Assembly (NCBI RefSeq): GCF_011250645.1
Contig: NZ_JAANNO010000014.1
Location: forward strand, 1 to 38,556
DNA from: Motilibacter aurantiacus
Lineage (GTDB): Bacteria > Actinomycetota > Actinomycetes > Motilibacterales > Motilibacteraceae
Direction of reading: 5' to 3'
DNA length: 38,556 nucleotides
Part shown: positions 1 through 38,556 of the stretch, in pieces
Position numbering within the stretch: the stretch's first letter is position 1
Layout: each line of letters starts with the position of its first letter
Program-made: the position numbers and the translations under genes
Notes under the pieces: generated by a model
Seen by the model: only the letters and a program-made list of their open reading frames with translations
Databases searched by the model: none
What the model was told of the DNA's origin: nothing

Positions 1-170
1 AGCTGCTCGCCCGCGGCCTGTCGAACGCGGAGATGGCACGCGAGCTCTACGTGACCGAGCACACGGTGAAGACCCATGTGAGCAACGTCTTCCTCAAGCT
101 CGGCCTGCGCGACCGGGTGCACGCGGTGATCTATGCGTACGAGCACGGTGTGGTGCAGCCGAATGCCTGA
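1..170 (+). CDS. LuxR-family response regulator, C-terminal HTH (partial, 5' end outside window)
   Basis: The reading frame is open from base 3 to a TGA at 168-170 and gives 55 residues beginning [17 protein letters not shown]. This is the end of a GerE/LuxR-type helix-turn-helix: the GLSNAEMA turn is followed by the recognition helix [18 protein letters not shown]. Such domains end NarL/FixJ-type two-component response regulators or single LuxR regulators and bind promoter DNA. The receiver or sensing part lies before the window, so the signal cannot be inferred. A short hairpin follows the stop. Confidence 0.85.
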
Positions 171-174
171 CTGG

Positions 175-190
175 AGCTTCTGCCGAAGCT
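175..190 (+). terminator. short hairpin after LuxR-type gene
   Basis: AGCTTC (175-180) and GAAGCT (185-190) form a perfect 6-bp stem with a TGCC loop, 5 bases after the regulator stop. No T-run follows, so this is a weak terminator candidate. Confidence 0.3.
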
Positions 191-297
191 GACTTCAGAC
201 GAGGCCTGGTGCGCCCCCGGCCCGTCGCGGCGCGGCCGGGGCGGCGGGCCGCCGGGTATCTTGCCGGGACAGCTGTGCGAGAACGGGAAGAGGTGTC

Positions 298-858
298 ATG
301 CTCGCCGCCACGATCGTCGCCTGCGAGATCGGCTTCTGGGTGGTGCTCGCGCTGGGCCTGGTGGTGCGCTACGGGCTGCGCCGGCAGCGGCTCGGGGCGG
401 CCCTGCTCCTCCTGGTGCCGCTGGTCGACCTCGTGCTGCTCGTCGTCACGGTCGCCGACCTGCGCCGCGGTGGCGCGGCCGACTGGACGCACGGCCTGGC
501 GGCGGTCTACCTCGGTGTCTCGGTCGGCTTCGGCCACTCCATGGTGCGGTGGGCGGACGCTCGGATGGCGCACTGGCTCGCCGACGGCCCCGAGCCGCCG
601 GACGTCCCCGAGAGCGGGACGCCCGAGCGGGTCCGCAAGGAGTGGCAGGACTTCGGGCGGGCATGCGTGGCCGGCGCCGTCAGCGCGGTCCTGCTCGTGG
701 GCGCGGCCGCGCTGGCCGAGGACGGGGACGCCCTGCTGGGGTGGCTCCCGCGCATCGGGGTCGTGCTCCTCGTCTGGCTGCTCGGCTGGCCGGTGTGGGA
801 GACCCACAAGCTGCGGACGCAGCCGGTGTCGGCGCGGGGCCCGCGGCAGCGACGCTAG
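298..858 (+). CDS. multi-pass membrane protein of unknown function
   Basis: 186 residues. I do not recognise a named family. About five hydrophobic segments are visible, roughly residues 5-24, 34-55, 66-85, 121-140 and 148-167. An Asp/Glu/Pro-rich hydrophilic stretch (about 88-118) lies between the third and fourth segments, and the C-terminus is Arg-rich (RGPRQRR). The ATG at 298 follows AAGAGG at a suitable distance. The gene stands alone between the regulator and the convergent hemerythrin gene, so context gives no role. Confidence 0.75.
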   Translation: MLAATIVACEIGFWVVLALGLVVRYGLRRQRLGAALLLLVPLVDLVLLVVTVADLRRGGAADWTHGLAAVYLGVSVGFGHSMVRWADARMAHWLADGPEPPDVPESGTPERVRKEWQDFGRACVAGAVSAVLLVGAAALAEDGDALLGWLPRIGVVLLVWLLGWPVWETHKLRTQPVSARGPRQRR

Positions 859-891
859 GCCCCGAGCCCCCGCGGCAGGCCCGGCCGTGCC

Positions 892-1455
892 CTAGACGTT
901 GCGCCCGGTCAGCTTGTCCTTGAGCCGGTCGACGAGGCCGACGCCCGGGCCGACGAGCTTGTGGAACAGCTCGGCGTTGGGCGCAGCGGGGTGCGGCCTG
1001 GTGGGTGCCAGCTTCTTCGCCGTCTCCACCTTGCCGCCGAGCTCCACGAGCTGCTGCGGCGGGATGTGCGCCCGCAGCTGCGGGAACTGGTCCGCCTCCT
1101 CGTCCTGCACGTGGTCGCGCAGCGTCGTCTCCAGCTCCGCGAGCAGCTCGAGGAAGCGGGGGTCGTTCGTGTCGACGTCCTCCAGCCGCTTCATCGTCAC
1201 CTCGAGCTCCTTGTGCTCCTCGGTGTCGTGCTGGACCTTCTGCTCGCCGTCGGGCAGGTGGTCCTTCATCGCGGGGTAGACGTACATCTCCTCGGCCACC
1301 GCGTGCCGGACGAGCTCCGCGATCAGGGTGTCGGTGAGGTCGCGCCGCTGCGCGCCGTCGGTCGTCGCCCGGATGCTGGTGATGAGCGCGAGGAACTCGG
1401 TGTGGTCGGAGCTGAGGATCTCGACGACGTCGCGCGAGGTGGCGGTGTCGGTCAT
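892..1455 (-). CDS. hemerythrin-like (HHE cation-binding) domain protein
   Basis: 187 residues. The N-terminal ~140 form an HHE four-helix bundle. Metal-ligand-type His/Glu residues lie in SSDHTEFLAL, in RHAVAEEMYVYPAMKDH, in HDTEEHKEL and in LRDHVQDEEADQFPQL. These proteins carry a non-haem di-iron centre and are linked to O2, NO or redox sensing and to iron handling, usually in the cytoplasm. The C-terminal ~45 residues look disordered. The ATG at 1455 has GGAGG 6 bases upstream. It is divergent from the MMPL transporter across 158 bp. Ligands for this member are inferred from family pattern only. Confidence 0.9.
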   Translation of the reverse strand: MTDTATSRDVVEILSSDHTEFLALITSIRATTDGAQRRDLTDTLIAELVRHAVAEEMYVYPAMKDHLPDGEQKVQHDTEEHKELEVTMKRLEDVDTNDPRFLELLAELETTLRDHVQDEEADQFPQLRAHIPPQQLVELGGKVETAKKLAPTRPHPAAPNAELFHKLVGPGVGLVDRLKDKLTGRNV

Positions 1456-1537
1456 GGCGGCCTCCGGGTGTCCGTGGCGCGGGCGCGCCGGGAAGGGGGG
1501 CCGGGGCTCTGGCCCCCCGAGCGGCGGCGTACCCCCT

Positions 1538-1588
1538 CATGTCGGGTCCAACCGGGCGGGCGCCGCCCACTACGGTCGTCCCGACATG
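1538..1588. promoter_or_regulatory. dyad between hemerythrin and MMPL genes
   Basis: CATGTCGGG (1538-1546) and CCCGACATG (1580-1588) are exact 9-bp inverted arms 33 bp apart. They bracket a TACGGT -10-like hexamer (1571-1576) and lie just before the MMPL start at 1614. This is a candidate operator. No cognate regulator can be named. Confidence 0.35.
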
Positions 1589-1613
1589 CCCTCGTGAGGA
1601 CCGGGAGTGCCGT

Positions 1614-3779
1614 ATGGAGCCGTTCGTTCGGGGGCTGCTGCGCCACCGCCGCTGGGTCGCGCTCGCGTGGCTGCTGGTCTTCCTCGCCGGCGCACTGACC
1701 GCCGCCCGGCTGACGGACCGGCTCTCCTACGACTTCTCGCTGCCGGGGCAGCCGGGGTACGAGACCGAGCAGGCGCTGATCGAGGCGTACGGCACGGCGG
1801 CCCCGGCCGCGTTCGTCCCCGTGGTGACCGTCCCCGAGGGGACGACCGTGGAGCAGCAGCTGGGCCTGGTCTCGGCGGTCTTCGAGAACGTGCGGCAGAC
1901 CGTTCCCGGCGTGCGCGTCGTGGACTTCGCGAGCACGGGTGACCGCGGCTTCCTGACCGAGGACGGCCGCTCCACGTTCGGGCTGGTCTACGCGCCGCCT
2001 CCGCAGGGGCTCGACAGCCCGCTGCAGGCCGCGGTCGAGGAGGCGGCCGTGGAGCGGGCGGAGCGGACGGGCTTCAAGGCCTGGGTGACCGGCTACGAGC
2101 AGCTGTCCTCCGGCAGCGAGTCGGCCGGCCCGAGCGTGCTGGTCGAGACGCTCATCGGCGGGCTCGGGGCGCTCGCGGTCCTGGCGTTCGTCTTCGCGTC
2201 GTTCCTCGCGCTCGTGCCGCTGCTGGTCGCCGCGGTGGCGATCCTGACGACGTTCCTGGCCGTCCTCGGGCTGACGGCGGTGGCCGACGTGAGCTTCGTG
2301 GTGCAGTACCTCATCGCGCTCGTCGGGCTCGGCGTGGCGATCGACTACTCGCTCCTCGTCGTGTCCCGCTGGCGCGAGGAGCGGGCCCGCGGCGCGCAGA
2401 ACGACGACGCCGTGGTGACCGCGGTCCGCACGGCAGGGGCGGCGGTCCTGGCCTCCGGCGTCACGGTCGCCGTCAGCCTGCTCGCGCTCGTCGTGTTCCC
2501 GGTGCCGCTGCTGCGCAGCATGGGCTACGGCGGCATGTTGATCCCGCTCGTCAGCGTCGCCGTCGTGCTGACGCTGCTCCCGGTGCTGCTGTCCGCCGTC
2601 GGGCCGCGGGTCGACGTGCCGCGCATCCGCAAGGAGAGCAGTGCATCGCGCGGCTGGAGCGCCTGGGCGCGGGGCGTCGTGCGGCTGCGCTGGGCGGCCG
2701 CGGTCGGGGCGCTCGCGTTCCTCGCCGTGCTCGTCCTGCCGGTGGGCGGGCTGCAGTTCGGGCAGGCCCGCTCGGCGTCGCTGGCCCAGAACGGCGCGGC
2801 GTACGAGGGGCTCCAGGTGCTGCGCGACGGTGGCGTCGGCGCCGGGGTGCTGACCCCGATGAGCGTGCTGTTCGAGCCGGAGGCGGGGGACGGGCCGACG
2901 CTCGCCGGCGCGATCGCGGGGGTGCCCGGCGTACGCCTCGCCGTGGCCGCGCCGCCGGCGCAGGACGGCTCCTTCGCGGTCGACGTGGTGCCCGAGGAGG
3001 AGACGGTCGACAACGCCAGCACCGGCATCGTCGACGACGTGCGGCGCAGCGTGGCCGACGTGGCCGGCTTCGTCGGTGTCGCCGGGTCCGGTGCGCAGGT
3101 GGAGGACTACGGCACCGCGGTCTACGACAACTTCCCCTACGTGCTGGCGGCCATCTCCGTCATCACGTTCCTGCTGCTGGTCCGCACCTTCCGCTCGCTG
3201 CTGCTGCCGCTGAAGGCCGTCCTGCTGAACCTGGTGTCCGTGGCGGCGGTCTTCGGGCTCGCCACGTGGTTCTGGCAGTCGGGCAACGGCTCCGGCGCGC
3301 TCTTCGGGGTGGAGGGCACCGGGGCGATGACGTTCTGGCTGCCCGTCCTGATCTTCGCGTTCCTCTTCGGGCTGTCCATGGACTACGAGGTGTTCATCCT
3401 GGCGCGGATGCGGGAGGAGTACGACGCCACCGGCTCGACGGACGCCGCCATCGTGGCCGGGCTGGGGCGTACCGGCCGGCTCGTCACCTCGGCCGCGCTG
3501 ATCCTGTTCTTCGCCTTCGCGGCGCTGGCCTCCGCCCCGATGACCGACATCAAGGTCTTCGCCACCGCCCTGGGCGTCGGGATCCTGCTCGACGCCACCG
3601 TCGTGCGCGCGCTGCTCGTGCCGGCGCTCGTCTCGCTGTTCGGGGACTGGAACTGGTGGTTGCCGGCGTGGCTGGCGCGGGTCGTGCGGGTGCCGGCCGG
3701 GCCGGCGCTCAGCTCGACAGCGCCAGCTCCCGAGCCTGCGCGGGCCGGGGGAGCGCAGCGACGAGGGCCAGCACGATGA
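1614..3779 (+). CDS. MMPL-family (RND-type) membrane transporter
   Basis: 721 residues from the ATG at 1614, preceded by a GGGAG-type site; an upstream in-frame extension has no such site. The architecture is the duplicated MMPL/RND fold. A first membrane helix (about 14-33) is followed by a large extracytoplasmic loop and a 5-helix bundle (about 180-340) with LGVAIDYSLLVVSRWREE. A second half repeats this with FLFGLSMDYEVFILARMREEY. The GVAIDY and GLSMDY segments are the usual proton-relay Asp sites of helices 4 and 10. Family members export lipids or hydrophobic compounds using proton motive force. The substrate is unknown. The 3' end overlaps the convergent MFS gene by 71 bp. Confidence 0.92.
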   Translation: MEPFVRGLLRHRRWVALAWLLVFLAGALTAARLTDRLSYDFSLPGQPGYETEQALIEAYGTAAPAAFVPVVTVPEGTTVEQQLGLVSAVFENVRQTVPGVRVVDFASTGDRGFLTEDGRSTFGLVYAPPPQGLDSPLQAAVEEAAVERAERTGFKAWVTGYEQLSSGSESAGPSVLVETLIGGLGALAVLAFVFASFLALVPLLVAAVAILTTFLAVLGLTAVADVSFVVQYLIALVGLGVAIDYSLLVVSRWREERARGAQNDDAVVTAVRTAGAAVLASGVTVAVSLLALVVFPVPLLRSMGYGGMLIPLVSVAVVLTLLPVLLSAVGPRVDVPRIRKESSASRGWSAWARGVVRLRWAAAVGALAFLAVLVLPVGGLQFGQARSASLAQNGAAYEGLQVLRDGGVGAGVLTPMSVLFEPEAGDGPTLAGAIAGVPGVRLAVAAPPAQDGSFAVDVVPEEETVDNASTGIVDDVRRSVADVAGFVGVAGSGAQVEDYGTAVYDNFPYVLAAISVITFLLLVRTFRSLLLPLKAVLLNLVSVAAVFGLATWFWQSGNGSGALFGVEGTGAMTFWLPVLIFAFLFGLSMDYEVFILARMREEYDATGSTDAAIVAGLGRTGRLVTSAALILFFAFAALASAPMTDIKVFATALGVGILLDATVVRALLVPALVSLFGDWNWWLPAWLARVVRVPAGPALSSTAPAPEPARAGGAQRRGPAR

Positions 3780-4926
3780 CGACGAGCCCGTACGCCGTGG
3801 CGGTGGCCCGCAGCCCGGCCGAGGGGACCGCGAGCCCGGCGACGACGGCGGGGATGCTGAAGGCCAGGTAGCTCACGACGAAGACGGCCGAGAAGAGCTC
3901 GGCCCGCTCGTGCGGGGCGGCCAGCGCGACGAGCGACTTGAACGCGCCGAGGAAGGCCGACCCGAAGCCGAGCCCGGCGATCGCCGTACCGACGAAGAAG
4001 AGCGGGGCCCAGCTCAGGTCGATGGCGAGCAGGGTGGCCGCGGTGCCCAGGACCAGGACGCCGGCGCCGCCGCGCATGACCGAGCGGGGAGCGGCGTCGC
4101 GCATCGCCACGGAGGCGAGCGCGCCGGGCGCCATCAGGGTGGCCACGACGACGCCGCCGACCAGGTGGCTGTCGAGCCCGAAGACACCGACCGCCAGCGA
4201 GGGGCCGAGCGAGAGGTAGAGCCCGCCCATCGCCCAGGTGGCCACCACGACCGGCGCCGCGACGAGGAAGGCACGGCGGGCGGCGGCCGGCACGGCGACC
4301 CGCGGGCGGAGCGAGGCGAGCGCGCCGGGTGCACGGCTGACCGTCTCGGGCAGCACGAGCGCGACGGGCACGAGGAGCAGCAGGGCGACGCCGAGCACCG
4401 CGTAGACGAGCTGGGAGGGGGCGGGGGCGTACTCGACGAGGACGCCGGCGAGCAGCGCGCCCGCGGCCAGCCCCACGGTCGACCCGGCGCTGTTCACCAG
4501 TGCGCCGAGCTTCGGGCTCGTGCGCGGCTGCAGGTCGATGAGGTACGCGCTCAGCACGCCGAGGGACGCGCCGATCGCCACCCCCTGCACGACCCGGGCG
4601 GCGACCAGCCAGGCCACGCCGTCCGCCGCGAGGAAGACGGCCATCGCCGCGGCGTCGAGGACGAGCCCGACGACGAGCATCGGCTTGCGCCCGAGGAAGT
4701 CCGACAGCCCGCCGACGGTCAGCAGCGCCGCGAGCAGCGCCACCGCGTACACGGCGAAGACCGCCGTCAGGGTCAGCGAGGAGAAGCCCCAGCGCTCCTG
4801 GTAGACGACGTAGAGCGGCGACGGCGCGCTCGCCGCGGCGGTCAGCACCAGCAGCGAGGCCGAGACCAGCCAGAACGCGGGGGTGCGGGCGAGCCGAGAC
4901 CCTGCGCCGGATCGGGGGTTGTCCAT
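3709..4926 (-). CDS. MFS exporter
   Basis: 405 residues from the ATG at 4926. An ATG 21 bases upstream is in frame, but the CTGGAG ribosome site lies between the two, so 4926 is preferred. Twelve hydrophobic segments are visible, with the motif-A type loop GGLSDFLGRKPMLVVG between helices 2 and 3. The family moves small molecules or drugs by proton antiport at the inner membrane. It is divergent from an ArsR-type repressor, and shared repeats lie between them, so it is probably the regulated target. Its last 71 bases overlap the MMPL gene on the other strand. Confidence 0.9.
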   Translation of the reverse strand: MDNPRSGAGSRLARTPAFWLVSASLLVLTAAASAPSPLYVVYQERWGFSSLTLTAVFAVYAVALLAALLTVGGLSDFLGRKPMLVVGLVLDAAAMAVFLAADGVAWLVAARVVQGVAIGASLGVLSAYLIDLQPRTSPKLGALVNSAGSTVGLAAGALLAGVLVEYAPAPSQLVYAVLGVALLLLVPVALVLPETVSRAPGALASLRPRVAVPAAARRAFLVAAPVVVATWAMGGLYLSLGPSLAVGVFGLDSHLVGGVVVATLMAPGALASVAMRDAAPRSVMRGGAGVLVLGTAATLLAIDLSWAPLFFVGTAIAGLGFGSAFLGAFKSLVALAAPHERAELFSAVFVVSYLAFSIPAVVAGLAVPSAGLRATATAYGLVVIVLALVAALPRPAQARELALSS

Positions 4927-4948
4927 GCCGACTCCAGGAAGTTCCATA

Positions 4949-5007
4949 ATTTTCGAACCTTTTGGAGACTACAGACTCTTCCCCTTCAGTTCAACTATTA
5001 TCGAACC
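4949..5007. promoter_or_regulatory. divergent MFS/ArsR promoter region with direct repeat
   Basis: This AT-rich gap has ATTTTCGAACC (4949-4959) and ATTATCGAACC (4997-5007), 10 of 11 identical and 48 bp apart. The first sits in front of the MFS start. The second covers a TATTAT -10 hexamer (4996-5001) placed 6 bases before the ArsR ATG, which suggests a leaderless transcript. Binding by the ArsR protein to both would repress both genes; this is inference. Confidence 0.55.
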
Positions 5008-5340
5008 ATGCCCGCGTCGCGCGACCTCGACCACCCCGAGCCCGAGGACCTGGTGCTCACCGACGTCCTCTTCGCGCTGAGCGACCCGGTGCGGCTGCAG
5101 ATCGTGCGGCAGCTGGCGCAGGGGCCGCTGGTCGCGATGAGCTGCCAGTCGCTCGGGCCGGAGATGGCCAAGTCGACGCGCTCGCACCACCTCAAGACCC
5201 TGCGCGAGGCCGGCGTGCTGAGCAACGTCCCGCACGGGCGCGAGCGCATGGTGAGCCTGCGGCGGGACGCGCTCGACGCGCGGTTCCCGGGGCTGCTGGA
5301 CTCGGTCCTCACCGCGCCGCCGGGAGCGCGGGACCAGTAG
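5008..5340 (+). CDS. ArsR-family winged-helix transcriptional regulator
   Basis: 110 residues. It has a compact winged HTH: FALSDPVRLQIVRQLAQ, then the helix-turn-helix MAKSTRSHHLKTLREAGVL and the wing NVPHGRERMVSLR. No obvious metal-binding Cys pair (CxC) is seen; the single Cys lies in AMSCQSLG. The effector may therefore be a small molecule rather than a metal. The ATG lies 6 bases after a TATTAT hexamer with no ribosome site, consistent with leaderless translation. It is divergent from the MFS exporter, its likely target, and ends 3 bp from the convergent acetyltransferase gene. Confidence 0.9.
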   Translation: MPASRDLDHPEPEDLVLTDVLFALSDPVRLQIVRQLAQGPLVAMSCQSLGPEMAKSTRSHHLKTLREAGVLSNVPHGRERMVSLRRDALDARFPGLLDSVLTAPPGARDQ

Positions 5341-5343
5341 GCC

Positions 5344-6084
5344 TCAGCCCAGGTCGTGCCGCATCCAGACGTTCGGCTCGACGTAGACCGCGACGCCCTG
5401 GGCGAGGTCTGCCTGCACCGGCGCGAGCGCGCCGGGCACGACGACGGGCCCGCTGGTGTCGAACGGCAGGCCGGTCCAGCCGCGCCACTGCTCCAGGGTC
5501 CCGGGGACGGCCATGGACAACGGGGCGACGCCCTCGATCGTCGCGCCCTGCCGGGCGTGCACGCGCAGCCACGGGTCCTCGGGCAGGCCGTCCGCGCGGG
5601 TGCGGGCGGCGTACTCCTCCATGGGCACGTGCGGCTCGAGGTGCTTGTGGTTCGGGCGCACCGGCACGACGAGGGCGTCGAAGCCGAGAGCGCGGGTGTT
5701 CGCGCGCAGGGCCTGGACCATGCGGCCGGACAGGCCGAGCCCCTGGGCGTCCGGGCGGAGCGTGACCTCCAGGGCCGAGACGAGGTCAGGGGTACGCCCG
5801 GCCAGGCGGTCGCGGGTGCCGCGGCGGATCGCCGCGCCCCAGCCGCCGTCCGGCAACGCGTCGTGCGAGCCGGTCATCGGGATGCTGCAGGCCCGGCCGA
5901 GCAGCCGGCCGGGGTCGTCGGCGTCGACCGCGACGAGCACGTAGTCGGCGTAGCGGTCGAGGTGGCCGTAGTAGAGGTCGGCCGTGGGGTCGGCGTCCAT
6001 GAACGCCGGCCAGGCGCCGTCGAGGTCGCCGAAGCGCTGGGCGAGGTCGGGGCGCTCGGACAGCCGGTACGTCTGCAGCCGCAT
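5344..6084 (-). CDS. GNAT-family N-acetyltransferase
   Basis: 246 residues. The acetyl-CoA binding core is visible as ALEVTLRPDAQGLGLSGRMVQALRANT, where RPDAQGLGLSGRM is the R/QxxGxG/A-type pyrophosphate loop. It is preceded by the strand YVLVAVDADD. The C-terminal ~90 residues (HLEPHVPMEEYAARTR onward) are an extra domain beyond the usual ~150-residue GNAT. It transfers an acetyl group from acetyl-CoA to an amine; the acceptor is unknown. The ATG at 6084 has AGAGG upstream. A strong hairpin immediately upstream isolates it from the small ORF. Confidence 0.85.
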   Translation of the reverse strand: MRLQTYRLSERPDLAQRFGDLDGAWPAFMDADPTADLYYGHLDRYADYVLVAVDADDPGRLLGRACSIPMTGSHDALPDGGWGAAIRRGTRDRLAGRTPDLVSALEVTLRPDAQGLGLSGRMVQALRANTRALGFDALVVPVRPNHKHLEPHVPMEEYAARTRADGLPEDPWLRVHARQGATIEGVAPLSMAVPGTLEQWRGWTGLPFDTSGPVVVPGALAPVQADLAQGVAVYVEPNVWMRHDLG

Positions 6085-6098
6085 GCCCCCACCTCTAC

Positions 6099-6125
6099 CG
6101 GGAGGCGCGGGGCCCGCGCCTCCCG
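6099..6125 (-). terminator. strong GC hairpin between the 42-aa ORF and the GNAT gene
   Basis: CGGGAGGCGC (6099-6108) pairs perfectly with GCGCCTCCCG (6116-6125) around a GGGGCCC loop. It starts 13 bases after the stop of the small ORF on the minus strand. No T-run is present, as is common in high-GC genomes. Confidence 0.6.
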
Positions 6126-6137
6126 ATATGCCGCGGC

Positions 6138-6266
6138 TCAGCCGGCCTTGCGCATGAGGGTGTAGGGCTCGCCGTGCTCGACGCCCTCACCGACGCGGGA
6201 CCAGCCCAGCGCGGCCAGGGTCGCGACGGCGGCCGCGGTGAAGCAGCGGCGGTCGGTCGTGGGCAT
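6138..6266 (-). CDS. small 42-residue ORF, function unknown
   Basis: The ATG at 6266 is preceded by GGAGG (6273-6277) with 6-base spacing, and the frame runs to a TGA at 6138. The product starts MPTTDRRCFTAAAVATLAALGW and ends TLMRKAG. The hydrophobic middle (TAAAVATLAALGW) could be a short helix. A strong terminator-like hairpin follows 13 bases after the stop, so start signal, frame and terminator all agree with a separate small gene. It lies 83 bp downstream of the YqeY gene on the same strand. I do not recognise the family. Confidence 0.6.
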   Translation of the reverse strand: MPTTDRRCFTAAAVATLAALGWSRVGEGVEHGEPYTLMRKAG

Positions 6267-6349
6267 GGCGTACCTCCGGGTCTGTGGCCGCAGCGGCCGT
6301 CGGCGTCGACCCCCGTGTCGTCGGGCGCGGCGAGCGGCGACCTGAGGGG

Positions 6350-6805
6350 TCAGCTCAGCTGTCGGCGCACCTCGGCCGCGACCCGGCCGCCCTCCGCGCG
6401 TCCCGCGACGCGCGGCGTCAGCACCTTCATGACCGCTCCCATCGCCTTCGGCCCCTGCGCGCCGCTCTCGGCGACCGCGGCCGAGACCAGCTCCGCCAGC
6501 TCGGCGTCGGACAGCTGGGCGGGCAGGTAGCGCGCGAGCACCTCCCCCTCGGCCTGCTCGCGGGCGGCGAGCTCGGGACGGCCGGCGGCGGTGAACGCCT
6601 CGGCCGCCTCCCGGCGCTTCTTCGCCTCCCGGGTGACGACGGCCAGCGCCTCCTCGTCGCCCAGCTCGCGGGCGCTCTTGCCGGACACGGCCTCCGTGGA
6701 CAGCGCGGTGAGCGCCATGCGCAGGGTGGCCGTCGTCAGCTCGTCGCGGTCACGCATCGCCGCCGTGAGGTCCGACCGCAGCCGTTGCTCGAGCTCGCTC
6801 GCCAT
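6350..6805 (-). CDS. GatB/YqeY-domain protein
   Basis: 151 residues. It is the typical YqeY length and pattern, with the start ELEQRLRSDLTAAMRDRDELTTATLRMALTAL, a central EVLARYLPAQLSDAELAELV and the end GAVMKVLTPRVAGRAEGGRVAAEV. The domain is shared with the tail of the GatB amidotransferase subunit and is thought to contact tRNA; stand-alone YqeY proteins have no settled role. The ATG at 6805 has GAGAGGAG 7 bases upstream and is preferred over one 33 bases earlier. The 42-aa ORF follows on the same strand. Confidence 0.92.
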   Translation of the reverse strand: MASELEQRLRSDLTAAMRDRDELTTATLRMALTALSTEAVSGKSARELGDEEALAVVTREAKKRREAAEAFTAAGRPELAAREQAEGEVLARYLPAQLSDAELAELVSAAVAESGAQGPKAMGAVMKVLTPRVAGRAEGGRVAAEVRRQLS

Positions 6806-6841
6806 CGACGTGCTCCTCTCCTGCGCCCCTCGGCGCACCCC

Positions 6842-8299
6842 TCACCGTAGGTCCACCACTACCCCGGCACCGCCCCGGCGGTCGTCGCCGACCGCCGCCA
6901 CGGTCCCGTCCGGCCCGGCGCTGACCGCATGCACCCCGCCGAAGTAGAGGTCGCGCGCGGGCCAGGTGTTCACCGGCCACCGCCCCGCGAGGGCCGCCTC
7001 GACGGCGGGCGGCAGCCCCGGCTCGGCCTGCAGCTCGGCCCGGTCCCAGTGCAGGCGCGGGGCGCGGACCGCGTCCTGCAGCCCGAGCCCGCGGTCGAGC
7101 AGCGCCGACAGCACGCAGGTCAGGGCGCTGCGGATGCGCTCGCTGCCGCCGCTGCCGAGCCCCACCGCGGTGCCGTCGGCGCGGCGTACGACCGAGGGGG
7201 CCATCATCGAGCCGATGCGTGTGCCGGGCGGCGTCACGTGGAACCCGTCCGGGTGCAGGTCCGCCTCGCCCATCACGTTGTTCAGCTGGATGCCGGTCCC
7301 CGGCACGAACGTGCCGGAGCAGCTGCCGTTCGAGGTCGTCATGGCGGCCACGTTGCCGTCGGCGTCCACCGCGCTGACGTGGGTGGTGCCGCGGACGGAC
7401 CGGGGGCCCTGCACGTGCCGCTCGGACATCGCGACGAGCACCTCGCCCAGTCGCGCGTACGCCGCGGGTGAGCCGTCCAGCGGCGCGGGGCCCAGCTCCC
7501 GCAGCCCGCGGGTGATCAACCCGCCGCCGAAGGACGGCGGCGGGTTCGTCGCGATCGAGGCGCCGCGGTAGCCCAGCAGCAGCGGCTCCCGCTCCACCAC
7601 GGAGTACGCGGTCAGGTCCGCAGCTGTCACCAGGCCGCCGCCGGCCTCCATGGCCGCGACGAGCGGTTCGGCGATCTGCGGATCGCTGAAGCCTGCTACA
7701 CGTCCGGCTGCCACCTCGCCGAGGAAGGCGGCCAGGGCCTCGTTGTGCACCCGGTCACCGGCCCGCAGCAGCTCGCCGTGCGGTGCGAACACCGCGCGTC
7801 CGTCAGCCGTGAGCGTGAGGATCTCGCGCAGCAGCGCCACGACCTCGGCCTGCGCCGCGTCGAGGGTCGCGCCCCGCGCCGCGAGCCGGCGAGCGGGCTC
7901 GACGACGTCGGCCAGCGGGAGCCGCCCGAGCCTGCGGTGCGCGGTGAGGTAGCCGTCGAGGCAACCGGGGGCCGCGACCGACCCCCACCCGGCGTGGAAG
8001 ACCTGCTGGGCGCCCGCCCAGTGCACGCGGACCGGCAGGAAGTGCGGCTCGAGGTCGGGCGCGGGGCGCCCGCGGCCCGGGGCGTCGACGAAGAAGTCGA
8101 GAAGCGTCGGCTGGCCCCCGGCGGGGGACGCGAGCAGGAAGCCGCCCCCGCCCAGGCTGGACAGGGTGGGCTCCGCGACGGCCGCGGCGAACCCGGCGGC
8201 GATCACCGCGTCGAACGCGTTCCCCCCGGCACGCAGGGCCTCGGCCGCCGCGGCGGCGGTCTCCCGGTGCCCGGCGGCGACCGCTGCGCGTGCTGCCAC
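6842..8299 (-). CDS. gamma-glutamyltransferase-family (Ntn-hydrolase) enzyme
   Basis: 485 residues, shorter than secreted GGTs and without a signal peptide, so probably cytoplasmic. Family marks are AGGNAFDAVIAAGFAAAVAEP and SLGGGGFLLA near the start, and GTTHVSAVDADGNVAAMTTSNG in the middle, where Thr305 of TTHVS is the expected self-cleavage nucleophile. PPPSFGGGL and GSGGSERIRSAL also fit. The usual RExAP substrate-Arg motif is replaced by FFVDAPGRGRP, so glutathione may not be the substrate. The GTG at 8299 has no ribosome site, but TAGAGT lies 6 bases upstream, so a leaderless transcript is possible. Confidence 0.85.
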   Translation of the reverse strand: MAARAAVAAGHRETAAAAAEALRAGGNAFDAVIAAGFAAAVAEPTLSSLGGGGFLLASPAGGQPTLLDFFVDAPGRGRPAPDLEPHFLPVRVHWAGAQQVFHAGWGSVAAPGCLDGYLTAHRRLGRLPLADVVEPARRLAARGATLDAAQAEVVALLREILTLTADGRAVFAPHGELLRAGDRVHNEALAAFLGEVAAGRVAGFSDPQIAEPLVAAMEAGGGLVTAADLTAYSVVEREPLLLGYRGASIATNPPPSFGGGLITRGLRELGPAPLDGSPAAYARLGEVLVAMSERHVQGPRSVRGTTHVSAVDADGNVAAMTTSNGSCSGTFVPGTGIQLNNVMGEADLHPDGFHVTPPGTRIGSMMAPSVVRRADGTAVGLGSGGSERIRSALTCVLSALLDRGLGLQDAVRAPRLHWDRAELQAEPGLPPAVEAALAGRWPVNTWPARDLYFGGVHAVSAGPDGTVAAVGDDRRGGAGVVVDLR

Positions 8300-8524
8300 G
8301 CGCGCACTCTAGGGCGCGCCCGGTGATGCCCCTGCGCCGTGCCGCCGGCCCCTGCCCCCGGAGCCCGGCTGATCTTGGGCAGGTCAGCGCCGCGCGGCGG
8401 GTGTCGCGCCGATCCGCCGATGATCAACTCGCTGGGGGCGGGCGTGGGCCCGGGGTGTGTGCGGCCCCGAACGCCGGCAGGAAGCGGACACGATCTGGCC
8501 GCTACGCGCGAGAGGGTCGGGGTC
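8300..8524. other. intergenic region between GGT-like and DinB genes
   Basis: 225 bp between divergent genes. Apart from the TAGAGT hexamer (8306-8311, minus) next to the GGT-like start, I see no clear promoter, repeat or hairpin, and no convincing small ORF. Confidence 0.5.
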
Positions 8525-9121
8525 ATGGGCGTCTTGTCGTGGAACCGGCTCCTTCGCGAGCAGCTCACTGCCCACTGGGAGGGCCAGCTGCGCCCCCGGC
8601 TCGACGGGCTCACGGACCGCGAGTACTTCTGGGAGCCCGCCCCGGGGTGGAACGTGCGGCCGCGCGGCACGGGGACGGCGCCCGTGCAGGGCGGGTCCGG
8701 CGCCATGACGATCGACTTCGCGTTCCCCGAGCCGGTCCCGCCGCCGCTCACCACCATCGCCTGGCGGCTCGGCCACGTCATCGTGGGCGTCCTCGCGGTC
8801 CGCAACGCCACGCACTTCGGCGGCGCGCCGGCGAGCTACGAGTCGTTCGCGTACGCGGCCAACGCCCAGGAGGCGCTGGCCCAGCTCGACGCGCAGTACG
8901 CCACGTGGCTCGCGGGGGTGGAGTCCCTCGGTGAGGAGGGGCTGGCCCGCCCCTGCGGGCCGGAGGAGGGGCCGTACGCCGAGCAGCCGATGGCCGCCCT
9001 GGTGCTGCACATCTCCCGCGAGCTGGTCCACCACCTGGCCGAGGTCTGCCTTTTGCGCGACCTCCACGAGCACCTGCACCGGGACGGCGGGAGCCGCCCG
9101 CACGAGGAGAAGGGGCACTGA
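8525..9121 (+). CDS. DinB-family protein
   Basis: 198 residues. It has the DinB four-helix-bundle pattern: WNRLLREQLTAHWEGQLRPRLDGLTDREYFWEPAPGWNVRP at the start, then TIAWRLGHVIVGVLAVRNATHFGG and the late helix LHISRELVHHLAEVCLLRDLH. The spaced His residues in these three parts are the expected metal ligands. The family includes thiol-dependent transferases and hydrolases and many proteins of unknown role. The ATG at 8525 follows GAGAGG. One base separates its stop from the VOC gene, so the two are co-transcribed. Confidence 0.88.
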   Translation: MGVLSWNRLLREQLTAHWEGQLRPRLDGLTDREYFWEPAPGWNVRPRGTGTAPVQGGSGAMTIDFAFPEPVPPPLTTIAWRLGHVIVGVLAVRNATHFGGAPASYESFAYAANAQEALAQLDAQYATWLAGVESLGEEGLARPCGPEEGPYAEQPMAALVLHISRELVHHLAEVCLLRDLHEHLHRDGGSRPHEEKGH

Positions 9122-9122
9122 C

Positions 9123-9560
9123 ATGGCACGCGAGGTCCAGATCACCGTCGACTGCGCCGACCCGGAGCGGCTGGCGACGTTCTGGGCGCAGGCCCTCGGC
9201 TACGAGCTGCAGGGCCCGCCGCCGGGGTTCGGATCCTGGGAGCAGGCGCTGACCGCCTTCGGCGTGCCGCCGGAGCGGCACAACGACGCGCACGCCGTCG
9301 TGGACCCCGCCGGTGCCGGGCCGCGGCTCTACTTCCAGCGGGTGCCGGAGGGCAAGGCGGTCAAGAACCGCGTCCACGTCGACGTCCGGGCCGCGCCCGA
9401 CGTCCAGGGCGAGGAGCGGATGACCGCCCTCGAGCGGGAGGCCGCACGGCTGGTCGAGCACGGCGCGACACGGCTCGAGCGGCACGAGCCCGCCCCGCCG
9501 ATGACCGCCGGGCACATCGTGATGGCCGACCCCGAGGGCAACGAGTTCTGCCTCGACTGA
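9123..9560 (+). CDS. VOC-superfamily (glyoxalase/bleomycin-resistance-like) protein
   Basis: 145 residues. A paired beta-alpha-beta-beta-beta VOC fold is indicated by VQITVDCADPERLATFWAQALGY, VHVDVRA and the closing HIVMADPEGNEFCLD, whose Glu is a common metal ligand. Members bind a metal and act on, or sequester, small substrates. The particular substrate is not predictable here. It begins one base after the DinB stop and is followed by the CIRCE element of the next unit. Confidence 0.88.
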   Translation: MAREVQITVDCADPERLATFWAQALGYELQGPPPGFGSWEQALTAFGVPPERHNDAHAVVDPAGAGPRLYFQRVPEGKAVKNRVHVDVRAAPDVQGEERMTALEREAARLVEHGATRLERHEPAPPMTAGHIVMADPEGNEFCLD

Positions 9561-9593
9561 CTATGCGCGGGAAGGTTTGACGCGGGCTGCTGG

Positions 9594-9620
9594 TTGGCAC
9601 TCTCGTACCGTGAGTGCTAA
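9594..9620. promoter_or_regulatory. CIRCE operator (HrcA-binding) before hsp20
   Basis: TTGGCACTC (9594-9602), a 9-base spacer, and GAGTGCTAA (9612-9620) match the CIRCE consensus TTAGCACTC-N9-GAGTGCTAA at all but one position. A TTGACG -35-like hexamer sits at 9577-9582. HrcA binds such sites and releases them on heat shock. Confidence 0.93.
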
Positions 9621-9665
9621 CCCTCCCGGGGAGGCCCGGGAGGCGGTTCTGAGGAGGAGTCAGCC

Positions 9666-10184
9666 ATGGCTGTCACCCGTTGGGATCCCTTCACCGCGCT
9701 CGCCCGTCTCGACCGCGAGCTGGACTCGTCCTTCGACGAGCTGGTCCGCCGTGCGTGGGGCTCCGGCCAGCGCGGGACCGCCGGCTACGTCCCGGCGGTC
9801 GACATCCGCAAGGACGGCGGCGACGTCGTCATCTCCGTCGAGCTGCCGGGCGTCGACATCGACAAGGACGTGTCCATCGAGGTCGCGAACGGCCGGCTCA
9901 CGATCGCGGGCGAGCGCCGCGACGAGCGCTCCGCGGAGGGCGAGCAGGGCAAGGGCGTCCTCGTCCGCGAGCTGCGCTACGGCGCGTTCCGGCGTGACTT
10001 CGCGCTTCCCGAGCACGTCAGCGCGGAGGACGTCGAGGCGACGTACGACCGGGGCATGCTCCGCGTCGCGGTGCGCAACGTGACCAAGCCCGTCCCCGAG
10101 CCGCGGCGGATCCAGGTCCGCAGCGTCGAGGCCCCGCGCGAGGTCGCTGCCGAGCGGACCGTGCAGGGCGAGGTCGAGGCCTGA
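9666..10184 (+). CDS. Hsp20/alpha-crystallin small heat-shock protein
   Basis: 172 residues. The N-terminal arm (MAVTRWDPFTALARLDREL) leads into an alpha-crystallin domain at about residues 40-140, from YVPAVDIRKDGGDVVISVELPGVD through GRLTIAGERR to the A/G-x-L-type GMLRVAVRNV. A short tail holds RRIQVRS. Such proteins are ATP-independent holdases that keep unfolded cytoplasmic proteins soluble. The ATG has AGGAGG nearby upstream. The CIRCE element directly upstream points to HrcA control, and a strong hairpin follows, so this is a one-gene heat-shock unit. Confidence 0.95.
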   Translation: MAVTRWDPFTALARLDRELDSSFDELVRRAWGSGQRGTAGYVPAVDIRKDGGDVVISVELPGVDIDKDVSIEVANGRLTIAGERRDERSAEGEQGKGVLVRELRYGAFRRDFALPEHVSAEDVEATYDRGMLRVAVRNVTKPVPEPRRIQVRSVEAPREVAAERTVQGEVEA

Positions 10185-10195
10185 GCCTCGGCACA

Positions 10196-10243
10196 CAGCA
10201 GGTGACGGAGGGCCGGCCCATCTCGGGCCGGCCCTTCCTGCTG
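10196..10243 (+). terminator. hsp20 terminator
   Basis: AGGGCCGGCCC (10209-10219) pairs perfectly with GGGCCGGCCCT (10225-10235) around ATCTC. Outer arms CAGCAGG (10196-10202) and CCTGCTG (10237-10243) extend it. It begins 12 bases after the hsp20 stop. Confidence 0.85.
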
Positions 10244-10308
10244 TCCGGCGCTTAGCCGCCCGTCAGCGCGGTATGCCAGCCCCGACGTACCCCGCCGGAG
10301 GAGGCGCC

Positions 10309-10833
10309 ATGGCGACGACAGCAGCGCAGTCACGGGCACGCGACGGGATCGGCCTGCCCGGCGTGGTCCTCGGGATCGGGCTCGGCGGCTTCGTGGACGG
10401 GATCCTGCTCCACCAGATCCTGCAGTGGCACCATCTGCTCACGAGCACCGACACCGACAACATCGGCGTCCGCTACTACCCACCGGACACCGTGCACGGG
10501 CTCGAGATCAACACGCTGTGGGACGGGATCTTCCACGCGTTCACCTGGCTGGCCGTGCTCGTCGGGCTCGCCCTGCTCTACTCGCGCGTCACCGTCCGGG
10601 CCAGGACGTGGGCCTCGCGCGCCCTGTGGGGGTGGGTCCTCGTCGGCTGGGGTGTCTTCAACCTCGTCGAGGGGATCGTCGACCACCACATCCTCGGCAT
10701 CCACCACGTCCGCGCCGGTGAGCACCAGACCCTCTACGACCTCGGCTTCCTGGCGCTCGGCGTGCTCCTGGTCGTCGCCGGCTGGCTGCTCCAGCGGTCC
10801 GCTCCCGTCGTGGACGAGCGGCGCGCTCGGTGA
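10309..10833 (+). CDS. DUF2243 membrane protein
   Basis: 174 residues from the ATG at 10309, preceded by GGAGGAGG; an earlier in-frame ATG lacks this. The protein has four hydrophobic segments: LPGVVLGIGLGGFVDGILLH, FHAFTWLAVLVGLALLY, LWGWVLVGWGVFNLVEGIVDH and LYDLGFLALGVLLVVAGWLL. His-rich loops (HQILQWHH, DHHILGIHHV) could bind metal. DUF2243 genes often neighbour CtaG-type oxidase assembly genes, as here: the CtaG-like gene starts inside its stop (GTGA). The role is unknown. Confidence 0.9.
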   Translation: MATTAAQSRARDGIGLPGVVLGIGLGGFVDGILLHQILQWHHLLTSTDTDNIGVRYYPPDTVHGLEINTLWDGIFHAFTWLAVLVGLALLYSRVTVRARTWASRALWGWVLVGWGVFNLVEGIVDHHILGIHHVRAGEHQTLYDLGFLALGVLLVVAGWLLQRSAPVVDERRAR

Positions 10834-11636
10834 CGTACGCGCACGCCGGGCATGCGGGCGGGGCCGTCCTCGACGTCGCGTCCGTGGGCGCCCTGACCCT
10901 GGCGTCCACGCTCGCCGTCACGTACGCATGGGCCGCCCTCGCCCGCCGGCGGGAGCCGCGCGGCTGGAGCGGCCGGCGGGCCGCCAGCTTCCTGGCCGGC
11001 TGCCTGCTGCTCGGCGTGGCCCTGCTGCCCGCGCTCTCGCCGTACCCGCCGGGGGACTTCCGCTGGCACATGGCTCAGCACCTGCTGATCGGCATGGTCG
11101 CGCCGCTCCTTCTCGTGCTCGGCGCGCCGGTGACGCTGCTGCTGCGCACGTTGCCCCGGCACCAGGGACGGGCCGTCGGGCGCGTGCTGCGGTCCCGGCC
11201 GGCACGGCTCGTCGCCAACCCGGCCACGGCGCTCACGCTCAACGTCGGCGGTCTCGCGCTGCTCTACTTCACCCCGTTCTACGAGGTGGTCGAGGCGCAC
11301 ACGGCCGTCCACGCCCTGGTGCACCTGCACTTCGTCGCCGCCGGCTACCTCTTCGCGTGGGTGATCGCCGGCCCGGACCCCGCGCCGCACCGCCCGTCGG
11401 TGCCGGTACGGCTCGTCGTGCTCGGTGCGGCGGTCGCGTTCCACGCCCTGATCTCCCAGTTGCTGTATGCAGGTATCGGAGTTCAGGTGCCGGTGGGCGA
11501 GGCCGAGCGACGCGGGGCCGGGGAGCTCATGTACTACGGCGGCGACCTCGCCGAGCTGCTGCTGGCGCTGGCCCTGCTGTCGACCTGGCGCCCGCGTCGG
11601 GCCCCGGCGCGCACCCCCGTCGTGGCCGGCACATGA
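10830..11636 (+). CDS. CtaG-family (caa3-type) cytochrome c oxidase assembly membrane protein
   Basis: 268 residues, GTG start overlapping the previous stop by 4 bases. About seven membrane segments are visible. Conserved His residues occur as WHMAQHLLIGMVAPLLLVLGAPV, HALVHLHFVAAGYLFAW and FHALISQLLYAG, a pattern typical of Caa3_CtaG proteins, which are linked to copper or haem-copper oxidase maturation. The end MYYGGDLAELLLALALL is also typical. It shares an operon with DUF2243 upstream and CYP152 downstream (ATGA overlap). Actual oxidase subunits are not in the window. Confidence 0.9.
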   Translation: MTYAHAGHAGGAVLDVASVGALTLASTLAVTYAWAALARRREPRGWSGRRAASFLAGCLLLGVALLPALSPYPPGDFRWHMAQHLLIGMVAPLLLVLGAPVTLLLRTLPRHQGRAVGRVLRSRPARLVANPATALTLNVGGLALLYFTPFYEVVEAHTAVHALVHLHFVAAGYLFAWVIAGPDPAPHRPSVPVRLVVLGAAVAFHALISQLLYAGIGVQVPVGEAERRGAGELMYYGGDLAELLLALALLSTWRPRRAPARTPVVAGT

Positions 11637-12889
11637 GCCGCGGCGGCCCCCGGGCGGACCGGCTGCCCGACAGCACGCTCGCGCTCCTGGCCCAGGGCTA
11701 CGGGTTCCTCCCACGACGGCTCCTGCAGCGTGGGCGCGACGTCGCGCAGGCGCGGCTGCTGCTGCAGCGCACGATCCTGCTGTCCGGCCGGGAGGCCGCC
11801 CGCCTGCTCTACGACCCGGACCGGTTCGTCCGGCGCGGTGGCATGCCGCTCGTCGTGCAGCGGACCCTGCTGGGTGTCGGGGGCGTGCAGTCGCTCGACG
11901 GCGAGGCGTTCGCAGCCCGAAAGGCGATGTTCCTGTCGTTCCTCGGGCCGGAGCGGGCGCCGGAGACCGCCGAGCTGTTCACCACGTACTGGCGGGCCGC
12001 CCTGGTGCGCTGGCAGGCGTCCGGGCGGGTCACGCTGCTCGACGAGGCCGCCGAGGTGCTCTGCCGGACGGCATGCACCTGGGCCGGTGTGCCGTTGCCC
12101 GAGCAGGACGTCCGCCGGCGGACGGTCGACCTGCGGGCGCTCATCGACTGCGAGGGCGACCCGCGACTGGGGTACGCCCGGTCCCGTCTCGCCCGCCGCC
12201 GCTGCGAGGCGTGGGCGGCCAGGCTCGTCGACGGCGTGCGGCAGGGGGCGCTGTACCCGGGCGAGGGCACCGCCCTGCACACGGTCGCCGGGTTCCGCGG
12301 GCCGGGCGGGGAGCTGCTCGACCTGCACACGGCGGCCGTCGAGCTGCTCAACGTCCTGCGTCCGACCGTGGCCATCTCCCGCTACGTCGTCTTCGCGGCG
12401 CTCGCGCTGCATGGCAGCCCGCAGTGGGAGGAACGGCTGCGGGACGACGACGAGGCGGTCCTCCCGTTCGTGCAGGAGGTCCGGCGCTACTACCCCTTCT
12501 TCCCGGCGATCGCCGCCCGGGTCCGCACGCCCTTCCGCTGGCGCGGGGTCGACTTCCCCCGCGGCCGGCGCGTGATGCTCGACGTGCACGGCACGAACCA
12601 CGACCCGCGCTCCTGGGAGTCGCCGGAGGAGTTCCGGCCCCAGCGCTTCGGCACGGGGAGCGCCGACGCGTACTCCTTCGTCCCGCAGGGTGGTGGCAAC
12701 GCCGCCACCGGCCACCGCTGCCCGGGCGAGTGGGTGACGGTGGAGGTCCTCGCGGCGGCCGTGCGGCTGCTGACCCGGGAGATGGAGTACGCCGTCCCGC
12801 CGCAGGACCTGCGCGTGAGCAGCCGGCGGCTCCCCACCGGGCCACGCAGCGGGTTCGTGATCACCGGTGTCCGAGCCCTGTCGAGCTGA
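11633..12889 (+). CDS. CYP152-type cytochrome P450 (fatty-acid peroxygenase)
   Basis: 418 residues. The haem-thiolate loop is PQGGGNAATGHRCPGEW with Cys363. In the I helix the usual acid-alcohol pair is replaced by Arg243-Pro244 (LLNVLRPTVAISRY), the diagnostic CYP152 feature that positions a fatty-acid carboxylate and lets H2O2 drive the reaction without redox partners. EVRRYYPFFPA and DVHGTNHDPRSWESPEEFRPQRF also fit the family. Expected chemistry is alpha/beta-hydroxylation or decarboxylation of fatty acids. It starts inside the CtaG stop (ATGA), so it is translationally coupled to a respiratory-assembly gene. Confidence 0.93.
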   Translation: MSRGGPRADRLPDSTLALLAQGYGFLPRRLLQRGRDVAQARLLLQRTILLSGREAARLLYDPDRFVRRGGMPLVVQRTLLGVGGVQSLDGEAFAARKAMFLSFLGPERAPETAELFTTYWRAALVRWQASGRVTLLDEAAEVLCRTACTWAGVPLPEQDVRRRTVDLRALIDCEGDPRLGYARSRLARRRCEAWAARLVDGVRQGALYPGEGTALHTVAGFRGPGGELLDLHTAAVELLNVLRPTVAISRYVVFAALALHGSPQWEERLRDDDEAVLPFVQEVRRYYPFFPAIAARVRTPFRWRGVDFPRGRRVMLDVHGTNHDPRSWESPEEFRPQRFGTGSADAYSFVPQGGGNAATGHRCPGEWVTVEVLAAAVRLLTREMEYAVPPQDLRVSSRRLPTGPRSGFVITGVRALSS

Positions 12890-12907
12890 CGCCCGGGCTT
12901 CCTCCAG

Positions 12908-12942
12908 TTGACGCTTGATAAAGCTAGTGCTTGAGTAACGGC
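12908..12942 (+). promoter_or_regulatory. ArsR-gene promoter with alternating half-sites
   Basis: TTGACG (12908-12913) lies 17 bp before TTGAGT (12931-12936), which ends 6 bases before the ATG at 12943 and predicts a leaderless start. GCTT (12913-12916), AAGC (12921-12924) and GCTT (12929-12932) form two overlapping palindromes at 8-bp spacing. This is a likely autoregulatory operator. Confidence 0.5.
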
Positions 12943-13293
12943 ATGCAGAGCGTGCTCGACGACCGGCTCGATGCCCTGTTCACGGCGCTCAGCGACCGGA
13001 CCAGGCGGGACATCGTGGCGCGGCTGAGCGCGGGCGAGGCGACGGTCAAGGAGCTCGCGGAGCCGTACGCGATGAGCCTGCAGGCGGTGTCCCAGCACAT
13101 CGGGGTGCTCGAGCGCTGCGGCCTCGTCAGCCGCGGGCGGCACCGGCAGACGCGGCCCTGCCGGCTGGAGCCGGGAGCGCTGGAGGCGGCGAACGCGTGG
13201 ATCGAGGAGAGCCGTCGCACGTGGTCCGAGCGGATGGACCGGCTCGAGGAGCACCTCGCCCGCGTCCGGCCCGGGTCGGAGGAGGGCGCGTGA
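12943..13293 (+). CDS. ArsR/SmtB-family transcriptional regulator
   Basis: 116 residues from the ATG at 12943; a TTG 12 bases earlier is also in frame. The winged HTH reads LFTALSDRTRRDIVARLSAGEATVKELAEPYAMSLQAVSQHIGVLERCGLVSRGRHRQ. This is the GntR-like ArsR subgroup that pairs with SRPBCC proteins. No metal-site Cys cluster is present. The next gene begins inside its stop codon (GTGA), and a third follows the same way, so the regulator and two enzymes make one operon, probably repressed by this protein at the half-sites before it. Confidence 0.9.
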   Translation: MQSVLDDRLDALFTALSDRTRRDIVARLSAGEATVKELAEPYAMSLQAVSQHIGVLERCGLVSRGRHRQTRPCRLEPGALEAANAWIEESRRTWSERMDRLEEHLARVRPGSEEGA

Positions 13294-13730
13294 GCGAGGA
13301 GGAGCTGGTCTACCAACGGGTCCTCGCCGCGCCCCGCGAGCTCGTGTGGCGGTGCCTCACCGAGCCGGCCGAGCTGGCGCAGTTCTGGGGCCCACGGGGG
13401 ATGACGACACCGGTGGACGGCATCGTGGTCGAGCTCCGGCCCGGCGGCCGCTTCGAGACCCTCATGGTGGGCGAGCACGGCAGCCACCGCATGGTCGCGC
13501 GCTTCACCGAGGTGCTCGCGCCCGCGCGGCTGTGCTGGGTCGAGCCTGCGAGCGGCCTGGAGACCCTGAGCACGCTCGAGGACCTCGGCGACGACACCAC
13601 CGAGCTGGTGATCCGGCAACGGCACGTGCCCGAGGCGGTGCGCTCCGCGGAGGCCCGGGCCGGGTTCGCCACCTCGCTGGACAAGCTCGAGCAGCATCTC
13701 GCACTCCGTCAGCGGGAGGATCGACCGTGA
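13290..13730 (+). CDS. SRPBCC-family (AHSA1-like) protein
   Basis: 146 residues, GTG start within the preceding stop. The START-like fold is shown by LVYQRVLAAPRELVWRCLTEPAELAQFWGPRGMTTPVDGIVVELRPGGRFETLM, then the end helix GFATSLDKLEQHLA. Such proteins form a deep hydrophobic cavity and bind small ligands. ArsR-SRPBCC pairs are frequent in actinomycetes, but their ligands are mostly unknown. It is coupled to the maleylpyruvate-isomerase-like gene downstream by a 4-base overlap. Confidence 0.9.
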   Translation: MSEEELVYQRVLAAPRELVWRCLTEPAELAQFWGPRGMTTPVDGIVVELRPGGRFETLMVGEHGSHRMVARFTEVLAPARLCWVEPASGLETLSTLEDLGDDTTELVIRQRHVPEAVRSAEARAGFATSLDKLEQHLALRQREDRP

Positions 13731-14320
13731 GCGACCTGCAGCCCCTGGTGGGGCCGACGTACGACGGCCTGGCAGCGCTCCTCGAGGACGAGGGGGCGTG
13801 GGGCGCCCCGTCGCTGTGCGAGAGGTGGCTCGTGCGCCACGTGGTCGCCCACGTGACGATGCCGGCGCGGCTGACGCCCGAGCAGTTCGGCGCCGAGCTG
13901 GCTGCGGCCCACGGCGACTTCGGGGTGCTCTCCGACGCCGTCGCGGAGCGGGACGCCGCGCTGCCCGCGCCGGCGCTGCTGGAGCAGCTGCGCTCACCGG
14001 TGCTGCACGCGTGGCAGCCGCCCGGTGGCGGTGCGGCCGGTGCGCTGAGCCACGCGGTCATCCACTCGCTGGACGTCACCGTCGCGCTCGGCCGGCCTCC
14101 GGCGGCGCCGCCCGCCGCGGTCCGCGCCGTTCTGGACGCGCTCGTGGCCTCGGGCGGGAGCTGGTTCGGCGTGGGCCTGGCCGACGTGCGGCTGGAGGCG
14201 GCCGACGTCGGGTGGGCGTGGGGGAGCGGGCGGCCGGTCCGTGCCGACAGCGGCTCGCTGGTCGCGCTGCTGGCGGGGCGTACGTTGCCGGACGGGCGCA
14301 GGCTCGCCGGCCGCGGCTGA
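13727..14320 (+). CDS. maleylpyruvate-isomerase-like (DinB-fold, TIGR03086-type) protein
   Basis: 197 residues, GTG start within the SRPBCC stop. The helical bundle begins VGPTYDGLAALLEDEGAW, followed by SLCERWLVRHVVAHVTMPARL and the late helix GALSHAVIHSLDVTVALGRP. Its His residues (RHVVAH and SHAVIHSLD) are in the places used for metal in mycothiol-dependent maleylpyruvate isomerases. A link to mycothiol would fit an actinomycete, but is inferred. It is the last gene of the ArsR operon. Confidence 0.82.
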   Translation: MSDLQPLVGPTYDGLAALLEDEGAWGAPSLCERWLVRHVVAHVTMPARLTPEQFGAELAAAHGDFGVLSDAVAERDAALPAPALLEQLRSPVLHAWQPPGGGAAGALSHAVIHSLDVTVALGRPPAAPPAAVRAVLDALVASGGSWFGVGLADVRLEAADVGWAWGSGRPVRADSGSLVALLAGRTLPDGRRLAGRG

Positions 14321-14540
14321 GCCGTTGCCGACACCGGACGCAGGGCCGACGACAGCGCCACTGCTGCGGGAGCGGTGGTGCCCACGTCACGGACGTCGAG
14401 GCTGCGGATCCGGGTCGTCACCACGGGCGCGCACCTGCCGGCGCCGTGCCGGCCCCGCCGCGCTGCGCGTGACCAAGCCGTGCCTTGCGTCCCGCGCGCA
14501 CCCCCGCGATAGTCCGGGCGGACGACCACGGGGGCACGCC
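14321..14540. other. intergenic region before the lipoprotein gene
   Basis: 220 bp with no ORF that I can support, no clear hairpin terminator for the operon before it and no firm promoter. Confidence 0.4.
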
Positions 14541-15461
14541 ATGACTCGCACCACCCGGGCGGGACGGGCTGCCGCCGCCCTGCTCCTGCTCACCGCCTGC
14601 GGCACCGGGGCACCGACTCCGCTCGCCGGGCCCGGCACGGGCGCCGAGCCGTCGTCGCCGATCAGGGGCATGCGGCCTGCCCTCGTCGTCGGCAGCGGGA
14701 GCCACGAGGTCCTGGTCCACCCCCACACCTACTGCTGGCACGAGGGCGAGCAGGGAGTGTGCTCCGACGGCAACCCCACCGAGCCGTACGCCGACCTCGG
14801 CGTGGCCGACGAGGTCGGCATCCGGTTCGACCGCAGCGGGTGGACGTTCTCCGCGTACGCCGTGCCCGCGGGCGACCGGTGCGGGCGGATCCGGCCCACG
14901 CCGGTCTGGGCGGAGGGGAAGGGCTGGCGGCTCCTGCCGGCCGGCCCGGCCGGGGCGTACGACGTCTCGCTGTCCGGCCGCGGGCCGCAGGGCGACGTGC
15001 AGGCCGTCTTCCGCCTGACGACGACCCTGGACCGCCCCGAGCCGGCGGCGGAAGCCTTGGTGAGCTCCTTCTGGCAGTCGTCGGAGGGGCCGACCGTCGC
15101 GGCCATCGGGATCGGCTTCCGTCACCTGCGGAGCACTCCCGACGAGGCTTCCGGCCGGGTCAGCATCACCTCCGGCGACGGCACGGCCCGCACGCTCCCG
15201 CTCGTCGAGCCCCGGCCCGAGCAGGGCGACCCGTGCCCTCACATCCCCGGTTCGCTGTGGCTCCGCGCCGACGTGCCCGGTGCCACCTCTCGGGACAGCG
15301 TCGACGCCCGCCCGCTCTTCGGGGAGCCGCCCTACCGCCACCGCGTCGAGGTCGTGCTCGACGGGGCCCGGCATGTCGCCGAGACGAGCTGGCCGGACGG
15401 GCTGGACGCGGAGGGCAACTACCTCGACCTCGCGTTCAGCCCGCCCCTGCCCGGTCTCTGA
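14541..15461 (+). CDS. predicted lipoprotein of unknown function
   Basis: 306 residues. The start has an Arg-rich n-region, a hydrophobic core and the lipobox LLTAC (Cys at about residue 20), so it is expected to be lipid-anchored on the outer face of the membrane. The rest is a mostly beta-strand-like protein with Cys residues at TYCWHEGEQGVCSDG, GDRCGRI and GDPCPHI that could form disulfides. I do not recognise a domain. A GGGG-type site precedes the ATG. It is convergent with the debranching enzyme gene, with a shared hairpin between. Confidence 0.75.
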   Translation: MTRTTRAGRAAAALLLLTACGTGAPTPLAGPGTGAEPSSPIRGMRPALVVGSGSHEVLVHPHTYCWHEGEQGVCSDGNPTEPYADLGVADEVGIRFDRSGWTFSAYAVPAGDRCGRIRPTPVWAEGKGWRLLPAGPAGAYDVSLSGRGPQGDVQAVFRLTTTLDRPEPAAEALVSSFWQSSEGPTVAAIGIGFRHLRSTPDEASGRVSITSGDGTARTLPLVEPRPEQGDPCPHIPGSLWLRADVPGATSRDSVDARPLFGEPPYRHRVEVVLDGARHVAETSWPDGLDAEGNYLDLAFSPPLPGL

Positions 15462-15471
15462 GCAAGCTCTC

Positions 15472-15495
15472 GCGGGCCCGTCGGCCCGGGCCCGC
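15472..15495. terminator. bidirectional hairpin between lipoprotein and debranching enzyme
   Basis: GCGGGCCC (15472-15479) and GGGCCCGC (15488-15495) pair perfectly around an 8-base loop, in the 34-bp gap between two converging stop codons. Confidence 0.65.
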
Positions 15496-17630
15496 TAGGC
15501 CGGGGGTCCGGCCGCCGTGCGGCCCAGCAGGCCGGGTGAGGGCGTCTCGGAGTCGACGTCCACGCGGCTCTCGCCCAGGGGGACTCCGGCGAGACGGACC
15601 CGTCCCCACTCGCGCGGGGTCACCGGATGCGCCGCGGCCCTGCCGTGGGGAAGACACACGTCGATCCGCAGCAGCGACGTCAGCAGGCTGATCGGCGTCG
15701 CCGCCGACCAGGCCTGGGGCGAGCACGAGGTCGGGTACGGCACCGGCCGCGGCACGGAGCCCCGGTCGAAGCCGCAGAACAGCTCGGGCAGCCGGCCCCC
15801 GAACGACGCGGACGCGGCCACGAGGGCCGATGCCACCCGCTGCGCCTCGGGCACCAGGCCGTAGCGCACGAGGCCGGCCACGAGAACCGCGTTGTCGTGC
15901 GGCCACACGGAGCCGTTGTGATAGCTGACCGGGTTGAACGTCGCCGCCGAGGTGGCCAGCGTCCGGACACCCCACCCGCTGAACATCGCGGGGGAGAGCA
16001 GGTGCGCAGCGACCGCACGTGCCCGGTCCTCCGTGACGATGCCGGTCCAGAGGCAGTGACCCTGGTTGGAGGCCAGCGAGTCCACGGGCCGCTTCTCCGC
16101 GTCCAGGGCGAGGGCGTAGTGGCCGTGCTCCGGCAGCCAGAACCGCTCGTTGAAGCGCCTTCTGAGCTCCTCGGCCCGCTCGCGCCACGAGCCCTCCTCG
16201 CCCGTGCTGGCGAAGACCCGGGCGAGATGCGCGCGCGCGAGGTACGCCGCGTACACGTAGCCCTGGGCCTCGACCAGCGCGATGGGCGGCTCGGCGAGGC
16301 GCCCGTCGGCGAAGGCGATGGAGTCGAGGGAGTCCTTCCAGCCCTGGTTGAGCAGGCCGCGGTCGGTCTTGCGCGCGTACTCGACGAACCCGTCACCATC
16401 GACGTCGCCGAACCGCTCGACCCAGCCCAGGGCCCGGTCCGCGGCTGGTAGCAGGCGCTCCACGTCCGCCAGTGGCGCTCCCCACCGGGCGACCTGGTCG
16501 AGCAGCATCACGAACAGCGGAGTGGAGTCGACGCTGCCGTAGTAGACCGAGCTGCCCCCCAGTGCGCGGCTCTCGTCCATGCCGAGCCTGACCTCGTGCA
16601 GGATCTTGCCCGGCTCCTCCTCGCTCATGGGGTCGACGACGGCGCCCTGGTGCCTCGCGAGCGTCTGCAGCGTCGAGAGTGCGAGCCCCGGGTCGAAGGG
16701 CAAGGCCATCCAGCTGGTGAGCAGCGCATCGCGGCCGAACAGCGCCATGAACCACGGGGCCCCAGCGGCCACCACGTCTGAGCCCGGTCGCTCGGGGTCC
16801 TGGATCCGCAGCGCGCCGAGGTCGAGCACGCTGCGGTCGACCGCGCGGGCAAGTGCGCTGCTCCCGCAGTGCAGTTCAGGAGTCGTGGATCGCCAGTCCT
16901 GCATGCGGAGGGTCGGACGGGCTTGCTCGACGGGTTGGTCGAGCGGGAACGCCGATGCCTCCTCGTGGCCGTCCGACGACGCGAAGACCTCTACGCTGGC
17001 CCGCCACTGGCCGTGGGGCGGCACGATCACCCGCCAGGCGAGGGCACCGGGGACCGCCGTGGCACCCGCGGCGCGTACGCGGGTGCCACGCCGCCGGCTG
17101 CCCGTGCCCGCGACGAGCTCGAGCTGATCGCCGCTGCACCGGCGGTCGACGGCGGGCACCCGCCTGGGGCGGCCGTCCTTCACGTCGAACAGGTCGGCGA
17201 AGTCGGCGTCGACCAGCAGCTGGATCGAGATCCCTGCGGGCTCGCGCCCGTAGTTGTGCACCACCAGGTCCTCGCGCAGCCCGTTGGCGACCATGCGCCG
17301 GCGCTCGACGACCAAGGACGCGTCGTGACATCCGGGTCGCGGCGCCGCACGGGTGAGGAAGGTGGCCTCGAAGGGCTCGCCGAACACGACCGACAGCGGC
17401 TCCAACGGAAGGTCGTCCACGAGGAGCCGCCACGTGGAGACGATGCGGTTGTCGCGGAAGAAGACGCCTTGCGGGCGGTCCGGGGTGATGTCCCCGGCGC
17501 GGTCGCTGACGCAGAACGAGGATCCCTCGACCACGGTGACGTCGCCGGGGGACGGAGCGGAGGCCTCCGTCGGGTCGGCGTCGTGAGGGAGCTGCTCGGC
17601 ACGCAGAACGGAGAGGTCAGGTTCGGTCAT
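15495..17630 (-). CDS. glycogen debranching-type amylo-alpha-1,6-glucosidase
   Basis: 711 residues from the ATG at 17630; the frame is open further upstream but overlaps other genes. An N-terminal beta domain (about 30-250, with VVEGSSFCVSDRAGDI and DGRPQGVFFRDNRIVSTWRL-like text) precedes an (alpha/alpha)6 catalytic domain. Visible motifs there are MALFGRDALLTSWMALPFDP, NQGWKDSLDSI, EAQGYVYAAYLARA, SNQGHCLWTGIV and YHNGSVWPHDNAVLVAGL. This fits enzymes that trim alpha-1,6 branches of glycogen or related glucans in the cytoplasm. The start overlaps the preceding 79-aa gene by 14 bases, and no ribosome site is seen, implying translational coupling. Confidence 0.88.
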   Translation of the reverse strand: MTEPDLSVLRAEQLPHDADPTEASAPSPGDVTVVEGSSFCVSDRAGDITPDRPQGVFFRDNRIVSTWRLLVDDLPLEPLSVVFGEPFEATFLTRAAPRPGCHDASLVVERRRMVANGLREDLVVHNYGREPAGISIQLLVDADFADLFDVKDGRPRRVPAVDRRCSGDQLELVAGTGSRRRGTRVRAAGATAVPGALAWRVIVPPHGQWRASVEVFASSDGHEEASAFPLDQPVEQARPTLRMQDWRSTTPELHCGSSALARAVDRSVLDLGALRIQDPERPGSDVVAAGAPWFMALFGRDALLTSWMALPFDPGLALSTLQTLARHQGAVVDPMSEEEPGKILHEVRLGMDESRALGGSSVYYGSVDSTPLFVMLLDQVARWGAPLADVERLLPAADRALGWVERFGDVDGDGFVEYARKTDRGLLNQGWKDSLDSIAFADGRLAEPPIALVEAQGYVYAAYLARAHLARVFASTGEEGSWRERAEELRRRFNERFWLPEHGHYALALDAEKRPVDSLASNQGHCLWTGIVTEDRARAVAAHLLSPAMFSGWGVRTLATSAATFNPVSYHNGSVWPHDNAVLVAGLVRYGLVPEAQRVASALVAASASFGGRLPELFCGFDRGSVPRPVPYPTSCSPQAWSAATPISLLTSLLRIDVCLPHGRAAAHPVTPREWGRVRLAGVPLGESRVDVDSETPSPGLLGRTAAGPPA

Positions 17631-17856
17631 CTGCGCTGGGAAGGAGGTCGTGGGCCGAAGAGGTGGCAGGGTCGTGCGGGGGACGGTCCCCCGCTCCGTG
17701 CTGGTGCTGCTGCGTGCTGACGCGGAGAGCGGCAAGAGCGCGCTGCGTCCGGGTGTCCTCGCGGGGAGGGTCGGCGAGGATGCCGGCGAGCAGCTGCAGG
17801 GCATACACCACTCCCACGACGTATGCGGGAAGGAGGGCGAGCCCGTCCATGGTCAC
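17617..17856 (-). CDS. small membrane protein in the glycan operon
   Basis: 79 residues from a GTG at 17856 that lies inside the glycosyltransferase stop (GTGA); an ATG two codons later is an alternative. The start DGLALLPAYVVGVVYALQLLAGILAD is one membrane helix (about 6-26). The remainder is hydrophilic with a His/Gln run (TQQHQHGAGDRPPHD). The stop overlaps the debranching gene start. Being wedged by overlaps between two glycan enzymes makes it a real gene, possibly a membrane tether or partner for them; the function is unknown. Confidence 0.65.
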   Translation of the reverse strand: MTMDGLALLPAYVVGVVYALQLLAGILADPPREDTRTQRALAALRVSTQQHQHGAGDRPPHDPATSSAHDLLPSADDRT

Positions 17857-19001
17857 CTGCCGCGGTGGGTCGAGCGGCGCGCGCCAGCGGCGGTCTCGCC
17901 CGTCAGCGCCTCGAGGTCACGGGCGCCGTCGACGAGCGCCCGGTAGATGCGCTCGTAGCCGGCGGCCATGACCGGTAGGTCGAAGCGGCGCTGCGCGCGG
18001 TCGCGGCAGCGCACCGGGTCCAGTCCCTCCGCAGCCCGCAGGGCGGGGGCGAAGCCGGCGTACTCGTCGACGACGAGGCCGGTCACGCCGTGGTCGACGA
18101 CCTCCGGCACGCTGCCGCGCCGGAGCGCGACGACGGGCGTGCCGCAGGCCATCGCCTCGATCATCACCATGCCGAACGGCTCCTCCCACTGGACGGGGAA
18201 GGCGAGCGCCTGCGCGCCGGCCAGCAGTTGGCGCTTGAAGGTGGCGTCGGCCTCGCCCACGTACTGCACCCCGCTGCCCAAGCGAGGGGCGATCTCCGCC
18301 TCGAAGTAGGCCTTCTCCGCGGGCTCGCTGCACTTGCCGGCCAGCACGATCCACCGGCCGGCGGCACGGGCGGCGTCGATCGCGAGGTGCGCCCCCTTGT
18401 CGGGGTTGAAACGGCCGAGCCACAGGACGTAGCCGTCCTTCTCCGCCCGGAAGGGGAACGTGGAGAAGTCGATCGCGTTGTGCACCCGCCCGACCCAGTT
18501 GACGTCCGGGTTGAGCCGGCGCTGTGCGTCGGAGATCGCCACCACGTCGACGCTCGCGCCCAGCCTCCGGAAGTAGTCGCCCTGCTCGCCGTCGACCGGG
18601 CCGTGCATCGTCACCACCGTGGGCACGTCGCGCCCACGGGCGAGCAGCGGCCCGGCGAGGGTGTGGTCGTGGACGATGTCGACGTCCAGGCCGTCCAACG
18701 CGGCGGCTGCCCCGGCGGCGTGGATGACCTCGGGGGCCGGTGTGCCGAGGCGGGCCGACGGTGGCTCGTCGAAGACGGGTACGAACCGGGCCGCCTTCGT
18801 GGCGTGCCGTCCGGCGCCGACGAGCGTGACCTCGTGGCCGCGCTCGGCGAGCTGATCGACGAGGTCGGCGACGACGGACTCGATCCCGCCGTAGCCCCTG
18901 GGGGGGAGCTCGAACCACGGCGGGGCGATCATCGCGATCCGCAGCGGCGGCACCGCCGGGGTCACCGGGGTGTCGACAGGGGGTTGCAGCTGCACAGTCA
19001 T
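17853..19001 (-). CDS. family 4 glycosyltransferase (GT-B fold)
   Basis: 382 residues from the ATG at 19001, with GGAGG 6 bases upstream; an earlier in-frame start lacks this. The N-terminal Rossmann half holds APPWFELPPRGYGGIESVVADLVDQLAERGHEVTLVGAG and DIVHDHTLAGPL. The C-terminal half holds GYVLWLGRFNPDKGAHLAIDAA, then PVQWEEPFGMVMIEAMACGTPVVALRRGSVPEVV, where EPFGMVMIEAMACG is the EX7E nucleotide-sugar motif. It transfers a sugar from a nucleotide donor with retention. Donor and acceptor are unknown. It leads the operon with the small membrane protein and debranching enzyme. Confidence 0.92.
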   Translation of the reverse strand: MTVQLQPPVDTPVTPAVPPLRIAMIAPPWFELPPRGYGGIESVVADLVDQLAERGHEVTLVGAGRHATKAARFVPVFDEPPSARLGTPAPEVIHAAGAAAALDGLDVDIVHDHTLAGPLLARGRDVPTVVTMHGPVDGEQGDYFRRLGASVDVVAISDAQRRLNPDVNWVGRVHNAIDFSTFPFRAEKDGYVLWLGRFNPDKGAHLAIDAARAAGRWIVLAGKCSEPAEKAYFEAEIAPRLGSGVQYVGEADATFKRQLLAGAQALAFPVQWEEPFGMVMIEAMACGTPVVALRRGSVPEVVDHGVTGLVVDEYAGFAPALRAAEGLDPVRCRDRAQRRFDLPVMAAGYERIYRALVDGARDLEALTGETAAGARRSTHRGR

Positions 19002-19097
19002 GGAGGTCCTCCGAACGACGGGTCGTACGGGGGCCCGAGCCATCGCTGGGCCGTCCGCCCGGTCGGAGCGCCGCCCCGACCGGAGGGGGTACGAGGG

Positions 19098-19445
19098 TCA
19101 GGACATCGCCGGGGGCGGTTGCTCGCGCTCGCGGGCGGGCGGGCGCCCGTCGTCGCGCCGTCGTCCGGCCAGCTCGTCCTCGAGCTCGGCGATGCGCGAC
19201 TGGAGGGAGAACACCCGGCGGACACCGGCGAGAGTGAGGCCCTCACCCACGAGCTCCTGCACCTCCTGCACCTGCTCCACCTGGTGCCGGCTGTAGCGGC
19301 GCTGGCCGCCGCCGGACCGGGCGGGCGTCACGACGTCCTGGTCGTCCAGCCGGCGGAGGAACGCCTGCTGGACGTTGAGCATGTCCGCGACCTGGCCGAT
19401 GGTGAACAGCGGCGCGTGGGCGTCGTCGAACGGAAGAGGCGTCAT
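19098..19445 (-). CDS. MerR-family (HspR-like) transcriptional regulator
   Basis: 115 residues. The N-terminal winged HTH reads LFTIGQVADMLNVQQAFLRRLDDQDVVTPARSGGGQRRYSRHQVEQVQEVQELVGEGLTLAGVRRVFSL, followed by a coiled coil (QSRIAELEDELA) and a charged Arg/Pro tail. The pattern is close to HspR-type repressors rather than to metal- or drug-sensing MerR proteins, as no Cys ligands are present. GAGGAGG precedes the ATG. It lies 96 bp upstream of the glycosyltransferase on the same strand and could control that operon or stress genes; this is inference. Confidence 0.85.
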   Translation of the reverse strand: MTPLPFDDAHAPLFTIGQVADMLNVQQAFLRRLDDQDVVTPARSGGGQRRYSRHQVEQVQEVQELVGEGLTLAGVRRVFSLQSRIAELEDELAGRRRDDGRPPAREREQPPPAMS

Positions 19446-19623
19446 CAGGCCCTCCTCGTCGCGGTCCGCGAACGGGGTGCACCCGTCTGGGCGCGAACAT
19501 TACCACCCTGCCGGTGTCGAGGGAACCTCCCACTTGATGTTTAACTTTCCTGGTGAGCAGGAAGCAGCGAGGGTGCGGCCCCGGCGTGGGGCCTGCGGCT
19601 GCGCAACGTCGAAGGAGGAGCAG
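19446..19623. promoter_or_regulatory. divergent promoter region between MerR and STAS genes
   Basis: On the minus strand TAATGT (19497-19502) with TTCCCT 17 bp upstream (19520-19525) is a possible MerR-gene promoter. An AT-rich patch at 19531-19547 contains CTTGATG, similar to one half of the HspR box CTTGAGT. No clear STAS promoter was found. Confidence 0.35.
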
Positions 19624-20124
19624 ATGACCGTCCCGGAGCCCGGTCTGACCGTTGTGGCCACCACGGAGCACGACGTGCCCGTCCTCAGCGTGAGCGGTGA
19701 GCTCGAGGCCGCCGGTGCCCCGGTGCTCCGCGGCGCGGTGACCGACGCGCTCGCGCAGCGGGCACGGGGGCTCGTGATCGACCTGCGTGGAGTGGGCTTC
19801 GTCGACTCCGCCGGGCTCGGGGTCCTCGTCGGAGCCCTGAAGCGGTGCCGCGAGCGTGGTGGCGAGCTCGCCGTCGTGTCCACGACGCCGATGTTCCTGC
19901 GCACCCTGCGGGTGACAGGGCTCGCGCGGATCCTGCCGACCTTCCCGGTCCGGTCCGAAGCGCTGGGCCACGTGAGGGCGAGGCTGGCCGCCGGCCCGGC
20001 GACGGGCGGAGCGGAGCCGTCCCGCGCCGTCACCCTGCCGTGCCCGCGGTGGGCGAACCGGCGCACCCGCCCGGCCGTCCCCACCGGTGCAGCGCGACGC
20101 CGCGACATGGCGCCGGCGTCCTGA
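19624..20124 (+). CDS. STAS-domain anti-sigma-factor antagonist
   Basis: 166 residues; AAGGAGGAG precedes the ATG. The STAS fold spans about residues 8-112. It has DVPVLSVSGELEAAGAPVLRGAV, the phosphorylatable-Ser loop DLRGVGFVDSAGLGVLVGALKRC (Ser in VDSAG) and LAVVSTTPMFLRTLRVTGL. In the SpoIIAA/RsbV scheme the unphosphorylated protein binds an anti-sigma kinase and frees a sigma factor. No kinase or sigma gene is adjacent, so the partner is unknown. About 50 C-terminal residues form an Arg/Pro-rich extension that the family does not need. It is convergent with jetC. Confidence 0.9.
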   Translation: MTVPEPGLTVVATTEHDVPVLSVSGELEAAGAPVLRGAVTDALAQRARGLVIDLRGVGFVDSAGLGVLVGALKRCRERGGELAVVSTTPMFLRTLRVTGLARILPTFPVRSEALGHVRARLAAGPATGGAEPSRAVTLPCPRWANRRTRPAVPTGAARRRDMAPAS

Positions 20125-20162
20125 CCCGACGTCGAGCCTGCTCCTGCTCCCGCTGCCGGGGC

Positions 20163-20182
20163 CGCCGGGCACACGCCCGGCG
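20163..20182. terminator. bidirectional hairpin between STAS gene and jetC
   Basis: CGCCGGGC (20163-20170) and GCCCGGCG (20175-20182) pair perfectly around ACAC in the 68-bp gap between the two converging stops. Confidence 0.65.
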
Positions 20183-20192
20183 ACCGCGGAAG

Positions 20193-23100
20193 TCAGTTGT
20201 CGGGGGCCGCGCGCAGCCGCGTCACGTGCGAGTAGCCCTTCGGGGACTTGGTGACGGTGAGGATCAGCTGCATGGCCGGCTCGAGCGCAGTCACCTTGTC
20301 CAGCGGTGCGCCGATGATGAGCTGGAAGCCGAGCTTCTTCCAGGCCTGCACGGCTCGTCCGGCGAACTCGGAGTCGGACTTGATGAAGCCCTCGTCGAGG
20401 AACACCGGCGCGAAGCGGGGGAGCCGGTCCTCGTCGCCGAGCTGGTAGCGCAGCGCGGAGCCGACGATGAAGGCCATCAGCTCCTGCGTCTCGCCGCCGC
20501 TCTTGCCGCCGAGGTGGGCGTAGGTCGCGAGCTCCTTGCCGTGCCGGTCCACCCGCACCGCGGTGATCTCCACGTGGCGTCGCACGTCGAGGTAGACGTC
20601 GCGGCTCACCGTGCCCGGGCGGGCGTTGCCGTCGGGCTTGCGGATGAGGTCGATGAACGAACGCAGTTCCAGGAACCGCTGTTCGGCGTCCTCGTCCGTC
20701 GCCTCGCTGACGAGCCCGGAGGCCAGGCGGGCGAGCTGCCTGCGGAAGCGCACGACGTCGTCGGAGGAGATCAGGCGCAGTGAGATGCGCAGCCGGTCGT
20801 TCTGCGGGCCGAACGGCAGCGTCGACAGGATGTCGTTGACCGGGTCGAGCCGGGCGCGGATCTCGTCGAGGGCCGCGCCGAACGCGCCGGACAGCGGCAC
20901 GAGGTCCTGCCCGCTCCACTCGGAGAGCCGGCGGCGCCACTCCAGTCGCCGGTCGGCGAGCCCGGTAGCGACGATCTTGTCGAGGATCTCGCGGTAGTCC
21001 GGGTAGGAGTCGATGCCGACGCCCCGGTTGGGGTCGGGCCAGCGCGACTGGAACTGCTCGAAGATGCCGATCAGGGTGGCCGTCGCGGCCGCCCCGCGCT
21101 CGCGGGCGTGGGCCGTACGCTCGGACAGCCGGTTGCGCAGCTTGGTCAGGCTCCGCTCGAACTCGGCGATGCCGTCCAGGCTCCCGACCTCGAGGAGCAG
21201 GGCGTCGAGGTAGCCCTGCTGCTCGTCGGTCAGGGTGACCGCCCCGTCCGCAGCGACCCGGTCCACCTCCCGGGTGGTGGAGTCCTGCTCCTCGCAGAGC
21301 CGCTCGTACTCGGCGTCCGCGGCGTGCAGCAGGTCCTTGGCCCGGACGGCCTCCGCCTCCGCCTCGGCCAGCCGGGCCTCGATGCGCGCGTGCTGCGCGG
21401 CCAGGGCCGCCAGGACGTCGTCCGCGGCGAGGATGCGGCTCAGCTCGTCCTGCTTGGCGGCGAGCAGGGTGGAGGGGGTGGCGACGTCGATGTCCGCCCA
21501 CTCGGTCGCGAGCAGCCACCGGTGCGCGCTCTCCAGCCTGCGCAGGTGCTTCGCCGTCTCGTCGAGCGTGCGCTCCTGCGCGAGCAGGGTGCCCAGGTGG
21601 GCGTCCAGCTCGGCGATCTCGCCGTCGATCTCGGCGAGCCGGTCCGCCGAGGAGAAGCCGATGATCGACGCGTCCCCCAGCTCACCGTGGGACCCGCGGC
21701 GGCCGTTGCGGGTCTGCCCGTTGCGCGTCACGCGCGGCCCGCCGCCGTCCAGCTCGCCCGGGGACTCGACGCAGAGGTGGTCGGTCCCGCGCCGCGTCAC
21801 CCGCTCGCGGATCCACCAGCTGAACGGGCTGTCCTTGTAGAGCAGCTTGCCGGAGACGTAGCGGGCGTCGCCACGCTCCTCCACGTGCGGCTGCAGCTCG
21901 ACGCCCTCGAACTGGATGCGCACCGGCAGCCGGATCGGGTCGATCGCCCGCGAGAGGTGCTGCAGGCGGCGCTCGTCGACGAGCAGGACGCGCGCGACCG
22001 AGAAGAGGGTGACCTCGGCGGCCTTGCGCCAGGCCTGCTCCTCCGGGGCGATGTCGATCAGCTCGGCGACGAACGGCAGCTCGGACGGGTCGATCCCGGC
22101 GGCCTCGGCGATCGCGAGCCGCGCCTCGTGCAGCCGGCGCGGCACCCGGCCGGTGCGCCCGGTCAGGGAGTCGCGCTCGGAGACGAGCTCGCTGCGGCGG
22201 GCCTGCGTCGGCCAGCCCTCCTGGCGCACCTGCTGCTGCTGGGCGGCCAGCGCCTCGAGCCGGTCGGGCAGCTCGGTGAGGAACTGCTCGGCCGCCACCT
22301 GTGCACCGGCGAAGCCGGCTGCGGTCGTCAGCTCGAGCCCGAGGTCCACGGTGCTGGCCGCGAAGCGGGTCCAGCGCGTGTCGGCGGCGTCCTTCGCCGC
22401 CCGGGCCGCCTCGATCTCGGCCTCGAGCCGCTTGATGCTGTCGCCGCCCGCGGCGCGCTGGGACTCCTCGACGTTCGCGAGCTCGCCCTTGAGCCGGGTC
22501 TGCTCCTCGCGTGCCGCGCGGTAGCGCTCGTTCAGCGCCTTCTTCGACTCGAGGGCCTCCCGCGCGGCCGTCTCGAGCAGCCGCTCGCGGGTGTGCAGCC
22601 GCCACACCGAGAAGGCGGTGTCGCCGGCCCGCTGGGCGCCGAACGTGTCGATGAGCTGCTCGTCGGCACGGGCCTTCTCCCGCTCCTCCCACAGCCCGGG
22701 CAGCCGGGCGAGGGTGTGCTGCTTCTCCGCCGCGGTCTGCATCTCCTGGTACGCGGCGTCGAGGTCGTCGAAGTGACGCGCCGCGTTGTCGGCGGCCACG
22801 TAGGTCGCCGGCTGCTCCAGCACCATCGACTTGTAGAGCCCGTCGACGGTCCGGACCTGCTGCCCGGCCTGGATGCGGGCCAGCAGGCGCAGCGCCTTGG
22901 TCCCGTCGCCGCCGGCGCCGATGCCCAGCCGGTCGAAGAGGCGCTGGGCGAACTCGGCGTACGTCCCGGCGACGAACATCGCCGGCCAGCGCGCCGTGAG
23001 CGACCGCTTGTCGAAGCGCTGCGACGCGAGCGGCTCGAGCTCGCGCAGGTCGAGCCGGCCGTCGACCGTCGCCATCTTCATCGTGACGTCCTTGGACGTC

Positions 23101-23555
23101 GTCGCCGCCCGTGGCACCGAGTACGCACGCAGTGCGGTGAAGCGCCGGCCGGAGCCGTCGCTGAACGTCATCGCGAGCGCGCCCCACGTCGGCCCGTCGG
23201 CGCCGCGCAGCACCTTGTCGGTGAGCGCGCCGGTCTCGGCCTCGCGGCTGTCGTCGATCTTGCCGCGCAGGTAGGAGAGCAGGTTGCGCTGGTCGGGGTT
23301 GCGGGCCCGGCCGGTGGCCGCGTCGTTGGATGCGCCGTTGAACGGTGTGTCCGACGGCATCATCAGCGCGAGGTACGCGTCGAGGATCGTGGACTTGCCG
23401 GTGCCCGACGCGCCCGACAGCAGGGTGGCCTCGGCGTCGAGCTCGATCACCGTGTGGCCGTGGAAGCCGCCCCAGTTGACCAGCTGCATGGACTCGGCCA
23501 CCCAGCGGACGTCGCCCAGCTCGGCGAACTCGGGTAGCAGCGCGGGCTGGCTCAT
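20193..23555 (-). CDS. jetC: JetC/MksB-like SMC-family ATPase (Wadjet)
   Basis: 1120 residues. An SMC/MukB-like head is split across the ends: Walker A GASGTGKS (48-55) in an N-terminal ATPase lobe, signature GGKSGGETQ (about 1016-1024) and Walker B VFLDEG (about 1051-1056). Between them are long charged coiled-coil stretches (about 270-460 and 640-800) around a central hinge-like part. In Wadjet this subunit loads on DNA with JetA and JetB and extrudes loops using ATP; with JetD it cuts small circular DNA. Its start overlaps the jetB stop (ATGA). No jetD follows: the next gene is the convergent STAS gene 68 bp away. Confidence 0.92.
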
Positions 23556-24463
23556 GCACGCTCTCCTGCGGCGGTCTCGCTCGTGTCGTCGGTGTCGCTC
23601 TGGCCGTAGGTGTCGGTCTGGCCGTCGGTCTCGTCCAGCTCGGGTGCGTCGAGCCAGCCGAGGTCCTCCCCGGTGCGGTTGGCGCGCTTGCCGGCGCGCA
23701 TGTCCAGGCCCAGCTCGTCGGCGACGGCCTCGGGCGCTGCCGGGGCCTGCTCCTTGCCGTTGAGGCTCTCCAGCGTGCGCAGCAGCTCCTGCAGGCGCGC
23801 CACCGGGAGCAGCACCTCGATGACGGGCGAGACCCGGAGCCGCTGGTCGTCCGCGGTCTTGAGCAGGATCCCCGACCGCTGCAGCGACTGGACGGCGTTC
23901 TCCACCTTGCGGGTGTCGCCGGCGAGGTCGTTGGCGTCGGCGGGCCGGAACTGGGCGACGGCGGCCTGCAGCTGGTCGCGGTCGACGAGCACCGCGTCCG
24001 CGCCGTCGGCCCGGTCGGAGCGGTAGCGCTGGCGCAGGAAGACCAGCAGGATCGTCTCCTCACGGGTGTGAGCGACGTCGTGCAGCAGCGTCGGGAAGCG
24101 CCCGTCGCCCTCCGGCACCGCCTGCCGCTTGAGCGCGACCTGCGCGCGCAGGTCCACGTGCAGCTCGAGGAAGAGGTCGTTCAACCTGGAACGCAACTGC
24201 AGTTGTGAGTCCAGCAGGGTGCGCCACTCGGCGGGGTTCTGCTCCGCGCTGATGTAGCGGTGCTTGAGCAGGTGGACGAGCGTGCGCCGCTGCTCGTACG
24301 TCAGGGACCCCTCGTCGCCCTCGAAGAGCGACAGGCTGCGGCCCTCGACCTCGGCGTCCTCGACGACCCCGGGGCCGTCCACGAAGACGTCGGCCGCCGG
24401 CTCGCCGACGTCCGCGAGGCCGTCGTCGTCGGTCGGCGGGGCTGCCTGGGCGGGCACGGTCAT
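23552..24463 (-). CDS. jetB: JetB/MksE-like kite subunit (DUF4194)
   Basis: 303 residues from the ATG at 24463, with AAGGAG upstream. The core (about 50-230) shows [52 protein letters not shown] and [16 protein letters not shown], the winged-helix kite protein of SMC-like complexes that bridges the JetA kleisin and JetC. Both ends are acidic and probably disordered. The C-terminal ~30 residues are Thr/Asp/Gln-rich and encoded by an 18-bp tandem repeat (23591-23626). It overlaps jetA upstream and jetC downstream by 4 bases each, fixing the operon. Confidence 0.9.
23591..23626 (-). repeat. 18-bp tandem repeat at the 3' end of jetB
   Basis: Two adjacent 18-bp copies (23591-23608, 23609-23626) share GGTGTCG-x-TCTGGCCGT and differ at two positions. 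A partial third copy (GGTC) follows. They encode the Asp/Thr/Gln-rich acidic tail. Confidence 0.7.
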
Positions 24464-25986
24464 CGACGGGCTCCTTCGACGAGGGCGTCGGCATCGGACG
24501 CGCGCAGCGGGAGGACGGGCAGGGTGAACGAGCGGCGCGTGCCGTCGGGGCGTACGGCCTCGACCTGCTCCTCGGAGTCGAGCGCTGCGAGCAGGGCCTC
24601 GGCCTCGGACAGGTCGTCCGGGGCGTCGGGACGGGACCCGAGCAGCAGGTGGACCATCCCGAGCAGCTCGACCGGCCGGCGCAGCCGGTCCGGCAGGGAG
24701 GCGAACACGTCGGCGACGCTCGCGCCGTCCGGCGTCATGGCCGCGATGACCAGCGCTTGGCGCAGCTCGGCGAGGCTCGGGCCGCCCTGCCGGCGGATCA
24801 CGTCGAGGTCCGGGGCCGCCGGTGCGTTGTCGGACACGTCCTCGAGCGGGGGAGGCGGCGCGGCGTCGGCCGGGTCCCAGAACCGCTCGCGCAGGTGCTC
24901 GACGTCGACGCGCGGGGGGACGAGCTCCACCTCGACCGTCGCCCGCGGGCCGGCGGTCTGCATCCAGGCCTCGAGCTCCTGGTTGATCTGGCGCAGCACG
25001 GCGTCGAGCTCGCGGTCCTTCGTCACGTCGTAGTTCACGATGTGGGCGCGCAGCGTCGCGGACAGCCGCTGGCGCTCGCTGAGGACGTCGCGGATGCCGT
25101 CTTGGATGGTCTTGACCGTACGCCGGAACTCGCGCTGCTCGGCGGCGGCCAGCGTCTGTGCGAACGGGTGGGTGAGGATCACGTCGAGGTCGCGGCGCAG
25201 GTCCACGAGGAGCGGCTCGTCGCGCAGCAGCGCGAAGGCCCCCTCGAAGGCTCGTCCCTCGGGGGTCAGCTTCATCAGCGAGTCGGACTTCGCGAGGTAC
25301 TCGTCGATGACCTCGACGACCGGCCGGGACTCGTTGCGGAAGTCGCTGATGATCTGGCGGTGCATGCCCGCCACGGCCTCCTCGACCCGCTTGAAGTCGC
25401 TGGGGAGCTGCCCGATGAGCGAGTGCAGGTTCGTGTAGGAGTCGAGCATGTGGTCGTCGGTCGCGGGCTCGATCTCGCCGCCCTCCGCGAGCCGGTCGCG
25501 CTCGGCGGTCAGCTCGGCGATGTGGGCGTCCAGCCGCGCGATGCGCGCGTCGCGGTCCGGGTCGGCCTCGGTGGCGAAGCGGCGGACGACGTCGAGGATG
25601 GTGTGGATCCGCGACTCGCTGATCAGGGTGCGGTCCCGGGTGAGCGACTGGACCAGGTCCAGGGCCTCGAGCGCGTGCGAGGTGAGGCTGTAGAACTCCG
25701 CGCCCTCGTCGTCGCGCGAGCGGACGAGCCACTTGTGGGCGAGCCACTGCATGCACAGCGCCCGGCCCGGCCCCTCCGGCCCCGGCTCGCCGGCCAGCCG
25801 GAGCTCGTCGAGGTAGTTGTCGACCTGCTGGTGCAGGCGCTCGGCCGGGACGGTGCGCTGGTCCCGGGTGAACGTCGTGCGGAAGACCGCGAGGACCAGG
25901 GGCGCCCACTTGCGGTCGAGCAGCCGCAGCGTCGGCTTGTCGAACGCGTCGCGGACCCGGGTCAGCTCCGCGAGGATGTCGCTCAC
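24460..25986 (-). CDS. jetA: JetA/MksF-like kleisin subunit (DUF3375)
   Basis: 508 residues from the GTG at 25986, which follows a GAGAGG-type site; an earlier ATG at 26040 is in frame but lacks one. The start [38 protein letters not shown] is typical of DUF3375. A helical, charged middle ([24 protein letters not shown] and [27 protein letters not shown]) and a C-terminal winged part follow. This is the kleisin-like subunit that closes the JetC dimer ring. It heads jetA-jetB-jetC; its stop overlaps the jetB start (ATGA). A terminator separates it from the MFS gene upstream. Confidence 0.9.
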
Positions 25987-26095
25987 GTACCCCCGCCTCT
26001 CGTCTCCAGTGTGCCTGAAGACGGTAAGCGGTCGGTGCAACTTCCGGCGCCCGTCCCCGGCGTCGGGGCGTCCCCAAACCCGGCGAATCGTACGC

Positions 26096-26130
26096 GGCCC
26101 GGTCGCCCCCCGCGGGGGGACGACCGGGCC
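26096..26130 (-). terminator. MFS-gene terminator upstream of jetA
   Basis: GGCCCGGTCG (26096-26105) pairs with CGACCGGGCC (26121-26130), and C6 (26106-26111) with G6 (26114-26119), with only one bulged A. This long GC stem lies between the MFS stop and jetA. Confidence 0.85.
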
Positions 26131-26163
26131 ACGGCCGGTCGTCGACGAGCCTGCCGCGCCGGC

Positions 26164-27714
26164 TCAGTGCATGAGCACGACCGGCTCGGACGCCGGGCCC
26201 TCGTCGACCGGCGCCGGCTTGCGCTTCGGCAGCAGCACGGTCGCGACGACGAACGCGATGACCACCAGGGCCAGCGCCCACCAGAACGTCGACCCGAACG
26301 CCTCGGCGAGCAGCGGAGCGGCCTGGGCGCGCTGCTCCTCGCTGACGGCCGCGCTCTCGCCGATGCCGCCACCGCCGCCCGTCCGGTCGGCGATGGAGCG
26401 GGCGAGCAGCACCGACAGGACAGCGGTGCCGATCGACGCCGCGACCTGCTGGACGATGTTGAGCGCCGTGCTCGCGTTGGCCACGTCCACGCGGCGCAGC
26501 GTCTGCATGGCCCCGGTGAAGGTCGGCATCATCGAGAAGCCCATGCCCACGCCCATGAGGAAGAGCAGGCCGGCCAGCAGCCAGTACGACGTGTCGCCCT
26601 CGATCTGGGTGAGCCCGAGGAACGACACCGCGACGGCCGCGAGGCCGAACGGCACGATGCGGCCGACGCCGGTGCGGTCGGCCAGCACACCCGCCAGGGG
26701 CATGGCGACCATCGCGCCGATGCCCTGCGGGGCAAGCAGCAGGCCGGTGTCCATCGCCGACTCGCCGCGCACGACCTGCAGGTAGAGCGGGAGCAGGAGC
26801 ATGCCGCCGAAGACCGAGATGATCAGCAGCGCCAAGGTCGAGGTCGCCGCCGTGAAGACCCGGTTGGCGAAGAGCTTGAGGTCCACCAGCGGGGCCGCGG
26901 TGTGCAGCGCGTGCACCACGAAGGCCGCGAGGGCCGCTGCGCCGAGCACGACCGGCACGAGCACCTGTGCGTGCAGGAACGTGCCCTCCTCGCCGGACTT
27001 GGCGAACCCGTAGATGACGGCCGCGAGCCCCGGGGAGAGCAGGACCACGCCGAGCCAGTCGATCGAGTAGCGCGCCTGGGACTCGTCGTTGTCCAGGACC
27101 CTCCAGGCCAGGTAGATGGCCGCCGCGCCGACCGGCACGTTGATGAAGAAGATCCAGCGCCAGGAGAAGTCGTCGACCAGCCAGCCGCCGAGGATGGGGC
27201 CGCAGATCGGGCCGAGCAGCATGGGCACGCCCATGACGGCCATCACCCGGCCCACGCGGGCCGGGCCGGCCGCGCGGGTGAGGATCGTCATGCCGACCGG
27301 GCTGAGCAGGCCGCCGCCGAAGCCCTGCAGCACGCGCAGCGCGATGAGCGACTCGACGTTCCACGCGGCGCCGGCGAGGGCGGAGCCGAGGACGAACAGG
27401 AAGATCGACGCGAGGAACGTGCGCTTGGCGCCGAAGCGGTCGATCGTCCAGGCGCTCAGCGGGATCACGGTGGCGAGGGCGAGGGTGTAGCCCGTGACGA
27501 CCCACTGGATCGTGGTGAGCGGCGCGTCGAGGTCCGTGGCGAGCGCCTGCAGCGCGACGTTGACGATCGTGGCGTCGAGGATGACGAGCACCGAGCCGAG
27601 GACCACCACCGAGGCGATGAGCAGCAGCCGGCGGTCGAGCCCCTGGTCGGCAGGGGTGCTCCCGCTCGGCGCCGGCGGCGCCCCCGCGCCGTTCGGGCTG
27701 GAGATGTCGGTCAT
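26164..27714 (-). CDS. DHA2-family MFS multidrug exporter (EmrB/QacA-like)
   Basis: 516 residues with about 14 membrane segments. The DHA2 mark [13 protein letters not shown] is in helix 1, and [48 protein letters not shown] and [23 protein letters not shown] match motifs A, B and C of this family. It is expected to export drugs or other hydrophobic compounds by proton antiport. GGAGG precedes the ATG. The promoter region holds two palindromes (27795-27808 and 27863-27878), and no regulator gene is adjacent. The C-terminus is a short hydrophilic tail. Confidence 0.93.
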
Positions 27715-27794
27715 ACGGGTGGTCCTCCAAGGACGCGGGTGATCCAGTTGCGGTGGTGCGGTACGGGGGGCAGACGGCCCGGCCCGTCGGAACT

Positions 27795-27808
27795 CATCTT
27801 CGAGGATG
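27795..27808. promoter_or_regulatory. imperfect palindrome upstream of the DHA2 exporter
   Basis: CATCTTCGAGGATG is a 14-bp palindrome with one mismatched pair, 81 bp upstream of the MFS start. It could be a repressor operator; no cognate protein can be named. Confidence 0.35.
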
Positions 27809-27862
27809 CGAGCACGCCTTCGCCACGAGCCGGTCGCGCAGCGCTCCCCGCCATCGACGCTG

Positions 27863-27878
27863 CGTGACGTAGGTCACG
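27863..27878. promoter_or_regulatory. CRP/GlxR-like operator
   Basis: CGTGACGTAGGTCACG is a near-perfect dyad that fits GTGA-N2-TA-N2-TCAC, the inner part of the actinobacterial CRP/GlxR consensus TGTGA-NNTANN-TCACA. It lies about 150 bp upstream of the DHA2 exporter and about 95 bp past the end of the frameshifted locus. Confidence 0.5.
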
Positions 27879-27971
27879 TCGACCCATGCCCGCTGCCGGG
27901 TGCGGCCCGGGGCGCGGGCGTCGACATTCTGGCCGCTGCAGGGGGCGGAGCGCCTGGCAATTTCCGCCGGG

Positions 27972-29665
27972 TCAGGCCTGCACCAGCACCGGCACCGAGG
28001 CCGTCGCCCCCGTCGGCCCGGTCATGCTCACGGTGATGCGGGCGGGGGGCGTCAGGCGGACGAGGGCGGCGTACTCGTACGGCGCCTCCTCGTTCTGCCG
28101 GACGACGGCGACCGGCCACCCGGGAGCCGTCGGCAGCACCCGCGCCGGAGGGGGATGTCCGGCACCGCGACGGTGAGCGAGACCGGCGCGGGCAGCGGGA
28201 AGAGCACCGGCCGGCGGCCCACCAGCCGCAGCACGGCCGGCCCGTCGGGCGTCGTCGCGACCGGCGCGTCGCTGCCGAACAGGACCGCGATCCCGCGCCC
28301 GCCGACGACGAAGCTGTCCACCACCTGCAGCGTCGGCGCACCGGGGCCGTCTCGGGCGGGACGGTGAGCGTGCGGGTCGTGACCCGCCCGGAGGGTCGAC
28401 CAGCCGCACGGTGACGTCCACGGCGTCAGCGGCGGCCGCGCGCCGCAGCCAGAGGGTCAACGGCGTGCTCCCCCCCCGCACGGTCGTCGCGCACGAGCAG
28501 CGGGCCCGGCTCCGCCCCCGCCGGCGGGGGCAGCTGGCCCGTCTCGGCGGCGAGGCCCAGCCGACCGGCGGCCCGTCCCGGCGCAGCCGGTCCAGCGCGG
28601 CGTCGACCGGCGACGCGAGCCCGGCGGCCGGCCCCTGCTCGCGCCCGTCGTAGCCGGGCAGCTCGACGCCCTGCCCGACCGGCAGGCCCACCACCTCCCA
28701 CTCGGCCCAGTCGTCGGCCGTCACCACGTCCGCGAGGTGGGCCACGGCGGCCTCGACGTCCCAGCCGCCGACGACGAGGGCGCAGGTCATGCCCGGGCTG
28801 TGCAGCAGCACGTCGACGCTGCGCCGGTCGCGCCCGACACCCGCTCCGAGGCGGCCGCGGTCGACGGGGACACCGGGCCGCGGAAGCCGACGACCAGGAC
28901 CGGCGAGCCGCCGTCAGCGACCGTCGCGCCCACCTCCAGGGTCGCCGCCTCCCCGGCCCAGCTGACAAGCAGGCCGTGCGGGTGGGCCGAGAGCGTGACC
29001 GGGCGCTCCGCGGCACCGCCCCCGCCCGTCGGGCCCACACGGTGAACGGCGACGCGGGCGCCCCGAGCCGAGTGGCGCGCGGTCGCGGACGAGCCGGTGC
29101 TCGACCGGGGCCTGGACGAAGAGCGCAGCCTGCTCGTGCACGTCGCGGAAGCGCGACGTCGTGAACGGGACCCGCAGCACGCGCACCCCCTGGCCGAGCC
29201 GGGCGCGCCCGAGGCCGACCCGCTCGACGTCGAGCAGGTAGTCGGTGCAGGGCTCGAAGTCGTCGGGATTGGTCGTGACGACAGTGTCGGTGCGCGAGCC
29301 CGTCCGGGGGATGCAGGGCAGCCCCTCGACCAGCTCGCGCACCGTCGTCTCCCACGGGCCGTACATCTGCAGCGCGGCGGCCTGGACCAGCCCGGGCAGC
29401 GGGTTAGGGGCCGGCGACCGCCTGCCCTGGAGCCTCGGGGTGGCGCCCTGACGTGGCGTGCACGTACGCCCGCAGCTCGGTGCCGTACGCGGTGGGAGAG
29501 CTTCGTCACGGCCTGGCTGGCGAAGGCGAGCCGCACCGGCTCCGAGCAGAAGGTGCCGGCCTCCCCGAGGCCGGGCGACGCGGCCACGACCCAGGGCTCG
29601 AGCCGGGCGGGGACGCGGCCCGCGCCCTCCGCGGAGAACGCGTACTCCTGGGTCTGCGGCGGGCC
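27972..29665 (-). pseudogene. heavily frameshifted coding region, function unknown
   Basis: Reading from 29665 down to the TGA at 27972-27974, a plausible protein of about 560 residues continues only by changing frame about nine times. The approximate places are 29498, 29440, 29068, 28873, 28560, 28474, 28383, 28350 and 28148. Recognisable stretches in order are FCSEPVRLAFASQAVTKLS, SPTAYGTELRAYVHAT, MYGPWETTVRELVEGLPCIP, VRVLRVPFTTSRFRDVHEQA, LLVSWAGEAATLEVGATVAD, GMTCALVVGGWDVEAAVAHL, STPLTLWLRRAAAADAVDVT, VVDSFVVGGRGIAVLFGSDA and PVAVVRQNEEAPYEYAALVR. No stop codon interrupts the pieces. One change falls in a run of eight C (28470-28477). An in-frame TAG at 29666 blocks extension upstream, and no clear start is seen. 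It is either a young pseudogene or a stretch of sequence errors. I do not recognise the family. Confidence 0.6.
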
Positions 29666-29785
29666 CTAGTCCTCGTCCTTCGGCGCGGCCGGGGGCGGGT
29701 CGTCGGACTCAGTGCTGTGCGCGGCGCGCCCCGGTCCGGGAGCTGTGCCTGCGAACGTAGCCCTCAGCCCGGGCGGGGGAAGGCC

Positions 29786-29819
29786 TGCGGGCGAAGGGGT
29801 TCCCTCCGCTTCGCCCGCA
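29786..29819. promoter_or_regulatory. perfect hairpin in the leader of the exported phosphodiesterase
   Basis: TGCGGGCGAAG (29786-29796) and CTTCGCCCGCA (29809-29819) are exact 11-bp arms around a 12-base loop, about 90 bases before the likely start. There is no T-run. It may be a terminator for an unseen unit or a leader structure. Confidence 0.45.
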
Positions 29820-29910
29820 CGTCGGGCGGAGTACACCTGCCGGTCGCCGGCCGTCGATGAGGTGCAGGCGTCTGTGTCCACCGGCTGCACCGATGTGCCA
29901 GGAGTGCTTC

Positions 29911-32900
29911 TTGCTTCGCCTTCCCGTCCCGCGGGTGATCGCCGCGGCGATCCTGTCCCCCGCCCTCGTGTTCAGTGCCTCCCCTGCGTACGCGGCCGCT
30001 GTGCCCGCCGCCGGCTCGGGCTCCTCCAGCGCCGCCGACCTGCCCGACACCGCCCTCGCCCCCGCGGGACGCGCGATCGTGACGGACCGCGAGGAGACCG
30101 TCGTCGCGCCGGGCGTGACGCACACCGCGTTCGACCGGATCGACGCACGCGGCTGGATCCGTGGTGACGTCCTGGTCGCCGACCTCGACGAGGACCGCGT
30201 CACCGTCGACTACCTCAACCCGGGCACCGTCTCCGGGCGGGCCGTGCTCTCCCAGCAGGCGGCCCGCGCCGGCGCGGTCGCCGGCGTCAACGGCGACTTC
30301 TTCGACATCAACGACACGGGCGCCCCGCTGGGCGTCGGGCTCGGCCGCGGGACCGGGCTGGTGAACGCCCCGTCCACGGGCCACAACGACGCAGCCACCA
30401 TCGGGGCCGACGGGCTCGGCCGCATCGCGCAGGTCTTCCTGCAGGGCTCCGCCGCGACCGACCAGGGCGACCGCGTCTCACTGGCCAACCTCAACAGCCC
30501 GGGGGTCAACGCCGGCGGGGTCGGCCTCTACACCGCGGCGTGGGGCGCGGCCCCGCGCACCAGGGTGATCGACGGTGTCCCGACGGTCCGCGAGGTCCTG
30601 GTCCGCGACGGCGTCGTGGTGTCCAACGGCCCGGTCGGCGCGACGCCGCTCGCCGCCGACGAGCTGGCCCTCGTCGGCCGCGAGGCCGGGGCGGCCGCCC
30701 TCGCGGCGTTCTCGGTGGGTGAGCGCGTCGACGTCTCGTACGGCCCGCGCAGCGACGCCGGCGACCTCGCGGTCGCGATCAGCGGCAACAAGCAGCTCGT
30801 CCGTGACGGGGCGCTGCTGCCGGTCGACGACGTCGACCTGCACCCGCGCACCGCCATCGGCTTCTCGGCGGACGGGCGCCGCATGATCCTGGTGACGATC
30901 GACGGCCGCCAGGCGGACAGCCGCGGGATGACCGAGCGCGAGCTGGGGACGTTCGTGCGCGACCTCGGTGCCGACGACGTGCTGAACCTCGACGGCGGCG
31001 GCTCCTCGACGATGCTGGCCCGCACCCCCGGTGACGCGGCGCCCGAGGTCGTCAACAGCCCGTCCGACGGCGGTGAGCGGCTGACCCCGAACGGCCTCGG
31101 CCTGCTCGTGGCCCCGGGCTCCGGCACGCTGACCGGGCTCCACGTGGAGCCGGTCGTGGAGGACGACCGCTCCGACCGGGTGCTCGCCGGGCTCTCCCGC
31201 GTGCTCCGCGCGAGCGGCCACGACGAGACGTACTCGCCGGTGCCCACCGAGGTGCGGTGGCACGCGAGCCCGACGACGGACGCGTACGTCGCGCCCGGCG
31301 CCGACAACACGGTGGTCGTCACGGGGCGCCGACCGGGAGACGTGGCGATCGAGGCGTCGGGCAAGCGCGCCCGCGACGTCGTGGGCGTCGCCGACCTCGT
31401 CGTGCTCGGCGCCCCCGTCCGCCTGACCACGAGCGTGCCGCAGGTGTCGCTGAACGGCGCCGGCGCGGCCGGCACGTTCGAGGTCCACGGCTACGACGAG
31501 GACGGCTTCTCCACGTGGGTGGAGCCGCGCGACGTCACGCTCTCGTACGACGCCGACGTCGTGCGGGTCGAGGCGGCGGGGAAGGGCTTCCGCGTCACCG
31601 CCCTGCGCGCCGACGACGCCGCGGCGGTCACGGTGACCGTCGCCGGGCTGAGCACGACGGTGCCGGTCACCACGGGGCTGCAGTCGATCGTCGTCGACCC
31701 GATGGACGACCTCGCGCCCTGGATGGCCAACCGGGCGCCGGCGACGACCGGCTCGGCCATCTCGACGGCGCCGGGGCGCACCGGTGGCAACGCCATCGCC
31801 CTGGACTACTCGCTCACGAGCTCCACCGCGACGCGGGCCGCGTACCTGCAGGCACGTTCGGCCATCGCCCTGCCCGGGACCCCGCAGCGCATCGGCGCCT
31901 GGGTCCTCGGGGACGGCAGCGGGGCGTGGCTGCGCGGCAACATCTTCGACGCCGCCGGCGGTGCGGCCAAGACCATCGACTTCGCGTCGTCGGTCAACTG
32001 GACCGGCTGGCGGTACGTCGAGGCGACCGTCCCGGCCGGGCTGCAGGCGCCGTTCCGCTTCCAGCGGCTGTACGCCGTCGAGACGGCGCCGACCCGCCAG
32101 TACTCCGGCCGCATCGTGGTCGACGACCTGACGGTCAAGGTCGCGCGCGCGGTCAGCGTGCCGGCGGCGCCGCGCCTCGTGGACCCGGTGGTCGTCACCG
32201 ACGGCAGCGTCCAGGACGGCAAGCGCTGGAGCTTCGCGGTGCTGTCGGACGTGCAGTTCACCGCCGACGCCCCGGAGTCCGAGCTCGTCAAGCAGGCCCG
32301 GCGCACGATTCGCGAGACGCTCGCGGCGCGGCCGGAGTTCCTCGTCATCAACGGTGACTTCCTCGACCGCGCCTTCGCCGATGACGTCACGCTGGCCAAG
32401 CGGGTCCTCGACGAGGAGATCGGCGACCGGCTGCCCTACTACTACGTGCCCGGCAACCACGAGGCGTCCGGCCCCGGCACGATCGTGGAGTGGTCGAAGG
32501 TGTTCGGCCCCGGCTACCGCACCTTCGACGAGAACGGCACGCGGTTCGTCCTGCTCGACACCTCGCTCGGCACCCTGCGCGGCGGCGGCTTCGAGCAGAT
32601 CGTGATGCTGCGGCAGGCGCTCGACTCGGCGAAGGCGGACCCCGGCGTCCGCTCGGTGGTCGTCATGGGCCACCACCCGGTCGACGACCCGCTGCCGACG
32701 AAGAACTCTCAGCTCGCCGACCGCAAGGAGGCGCAGATGCTGGTCGACTGGCTCGCGGGCTTCCGCGCGAGCACCGGCAAGGGCGCGGCGTACGTCGCCT
32801 CCCACGCGGGCGTCTTCGGGGCGAGCCGGGCCGACGGCGTCCTGCTGCCGCTGCTCGGAAACGCGGGCAAGGGCCCGAGCTCCGCGCCCGACGCCGGCGG

Positions 32901-33342
32901 CTTCACCGGCTGGGCGCTCTTCGGGGTGAACGCCGCGGCACCGCTGGTCGACGACAAGGTGCGTCACCGGGCCGCCCCCGAGCGCAAGGACCCCGACGCC
33001 TGGCTGCGCGTCGAGTTCCGCGCGCACGTCGACACGCTCGAGCTGCAAGCCCCGACGACGCTCGTCGCGGGATCCTCGGCCCCCGTGTCGGCGACGACGG
33101 TGCAGGACGGCCGCCGGGTGCCGGTCGCGTACCCGGTCTCGGCCGACTGGGCCGGCTCGCGCGAGCTGCTCGTCGGGGACCCCGACGACGTCCGCTCGCG
33201 ACACGTCGCCGTGCTCGACCCGTCGACGGGGAAGCTCACCGCCCTGAAGCCGGGTTCGTTCGACCTCTCGGTGACGGTCAACGGCACCACCCGCAGCGTG
33301 CGGGTGTCCGTGGCCGCCGCGGCCCTGCGCCCGGCCGCCTGA
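29911..33342 (+). CDS. exported phosphodiester glycosidase (NAGPA) - metallophosphoesterase fusion
   Basis: 1143 residues from a TTG at 29911. This start has AGGAG 6 bases upstream and gives a clean signal peptide (LRLPVPRVIAAAILSPALVF to AYA, about residue 28). ATGs at 29857 and 29893 would add Cys-rich residues. Domain 1 (about 60-400) is NAGPA-like, with VNGDFFDIND (about 126) and VLNLDGGGSSTML (about 361). Beta-rich Ig-like and carbohydrate-binding-like parts follow (about 400-745). Domain 2 is a calcineurin-like phosphoesterase with LSDVQF (about 780), NGDFLD (815), PGNHE (848), MGHHP (920) and a final Ig-like part. The usual DxH is DVQ here. The protein probably acts outside the cell on phosphodiester-linked sugars. 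Confidence 0.88.
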   Translation: MLRLPVPRVIAAAILSPALVFSASPAYAAAVPAAGSGSSSAADLPDTALAPAGRAIVTDREETVVAPGVTHTAFDRIDARGWIRGDVLVADLDEDRVTVDYLNPGTVSGRAVLSQQAARAGAVAGVNGDFFDINDTGAPLGVGLGRGTGLVNAPSTGHNDAATIGADGLGRIAQVFLQGSAATDQGDRVSLANLNSPGVNAGGVGLYTAAWGAAPRTRVIDGVPTVREVLVRDGVVVSNGPVGATPLAADELALVGREAGAAALAAFSVGERVDVSYGPRSDAGDLAVAISGNKQLVRDGALLPVDDVDLHPRTAIGFSADGRRMILVTIDGRQADSRGMTERELGTFVRDLGADDVLNLDGGGSSTMLARTPGDAAPEVVNSPSDGGERLTPNGLGLLVAPGSGTLTGLHVEPVVEDDRSDRVLAGLSRVLRASGHDETYSPVPTEVRWHASPTTDAYVAPGADNTVVVTGRRPGDVAIEASGKRARDVVGVADLVVLGAPVRLTTSVPQVSLNGAGAAGTFEVHGYDEDGFSTWVEPRDVTLSYDADVVRVEAAGKGFRVTALRADDAAAVTVTVAGLSTTVPVTTGLQSIVVDPMDDLAPWMANRAPATTGSAISTAPGRTGGNAIALDYSLTSSTATRAAYLQARSAIALPGTPQRIGAWVLGDGSGAWLRGNIFDAAGGAAKTIDFASSVNWTGWRYVEATVPAGLQAPFRFQRLYAVETAPTRQYSGRIVVDDLTVKVARAVSVPAAPRLVDPVVVTDGSVQDGKRWSFAVLSDVQFTADAPESELVKQARRTIRETLAARPEFLVINGDFLDRAFADDVTLAKRVLDEEIGDRLPYYYVPGNHEASGPGTIVEWSKVFGPGYRTFDENGTRFVLLDTSLGTLRGGGFEQIVMLRQALDSAKADPGVRSVVVMGHHPVDDPLPTKNSQLADRKEAQMLVDWLAGFRASTGKGAAYVASHAGVFGASRADGVLLPLLGNAGKGPSSAPDAGGFTGWALFGVNAAAPLVDDKVRHRAAPERKDPDAWLRVEFRAHVDTLELQAPTTLVAGSSAPVSATTVQDGRRVPVAYPVSADWAGSRELLVGDPDDVRSRHVAVLDPSTGKLTALKPGSFDLSVTVNGTTRSVRVSVAAAALRPAA

Positions 33343-33356
33343 CCCGCACTCCAGCA

Positions 33357-33393
33357 CGAAGGGGCCGCTTCCGGTGAGGAAGCGGCCCCTTCG
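33357..33393. terminator. strong bidirectional terminator
   Basis: A perfect 16-bp stem (33357-33372 with 33378-33393; core AGGGGCCGCTTCC) closes a GGTGA loop between the converging phosphodiesterase and carboxypeptidase genes. Confidence 0.9.
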
Positions 33394-33449
33394 CGTGCCG
33401 TCCGGCTCGGACGCCGGACCGGTGCCTCGACGCCGGCGAGGCGATCCCG

Positions 33450-36400
33450 TCACCGCCGCAGCGGTGAGCCTCCTCCACCCAGCAGGTGCTGCACGGCGCG
33501 CCCGACGAGGTCGGCGCGGGCCTGCGCGTCGGCGAGCTGCTCGATGCCGAAGCCGAAGAGGGCGGTGTCCTCGGTGAGGACGGTCGCGGTGTCACCGCCG
33601 ACGCCGACCGAGCGCTCCCAGCCCCCCGTCGCCGGCGGGCTGCCCGCCGGCGGGCCCTGCACGGACCAGGCGCCCAGCCCGGACTCGAAGCCCTCCTGCT
33701 GCGACGGCCCGGCGGTCGTCGTCAGGCGGGTGTCGTCGAGCAGGACGCCGAAGCCGCCGGTGAAGGGGTCGCTCACGTAGCTGACCGTGACCTCCACCTG
33801 CTGCCCCGCGTACGCCGACAGGTCGAAGGAGAGGTCCTCCCAGCCGCCGGTCGAGCCGGTGAGGGAGTTCCACGACCCGCTCGTGCCGGTCGGCTGGCAG
33901 GGGTTGCCCGGGGTGAGGTAGTGCGTCAGCCACGGGTGCTCGTCGAGCAGGAAGCCGACTTCGCACTCGATCGGCACGTCGTCCGAGGTAGCGCCGCCCT
34001 GGTCGGCCAGCGTCGTCCAGTTCTGCTGGCCGACCGTGCGGGCCTCGACGAGCACGTGGTCGTACCCGAGCTCGGTGTCGACGGAGAAGGCTGCGGCGAA
34101 GGCCGGCTGCTGCGCCGCGCTGATCCCGGTGAGGTCGTACGTCCGGGTCAGCCGGGTGTACGTGTCGTCCGTGTGGAACGCCGCCACCGCGTACTCGCCC
34201 TCGCGTGGCAGCAGCGGGCTGACCGCGCCGAGGTACCGGGCGCCCGCCCGGCTCTCGCCGAACTGCGGGAACTCCTCGACGGGGAGAACCTCGCTCAGCG
34301 GGGTGAAGGCCCCGGGCTCGTCGACCGGGTTGTCGACCGTGGCCGGCCCGCCGAAGGTGCCGGAGAACCCGGCGAAGGGGCTGCCGGGCAGGCCGCCCAC
34401 ACCGGACGCGGCGTCGAGCGGGACGCGCGAGTCGGCTCCCAGGTAGTACTGGGTGAAGTCGTCGGCGAGCAGCAGGCAGTCGTCGCGCAGGCTGGTCGTG
34501 ACGACGCAGTCGCCCTCCGGGTCGCCGTTGATCCCGTAGTAGATGCCGCCGATGGTGGAGCCGAGGAAGCCGTAGTACGCCGCCGTCTCGCCGGAGTGCA
34601 GGAGCTTGCCGCCCTCGTTGAGGAAGTCCCGGACGGCGATCGTCAGGTACTGCTGGCGCTCGGCGACCTGGGCATCGGGGTAGTTGGCGTTGCCGATGCG
34701 GGTCAGCGCGTCCTCGGGGTCCATCGTGAGCCGGTTGTCACCGAGGTACCACAGCACCGCGTCGTAGTGGCCGAGGACGGCAAGGTCGTGCGGCACGCCC
34801 TGGGCGTCCACGTCCCAGGTGTCCGCGGCGATCCCGTTGGCCGCCAGGGCGGCGACGTGCTCGTCGAGGTACTTGGGCGCCGTCACGGAAGCCGGGTACG
34901 TCGGGTTCACGCCCCGGTAGTCCTCGTTGGCGATGACAAGAACCCGGTTTCCGGTGTCCTGCGCGACCGTGTAGGTGAACGACTCGCTCTTGGAGTTGCC
35001 CTCCCCGCGCCCGCGGAAGTGCACCGTCACCCGGTCACCGGGCTTGGCCCCGCGTACCTCGGCGCGGTACTCCGCGTAGTAGTCGTTGTTCTCCCAGCCG
35101 TAGCGCTCGCCGCCCTCCCACTCGGTCGCGGCGACCTCGTAGCGCGGGCCGCGGCCGTTGATGCGGTACTCCATCGTGATGTCGCGGAGCGCCCGCTTGG
35201 CCACGACGCCCACGGTCTGCGGGTCGCCGTACGACACGCTGAAGGTGTCGACGCGGAAGTTCTCGGCGGTCCGGCCGACGACGGACACCGGGTCGTCCGG
35301 GTCGAGCGCCGACTCCGCGACCGCCAGCGCGAAGGGGACGTTCTTCTCGAACTCGGCCTGCACCAGCTCCTCGTCGTCCGGGAAGATGAAGCCGCTCTCG
35401 CAGTCGGCCGGGTCCCACTCGTCGTCGGGCACGGAGGCCGAGGCCGCCTCGCAGGTGGACATCTCCGGGGTGAAGCCGAGCGTCCCGTGTGCCTCCTGCG
35501 CGTGGGTGTCGGTGTCACCGTTGGTGGTGTAGAGCTCGGCCGACAGGTCGGGGTCGTAGCCCGGCACCGCCGGGTTCGCGTCGTCGCCGACCATGGCCTC
35601 GTAGAGCACGTCGTCCGGCCCAGGGGTCGCGACCTGCCAGCCGATGCCGTGCAGAAGCAGCTGCGCGGCCGAGTGGTAGTTCACGAGGAACTGCGCGCTG
35701 AGGCGGCCGAAGAGCGCGTCGAGCGCCTGGGTCTCCGGCTCCGAGGCGGGAGACGGGCCACGGTAGGTGTCCACCTGCGGGAACGGCGACGACCCCTCGT
35801 TGTCGTAGCCCCAGCGGGTCGGGAAGTTGCGGTTGAGGTCGACGCCGTCGGCCGCGGAGACCTGCCCGTCGCCGTCGTTGTCGCGCAGGTTCTTGCGCCA
35901 GAGCCGCTGCCCCTCCTCGAACGTCCAGTCGTAGCCGTCCGGGTTGGCGACCGGGATGAACCACATCTCCGTGCGGTTCACCAGCCGGCGGATCTCGGGG
36001 TCGGTGTCGTAGCCGGTGAGGACGTGGTCGAGCAGCCGGCGGATCATCTCCGGTGTGATCCACTCGCGCGCGTGCTGGGCGCCGAGGAAGATCGTGGTCG
36101 GCTCGCTGCCGTCGGGCCGGGTGGAGGCGTTGCGCCCCACCTTCACGGCGACGATGTCCTGGCCCTTGACCGACCTGCCGATGCTCACGAGCTTCGTGAT
36201 CCGGGGATGGGCCGCCGCCTGCTGTTCCATCTCCTCCTTGAGCCCGCCCGGGCCGGAGTACTTGCGGAACACCTCGTAGTCGGCCGCCGCGAGCGAGGCG
36301 CGCTGCGCGACCGTCTCGCCCTCGATGAGCTTGGGCGCGAGCTCGAGCCCCTGCTCGGCAAGCTCCTCGACCTGCGCCCCCGACAGCGTCGCCTCGACGC

Positions 36401-36620
36401 TCACCTTGCCCGCGGCGCCGCTGGCCGAGGCCACCTCCAGGTCGTGCCGGTCGACCCCGAGGTCCAGCAGCGCGCGCAGGTCGGCGCGGTCGACCACGCC
36501 GGAGTAGACGTCCAGCCGGTCCGTGCTCGGCGCCCGGGCGGCGGCGCCGCTCGGCGCGGCCATGGCCACCGAGGCCGTGAGAGTCAGGGCGGCCAGAGCC
36601 GCGGCGGTACGTCGGTGCAC
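33450..36620 (-). CDS. secreted M14-family zinc carboxypeptidase
   Basis: 1056 residues, GTG start with AGGGGG upstream. A signal peptide covers about residues 1-30 (AAALAALTLTASVAMA). A propeptide-like part (35-110) precedes the M14 catalytic domain (about 115-450). The zinc ligands are His183 and Glu186 in GAQHAREWITPEM and His316 in LVNYHSAAQ. Arg/Asn substrate residues lie in VDLNRNFPTRWG, and Glu386 in FTPEM is the catalytic base. The following ~600 residues are immune-inhibitor-like and beta-rich (VLVIANEDYRG, LLHSGETAAYYG, STGGWEDLSFDLSAYAGQQVEVTVSYVSDP). It removes C-terminal residues from peptides outside the cell. It is convergent with the phosphodiesterase gene. Confidence 0.93.
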   Translation of the reverse strand: MHRRTAAALAALTLTASVAMAAPSGAAARAPSTDRLDVYSGVVDRADLRALLDLGVDRHDLEVASASGAAGKVSVEATLSGAQVEELAEQGLELAPKLIEGETVAQRASLAAADYEVFRKYSGPGGLKEEMEQQAAAHPRITKLVSIGRSVKGQDIVAVKVGRNASTRPDGSEPTTIFLGAQHAREWITPEMIRRLLDHVLTGYDTDPEIRRLVNRTEMWFIPVANPDGYDWTFEEGQRLWRKNLRDNDGDGQVSAADGVDLNRNFPTRWGYDNEGSSPFPQVDTYRGPSPASEPETQALDALFGRLSAQFLVNYHSAAQLLLHGIGWQVATPGPDDVLYEAMVGDDANPAVPGYDPDLSAELYTTNGDTDTHAQEAHGTLGFTPEMSTCEAASASVPDDEWDPADCESGFIFPDDEELVQAEFEKNVPFALAVAESALDPDDPVSVVGRTAENFRVDTFSVSYGDPQTVGVVAKRALRDITMEYRINGRGPRYEVAATEWEGGERYGWENNDYYAEYRAEVRGAKPGDRVTVHFRGRGEGNSKSESFTYTVAQDTGNRVLVIANEDYRGVNPTYPASVTAPKYLDEHVAALAANGIAADTWDVDAQGVPHDLAVLGHYDAVLWYLGDNRLTMDPEDALTRIGNANYPDAQVAERQQYLTIAVRDFLNEGGKLLHSGETAAYYGFLGSTIGGIYYGINGDPEGDCVVTTSLRDDCLLLADDFTQYYLGADSRVPLDAASGVGGLPGSPFAGFSGTFGGPATVDNPVDEPGAFTPLSEVLPVEEFPQFGESRAGARYLGAVSPLLPREGEYAVAAFHTDDTYTRLTRTYDLTGISAAQQPAFAAAFSVDTELGYDHVLVEARTVGQQNWTTLADQGGATSDDVPIECEVGFLLDEHPWLTHYLTPGNPCQPTGTSGSWNSLTGSTGGWEDLSFDLSAYAGQQVEVTVSYVSDPFTGGFGVLLDDTRLTTTAGPSQQEGFESGLGAWSVQGPPAGSPPATGGWERSVGVGGDTATVLTEDTALFGFGIEQLADAQARADLVGRAVQHLLGGGGSPLRR

Positions 36621-36843
36621 GTTTCCCCCTACCTGGTGCGATCATCGGACAGGTCACGGTTCTCCCGCGGTGTCTGCGGTGTCAATGGCCGTTGCCCCGG
36701 GCTGTCACCTCCCGCGCGGGCGAGGCGAGGTGACGGCCGGCCCGGGGCGCGAGGGCGGGGCGGGAAAAGGGCCCTCCGGTAGCCTCGTCGCCGGGAGCGC
36801 GTCGCCCCCGGCGATCCCGTCGCTGGCCGAGTCGGGCTCCTGT

Positions 36844-36916
36844 GGGCCGCTAGCTCAATTGGCAGAGCAGCGGACTTTTAATCCGCGGGTTCAGGGTTCG
36901 ATCCCCTGGCGGCCCA
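36844..36916 (+). tRNA. tRNA-Lys (anticodon TTT)
   Basis: 73 bases. The acceptor arms GGGCCGC (36844-36850) and GCGGCCC (36909-36915) pair perfectly, with A36916 as discriminator. The D arm is GCTC...GAGC, the anticodon stem GCGGA/TCCGC encloses CTTTTAA (anticodon TTT, Lys AAA/AAG), and the T arm is CAGGG-TTCGATC-CCCTG. The CCA end is not encoded. Confidence 0.97.
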
Positions 36917-37186
36917 CTCCGCTCGTCCTCTGCCGGTGCCGGAACGCCGGCGCGCATCGAGCGGCCGTTGCGGCACGCGGTCTCCCGGGCTCCACCGCGG
37001 CGGAGTTCGACCGTGCGGCAGGCATTCAGCCCGACGACGAGGCGCTCGGCGAAAGCATTGCGACCACGGGCCGCGTCGTGCTCTGGTAGGACTCCACGGG
37101 TGCGGACCGGCCGCCGGGAGACCGACGACTCGACCGGGGGCGCGGCGGAAGGCCGGACGATCACCGCATCCGGACGAGGAGGGGCC
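36917..37186. other. intergenic region after tRNA-Lys
   Basis: 270 bp. Except for the AGGAGG ribosome site of the next gene (37177-37182), I see no ORF, hairpin or repeat I would support. tRNA-adjacent DNA is a common integration site, but no att-like duplication is visible within the window. Confidence 0.4.
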
Positions 37187-38556
37187 GTGTACGCCCGCAC
37201 CACCGTCAGGCCGGCACGAGCAGCGCACCATCGGCCCCGCCTCCGCCTTCTCGGCACGTCGGTCGCGGTCGCGCTGGCCGCGCTCGCGGTGCCCGCGGTG
37301 CCCGCGGTCGCGGCCGCCCCCGACCCGGGCGTCCTCGTCGCGGGCATCCCACCGGAGGTGACGGCCCCCGAGCTCGGCCCACCGACCCTCAGCGACGCGT
37401 ACGGCGACGAGGCGGCCGGCCGGCCGGGGACGGCGGCGTGCCCGTTCCCCGCGGTGCTGACCGGCCTGGTCGGCACGGTGAGCGGGTACGTCCGCACCGT
37501 CGGCGTCGCCTGCCGCCGGGTCGTCGTCGAGGACGGGCGCGCGAGCCTCGGCGGCCAGTTCCTCGCGGGCACCCTCGTCGCCGACGTGCCGGGCACGGGG
37601 GCCGGCTCGGTCTGCCCCGACGGCTCCCTCGTCGTGGGGTTCGAGGCCAGGGCCACGACGCGCATCGACGAGCTCACGCTGGTCTGCGCCCCGCTGCACA
37701 GCGACGGGACGCTCGGCGCGCGCACGGCCACGCGGCCCCTCGGGGTCGGCGAGGGGCCGGTGCGCGAGCCGGTCCAGTGCGCGCCCGGCTCGATCGCCAC
37801 GGGCATCGACGGACGATCCGCCGCGGGGCTGGAGTTCTTCCGGCTCGTGTGCCGGCAACTGACCTTCGGCGACATGGAGCCCTCGCCCGCAGACCCGGGC
37901 AACCTCGCCTGGCCGCTCGCGACGGACATCAGCACGACGGGCCGCGCCACCGGCTACGTCGACGCCCCCGGCCAGGCCCGCTGGTACCGCTTCGCCGTCC
38001 GGCCGGACAGCACCGTCACCGTGCGCCTGCCCGGGCCGCCCGCCAACTTCGACGTGACACTGTTCAGCGACATCGGCGAGGCGTTCGAGCAGATGTACGC
38101 CGACGGCACCGGCTCCGTGGACGACCTGACCCGGCTGAGCGCGGAGTTCGCCGGGGACGCCTTCAGCCCGTCGGTGTTCAGCCCGTCGGTCTTCTCGCCC
38201 TCGGTCTTCAGCCCGTCCGTCTTCAGCCCCTCGGTGTTCTCGCCGTCCGTGTTCTCGCCGTCGGTGTTCTCCCCGTCCGTGTTCTCCCCTTCGGTGTTCT
38301 TCCCGTCGGTGTTCAGCCCGGCGGTCTTCTCCCCCTCGGTCTTCAGCCCGTCCTTCTTCAGCCCCTCGGTGTTCTCCCCGGCCGTGTTCGCGCCTTCGGT
38401 GTTCTTCCCTTCGGTGTTCAGCCCGTCCGTCTTCAGCCCCTCGGTGTTCACGCCGTCCGTGTTCTCGCCGTCGGTGTTCTCCCCGTCCGTGTTCTCGCCT
38501 TCGGTGTTCTTCCCTTCGGTGTTCAGCCCGTCGGTCTTCTCGCCCTCGGTCTTCAG
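37187..38556 (+). CDS. exported repeat protein: three C-X23-C modules, PPC-like domain, FSPSV repeats (3' end outside window)
   Basis: GTG start with AGGAGG 4 bases upstream; the frame stays open to the window end (456 codons). A signal peptide (about 1-43; LLGTSVAVALAALAVPAVPA) comes first. Three modules follow, each with two Cys exactly 24 apart: 85/109, 143/167 and 198/222, with a pattern like CPxGxxVxG...LxLxC. Residues 255-296 (GYVDAPGQARWYRFAVRPDS) resemble a bacterial pre-peptidase C-terminal domain. From residue 326 the sequence is an unbroken tandem of FSPSV-type pentapeptides. It is surely secreted or surface-bound; what follows the repeats is unknown. Confidence 0.85.
   Translation, partial: MYARTTVRPARAAHHRPRLRLLGTSVAVALAALAVPAVPAVAAAPDPGVLVAGIPPEVTAPELGPPTLSDAYGDEAAGRPGTAACPFPAVLTGLVGTVSGYVRTVGVACRRVVVEDGRASLGGQFLAGTLVADVPGTGAGSVCPDGSLVVGFEARATTRIDELTLVCAPLHSDGTLGARTATRPLGVGEGPVREPVQCAPGSIATGIDGRSAAGLEFFRLVCRQLTFGDMEPSPADPGNLAWPLATDISTTGRATGYVDAPGQARWYRFAVRPDSTVTVRLPGPPANFDVTLFSDIGEAFEQMYADGTGSVDDLTRLSAEFAGDAFSPSVFSPSVFSPSVFSPSVFSPSVFSPSVFSPSVFSPSVFSPSVFFPSVFSPAVFSPSVFSPSFFSPSVFSPAVFAPSVFFPSVFSPSVFSPSVFTPSVFSPSVFSPSVFSPSVFFPSVFSPSVFSPSVF
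38162..38556 (+). repeat. 15-bp tandem array encoding FSPSV pentapeptides
   Basis: 26 full 15-bp units plus a partial one run to the window end, all in the reading frame of the exported protein. Phe1 and Pro3 never change. Ser2 varies to Phe, Ala or Thr, Ser4 to Ala and Val5 to Phe in a few units. Ser codons alternate AGC/TCG/TCC. Units 4-13 (38207-38356) match units 18-27 (38417 onward) closely, giving a 210-bp higher-order period. Confidence 0.93.

Follow-up and report, generated by a model that had tools for sequence, protein, structure and literature searches.

The jetABC cassette in the window (the whole 38,556-nt stretch of Motilibacter aurantiacus DNA analysed) is of the type I Wadjet/MksBEF kind, and at the sensitivity used in our searches the absence of a JetD nuclease holds genome-wide. 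Judging from sequence comparison, and with moderate confidence, we read the cassette as an accessory, nuclease-free SMC complex of the MksBEF type, a putative loop extruder that may have arisen when a type I Wadjet system lost its jetD, probably in an ancestor common to the two Motilibacter genomes examined. The presence of the three-gene form in many relatives suggests that the motor has a job of its own.

The cassette and its surroundings

The three genes lie in one operon (Table 1), where jetA/jetB and jetB/jetC overlap by 4 bases each (ATGA), and their order matches that of JetD-bearing relatives. Pfam assigned DUF3375 to JetA (2e-106), DUF4194 to JetB (2e-35) and SbcC_Walker_B and AAA_29 to JetC, along with a weak N-terminal MukB match in JetC, and the best PADLOC models were JetA1 (602 bits), JetB1 (299) and JetC1 (1321). 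In NCBIfam nothing matched JetA or JetB, and JetC had just an SMC match below the cut-off. The closest PDB matches of JetA and JetC were solved JetA and JetC chains, JetC scoring 8e-46 against the JetC chain and 2.5e-5 against MukB, while JetB had no PDB match at 0.001. Pfam, PADLOC and motif reading confirmed the three overlapping genes and the intact Walker A, signature and Walker B motifs described in the earlier note.

Table 1. Features of the jetABC cassette and its downstream flank (window positions)
Feature	Position	Strand	Remarks
jetABC operon	20193-25986	-	
jetA, mksF-like kleisin, DUF3375	24460..25986	-	508 aa, GTG start; Pfam, PADLOC, PDB match
jetB, mksE-like KITE, DUF4194	23552..24463	-	303 aa, ATG start; Pfam, PADLOC
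jetC, mksB-like SMC ATPase	20193..23555	-	1120 aa, ATG start; Pfam, PADLOC, PDB match
JetC Walker A, GASGTGKST	23388..23414	-	residues 48-56
JetC ABC signature, GGKSGGE	20490..20510	-	residues 1016-1022
JetC Walker B, VFLDEGF	20385..20405	-	residues 1051-1057
JetB N-terminal FVDGPGV	24365..24385	-	residues 27-33; alignment read by eye, no statistic
Perfect 7-bp hairpin, loop 4, no T-run	20164-20170/20175-20181	.	between jetC and STAS stops, by eye

The adjacent jetA, jetB and jetC fit type-1 profiles and resemble type I Wadjet (JetABCD; MksBEFG of C. glutamicum, EptABCD of M. smegmatis) in protein families and gene order; unlike it, the source genome (G000) has no detectable JetD nuclease. An SMC-like ATPase with all three motifs intact, a kleisin and a KITE protein encoded in one operon without a nuclease is at the same time the MksBEF-type arrangement. 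JetD-less MksBEF is known in Pseudomonas, hence the three-gene form found here is not unprecedented in kind. The cassette shares with Pseudomonas aeruginosa MksBEF the three genes, the lack of a nuclease and a canonical SMC system alongside, of which ScpA was seen here and which part of PMC7485682 describes for Pseudomonas, so that the likeness is one of gene content; the Motilibacter cassette nests among JetD-bearing Actinomycetes loci. The enterobacterial MukBEF follows the same nuclease-free plan of SMC, kleisin and KITE, and there is the weak MukB match; the Motilibacter JetC is however much closer to JetC, and Smc-ScpAB is probably kept here.

As described earlier, a convergent STAS gene lies 68 bp past the jetC stop and an MFS gene is the upstream neighbour. 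The proposed terminator shared by jetC and STAS was not supported as an intrinsic one, since the hairpin between the two stops has no T-run and a scan of 20000-26400 gave no terminator-like site.

The search for JetD

The source genome is a 62-contig draft, 98.8% complete. No JetD was found next to its jetABC, and neither JetD_C (PF09983) nor DUF3322 (PF11795) had any match in the genome, while both were detected in C. glutamicum as positive control; of the two Motilibacter genomes, the DUF3322 search covered G000 alone. The other genome, G003, carries the same three-gene cassette and no JetD_C. With the JetD of G073, the nearest relative found outside Motilibacter (71% JetC), as query there were no matches at E<=10 in five genomes, a search run without positive control. 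A JetD combining DUF3322 and JetD_C, as expected of type I Wadjet in the operon or elsewhere in the genome, was not found in the draft. The whole-genome search for JetD proposed in the earlier note thus came out empty for JetD_C, DUF3322 and a G073-type JetD, and the claim of an intact motor with a missing nuclease was borne out, for the whole genome as well as the locus, and for G003 too. The suggested nuclease encoded elsewhere is made unlikely by the same searches.

Remnants of jetD were sought with two JetD profiles of our own, one built from five clean JetDs and a broader one which contained mis-extracted rows. They recovered JetDs outside their training (G238, G030 (five-sequence profile), L092, L104 and L105), recovery of the training JetDs being by construction. 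No remnant turned up in the loci scanned, from which 20 of those examined were left out; the best E was 0.26 in 24 JetD-less loci and 0.19 in 9 further JetD-less stretches. That a jetD is present but sits in an assembly gap or was overlooked would fit a draft of many contigs and a G073-JetD query lacking a control, but we regard it as very improbable: an unrelated convergent gene follows jetC in the same contig, G003 also lacks JetD_C, the JetD-less G379, G201, G386 and G302 are single-contig genomes, and the profiles which found non-training JetDs gave nothing better in the JetD-less loci.

JetD-less loci across Actinomycetes

Among 393 Actinomycetes genomes, 63 held 69 JetC places, a count that omits two second JetC fragments (G302, G208). 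Also omitted were 14 JetD_C rows that were weaker or partial (below 60 bits), none of them from genomes of the class without JetD. No JetD_C was adjacent at 40 of the 69 places, and 33 of these were in genomes without any JetD_C, a class which includes G062, whose JetC is a fragment of 0.7 kb at the end of a contig. In a survey of one genus the adjacent JetD_C was missing at 83 of 100 JetC places (seven fragments of JetC and a JetD_C row of 25.8 bits omitted; G451 counted as having a JetD elsewhere because of a partial match of 57 bits; the downstream side of G468 near a contig end). Here the 44-49% identity class lacked an adjacent JetD_C at 76 of 81 places, and 67 of the 81 were in genomes without any JetD_C, compared with 0 of 9 places lacking it in the 27-28% class; some genomes additionally have a separate JetC with adjacent JetD. 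We found no account of JetD-less JetABC in Actinomycetes in the open-licence papers searched.

On the JetC tree, JetD-bearing and JetD-less loci are interleaved, and JetD broadly tracks JetC when the two are compared. Sister pairs of one JetD-bearing and one JetD-less locus occur within one genus (G048/G521) and across families (G020/G034, G073/Motilibacter). As G073 bears jetD at the operon end, jetD was probably lost in the Motilibacter lineage. The earlier note held that relatives with jetD at this locus, together with an unconserved three-gene form, would speak against its reading; G073 does bear jetD, yet conservation of the three-gene form is wide. JetA, JetB and JetC matches were present in 23/23 loci of the >=37% clade (JetC of G302 is cut at a contig end and jetA of G073 is split over two frames), JetA in 30/30 loci of one genus, and the ATPase motifs were intact in 17 of the 18 JetD-less loci of that clade, the last being cut at a contig end.

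Two genes on either side of 34 JetD-less loci were mostly of metabolic or regulatory families. The survey took at most two genes per side at 34 of 38 loci, leaving out the near-copies G427, G404 and G517 as well as G302, and among the first 25 of 34 PADLOC and of 179 Pfam families no family occurred in more than four of the 129 neighbours. Within this distance there was no defence island; PADLOC matches were scattered, the commonest model reaching 4/129. When all called genes of 31 loci were clustered, the largest clusters besides jetABCD came from 8 and 6 loci, and their members lay at scattered positions. A substitute effector downstream was rejected: four JetD-less loci gave by Pfam an SbcD-type phosphoesterase, a patatin, a SpoIIE and a Mutator transposase, mutually unrelated. 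The unrelated effector which had been suggested finds no support among the neighbouring genes.

JetABC might instead partner with a nuclease encoded elsewhere whose divergence hides its JetD identity. For a type I JetB, a JetD-contacting IFDR motif is reported in the N-terminal region (in part of PMC10586767), and near the JetB N-terminus a possible counterpart, F[VI]DGPGV, is shared by the two Motilibacter genomes and JetD-bearing G073, along with the residues after it but not the preceding linker. The stretch was however not seen in the group of G079, and the empty JetD searches, the lack of a recurrent neighbour family and the 67 places in genomes without any JetD_C make such a partner improbable.

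Constraint, spread and possible role

Between G000 and G003, dN/dS was 0.10-0.11 for jetA, 0.24-0.26 for jetB and 0.15-0.16 for jetC. The dN of jetA and jetC was below that of the neighbouring MerR, glycosyltransferase and debranching-enzyme genes, and that of jetB above the MerR and glycosyltransferase genes. The jetABC genes are under purifying selection and not in fresh decay. A Wadjet system on its way out, with jetD gone first and jetABC to follow, would be consistent with the two-frame jetA of G073, the nearest JetD-bearing relative, with the fragmented JetC of G495, G510 and G414 (genus of G079) and with JetD-less branches slightly longer than their JetD-bearing sisters in 3 of 4 comparisons; these differences are small (e.g. 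0.27 vs 0.21), the cassette is intact in the two Motilibacter genomes, at low dN/dS, and JetA, JetB and JetC matches are present throughout the >=37% clade and JetA throughout the genus above, so we consider decay improbable. Neither the tree nor a column comparison revealed relaxed constraint in JetD-less sisters.

A relaxed JetD interface was rejected, as columns invariant only in JetD-bearing loci did not outnumber those with the opposite pattern (JetA 9-12 vs 18-22, JetB 7 vs 9-11, JetC 26-28 vs 36-44, for the first eight sister combinations listed). JetC column 955, considered as JetD-specific, lies in a poorly aligned loop, and the one column observed was equalled by 20% of 300 random groupings.

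The cassette is missing from 3 of the 5 genomes of the Motilibacter family set, a near-type cassette occurs in 1 of 35 genomes of the family of G073, and any JetC in 91 of 147 genomes of the genus of G079. Flanking genes are common to few locus pairs, and the position differs between the two Motilibacter genomes. No synteny of an empty site was readable in the JetC-less family genomes; only a distant debranching enzyme matched the cassette flanks in G001 and G004, and nothing did in G002. This patchy, relocating cassette is unlike an expected core condensin, a comparison made without a core-gene reference.

Such spread, as in accessory functions, and descent from a plasmid-restriction family would also suit interference with plasmids without a nuclease, in which JetABC extrudes and compacts small DNA circles, leaving them uncut but silenced or mis-segregated; Smc5/6 has been proposed to act so on viral circles (in part of PMC10586767). 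The missing defence island speaks against it, though the PADLOC count has no background rate, as does a JetD-less copy carried by a circular M. fortuitum plasmid of 220 kb, though this plasmid is above the Wadjet size limit of ~100 kb (same source, in part) and the copy has a jetA split over two frames. We consider such interference possible but unlikely. Equally tentative is a wider picture in which Actinomycetes hold a large JetABC subfamily whose nuclease is optional, repeatedly lost and perhaps regained, and whose nuclease-free form might be a stand-alone accessory system, a non-cutting counterpart of Wadjet controlling circular DNA by loop extrusion. The finding bears on how closely related loop extruders (Wadjet, MksBEF, MukBEF) serve chromosome care versus DNA destruction, and the sister JetCs of which one has a JetD and the other none are natural experiments on nuclease-free JetABC. 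Annotation of jetABC as 'Wadjet defence' can mislead.

For the accessory complex that we prefer, the JetA kleisin would join JetC dimers and the JetB KITE into a JetABC motor, which would bind DNA and hydrolyse ATP to extrude loops. Lacking JetD, the motor would extrude without a final cleavage, and the output may thus be folding, compaction or segregation of DNA, presumably chromosomal, beside Smc-ScpAB, which the presence of ScpA in G000 makes probable. Among the three options raised earlier, the condensin-like role is the best supported candidate, ahead of a nuclease elsewhere or an unrelated effector. According to part of PMC7083940, MksBEFG of C. glutamicum, with its nuclease, made no contribution to chromosome folding. 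In weighing the condensin reading this result, the patchy spread, the few common flanks and the relocation were counted against it, and the intact genes, the lack of JetD, the low dN/dS, ScpA, the unrelaxed constraint and intact ATPase motifs of JetD-less loci, the frequency of such loci, their mostly metabolic or regulatory neighbours and the Pseudomonas precedent were counted for it.

Cassette and absence of jetD in Motilibacter

The window, and with it the cassette, belongs to contig 14 in the 4.59-Mb draft assembly of the genome G000 (62 contigs, 98.8% complete). The coordinates of the earlier note proved exact, with ATGA overlaps joining jetA to jetB and jetB to jetC. The three ATPase motifs of JetC, described there as intact, were all found so, and the unrelated convergent STAS gene said to follow jetC was confirmed. 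A PDB search with JetB gave no match at 0.001.

Genes of the jetABC cassette in the window
Gene	Position	Strand	Assignment
jetA	25986-24460	-	profile match JetA type I; nearest PDB chain JetA
jetB	24463-23552	-	profile match JetB type I
jetC	23555-20193	-	profile match JetC type I; nearest PDB chain JetC

The earlier note had pictured a motor without its nuclease and proposed a genome-wide search, and this was borne out: profile searches of the G000 draft found no JetD_C and no DUF3322 (C. glutamicum control positive), and a genome search of the second Motilibacter genome, G003, found no JetD_C. With the JetD of G073, the nearest JetD-bearing relative outside the genus, as query, a search run without a positive control gave no match at E<=10 in any of the five genomes of the order. 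The jetA, jetB and jetC of G003 are 93, 78 and 91% identical to those of the window, and its jetC is followed by an unrelated gene, an AraC-like regulator, where the window has the STAS gene. JetC was absent from the three other genomes of the family. Motilibacter deserti (91% identity) was the only named relative in one JetC scan, from which the window's own genome records may be excluded. The observation of jetABC without jetD is confirmed.

Frequency of the three-gene form and selection

Of 393 Actinomycetes genomes, 63 gave a JetC match and 39 a JetD_C match. After merging of fragments there were 69 JetC places, with JetD_C adjacent in 29, only elsewhere in the genome in 7 and nowhere in the genome in 33; where JetC was at least 37% identical to that of the window, JetD_C was adjacent in 5/23. 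The 147 genomes of the genus of G079 had JetC in 91 and JetD_C in 20. Of its 100 JetC places, those of the 44-49% identity class had adjacent JetD_C in 5/81 (9 more elsewhere in the genome), as compared with 3/10 at 36-38% and 9/9 at 27-28%; Fisher's exact test of the first class against the last gave p = 2.8e-9, kinship within the classes overstating independence. Some genomes, among them G449, G486 and G487, each carry a JetD-less place along with another JetC with adjacent JetD_C.

Between G000 and G003, dN/dS over two gene sets was 0.10-0.11 for jetA, 0.24-0.26 for jetB and 0.15-0.16 for jetC. In the second set, whose listing includes spurious antisense frames, jetA and jetC belong to the genes that had diverged least in the segment compared. 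Sister branch lengths in the JetC tree, summed since the split, were similar with and without JetD and slightly longer without it in three of four comparisons (JetD-less first: G034 0.27, G020 0.21; G386 0.22, G048 0.20; Motilibacter 0.20, G073 0.24; G186 0.34, G116 0.31). Columns invariant in JetD-bearing loci were not preferentially altered in the JetD-less sisters. Judged from these sequences, jetABC without jetD does not appear to be in fresh decay, and constraint on the JetD-less loci shows no sign of loosening.

Probable loss and possible regain of JetD

The 23 loci at or above 37% identity form a fully supported clade in the JetC tree, with the five JetD-bearing rows scattered. The 63-row tree, flagged by the program for meeting long branches, needs a minimum of 9 state changes, at least 8 of them forced by well-supported branches, and a loss-only model requires 21 losses. 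JetD presence is somewhat clustered on it: shuffling gave 12.1 changes on average, and with the two labels 3 and 8 of 500 shuffles, respectively, reached so low a number. JetD and JetC trees have the same topology for the five clade members; over 13 rows 6/10 splits agree and the distances are correlated (Mantel r 0.92, p 0.0001). Conflicting splits involve two long branches, G405b and G475b, as well as G415, G073 and G184a. The agreement of the trees and the scatter of JetD rows suggest that JetD mostly moved with JetC and was lost repeatedly. Regain or exchange may also have occurred, above all in the genus of G079, three members of which (G048, G480 and G418) sit deep among JetD-less rows. 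JetA and JetB trees broadly match the JetC tree, with several weak forks.

The closest JetD-bearing relative, G073, has a JetC of 71% identity and a jetD overlapping jetC by 4 bases. Among 35 sampled genomes of its family only G073 holds near-type JetC (four other matches, 25-27%), hence horizontal transfer is likely at some point. The jetA of G073 is spread over two reading frames (L045 7085-8610), by sequencing error or a real break.

Possible role and surroundings

In PMC10586767 JetD is presented as the effector, and the P. aeruginosa MksBEF, which lacks JetD and likely derived from JetABCD by its loss, contributes to chromosome organisation. As JetD was the feature tested for and was not found, the cassette should not be filed as Wadjet. 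The likeliest reading, from sequence comparison, is that Motilibacter JetABC would be an accessory MksBEF-type loop extruder. ScpA was found in all five genomes of the order, so Smc-ScpAB is probably present in the window's genome, and jetABC would be a second SMC system. Titles and abstract openings of the papers found by literature search gave no account of JetD-less JetABC in Actinomycetes.

According to PMC10586767, JetB carries an N-terminal IFDR motif that JetD contacts. By eye, an F[VI]DGPGV stretch near this end (window 24365-24385) is kept in Motilibacter and G073, with a differing linker before it. F[IV]-type stretches were also seen in JetD-bearing G020 and G116 and JetD-less G034, G186, G137, G247 and G280, and not in the group of G079.

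A rival reading is plasmid control by JetABC without a nuclease. The C. glutamicum MksBEFG has MksG as nuclease (PMC10123090) and, according to PMC7083940, acts on plasmids and has no role in chromosome folding. JetC matched 15 plasmid records; of three inspected, two linear Rhodococcus plasmids have jetD and a circular M. fortuitum plasmid has none beside jetC. On the latter (CP089609.1; L103 3770-5274), the annotation splits jetA into two overlapping genes.

Neighbours of 34 JetD-less loci (at most two per side, 129 proteins) were mostly ordinary genes, no single Pfam family or PADLOC model matching more than 4/129, and no defence island was seen around the cassette. When the 4-kb flanks of 30 loci from one genus (including G048, with jetD) were compared by blastn, 15/435 pairs had at least 400 nt in common on matching sides and 5 on opposite sides. 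Within Motilibacter the position of the cassette differs: relative to a STAS-MerR-glycosyltransferase-debranching-enzyme block, G000 and G003 have it on opposite sides, in the same orientation. The cassette behaves like an accessory unit.

The swapped order is seen between window 15495-26040 and L067, where the G003 contig ends just past the block. Reminiscent of this, G135 and G175 share a neighbour sequence that follows the cassette in one genome and precedes it in the other (L053 11388-12320; L055 3263-4167). The JetC of G229 (L072) is distant (29%); the proteins of the window recognised no JetA or JetB there, and the two genes upstream cluster with other families. In G092 (L057 10601-14748) an SbcD-type gene follows jetC after about 10 bp; next comes a gene of 1001 aa, possibly SbcC.
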